This document shows positions 1 to 12,336 of a stretch of DNA of 12,336 bases, piece by piece. The translations under genes were made by a program, and so were the position numbers. Below the pieces are notes generated by a model. That model was given only the letters and a program-made list of their open reading frames with translations, did not search any database and was not told where the DNA came from. Each line of letters opens with the position of its first letter. The stretch's first letter is position 1. Source of the DNA: Candidatus Latescibacterota bacterium (GTDB taxonomy: Bacteria; JAAXHH01; JABIQT01); NCBI GenBank assembly GCA_018667995.1, contig JABIQT010000895.1, forward strand, positions 1-12,336, in the 5' to 3' direction.

Positions 1-2
1 CA

Positions 3-1403
3 GGCAACACGACTGTAAATCTAGGTCGTACGGCAACGAGTGGTGCACTTTTCCACCCGCCGCCGGCGCCTCAGCTGTCTGTTTTCCCAACCAATACCGG
101 TACAGTTATGTTGGCTTGGAAGAACAATGCTGAGACGGCAATTGATCCTGGTACCGGTGCGGTTGATTTCGCAAAATACCGCGTCTACCGTTCCTCAGGT
201 TTCATCGATCAGTTCCCGAGCGCAACTGTCGCTCATCCTATTGGCTACAATAGTACCATTATTCCGCCAAGCATGGGTTTGAGTGACGCAGCTACAGCTA
301 TCACGGATGTAACAGATCCAACTGCTGCAGCTGTAAAACTGTCCCATCCATACGCGCGCTTCATTCAGGAAGGGCTCGTTATAGGTGCAGATTATAACAT
401 CGGCCAGGTCTTTGACTTTATCTCGGCTGATGTGAACAAATTTGCAGCACCTCTCTTCGCCGGTCCGTACGTACAGATCGCCGAATTTGGGGGTGGTGGT
501 ACAGATCAGACGAATACATTCGCCCCACCGGCCCTTGTGACGGTGCCGAACCCAATTGCAGTCGAAGATCGTTTTGCAGGATTTCTGGGAGACACTGTTG
601 ACACCGTCCCCAGTTCCCGTCAGATCGTAGACGTCAATACGGGTAACGCAGCAGTCACGGCCAAAGCTGTTACCTTCCCAGCAGCACGTTATGACACCTC
701 AGTCTTTGCGAACGTTGACGGCATTGCTGTCGATAACAGATTGGCTGGCGGTTCAGGCTACATGTGGGAAGATTCCTCGCCGCTTATCGGCTTCAACTAC
801 TGGTACTACGTTGCCGCAGTTGATAACGAAAGCGCCGAGCAGCTTGATTTCGATAGTGTTCTTCAGGATCCTACCGGTTCAACGCGGACACAGTTGTCGC
901 GTACAATCGCTGGCTTGGAGAGCTTCTATACGATGAATTCGAATGGAACAGACGGACGCTGGCACGGAACGTTTCCGTACCGCGGCCGCACTGTAGGTCC
1001 GGAAGTCCCGGGACAGGAAGTTGTGCCGACCACGTTGGTACGGAATACAGTACCATCTGATCCAAATGACTTCTTGAATCTCGTGACAGTAGCTCCGAAC
1101 CCATTCGTCTTCCAGGCGCAGTGGGATCTGGCCGTACCTGGTCAGCAGTCGGTTAAATTCTTCAATATGCCAGTACCATCCCGTATCACGATCTTTGATG
1201 CGGCTGGGCTACAGGTACGTCAGTTCAACGTCCCGGATGCAAGTGAAACCGTGACGATTGGCGGCGTAGCAAGTTGGGATTTGAAGAACAACAGTAACGT
1301 CCCCGTTTCTGGTGGACTTTACATCTGCGTGATTGAGGCAGAACTGCCTGCAGGGAGCGGTAAAACGTTCTCGAAGACCTTGAAACTCTACGTCCGGCGG
1401 TAA
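3..1403 (+). CDS. Secreted protein with fibronectin-III-like region and C-terminal Por/FlgD-like sorting domain (5' truncated)
   Basis: The frame is open from the left edge, so the true start lies outside the window; 466 residues are visible up to TAA. An ATG at 108 exists, but coding-like sequence continues upstream of it, so it is not the start. The visible part begins with a Pro-rich linker, then a fibronectin-III-like region: strand LAWKNN, then KYRVYRS, and much later YWYYVAAVDN (about residues 267-276 of the fragment), separated by a long insertion. The last 100 residues or so (APNPF ... WDLKNN ... VSGGLYICVIE ... KTLKLYVRR) have the layout of Por/T9SS type A or FlgD-like C-terminal domains, which in FCB bacteria direct proteins across the outer membrane or hold them at the surface. 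The next gene is a PorV/PorQ-like barrel, which fits. The substrate or role of the protein is unknown. The domain call is from pattern recognition only. Confidence 0.8.
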   Translation, partial: GNTTVNLGRTATSGALFHPPPAPQLSVFPTNTGTVMLAWKNNAETAIDPGTGAVDFAKYRVYRSSGFIDQFPSATVAHPIGYNSTIIPPSMGLSDAATAITDVTDPTAAAVKLSHPYARFIQEGLVIGADYNIGQVFDFISADVNKFAAPLFAGPYVQIAEFGGGGTDQTNTFAPPALVTVPNPIAVEDRFAGFLGDTVDTVPSSRQIVDVNTGNAAVTAKAVTFPAARYDTSVFANVDGIAVDNRLAGGSGYMWEDSSPLIGFNYWYYVAAVDNESAEQLDFDSVLQDPTGSTRTQLSRTIAGLESFYTMNSNGTDGRWHGTFPYRGRTVGPEVPGQEVVPTTLVRNTVPSDPNDFLNLVTVAPNPFVFQAQWDLAVPGQQSVKFFNMPVPSRITIFDAAGLQVRQFNVPDASETVTIGGVASWDLKNNSNVPVSGGLYICVIEAELPAGSGKTFSKTLKLYVRR

Positions 1404-1410
1404 ATCGGTT

Positions 1411-1442
1411 TGTTGTGCGCCCTGAATACGGGGCGCACAACA
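1411..1442 (+). other. Intercistronic perfect inverted repeat (12-bp stem, 8-nt loop)
   Basis: Arms TGTTGTGCGCCC (1411-1422) and GGGCGCACAACA (1431-1442) are exactly complementary around the loop TGAATACG. The hairpin starts 7 bases after the upstream stop codon and ends 13 bases before the Shine-Dalgarno sequence of the next gene. No U-run follows, so it is not a classical rho-independent terminator. It could protect the 3' end of the upstream message, act as a partial terminator between the cargo and barrel genes, or be a processing site. Confidence 0.75.
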
Positions 1443-1455
1443 ACTATATCGTTTC

Positions 1456-1461
1456 AGGAGG
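1456..1461 (+). promoter_or_regulatory. Consensus Shine-Dalgarno AGGAGG fixing the PorV-like start
   Basis: A full AGGAGG lies 8 bases before the ATG at 1470. It settles the start at 1470 and not the in-frame ATG at 1410, which would translate through the hairpin and give no signal peptide at the N-terminus. Confidence 0.85.
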
Positions 1462-1469
1462 TCGTACTG

Positions 1470-2456
1470 ATGAAATTGATTACCCGATGGAGCGTGATTG
1501 CCGCCCTACTAGTGACCTTAGTGGGTCAGGCACACGCCGTCGAGAAACGCGGAACCGTAGCTGCTAAGTTCCTGACACTGGATTCCAGTGCCAGGATGGC
1601 CGGTCTCGCATCCTCGGCATCATCTTTTACTGATATGGGCGCCTTCTCAACCCTGATTAATCAGGCTGCGATGGTGTTTATTCCAGGCCGCGGCGCTGTA
1701 GCTGTCACATATGCGAAGTATTTCGCAGATATGACACTCTTCAGTGGCGGTGTTGTTTGGAACATGGGAGACAATGGCGCGATTGGTTTCGGATTTCACT
1801 CGTTACTTTCGGGTGATATTCCGTTCTCAACGGCTACGGCTCCAACCAATGGCCTTCGTGCGTCGGCCGGTCTCGCTAATTTTACGGTGACCGATCTGGC
1901 TATCGGACCAAGCTATGCACGTCGCTTGACCGATGCATTTTCCGTTGGTGGTTCTGTTAAATACGTGTCCGAGGGTACAAGTGGTGCCGGCACATTGGAT
2001 GAGACGATTACAACCGTCGCATTCGATATGGGTACCATCTATACCACCGATTGGCACAAATTCCGTATTGGCGCAAGTTTCCAGAATTTCGGACCTGATC
2101 TTCGTTTCATCGCTGATTCGAATATCAAACAATCACTGCCCACGACCTTCCGTATCGGCTTTGCCGGCGAACCAGCCACATTGCCAATGGGAAGCGTAAT
2201 GCTCAGTGCTGAAATTTGGAAGCTCCGGGAGTTCGACAGTGTGTTGAACGTCGGCGCTGAATACTGGGTAAACGAATACGTTGCTGGCCGTGTAGGCTGG
2301 AGAGCAGGTTACAGTGGAACGGAAGATGAAGGAGTCTCCGCTGGTGCCGGCTTTAAGTTCGAGCAAGGAAGCTACCGTGTCGCATTAGATTATGCGTATA
2401 CGCAGTTCGATTTGCTTGATAACATCCATCGTGTCTCAGTTGGAATCGGCTTCTAA
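1470..2456 (+). CDS. PorV/PorQ-family outer-membrane beta-barrel protein
   Basis: 328 residues. An N-terminal signal peptide (MKLITRW, hydrophobic stretch, cleavage after GQAHA near residue 23) is followed by the mature start VEKRGTVAAKFLTLDSSARM. That matches the family pattern of a Gly-Thr start, a FL-x-hydrophobic segment and an SARMAG-type motif; the position usually reading NPA is here NQAAM. The rest alternates aromatic and small residues as expected for beta-strands and ends in GIGF, a barrel-like C-terminus. PorV/PorQ relatives are outer-membrane proteins; in type IX secretion PorV carries cargo to the surface attachment complex, but many paralogues in FCB genomes have no assigned role. 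It directly follows a gene whose product ends in a sorting-type domain, so a cargo-partner relation is plausible but inferred. A strong terminator follows. Confidence 0.78.
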   Translation: MKLITRWSVIAALLVTLVGQAHAVEKRGTVAAKFLTLDSSARMAGLASSASSFTDMGAFSTLINQAAMVFIPGRGAVAVTYAKYFADMTLFSGGVVWNMGDNGAIGFGFHSLLSGDIPFSTATAPTNGLRASAGLANFTVTDLAIGPSYARRLTDAFSVGGSVKYVSEGTSGAGTLDETITTVAFDMGTIYTTDWHKFRIGASFQNFGPDLRFIADSNIKQSLPTTFRIGFAGEPATLPMGSVMLSAEIWKLREFDSVLNVGAEYWVNEYVAGRVGWRAGYSGTEDEGVSAGAGFKFEQGSYRVALDYAYTQFDLLDNIHRVSVGIGF

Positions 2457-2518
2457 TCAGTGGTCCATTGAGAAAAGATGTATGCGAAGATACAACGTAA
2501 TTCGTGTTTAGTGTGAAG

Positions 2519-2567
2519 AGAGAGGGTCTCTCCGGTAAGCCCCGGAGAGACCCTCTCTTTGTTTTTT
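2519..2567 (+). terminator. Strong rho-independent terminator after the PorV-like gene
   Basis: A 17-bp perfect stem pairs 2519-2535 (AGAGAGGGTCTCTCCGG) with 2542-2558 around a 6-base loop. It continues into TTTG and then six T residues (2562-2567). It ends the left transcription unit and implies that the cytochrome operon, starting 60 bases further on, has its own promoter within roughly 2568-2627. I could not identify convincing -35/-10 boxes there. Confidence 0.93.
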
Positions 2568-2627
2568 GATAGCTATAGGTCCGCAGTGCGCAATTGTTAT
2601 CAGCATAACGAAATGAACGGTGGAAAG

Positions 2628-4508
2628 ATGATAAGCACAGTAAAATCAATAATCGTTACGTCTGTTTTGCTGGTAGTGATCGCAATAGCAGGAAGCGCCA
2701 TCGCCGTTGAAGTCGACGGTGTGGTTACCGATGGCCGAACACCGATAGACGGAGCACGTGTCCGTGTCCACGGTCAGATCGATTTTACCGTAACGGATTC
2801 AGAAGGACGATTCAGCCTGTCATCACCAGTGGACGCACTCGGAGCAGTAGTTGTTACTGCCGGAAAGATGGGTTGGATAAACGGTGGCGTAAAGATCACA
2901 GCCTCAACCTCATTCACAACTATAGTTCTTGAAAAGCTCCCTGACGATGATGATCCCGATTACGAGTTTATTACACCACATAAATCTCTCGTGGATTTAC
3001 GACACAATGAACCCAAGCTGAATTCACTCCGTGTCAAATCACACGCCAAATTCAAGGAAAGCTGCAATCTTTGTCACTTTGAACCGACCTGCTACCTTTG
3101 CCACCGGGATATCTATAATCAATGGAGTCAATCCCACCACGCGCAGGCCGTAACCAATCCCTGGTTACAGGACATGTACAATGGGACAGATGCAGAGGGT
3201 AACGAAAATGTGGGTCCCGGATTTCGAATCGACTTTCCTGATGAGGAGGGAGAATGTGCCGATTGTCACGCACCTACCGCCGCGCTGAAAGCACCCGGGA
3301 AAACTGATTTGAAGGTTGTGTATAATCGAGGAATCGTAGCCTATCCCATTGAAATCGGGTATAAGTCATTCGAACAGAAAGAACGGGAACGACAAGCAGG
3401 TAGCGTTGACGCCACAGGCATACATTGCGATTTTTGTCACAAAATCAAGAATGTCGAAGTCAACGATCGGGCTGGTGTCAACGGCGCGATTGAAATGCAC
3501 CGCTTAACGCTTAAAGACGAAAAACGTGAAGCCGAAGGTCGTTTGCCGATGATATTCGCATACGGACCGTACGACGACGTCATCAATTTTTCACCCGTAT
3601 CAAATGCGGCCGTTACTTCGCCAATGGTGGCCAGTTACAATCCCATATATACTCAGAGCGAATACTGTTCCTCCTGTCATCAGCATCAAAACGAATTCGG
3701 AATGCCCTTCATGGATACTTATCGTGAATGGGAGGCAAGCGTATACAATGAGGCTGGGATAGAATGCCAGAGTTGCCATATGAAACCGGATTATGACCTG
3801 GGACGTGGCACTTTTGTCAATGGAGATGCTGAGAAATTCTGGACGCCAGTGGAGGCGCGTGATCTATCAACCGTCAAACGGCATGATTTCCTCGGTGGTG
3901 CAGAAGAAATGGTCAAGAACTCAGCGACGTTGGCCATATCGGCTGTGGCTGATACTTCCGGCATCTCGGTTGATATCTCTATAAAGAATGTCAGTGCCGG
4001 CCATCATCTCCCTTCCGGTATTACACTGCGAAACATGTTGTTACTGGTTACGGCAACTGACGCAACCGGTGATACGCTTGCCTATACAGGTTCTGAGCGT
4101 GTACCTGACTATGGTGGAATAGGAGCGATGGAGGACGGTAACTATGCAGGATATCCTGGTCGGGGCTTCGCCCTGATATTTGGCGATGATGAAGGGAATG
4201 AACAGGTCATGGACTGGCAAGCAACCCGCATCGTATCAGACACTCGAATTCCTGCGAAAGAAGTCGACCAGTCTGCATATCGTTTTGTATTGTCAAATCC
4301 CAACCAACCCATAAGCATACATACAAAGCTGATATATAGAAGAGCGTTCAAAGAGCTTGCCGATGAAAAGAAATGGGAGCTCATTGATATTACAGTGGCC
4401 GAAGATACGACAGAGATCGATCCCTCGTTACGGTTGAGCAAAAATACCCCGTCCGTGAGATTAAGTCTTGAGGCCCGTTTCAAACAATTGCTTGCGGCCT
4501 TACTCTAA
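2628..4508 (+). CDS. Secreted hexaheme c-type cytochrome with N-terminal carboxypeptidase-regulatory-like domain (cytochrome c554-like)
   Basis: 626 residues from the ATG at 2628. This start puts the signal peptide (MISTVKS plus hydrophobic run, cleavage near AIA26) at the N-terminus and has a purine-rich GGTGGA just before it; in-frame ATGs at 2559 (overlapping the terminator) and 2613 fit worse. Residues from about 27 to 105 form a carboxypeptidase-regulatory-like beta-sandwich (VDGVVTDG ... GARVRVHG ... TDSEGRFSL). Six heme-binding CxxCH motifs follow: C146-H150, C155-H159, C210-H214, C267-H271, C347-H351 and C380-H384. The contexts QWSQSHH and REWEASVYNEAGIECQSCHM resemble multiheme cytochromes of the c554 family. 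The C-terminal part has GHHLPSG (458-464) followed by a beta-rich domain, a tail often seen in this group. Expected role: electron transfer in the periplasm or at the surface. Hemes would be attached by a cytochrome c maturation system not encoded here. First gene of a five-gene operon. The electron partner is unknown. Confidence 0.88.
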   Translation: MISTVKSIIVTSVLLVVIAIAGSAIAVEVDGVVTDGRTPIDGARVRVHGQIDFTVTDSEGRFSLSSPVDALGAVVVTAGKMGWINGGVKITASTSFTTIVLEKLPDDDDPDYEFITPHKSLVDLRHNEPKLNSLRVKSHAKFKESCNLCHFEPTCYLCHRDIYNQWSQSHHAQAVTNPWLQDMYNGTDAEGNENVGPGFRIDFPDEEGECADCHAPTAALKAPGKTDLKVVYNRGIVAYPIEIGYKSFEQKERERQAGSVDATGIHCDFCHKIKNVEVNDRAGVNGAIEMHRLTLKDEKREAEGRLPMIFAYGPYDDVINFSPVSNAAVTSPMVASYNPIYTQSEYCSSCHQHQNEFGMPFMDTYREWEASVYNEAGIECQSCHMKPDYDLGRGTFVNGDAEKFWTPVEARDLSTVKRHDFLGGAEEMVKNSATLAISAVADTSGISVDISIKNVSAGHHLPSGITLRNMLLLVTATDATGDTLAYTGSERVPDYGGIGAMEDGNYAGYPGRGFALIFGDDEGNEQVMDWQATRIVSDTRIPAKEVDQSAYRFVLSNPNQPISIHTKLIYRRAFKELADEKKWELIDITVAEDTTEIDPSLRLSKNTPSVRLSLEARFKQLLAALL

Positions 4509-4526
4509 ACCAGACGAGCACTACTC

Positions 4527-6137
4527 ATGCGATACTTCATACTCTTATGCCTCCTCATCTCTATCTTTCTGCTCGAGGACACTGGTATTTTCATGTCCAA
4601 CCGTTCTCTCAGCCAAGCTAATCCAGAGCTCGAGCTCAATCCTGAAGATCGAGAGCGCCTCACGCGGGATGTATTTTATTTCAGGCAGCTGATCGATGAG
4701 AATCCGACGAATCCAGATCATTTCTTCAATCTGGGATTAGCTGCCTTGAATCTCGGCAAATACGATACGGCGGCAGCCGCATTTCAAGTAGTAATTGAAT
4801 TGCGATCAGAAGATGGTGAGGCCCATTACAACCTCGGCGTTATTCATACCAGGCAAGAGAAATACACCGAAGCGGCACTGGCATTCGAAGCCTCCACCAG
4901 ACTTCAGCCTGCTGATGCGAGATCCTATTACAATTTGGGATTGACGTACCAACAGCTCAATCGTTTCGTCGATTCGGTAAAATCATTGGCGAGAGCCGTT
5001 GAACTGGAAGAAGCGAACCCACGATATCAGTTTATGAGAGGGCGGACCGAAGAGAAACTTGGGGCCTACGATCAGGCTATTGCATCATACGCCAACGCGG
5101 CAGCGCTGGAACCAGCCAATCCTGATCCAGAACACGCCAAAGGCGTAGTCTTGGCCAGAATTCAACGCTACGAAGAGGCCAAGAGTTCTTTTCTTACTAC
5201 GTTGAGAATTGAACCGCGATATCCGGATGCCCACTATCAGTTAGGCTTGATCGCATTAACCGAAGGCGACATAGAAGAAGCCATCGCACAGCATCGAAGC
5301 GCACTTCGCATCAACCGCAACCACCGCCAGGCCCAATCCGGTCTTGGCCTCGCCCTTGCGAGAAGTGGCGAAATACAGGAATCGGTTGGTACCTACGAAG
5401 AGGCCGTAGAAGCCGCGCCCGAAGAGCCGTCCCTACACTACAGTCTTGGTATGGCCTACCTTCAGCGTCAACAGTATGAGGATGCGGAAAAAGCGCTTAC
5501 TCGAGCCATAGCACTTGACCCAGCTTACAGTGAGGCCTACTACGCTTTGGCCAACACGTTTACGGCACAAGGCAAAAACGAACAGGCTGAGGCCCAGGGA
5601 AGGATCTTTACCCGTCTGAGCGCGATCGAAAAGGAATTGACACAGGCATCCGATATGGTGAGACGATATCCTGATCGTGCAGAATCTCATTACAGTTTGG
5701 CGACAGTTAACGCAAAACTCGGAAAATACGAAACAGCAGTAGATGAATTCCGGATTGCCTCACAGTTGTCTCCAAATTTCGCACCTGCCCAGAATAATCT
5801 GGGTGTGGTACTTGTGGAGCTAGGAGAATTTTACGAAGCGAGAGACGCCTACCGCCAGGCCATTGAACTGGACCCGAAGTTCACCGATGCCTACACAAAT
5901 CTTGCTTGGCTGTACGCAGAATACGGGGAAGATTTGGATCGGGCTCTCGAACTCGCGGAGACAGCTATCAATCTATCCAAGGATACAGTAACACTAGAAA
6001 CTCTGGCCATGGTTCAAAATGCCAGAAAGGAATACTCTAGAGCAGACCGTACGATGGTGGCTGCACTTGAAACCGACAAAGAAAACGCGCTGTTAAGACA
6101 GCGGTGGGAAACCATGAAAACGAAAAGAGATAATTAG
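4527..6137 (+). CDS. Tetratricopeptide-repeat protein with N-terminal signal or anchor
   Basis: 536 residues. A short hydrophobic N-terminus (MRYFILLCLLISIFLL) could be a signal peptide, perhaps cleaved near SLSQA31, or a membrane anchor. From about residue 63 to 520 the protein is built of roughly 12-13 TPR units of 34 residues, for example at 63-96, 97-130, 131-164, 233-266, 301-334, 384-417 and 418-451, with typical endings such as AIELDP. A helical break near 361-382 divides the array into a block of about nine repeats and one of about three or four. TPR superhelices bind peptides or scaffold complexes, so here it probably organises the exported operon partners. The start lies 18 bases after the cytochrome stop. 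An in-frame ATG at 4593 would remove the hydrophobic segment and make the protein cytoplasmic; I prefer 4527 because the neighbours are exported, though neither start has a strong ribosome-binding site. Confidence 0.88.
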   Translation: MRYFILLCLLISIFLLEDTGIFMSNRSLSQANPELELNPEDRERLTRDVFYFRQLIDENPTNPDHFFNLGLAALNLGKYDTAAAAFQVVIELRSEDGEAHYNLGVIHTRQEKYTEAALAFEASTRLQPADARSYYNLGLTYQQLNRFVDSVKSLARAVELEEANPRYQFMRGRTEEKLGAYDQAIASYANAAALEPANPDPEHAKGVVLARIQRYEEAKSSFLTTLRIEPRYPDAHYQLGLIALTEGDIEEAIAQHRSALRINRNHRQAQSGLGLALARSGEIQESVGTYEEAVEAAPEEPSLHYSLGMAYLQRQQYEDAEKALTRAIALDPAYSEAYYALANTFTAQGKNEQAEAQGRIFTRLSAIEKELTQASDMVRRYPDRAESHYSLATVNAKLGKYETAVDEFRIASQLSPNFAPAQNNLGVVLVELGEFYEARDAYRQAIELDPKFTDAYTNLAWLYAEYGEDLDRALELAETAINLSKDTVTLETLAMVQNARKEYSRADRTMVAALETDKENALLRQRWETMKTKRDN

Positions 6138-6138
6138 A

Positions 6139-7311
6139 ATGCCCGGACTCACAGAACCCGCCAAGCAATTGAAGACGCTCACTCTCATCCTCACGTTAAC
6201 CGGCCTACTGGCAATGACCGCCTGCTCCGGGACAGACACACAATCCGATGGCATGTGGCGCGGCCGCATAGAAATCGAAAAAGGTGTGGAGAGGATCTAC
6301 AATGACTGGCCCATCAAACATCACCCGGACAGCCTGTTACAGATCAATTTCATCGAAGACTTGGTGATATCCGGTCAATCAGAGAATACAGAGAGCGCTT
6401 TCCCTCAGGCCTATGGAATAGCAACTGGTCCCAACAATGAAATCTACATCGCAGATGCCCTCAATAGCCGGGTGCTAAAATTCAATGAACAGGGAGAATT
6501 TGTAGCCAGCATAGGCTCCAAGGGGCATACACCTCTCCAGTTCCAGGAGCCGGTGGACATAGCTGTAGATGCCGAGGGTAAACTGTACGTGGTGGATTAC
6601 CAAATCCAGCGGGTTACCATATTCACACCGGACTTGCAGCTTCACGACATATTTCAGGTACAAGTGCGACAACCGCGAAGAATCCGTGTAGACGCGGAAG
6701 GTAAGATTCTCATCTTCGCGATTACTCAGCACGATTTGATCTACAAGTATGAAACCGATGGTTCGTTTATAGAATCATTCTATGACCCGCTTGAGTCCGT
6801 CCGCATCATGGGCGACTTGGATCAACTCATAGCATATTCCGATGCCGGTATCGCGACTACGGATGATGGCTACGTCTTCATCTCGGCCAGACATCCATAC
6901 AGAATCAGAAAATATGACCGTGTGTCAGGTCTCAACTTAGAATTCAGCCGAACCACTCCATTTGATCTATCGATGATAGATATGGGACTAGCGAGTGAAG
7001 AAGGTGTTACACCCGTTGGTCAGTCTGGCACTCTGGCTGTGCTGCCCGACGGACGGATTATGAATGTCCTTCAATACCAGGAGTTTACCGTAGATGGCTA
7101 CAACAGCCTCGGCAGACCGCAGCTAAAATTAACGAAAATGGACAGGTGGGTGGACCTATTCACCGCCGATGGGAAATGGGAGTTGTCCTCAAAGATTGAT
7201 GTGCCTGGATTCCCGGTACACACCGACAAAAAGGGCCGGGTCTATTTCAATGTGTTGAGTCCGCCGGGCATAGTGCGTTACACGCCAGAGTTTCCCGCGG
7301 GGGCAGAATAG
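6139..7311 (+). CDS. 6-bladed/NHL-type beta-propeller lipoprotein
   Basis: 390 residues. The N-terminus has a hydrophobic stretch ending LAMTAC29, a slightly atypical lipobox (Met at -3), so Cys29 is probably lipidated. The segment WRGRIEIEKGVERIYND (about 40-56) is typical of the region before the blades in the 6-bladed beta-propeller family. Blade-like repeats are clear: AYGIATGPNNEIYIADALNS, then RVLKFNEQGEFVASIGSKG, and PVDIAVDAEGKLYVVDYQIQ, with weaker ones through to KKGRVYFNVLSPPGIVRYTP at the end. NHL propellers are binding platforms without a common catalytic residue. The start codon lies one base after the stop of the TPR gene, indicating coupled translation. The ligand is unknown; a scaffold or docking role in the cytochrome assembly is inferred from context only. 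Confidence 0.85.
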   Translation: MPGLTEPAKQLKTLTLILTLTGLLAMTACSGTDTQSDGMWRGRIEIEKGVERIYNDWPIKHHPDSLLQINFIEDLVISGQSENTESAFPQAYGIATGPNNEIYIADALNSRVLKFNEQGEFVASIGSKGHTPLQFQEPVDIAVDAEGKLYVVDYQIQRVTIFTPDLQLHDIFQVQVRQPRRIRVDAEGKILIFAITQHDLIYKYETDGSFIESFYDPLESVRIMGDLDQLIAYSDAGIATTDDGYVFISARHPYRIRKYDRVSGLNLEFSRTTPFDLSMIDMGLASEEGVTPVGQSGTLAVLPDGRIMNVLQYQEFTVDGYNSLGRPQLKLTKMDRWVDLFTADGKWELSSKIDVPGFPVHTDKKGRVYFNVLSPPGIVRYTPEFPAGAE

Positions 7312-7850
7312 TGCGGATCTGGCTAGTTCTTGCTTTATGTGTCGTTCCTCTTCTATCATGCCAGCAGGAGATTCAGGACCCACCAGTGATTGGTGGTGTA
7401 TTTGTAGGCTACGATTATTCCGAAACACCCGTAGTAAATGAGGATGTGGAGATCGGTTCTGGCTATAGCCTGAAGTTTCGGGCATATGATCTCGGTGGCA
7501 ACGCCCGATTGATTGTTTATGCTGAAAAAGCAAATTCAGGCGGATACTACAATGGCATTATTCGAATAGGTATTCAGGATCCAGACGGGAATGCCTTCAC
7601 ATTCTATAGAAACCATGACGCCGAGGCCGTTGATGCACCCGTCATGTGGAAGCCAAGAACGGTCGGCATCCACAAGGTAACAATCAACTTGCAGGTCTTC
7701 GGTACTAATGAAAAACAGGCTTCTTTTGAAGTACCGTTCGTCCGTCAACCCGTCTCACTGGCCTTGATTGGCGGTATCGCCGTTGCACTCATCATAGTAA
7801 TCGGAATAATCGGGATGACCATCCGCAGACGTAACCGCTCATCCCAATAG
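7311..7850 (+). CDS. Small putative lipoprotein with Ig-like core and C-terminal transmembrane helix, unknown function
   Basis: 179 residues from a GTG start that shares its first base with the preceding TAG stop (TAGTG), strongly suggesting translational coupling. The N-terminus MRIWLVLALCVVPLLSC17 has a good lipobox (LLSC). Residues from about 25 to 145 are beta-rich: SGYSLKFRAYDLGG, RIGIQDPDGNAFTFYRN, a Trp-Lys-Pro segment, then GIHKVTINLQVFG. This strand pattern recalls Ig-like domains of the FixH/YtkA sort, but I do not claim homology. Residues of about 148-170 form a clear membrane helix, followed by IRRRNRSSQ, a positive tail expected to stay in the cytoplasm. If both signals are used, the beta domain sits in the periplasm, held to the inner membrane at both ends; if signal peptidase I acts instead, it is a type I membrane protein. 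It could be the inner-membrane anchor of the operon's complex. Tandem stops TAG TAG end it. Confidence 0.8.
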   Translation: MRIWLVLALCVVPLLSCQQEIQDPPVIGGVFVGYDYSETPVVNEDVEIGSGYSLKFRAYDLGGNARLIVYAEKANSGGYYNGIIRIGIQDPDGNAFTFYRNHDAEAVDAPVMWKPRTVGIHKVTINLQVFGTNEKQASFEVPFVRQPVSLALIGGIAVALIIVIGIIGMTIRRRNRSSQ

Positions 7851-7870
7851 TAGTCTCAAGGTTTTCATGC

Positions 7871-9637
7871 ATGCAAAAGTTTCACCTGGGCCGACATTTA
7901 AGGGCCCGGCTCCTCCCACTCTTCTTCCTTCCTTCACTTGTATTGCCGTTTGCATGCGGTGAACAGTCCTCCCAGACAATCGTACATGAAAATGAGAATA
8001 ATCCGGTAACTTTCAAAGATATCAGCCAGGCTTCCGGTATTGATTTCAGACATTCGAATGGCAAATCCGGCCAGTACTATTTTGTAGAAACCGTAGCATC
8101 TGGCGGCGGATTTATCGACTTCGATGGAGATGGCGACCTTGATGTCTATCTTCTGAACGGGGCGCCAATACCAGGATATGAACCGGAAACTACGCCCACC
8201 AGCGCCCTGTATAGGAACGACGGCAAAAATAGGTTTACCGATGTAACAACTTCATCTGGTATCGGAAACAGAGGCAACTATGGCCTCGGATTGGCCGTAG
8301 CAGACTACGACAATGACGGGGACAATGATCTCTTCGTAACAAATTTCGGTGCGAATGTTCTCTACGAGAACGATGGCGCCGGACGTTTCTCTGATGTCAC
8401 CACACGGGCCCGATTGCAAGTACCTTATACCCCTTATTTCTCTACCAGTGCCACATTCTTCGACTACGATCGCGATGGTGACCTGGATCTCTATGTGTGC
8501 GGCTATGTAGATTTTACGTTCGAGACAAACCATAGGTGCGTGAGGGACGGCATACAGTCGTACTGCGATCCCGACGTATACAACGGTGTTCCCGATCTAC
8601 TTTACCGCAATAACGGAGACCACACGTTTACGGATGTTTCTTCCGAAGCCGGAGTTGCCAGCGACCAGGGCAAGGGACTCGGCGTGGTCACAGGAGACTA
8701 CAACGGAGATGGCTGGCCTGATGTCTTTGTGGCGAATGATCGTGTTCCAGATTTCCTGTACCGAAACAACCAGGATGGAACGTTTACCAATGTGGCGCTC
8801 ATGTCGGGCGTTGCCTACGGTGAAGACGGAAGCGCACGTGCGGGCATGGGAGCCGATTTCGGCGACTACGACAACAATGGCACGATGGATCTGTATGTAA
8901 CCAACTTTTCGCTCGAGCCCAATTCCCTGTTCAGGAACAATGGGAACGCCACTTTCTCGGAGGTCACCTTTGGGACAGGGGTTGGTAATCCGACCTTGAT
9001 GTTTCTTGCCTTTGGCACCGGATTTCTCGATTACGATAACGATGGTTGGCTTGATCTATTCGCTGCAAACGGCCATGTGATCGACAACATCGAACTGTTC
9101 AATCAGGGCGTATTGTACGAAGAGACCAATCAGTTGTTCAGAAATGATGGCGCGGGAAGATTTAGGGACGTCAGTGAACAGTCCGGTGATGCTTTCGGAG
9201 TTCCGAGAGTTCACAGAGCTGCTGCATTCGGTGATGTGGACAATGATGGTGACACGGACATCCTCGTTACGAGTGTGAATGGCACACCGGAACTTCTGAT
9301 GAATGAGAACGGTAATAAGCGGAATAGCTTGACCGTGCGCTTGGTTGGTACCAGGAGCAATCGTAACGCAATCGGCGCCCGGGTGGCGTTGAGGGCAGAA
9401 GGACTGAGCCTTGTGAGAGAGGTGAAATCCGGATACAGTTATATGGCTGCGAACGATTTCCGGTTACACTTTGGCTTGGGAGGGGTGCCTCAGGTCAACG
9501 AGATAGAGGTCACATGGCCGGACGGCGGAACGGAGAATATCAGTGACGTAGGCGCCAATCAGATCGTCACAATTACAGAAGGAGCCGGTGCCACCTACCA
9601 GAATTACACATCTCCTCAAACCGAGGGAGTACCATAG
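7871..9637 (+). CDS. FG-GAP/VCBS-repeat protein with ASPIC/UnbV domain (CRTAC1 family)
   Basis: 588 residues. An Arg-rich start and hydrophobic segment end at LPFAC29, either a poor lipobox or a signal peptidase I site nearby. Seven Asp-rich calcium-type loops of the pattern DxDxDGxxD mark propeller blades: 83-91, 145-153, 198-206, 276-284, 332-340 (DYDNNGTMD), 387-395 and 455-463. Between the third and fourth lies a Cys-bearing insertion (C210, C223, C232 within RCVRDGIQSYCDPDVY), seen in bacterial CRTAC1-type proteins. Residues of about 485-570 are the ASPIC/UnbV domain: NAIGARVAL, VREVKSGYSYMAANDF, LHFGLGG, VTWPDGG. Such proteins are exported and probably bind calcium and ligands at the surface; no catalytic function is established. 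Last gene of the operon, 20 bases after its neighbour. CAAGG at 7857-7861 is a likely ribosome-binding site. An out-of-frame ATG at 7867 sits just before the start. The 3' end overlaps the converging flippase gene by 22 bases. Confidence 0.9.
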   Translation: MQKFHLGRHLRARLLPLFFLPSLVLPFACGEQSSQTIVHENENNPVTFKDISQASGIDFRHSNGKSGQYYFVETVASGGGFIDFDGDGDLDVYLLNGAPIPGYEPETTPTSALYRNDGKNRFTDVTTSSGIGNRGNYGLGLAVADYDNDGDNDLFVTNFGANVLYENDGAGRFSDVTTRARLQVPYTPYFSTSATFFDYDRDGDLDLYVCGYVDFTFETNHRCVRDGIQSYCDPDVYNGVPDLLYRNNGDHTFTDVSSEAGVASDQGKGLGVVTGDYNGDGWPDVFVANDRVPDFLYRNNQDGTFTNVALMSGVAYGEDGSARAGMGADFGDYDNNGTMDLYVTNFSLEPNSLFRNNGNATFSEVTFGTGVGNPTLMFLAFGTGFLDYDNDGWLDLFAANGHVIDNIELFNQGVLYEETNQLFRNDGAGRFRDVSEQSGDAFGVPRVHRAAAFGDVDNDGDTDILVTSVNGTPELLMNENGNKRNSLTVRLVGTRSNRNAIGARVALRAEGLSLVREVKSGYSYMAANDFRLHFGLGGVPQVNEIEVTWPDGGTENISDVGANQIVTITEGAGATYQNYTSPQTEGVP

Positions 9638-11073
9638 CCCATTTTCTGTTTCAGGAACCTTATCTCCTCAGATTCAAAAAACCCCATCAACACCAACGAC
9701 AGCGGGAACGCTCCCAGCAGAGCGACACGATAGATCCAGATCAACTCCCCGAATTGCGTGCCCACACTCCAAATGACACTGACTGCGACGACGATCCTGA
9801 GTAGCCTGGACCACTCATACTGTACAGGATAATAGCGTCGAGATAGCATGTAAAGTCCTGCTGCCAAAACAGCATATGCCAGCACCGAAGCGACCGCGGC
9901 TCCCTGCATGCCCAACGCGGGTATCAAGATCATGTTGGCCCCGATACTGGTGATAGCGGCTGCACCCGTCACCAGTGGCAGGTAGAGCGTTTTCTTCTCG
10001 ATGTATACGCCTGCCATGAGATTCACATAGAGTCCGTAAAGTATGTAAGCAAGGAGAAAGATGGGGACGAGGTCTGTGCCGGCCCAGTACGCACTCTCAT
10101 AGAATGTACGACTTCCAACCTGTAGACGAACCAGATCATCGACGAAGAATGAGATGACCAGGAAGGCGCCCCCCGTAATCGCAAGAAAATAGGTCAGTAC
10201 GCGCGAAAATACAGCCTTTGCATCCGCCTGTTCGGATGTTTCAAGAAAGAAGGGCTGCCAGGCCAAACGGAACACATTCACGAAAAGTAGCATACCCACC
10301 CCCAGCTTCCTCGCAGCACTATAAACGCCCACAGAGTCTGTTCCCATATACCGTTCAATCATGAACCGATCAATCATTTCTACCACGATGACAGCGGCAG
10401 CGGCGGGAATATATGGCAAGGCAAATTTGAAGAGTGCGGTGGCATGTTGACCGAACCATCCAGCTGCCAGATAACGTGCTGTAATGGCTGTTAATATCAG
10501 GAATGCCATCCCAGATCCAGCGATATTGCTGAAGAGGATTCCCTTGGCACCCATATCAAGAATAACAACAAGCCAGATGTTCCCTGCGAGTTCAAGGATC
10601 ACTTTCGCCAGTTTCAGGGATGCAAAAACGGTGGCACGACCTTCTCCGCGCAGCCTGGCAAAGGGAATAACGTTTAGGGCATCAAGGCCGAGTACGATGG
10701 CGGCGAGTTGTACGTATTCGACAAAAGCGCCGGATGGTGAAATGAGTGGCGCGAGTAGCGGGGCAGAAACGTAAACCAGGCCTGTCAGGACGACTGATGA
10801 GATCAGGAGGGTACGATATCCCGTACTCAGGATTCGCAATTTCTCAGACTTTTCTAAGAGGTAGTATCTGAGAAACGCTGATTCCATTCCATAGACGAAG
10901 AGCACATTCATCAGACCAATGAAAGCGTAAACCAACGTGACATGGCCATATTCAGATGTCGTCAGGAAGTTTGTATAGATTGGAACGAGAAGGAATGCAA
11001 TCGAGCGACCGAGTACGTCGCTGATACCGTACAGAGCGGAGTGGCTGAGCAGTCGCTTAAGGCTCTGAATCAT
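9616..11073 (-). CDS. Wzx-like polysaccharide/oligosaccharide flippase (MOP superfamily membrane protein)
   Basis: 485 residues, hydrophobic throughout, with about 12-14 predicted membrane helices. The N-terminus (SLKRLLSHSALYGISDVLGR, then LLVPIYTNFLTTSEYG) matches the start of polysaccharide transport flippases, and the middle segment GTDSVGVYSAARKLGVGM followed by FRLAWQPFF is also characteristic. Members move undecaprenyl-linked sugar repeat units, or related lipid-linked glycans, across the inner membrane for O-antigen, capsule or exopolysaccharide assembly; the particular glycan cannot be read from sequence. AAGAAG a few bases before the ATG is a suitable ribosome-binding site. It starts 16 bases after the stop of the PD40 lipoprotein gene on the same strand, so the two are probably co-transcribed. 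Its last 22 bases overlap the opposite-strand UnbV-protein gene. Confidence 0.88.
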   Translation of the reverse strand: MIQSLKRLLSHSALYGISDVLGRSIAFLLVPIYTNFLTTSEYGHVTLVYAFIGLMNVLFVYGMESAFLRYYLLEKSEKLRILSTGYRTLLISSVVLTGLVYVSAPLLAPLISPSGAFVEYVQLAAIVLGLDALNVIPFARLRGEGRATVFASLKLAKVILELAGNIWLVVILDMGAKGILFSNIAGSGMAFLILTAITARYLAAGWFGQHATALFKFALPYIPAAAAVIVVEMIDRFMIERYMGTDSVGVYSAARKLGVGMLLFVNVFRLAWQPFFLETSEQADAKAVFSRVLTYFLAITGGAFLVISFFVDDLVRLQVGSRTFYESAYWAGTDLVPIFLLAYILYGLYVNLMAGVYIEKKTLYLPLVTGAAAITSIGANMILIPALGMQGAAVASVLAYAVLAAGLYMLSRRYYPVQYEWSRLLRIVVAVSVIWSVGTQFGELIWIYRVALLGAFPLSLVLMGFFESEEIRFLKQKMGYGTPSV

Positions 11074-11089
11074 AGTTCTTCTTTAGAAG

Positions 11090-12073
11090 TTACTCGTGCC
11101 GTGTCCAGTCCGGACCGGATTCATCGTTGGCGTTGGACGTGAACCGGGTAAGTCCGGTACCATCCGAGTTGACGGAGTACAGATCCCGCGCTCGACGATT
11201 GAAGACATTAGTACCGGGGCCGGAGAAAAGGATACGCCCGCCATCGGGAGACCACGCGAGAGGGGCAGGAGTCACGATACCTGGGACCATAAAGGTCACC
11301 TGCCGAGGAACCAGTGATATCCCCTCGGCAATGAAGACTTGAAACTCCGATACTTTTCCCGGGTCTCCAAGAAATGCGAGTTTCTGACCGTCTGGTGACC
11401 AGCGTGGGAAATTGATTCTGTCGATTCCCACGTTCACCGTCGTCAGCTGCAGATCCGGGTAGGATAGGAGGTGGAGCGTGGCTCCGGGTAAGCCCGTCAC
11501 ATCCGTCAGGAATGCGATCCTATCGCCAACCGGTGACCAATCCGGCGCGAACCGATTGGGCAATGCATCCGCGACCCGCTGTCTCGCCAGTGTTTCGACG
11601 TCCATGATAAAGAGCTGGCGTCGGTCGGTCCGGAAGCCTCTTACATTATTGATCAGTGCTATGTGCTTTCCATCGGGAGACCAGGAGAACTCGAGGTCGC
11701 CTTCAGGATGGATTACGGGGTCGAACAGTCCTTCAACGTCCGTCCCGTCTTCACTGACCGTATACAGACGCCGGAATTGAGGGAGGCCTTCCCGGTCCGA
11801 TAGAAAGGCTATTCGCTTTCCGTCTGGAGACCATTTTGGAGCGAGATCTTCTGTGTTCGAATCTAGAACCCGACTTGGATTTCGTGGGTCATCAGGATGG
11901 ATTACGAAGAGCTGTGGCAGGCTGTTGACGAGCTCAGTATATACGATTCGGCCCCTCAACTGAGTGGGCCCAACGGAATCCTTCCTTCGGTCACAGGCTG
12001 AAACGCCGAGTAACTGAATAGCTACTAACATCAGAAGTAACGAAATGTCGCGGAGGGTCATAGACAATTTCAA
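11090..12073 (-). CDS. TolB/PD40-type WD40-like beta-propeller lipoprotein
   Basis: 327 residues. The N-terminus has a hydrophobic run ending in the lipobox GVSAC27, so Cys27 is probably lipidated. Five PD40 signatures mark the blades: WSPDG at 81-85 and 131-135, WSPVG at 179-183, WSPDG at 225-229 and 274-278; the last residues (PDWTRHE) look like the closing strand of a sixth blade. Known PD40 propellers include TolB of the Tol-Pal envelope system, but this one lacks visible Tol-Pal neighbours and should not be named TolB. A second in-frame ATG four codons later (12061) is possible; neither has a clear Shine-Dalgarno sequence. It precedes the flippase gene by 16 bases, so a link to surface polysaccharide export is possible but only contextual. 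Confidence 0.85.
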   Translation of the reverse strand: MKLSMTLRDISLLLMLVAIQLLGVSACDRRKDSVGPTQLRGRIVYTELVNSLPQLFVIHPDDPRNPSRVLDSNTEDLAPKWSPDGKRIAFLSDREGLPQFRRLYTVSEDGTDVEGLFDPVIHPEGDLEFSWSPDGKHIALINNVRGFRTDRRQLFIMDVETLARQRVADALPNRFAPDWSPVGDRIAFLTDVTGLPGATLHLLSYPDLQLTTVNVGIDRINFPRWSPDGQKLAFLGDPGKVSEFQVFIAEGISLVPRQVTFMVPGIVTPAPLAWSPDGGRILFSGPGTNVFNRRARDLYSVNSDGTGLTRFTSNANDESGPDWTRHE

Positions 12074-12154
12074 TGTTATCTGGTTTGATCGGACAAAAGG
12101 CGGTACTAGCGGGATAAAGGGTCTTGGATTCGCATCGCGCGTATACGGCTGCCC

Positions 12155-12336
12155 CTATTCTATATTCCAGTGTCCGCGAGTACGTGAGGCAGGATTCTTC
12201 TTATCGAACAAGACCAGCCTCAATAGATTTGTTCCCGGTCCCAGAATAGGTTGACCGAATGGGTCTGTGTAGGGAAACCGAGCCTCGATGCTACGGGCTT
12301 TGCGGGCCATGGCCAGATCGCCCTCTCCGAGATAGC
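12155..12336 (-). CDS. C-terminal end of an unidentified protein (partial)
   Basis: Reading the minus strand from the right edge gives 59 residues before a TAG stop at 12155-12157. It begins YLGEGDLAMARKARSIEARF, a helical TPR-like piece, and continues PYTDPFGQPILGPGTNLLRL and then VLFDKKNPASRTRGHWNIE. The composition is protein-like, in contrast to the other frames here. The rest of the gene lies beyond the window and I do not recognise the family. It lies 81 bases upstream of the PD40 lipoprotein gene on the same strand, so the three minus-strand genes may belong to one unit. The protein may be a TPR-containing membrane protein, but this is a guess from one helix pair. Confidence 0.6.
   Translation of the reverse strand, partial: YLGEGDLAMARKARSIEARFPYTDPFGQPILGPGTNLLRLVLFDKKNPASRTRGHWNIE

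Follow-up and report, generated by a model that had tools for sequence, protein, structure and literature searches.

A candidate envelope electron-transfer operon with a hexahaem cytochrome and an FG-GAP/UnbV propeller in Candidatus Latescibacterota

The window analysed here (12,336 nucleotides of a Candidatus Latescibacterota genome) contains five adjacent genes, for a hexahaem c-type cytochrome, a TPR protein, an NHL propeller, an Ig-like protein and an FG-GAP/UnbV (CRTAC1-type) propeller, which we consider somewhat more probable than otherwise (roughly 55%) to encode one envelope-bound electron-transfer complex. A dedicated envelope complex had been proposed in the initial annotation; the tie of the cytochrome to the TPR and FG-GAP proteins stands, through fusion and recurrent neighbourhood, whereas a five-family set across phyla does not. 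The finding that a haem carrier, a TPR protein and a propeller travel together or are fused in other phyla too suggests a little-described envelope electron-handling complex. We also propose, tentatively, that some bacterial FG-GAP/UnbV (CRTAC1-type) proteins are dedicated to multihaem cytochromes, as their recurring partners in an undescribed, widespread class of quinol-linked envelope redox complexes (cytochrome, TPR and CRTAC1 propeller), of which the operon would be a soluble, hexahaem, lipoprotein-rich version.

The operon and its products

The five ORFs all lie on the plus strand (2628-9637) with spacings of 18, 1, -1 and 20 bases, and these coordinates match the distances first reported (18, 1, a 1-base overlap, 20) exactly. 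They are preceded by a terminator-like hairpin, which is found at the matching place in 16/16 genomes (its sequence differs in one of them, L031), and are followed by a converging flippase gene on the minus strand (11073-9616), the two genes sharing 22 bases at the end of gene 5. The strong terminator, the converging gene and the self-contained unit described in the initial annotation are all borne out. Neither an inner-membrane quinol oxidase nor a porin-cytochrome conduit is encoded within the five-gene cluster. The features of the window are as follows:

3..1403, plus strand: upstream neighbour in a separate operon; C-terminal part of a secreted protein of ~1040 aa with an FlgD-like C-terminal domain (full-length orthologues in relatives)
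1410..2456, plus strand: upstream neighbour in a separate operon; PorV/PorQ-family outer-membrane protein (NF033709 173 bits, cutoff 90)
2517..2560, plus strand: terminator-like hairpin (19 pairs, 11 G-C, T-rich tail) that parts the PorV operon from the five genes
2628..4508, plus strand: gene 1, exported hexahaem c-type cytochrome (six CXXCH; CarboxypepD-reg and Cytochrome_C554 Pfam domains; orthologues in 16/16 genomes)
2715..2918, plus strand: CarboxypepD-reg-like domain of gene 1 (PF13715 5.9e-05, below the curated cutoff; SusC N-domain matches)
3063..3077, plus strand: extra haem site CNLCH of gene 1, 4 residues before haem I
3090..3779, plus strand: five PHC-type haem sites of gene 1 (CYLCH at 3090, CADCH at 3255, CDFCH at 3426, CSSCH at 3666, CQSCH at 3765)
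3915..4427, plus strand: conserved C-terminal Ig-like domain of gene 1 (NVxxGHHxPSG motif; homologous to the Ig domain of cytochrome-TPR fusions)
4527..6137, plus strand: gene 2, exported TPR protein (TPR_11 E=1.5e-59; hydrophobic N-terminus)
6139..7311, plus strand: gene 3, predicted NHL six-bladed propeller lipoprotein (NHL 1.5e-10, DUF5128; NHL structures with E to 2e-44)
7311..7850, plus strand: gene 4, predicted Ig-like lipoprotein with a C-terminal transmembrane helix at about 7758-7814 (Cys17 invariant)
7871..9637, plus strand: gene 5, predicted FG-GAP/UnbV (CRTAC1-type) propeller lipoprotein (FG-GAP_3 1.5e-54, UnbV_ASPIC 1.1e-19; six DxDxDG calcium motifs)

The domain order of gene 1 is an N-terminal CarboxypepD-reg-like domain, a PHC/c552-like haem core and a C-terminal Ig-like domain; residues 1-34 form a signal peptide-like segment, which is the sole membrane-type segment in the chain. 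The protein matches the pentahaem c552 (PDB 5ze8) with E=2.9e-17, in stretches that begin at haem I and pick up again at haems IV-V; their residue ranges take in sites I, II, IV and V and run into the Ig-like domain, where the third stretch (residues 422-487) lies. Its predicted structure is poor (pLDDT 44), with beta-strands at residues 433-597 at low confidence. The CNLCH site is kept in 15/15 orthologues and in a paralogue (C129), and the tight CXXCH pair is absent from 69 relatives outside the clade. Judged by its sequence, the gene 1 cytochrome is of the PHC pentahaem ExtKL/c552 type, with a lineage-specific sixth haem against haem I. Also, it contains eight near-invariant histidines outside the CXXCH motifs, with which all six haems could be bis-His ligated.

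Concerning the other products, the initial family calls (cytochrome, TPR, NHL and FG-GAP/UnbV) were all recovered by Pfam, and the export or anchoring of all five proteins agrees with the lipoprotein signals of genes 3 and 5, the lipobox and transmembrane helix of gene 4, and the signal-like N-termini elsewhere. Three products (genes 3, 4 and 5) are predicted to be lipoproteins: the lipobox Cys codon of gene 3 is at 6223-6225 (Cys29 is invariant), and the lipobox cysteine of gene 4 is kept in every orthologue. The NHL protein of gene 3 contains no haem motif (CXXCH). The UnbV domain of gene 5 is located at 9368-9571 (UnbV_ASPIC 70.6 bits, cutoff 23.4), and the protein matches the CRTAC1 structure PDB 9etn with E=3.5e-27. 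Gene 4 (179 aa) matches no Pfam or NCBIfam family; its model (pLDDT 74) has a beta-sandwich and a helix at residues 150-177, and the sandwich matches Ig-like/cupredoxin-like folds (Z about 10 by model comparison), which backs its earlier description as Ig-like. The copper-binding P19/FetP and CrdA are among the top-ranking fold matches of gene 4, yet complement-type Ig domains come only 1-2 Z units behind, so no function is assigned to the fold.

Distribution within and beyond the lineage

The five genes are found in identical order in 16/16 genomes of the phylum, as far as the contigs extend; these genomes are MAGs, mostly labelled Candidatus Latescibacterota. The dN/dS values (0.06-0.31 over the five genes) point to purifying selection on all five. 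Synteny runs past the operon on both sides, taking in the upstream TonB-receptor/secreted-protein/PorV genes and the downstream flippase; within the order, a shared gene arrangement is by itself not strong evidence.

In a genome-collection scan that requires an exact HCDFCHK or CADCHAP[ST] peptide, the full five-gene set was recovered solely in this lineage. The cytochrome relatives outside the clade have at most 34% identity and 4-5 CXXCH motifs (8 in one longer ORF), and around them none of the five-gene neighbours are found other than occasional unrelated TPR or NHL genes. The Ig-like protein of gene 4 has no match in 40 Calditrichota genomes and only one 18-bit match in 28 genomes of other phyla, positive controls being detected alongside. 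That all five families stay together in distant phyla, for which a check had been suggested, is rejected for the recovered loci, since the outside relatives lack the cluster partners; the complete set of five genes, like the sixth haem and the Ig-like protein, was found only in this lineage, and the NHL and Ig-like partners have no independent cross-phylum linkage.

The combination of cytochrome, TPR and FG-GAP/UnbV proteins recurs elsewhere. Acidobacteriota and Planctomycetota contain a membrane-anchored pentahaem-Ig-TPR fusion, and because its haem-Ig core is homologous to the core of gene 1 (hhalign 99.2%, E 1.2e-19), cytochrome and TPR form one chain in other phyla. A same-strand FG-GAP/UnbV gene follows the fusion in 28/30 Planctomycetota and 22/28 Acidobacteriota loci (best 30 matches per phylum), the fusions having been found with an alignment seeded in part from loci already known beside UnbV genes; in Pseudomonadota the fusion is found in one of 299 genomes, namely the seed. 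Nine genomes that were not picked for pairing contain five C554-UnbV pairs less than 5 kb apart, against 0.55 expected (p 0.0003), and on the FG-GAP/UnbV tree the cytochrome linkage requires at least four changes among the starred branches. Also, two Acidobacteriota possess b-tetrahaem/UnbV/TPR genes near narG. Many FG-GAP/UnbV proteins accompany TPR proteins without any cytochrome, and are therefore not exclusive cytochrome partners.

The MAG of the window itself, with about 4% contamination, has paralogous contigs with a hexahaem paralogue (60% identical); with it are a distant FG-GAP/UnbV relative and genes for a TPR protein, a cytochrome-b/tetrahaem fusion and a NapH-like protein.

Proposed mechanism and alternatives

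In the proposed complex, the hexahaem PHC-type cytochrome would be the electron carrier in the periplasm and the TPR protein its holder; the calcium-binding FG-GAP/UnbV and NHL lipoproteins would act as rigid membrane platforms that dock the cytochrome to a redox partner, and the Ig-like lipoprotein would tether the complex to the inner membrane via its C-terminal helix. Since the homologous systems have either a four-helix cytochrome-b-like domain as part of the fusion or a NapH-like protein next door, electrons would probably enter or leave via a quinol-linked membrane protein whose gene lies elsewhere. What we infer is that the products form a physical complex, on which side of the membrane it lies, which way electrons flow and what finally donates or accepts them.

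An unlikely alternative is a cell-surface conduit, in which the cytochrome and the propeller lipoproteins would sit on the outer membrane's external face, delivered there with help from the upstream PorV/TonB-receptor/secreted-protein operon, and pass electrons to an extracellular acceptor. Among the PHC relatives, extracellular electron transfer has been linked to ExtKL and GSU2801, and archaeal nanowires to c552 (PMC11976967). The genes upstream of the operon always include PorV and a secreted CTD-like protein, and a related cytochrome in the same MAG (L037) bears a type IX sorting tail; the window cytochrome, however, has no such tail, and the conserved hairpin divides it from PorV. By the rule known from E. 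coli, an Asp at lipobox position +2 bears on the membrane sorting of lipoproteins; in the window the +2 residues of the NHL and FG-GAP proteins are not Asp, which is compatible with outer-membrane sorting, but the C-terminal helix of the Ig-like protein is of the inner-membrane type and the cluster has no porin-cytochrome pair.

It is quite improbable that the operon is merely historical, its envelope genes being kept by general synteny in a slowly rearranging lineage without a common complex: synteny is just as strong for the genes on either side, and no independent linkage is seen for the NHL and Ig-like proteins, but the almost gapless packing of the five genes on a single strand after a conserved hairpin and the recurrence of cytochrome, TPR and FG-GAP/UnbV across phyla, including the fusion, argue against this. 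The least probable reading is a redox enzyme instead of a conduit, namely a hydrazine-synthase-like or nitrogen-oxide-transforming complex with propellers and haem proteins as the active assembly; hydrazine-synthase homologues occur beside an FG-GAP 'CRTAC1' gene and contain six-/seven-bladed propellers with haem and cytochrome c554 domains (PMC12758564), we observed a hydrazine-synthase-like example beside an FG-GAP/UnbV gene (L152), and the Acidobacteriota units lie near narG, but hydrazine-synthase subunits are absent from the five products (no haem motif in the NHL protein, no dihaem gamma domain), and the eight histidines would permit bis-His ligation at each of the six haems.

Comparison with known systems

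Acidobacteriota, Planctomycetota and Verrucomicrobiota are rich in UnbV/CRTAC1-type proteins, for which the literature searched gives no bacterial role. The link of a large set of them to multihaem cytochromes, by fusion and repeated adjacency, would make the family a testable respiratory partner and offer a way into the electron chains of marine and soil lineages that are still uncultured. The literature searched contains no description of the cytochrome-TPR-UnbV association, and nothing was found there for UnbV with multiheme, or for CRTAC1 with multiheme cytochrome and tetratricopeptide. The term 'CRTAC1 family protein' appears there in a single paper. The earlier statement that no named system matches holds for this triad; it does not hold for the cytochrome, which appears to be of the PHC/ExtKL type (PMC11976967), nor for the pairing of CRTAC1 with haem proteins, which in the literature searched is published only for hydrazine-synthase-like clusters (PMC12758564).

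The PHC family (Geobacter ExtKL, GSU2801, cable-bacteria PHC and Thermochromatium tepidum c552; PMC11976967, 5ze8) shares with gene 1 the CXXCH-x-IYxQWxxSxHA start at haem I, the five-haem order and the C-terminal Ig-like domain. Gene 1 differs in the CNLCH sixth haem, the N-terminal CarboxypepD-reg domain and the TPR/NHL/Ig/FG-GAP operon partners, and it scores 60 bits over part of the ExtKL equivalog profile NF040886, far below the cutoff of 250. With its tightly spaced additional haem (CXXCH-X4-CXXCH), gene 1 brings a concrete new feature to a cytochrome type that is under discussion for extracellular electron transfer and nanowires.

The unit of pentahaem-Ig-TPR fusion and FG-GAP/UnbV gene matches the operon in its homologous haem-Ig core and in the order of TPR and FG-GAP/UnbV. 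It differs in that cytochrome and TPR are a single chain with five haems and an N-terminal four-helix cytochrome-b-like membrane domain, which gene 1 lacks, and in having no NHL or Ig-like lipoprotein. Hydrazine-synthase-like clusters (PMC12758564) likewise have an FG-GAP/UnbV gene next to haem proteins and propellers; unlike them, the operon lacks hydrazine synthase subunits of the alpha or beta-gamma type. The MtrCAB conduit consists of an outer-membrane porin and decahaem cytochromes, whereas the operon has a single hexahaem cytochrome and PorV/TonB-receptor neighbours, with no Mtr-type porin. Cartilage acidic protein 1 / UnbV-ASPIC (9etn) combines an FG-GAP propeller with a UnbV domain, as does gene 5, which differs from it as a predicted bacterial lipoprotein linked to a cytochrome.

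Layout and conservation of the five-gene cluster

All five reading frames are open, and both their coordinates and their spacings (18 and 1 bases, a 1-base overlap and 20 bases) are those of the initial annotation.

2517–2560: hairpin of 19 pairs with a T-rich tail
2628–9637, plus strand: genes 1–5 (hexahaem cytochrome, TPR protein, NHL propeller, Ig-like protein, FG-GAP/UnbV propeller)

Based on Pfam and NCBIfam domain searches, gene 2 encodes a TPR protein, gene 3 contains NHL repeats and gene 5 contains the FG-GAP_3 and UnbV_ASPIC domains; gene 4 matches no family in either database. The downstream neighbour is a converging polysaccharide flippase gene, with a 22-base overlap at the end of gene 5. 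Past the flippase, a TolB-like PD40 propeller lipoprotein is encoded (window 11090–12073, minus strand); among the relatives with contigs that reach this far, only G001 shares it.

The cytochrome is present in 16/16 genomes searched from the window's phylum, including the window's own MAG (6.06 Mb); the relatives are labelled mostly Candidatus Latescibacterota, with a few Gemmatimonadetes or Zixiibacteriota. The five-gene order is identical and complete in 12 relatives; two more have the same order but lose part of gene 5 where the contig ends, and one contig stops inside gene 2. The strong hairpin separating PorV from the cytochrome is kept in every genome, and at locus L031 it is retained despite quite different sequence. 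In close pairs, dN/dS is 0.06–0.12 for the cytochrome and 0.10–0.31 for the other four genes. Synteny reaches past the operon on both sides: upstream it takes in the TonB-dependent receptor, a secreted protein of ~1040 aa and PorV, downstream the flippase; gene order alone is therefore no proof of a complex. The upstream trio, in which the secreted protein has a FlgD-like C-terminal domain (window 3–2456; locus L023 of the lineage, 77–7462), is found wherever the contig reaches, and is possibly a type IX-like secretion unit.

The hexahaem cytochrome and the exported proteins

Gene 1 contains six CXXCH motifs, an N-terminal CarboxypepD-reg-like domain and a Cytochrome_C554 match. Its profile matches the pentahaem c552 of Thermochromatium tepidum (5ze8, E 2.9e-17) in stretches from haem I and again at haems IV–V, Ig-like domain included; the match to ExtKL (60 bits) is far under the cutoff. 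The pentahaem cytochrome (PHC) family unites ExtKL, GSU2801 and c552 and carries an Ig-like domain (PMC11976967). Unlike PHC, the window cytochrome has an extra sixth site, CNLCH, placed four residues ahead of haem I (CNLCHFEPTCYLCH), which would bind haem. The site is common to all orthologues and to the paralogue on contig C129 of the same MAG, and the tight CXXCH pair is found in 0/69 relatives outside the clade, so the sixth haem is, as judged from sequence, a lineage-specific insertion. A second paralogue, L037 (33–36% identical), lacks the whole surrounding segment (about residues 118–150), which also bears two conserved histidines. This pentahaem protein (G000:C997, 1388–3328, minus strand) has a sorting tail for type IX secretion, and a cytochrome of its type may thus reach the cell surface.

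Concerning the other products, a lipobox cysteine is present in every orthologue of the NHL and FG-GAP proteins; the Ig-like protein combines such a cysteine with a C-terminal helix and, after it, basic residues. Six DxDxDG calcium motifs are found in the FG-GAP protein of the window and of all orthologues not cut short, and among solved structures the protein matches cartilage acidic protein 1 (CRTAC1; 9etn). The predicted structure of the Ig-like protein (pLDDT 74) is a beta-sandwich with a terminal helix; its best structural neighbours, copper-binding P19/FetP-type and complement-type Ig sandwiches, are close to each other in Z, and the assignment therefore stops at the fold class.

Distribution of the set and of its recurring core

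The idea that the five families occur together across distant phyla was not supported by the loci recovered. In a cytochrome-alignment scan of GTDB-species genomes, relatives outside the clade are at most 34% identical (mostly Chloroflexota, Planctomycetota, Acidobacteriota and Desulfobacterota) and genes 2–5 were not found near them; the set thus appears restricted to the window's lineage. A smaller core of cytochrome, TPR and FG-GAP/UnbV proteins does recur, first within the MAG itself.

L026 (G000:C129) 5822–14295: paralogous locus

Behind an Rrf2 regulator, this locus encodes a fusion of cytochrome-b-like and tetrahaem parts, a hexahaem cytochrome that shares 60% identity with gene 1, an FG-GAP/UnbV protein (38%), a TPR protein and a NapH-like iron–sulphur protein. 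It was not found in the 15 relatives and is likely a quinol-linked version of the window cluster. Also in this MAG, contig C1075 contains the end of another such cytochrome, then an FG-GAP/UnbV gene. In nine genomes picked solely for having a cytochrome relative, five same-strand C554–UnbV pairs lie within 5 kb (0.55 expected, p 0.0003).

The core is also found as natural fusions, in which a membrane domain, five haems, an Ig-like domain and TPRs form one chain, followed by FG-GAP/UnbV; residues 152–599 of the window cytochrome are homologous to their core. With the fusion as query, it or close relatives turned up in 40/149 Acidobacteriota and 71/246 Planctomycetota genomes; in Pseudomonadota, the fusion was found in the seed genome only. 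FG-GAP/UnbV is the downstream gene in 22/28 and 28/30 readable loci, respectively, counts which overstate the average since they cover the best-scoring matches and the alignment was seeded partly at such loci. Two Acidobacteriota loci (L213 1472–9475, L214 8358–16561) encode a pentahaem–TPR fusion, FG-GAP/UnbV and then a protein with TPR and FG-GAP/UnbV parts, indicating that these three domain types shuffle freely. A pentahaem–TPR fusion in the window's MAG (L173, G000:C272, 5837–8410) shares 69% identity with an Acidobacteriota protein; it was either transferred recently or belongs to a contaminating contig.

In a phylogeny of 58 FG-GAP/UnbV proteins, cytochrome linkage must have changed at least four times across well-supported branches; the window and C129 proteins are well apart there, although their cytochromes are close. 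One type of cytochrome has thus come together with different FG-GAP/UnbV lineages on more than one occasion, and a functional tie accounts for this better than a single frozen arrangement would. The tie is not exclusive, as many FG-GAP/UnbV genes sit near TPR genes but near no cytochrome gene.

Proposed complex and comparison with known systems

The presence, order, signals, homology and recurrence of the cluster components are direct observations. The interpretation with the most support is a complex for electron transfer in the envelope, in which the TPR protein would hold the hexahaem carrier, the propeller lipoproteins (the calcium-stabilised one and NHL) would serve as its docking platform and the Ig-like protein would be the tether; we infer complex formation, as also the membrane side, flow direction and substrate. 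Homologous systems have a fused membrane domain that is missing from the cluster, so a quinol-linked partner would be encoded outside it.

No description of the cytochrome–TPR–UnbV association was found in the literature searched (subscription journals lay outside the search). Two Acidobacteriota b-tetrahaem/UnbV/TPR units (L208, L209) lie a few kb from narG, the gene for the nitrate reductase alpha subunit, which points to respiration. The L209 copy was identified solely from its identical N-terminus; in L208, genes for a sensor kinase and a sigma-54-type regulator separate the unit from narG. The window cluster as hydrazine synthase was rejected. Hydrazine-synthase homologues adjoining an FG-GAP gene annotated CRTAC1 are already published (PMC12758564). 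A cluster of this kind in Verrucomicrobiota (L152 11100–15856) has an FG-GAP/UnbV gene beside a propeller-plus-haem protein with ten haems, which matches the beta and gamma subunits of hydrazine synthase and possibly widens the published range of such clusters. In Bacteroidales (L165 8615–13712), an FG-GAP/UnbV gene is likewise near a propeller-plus-haem protein.
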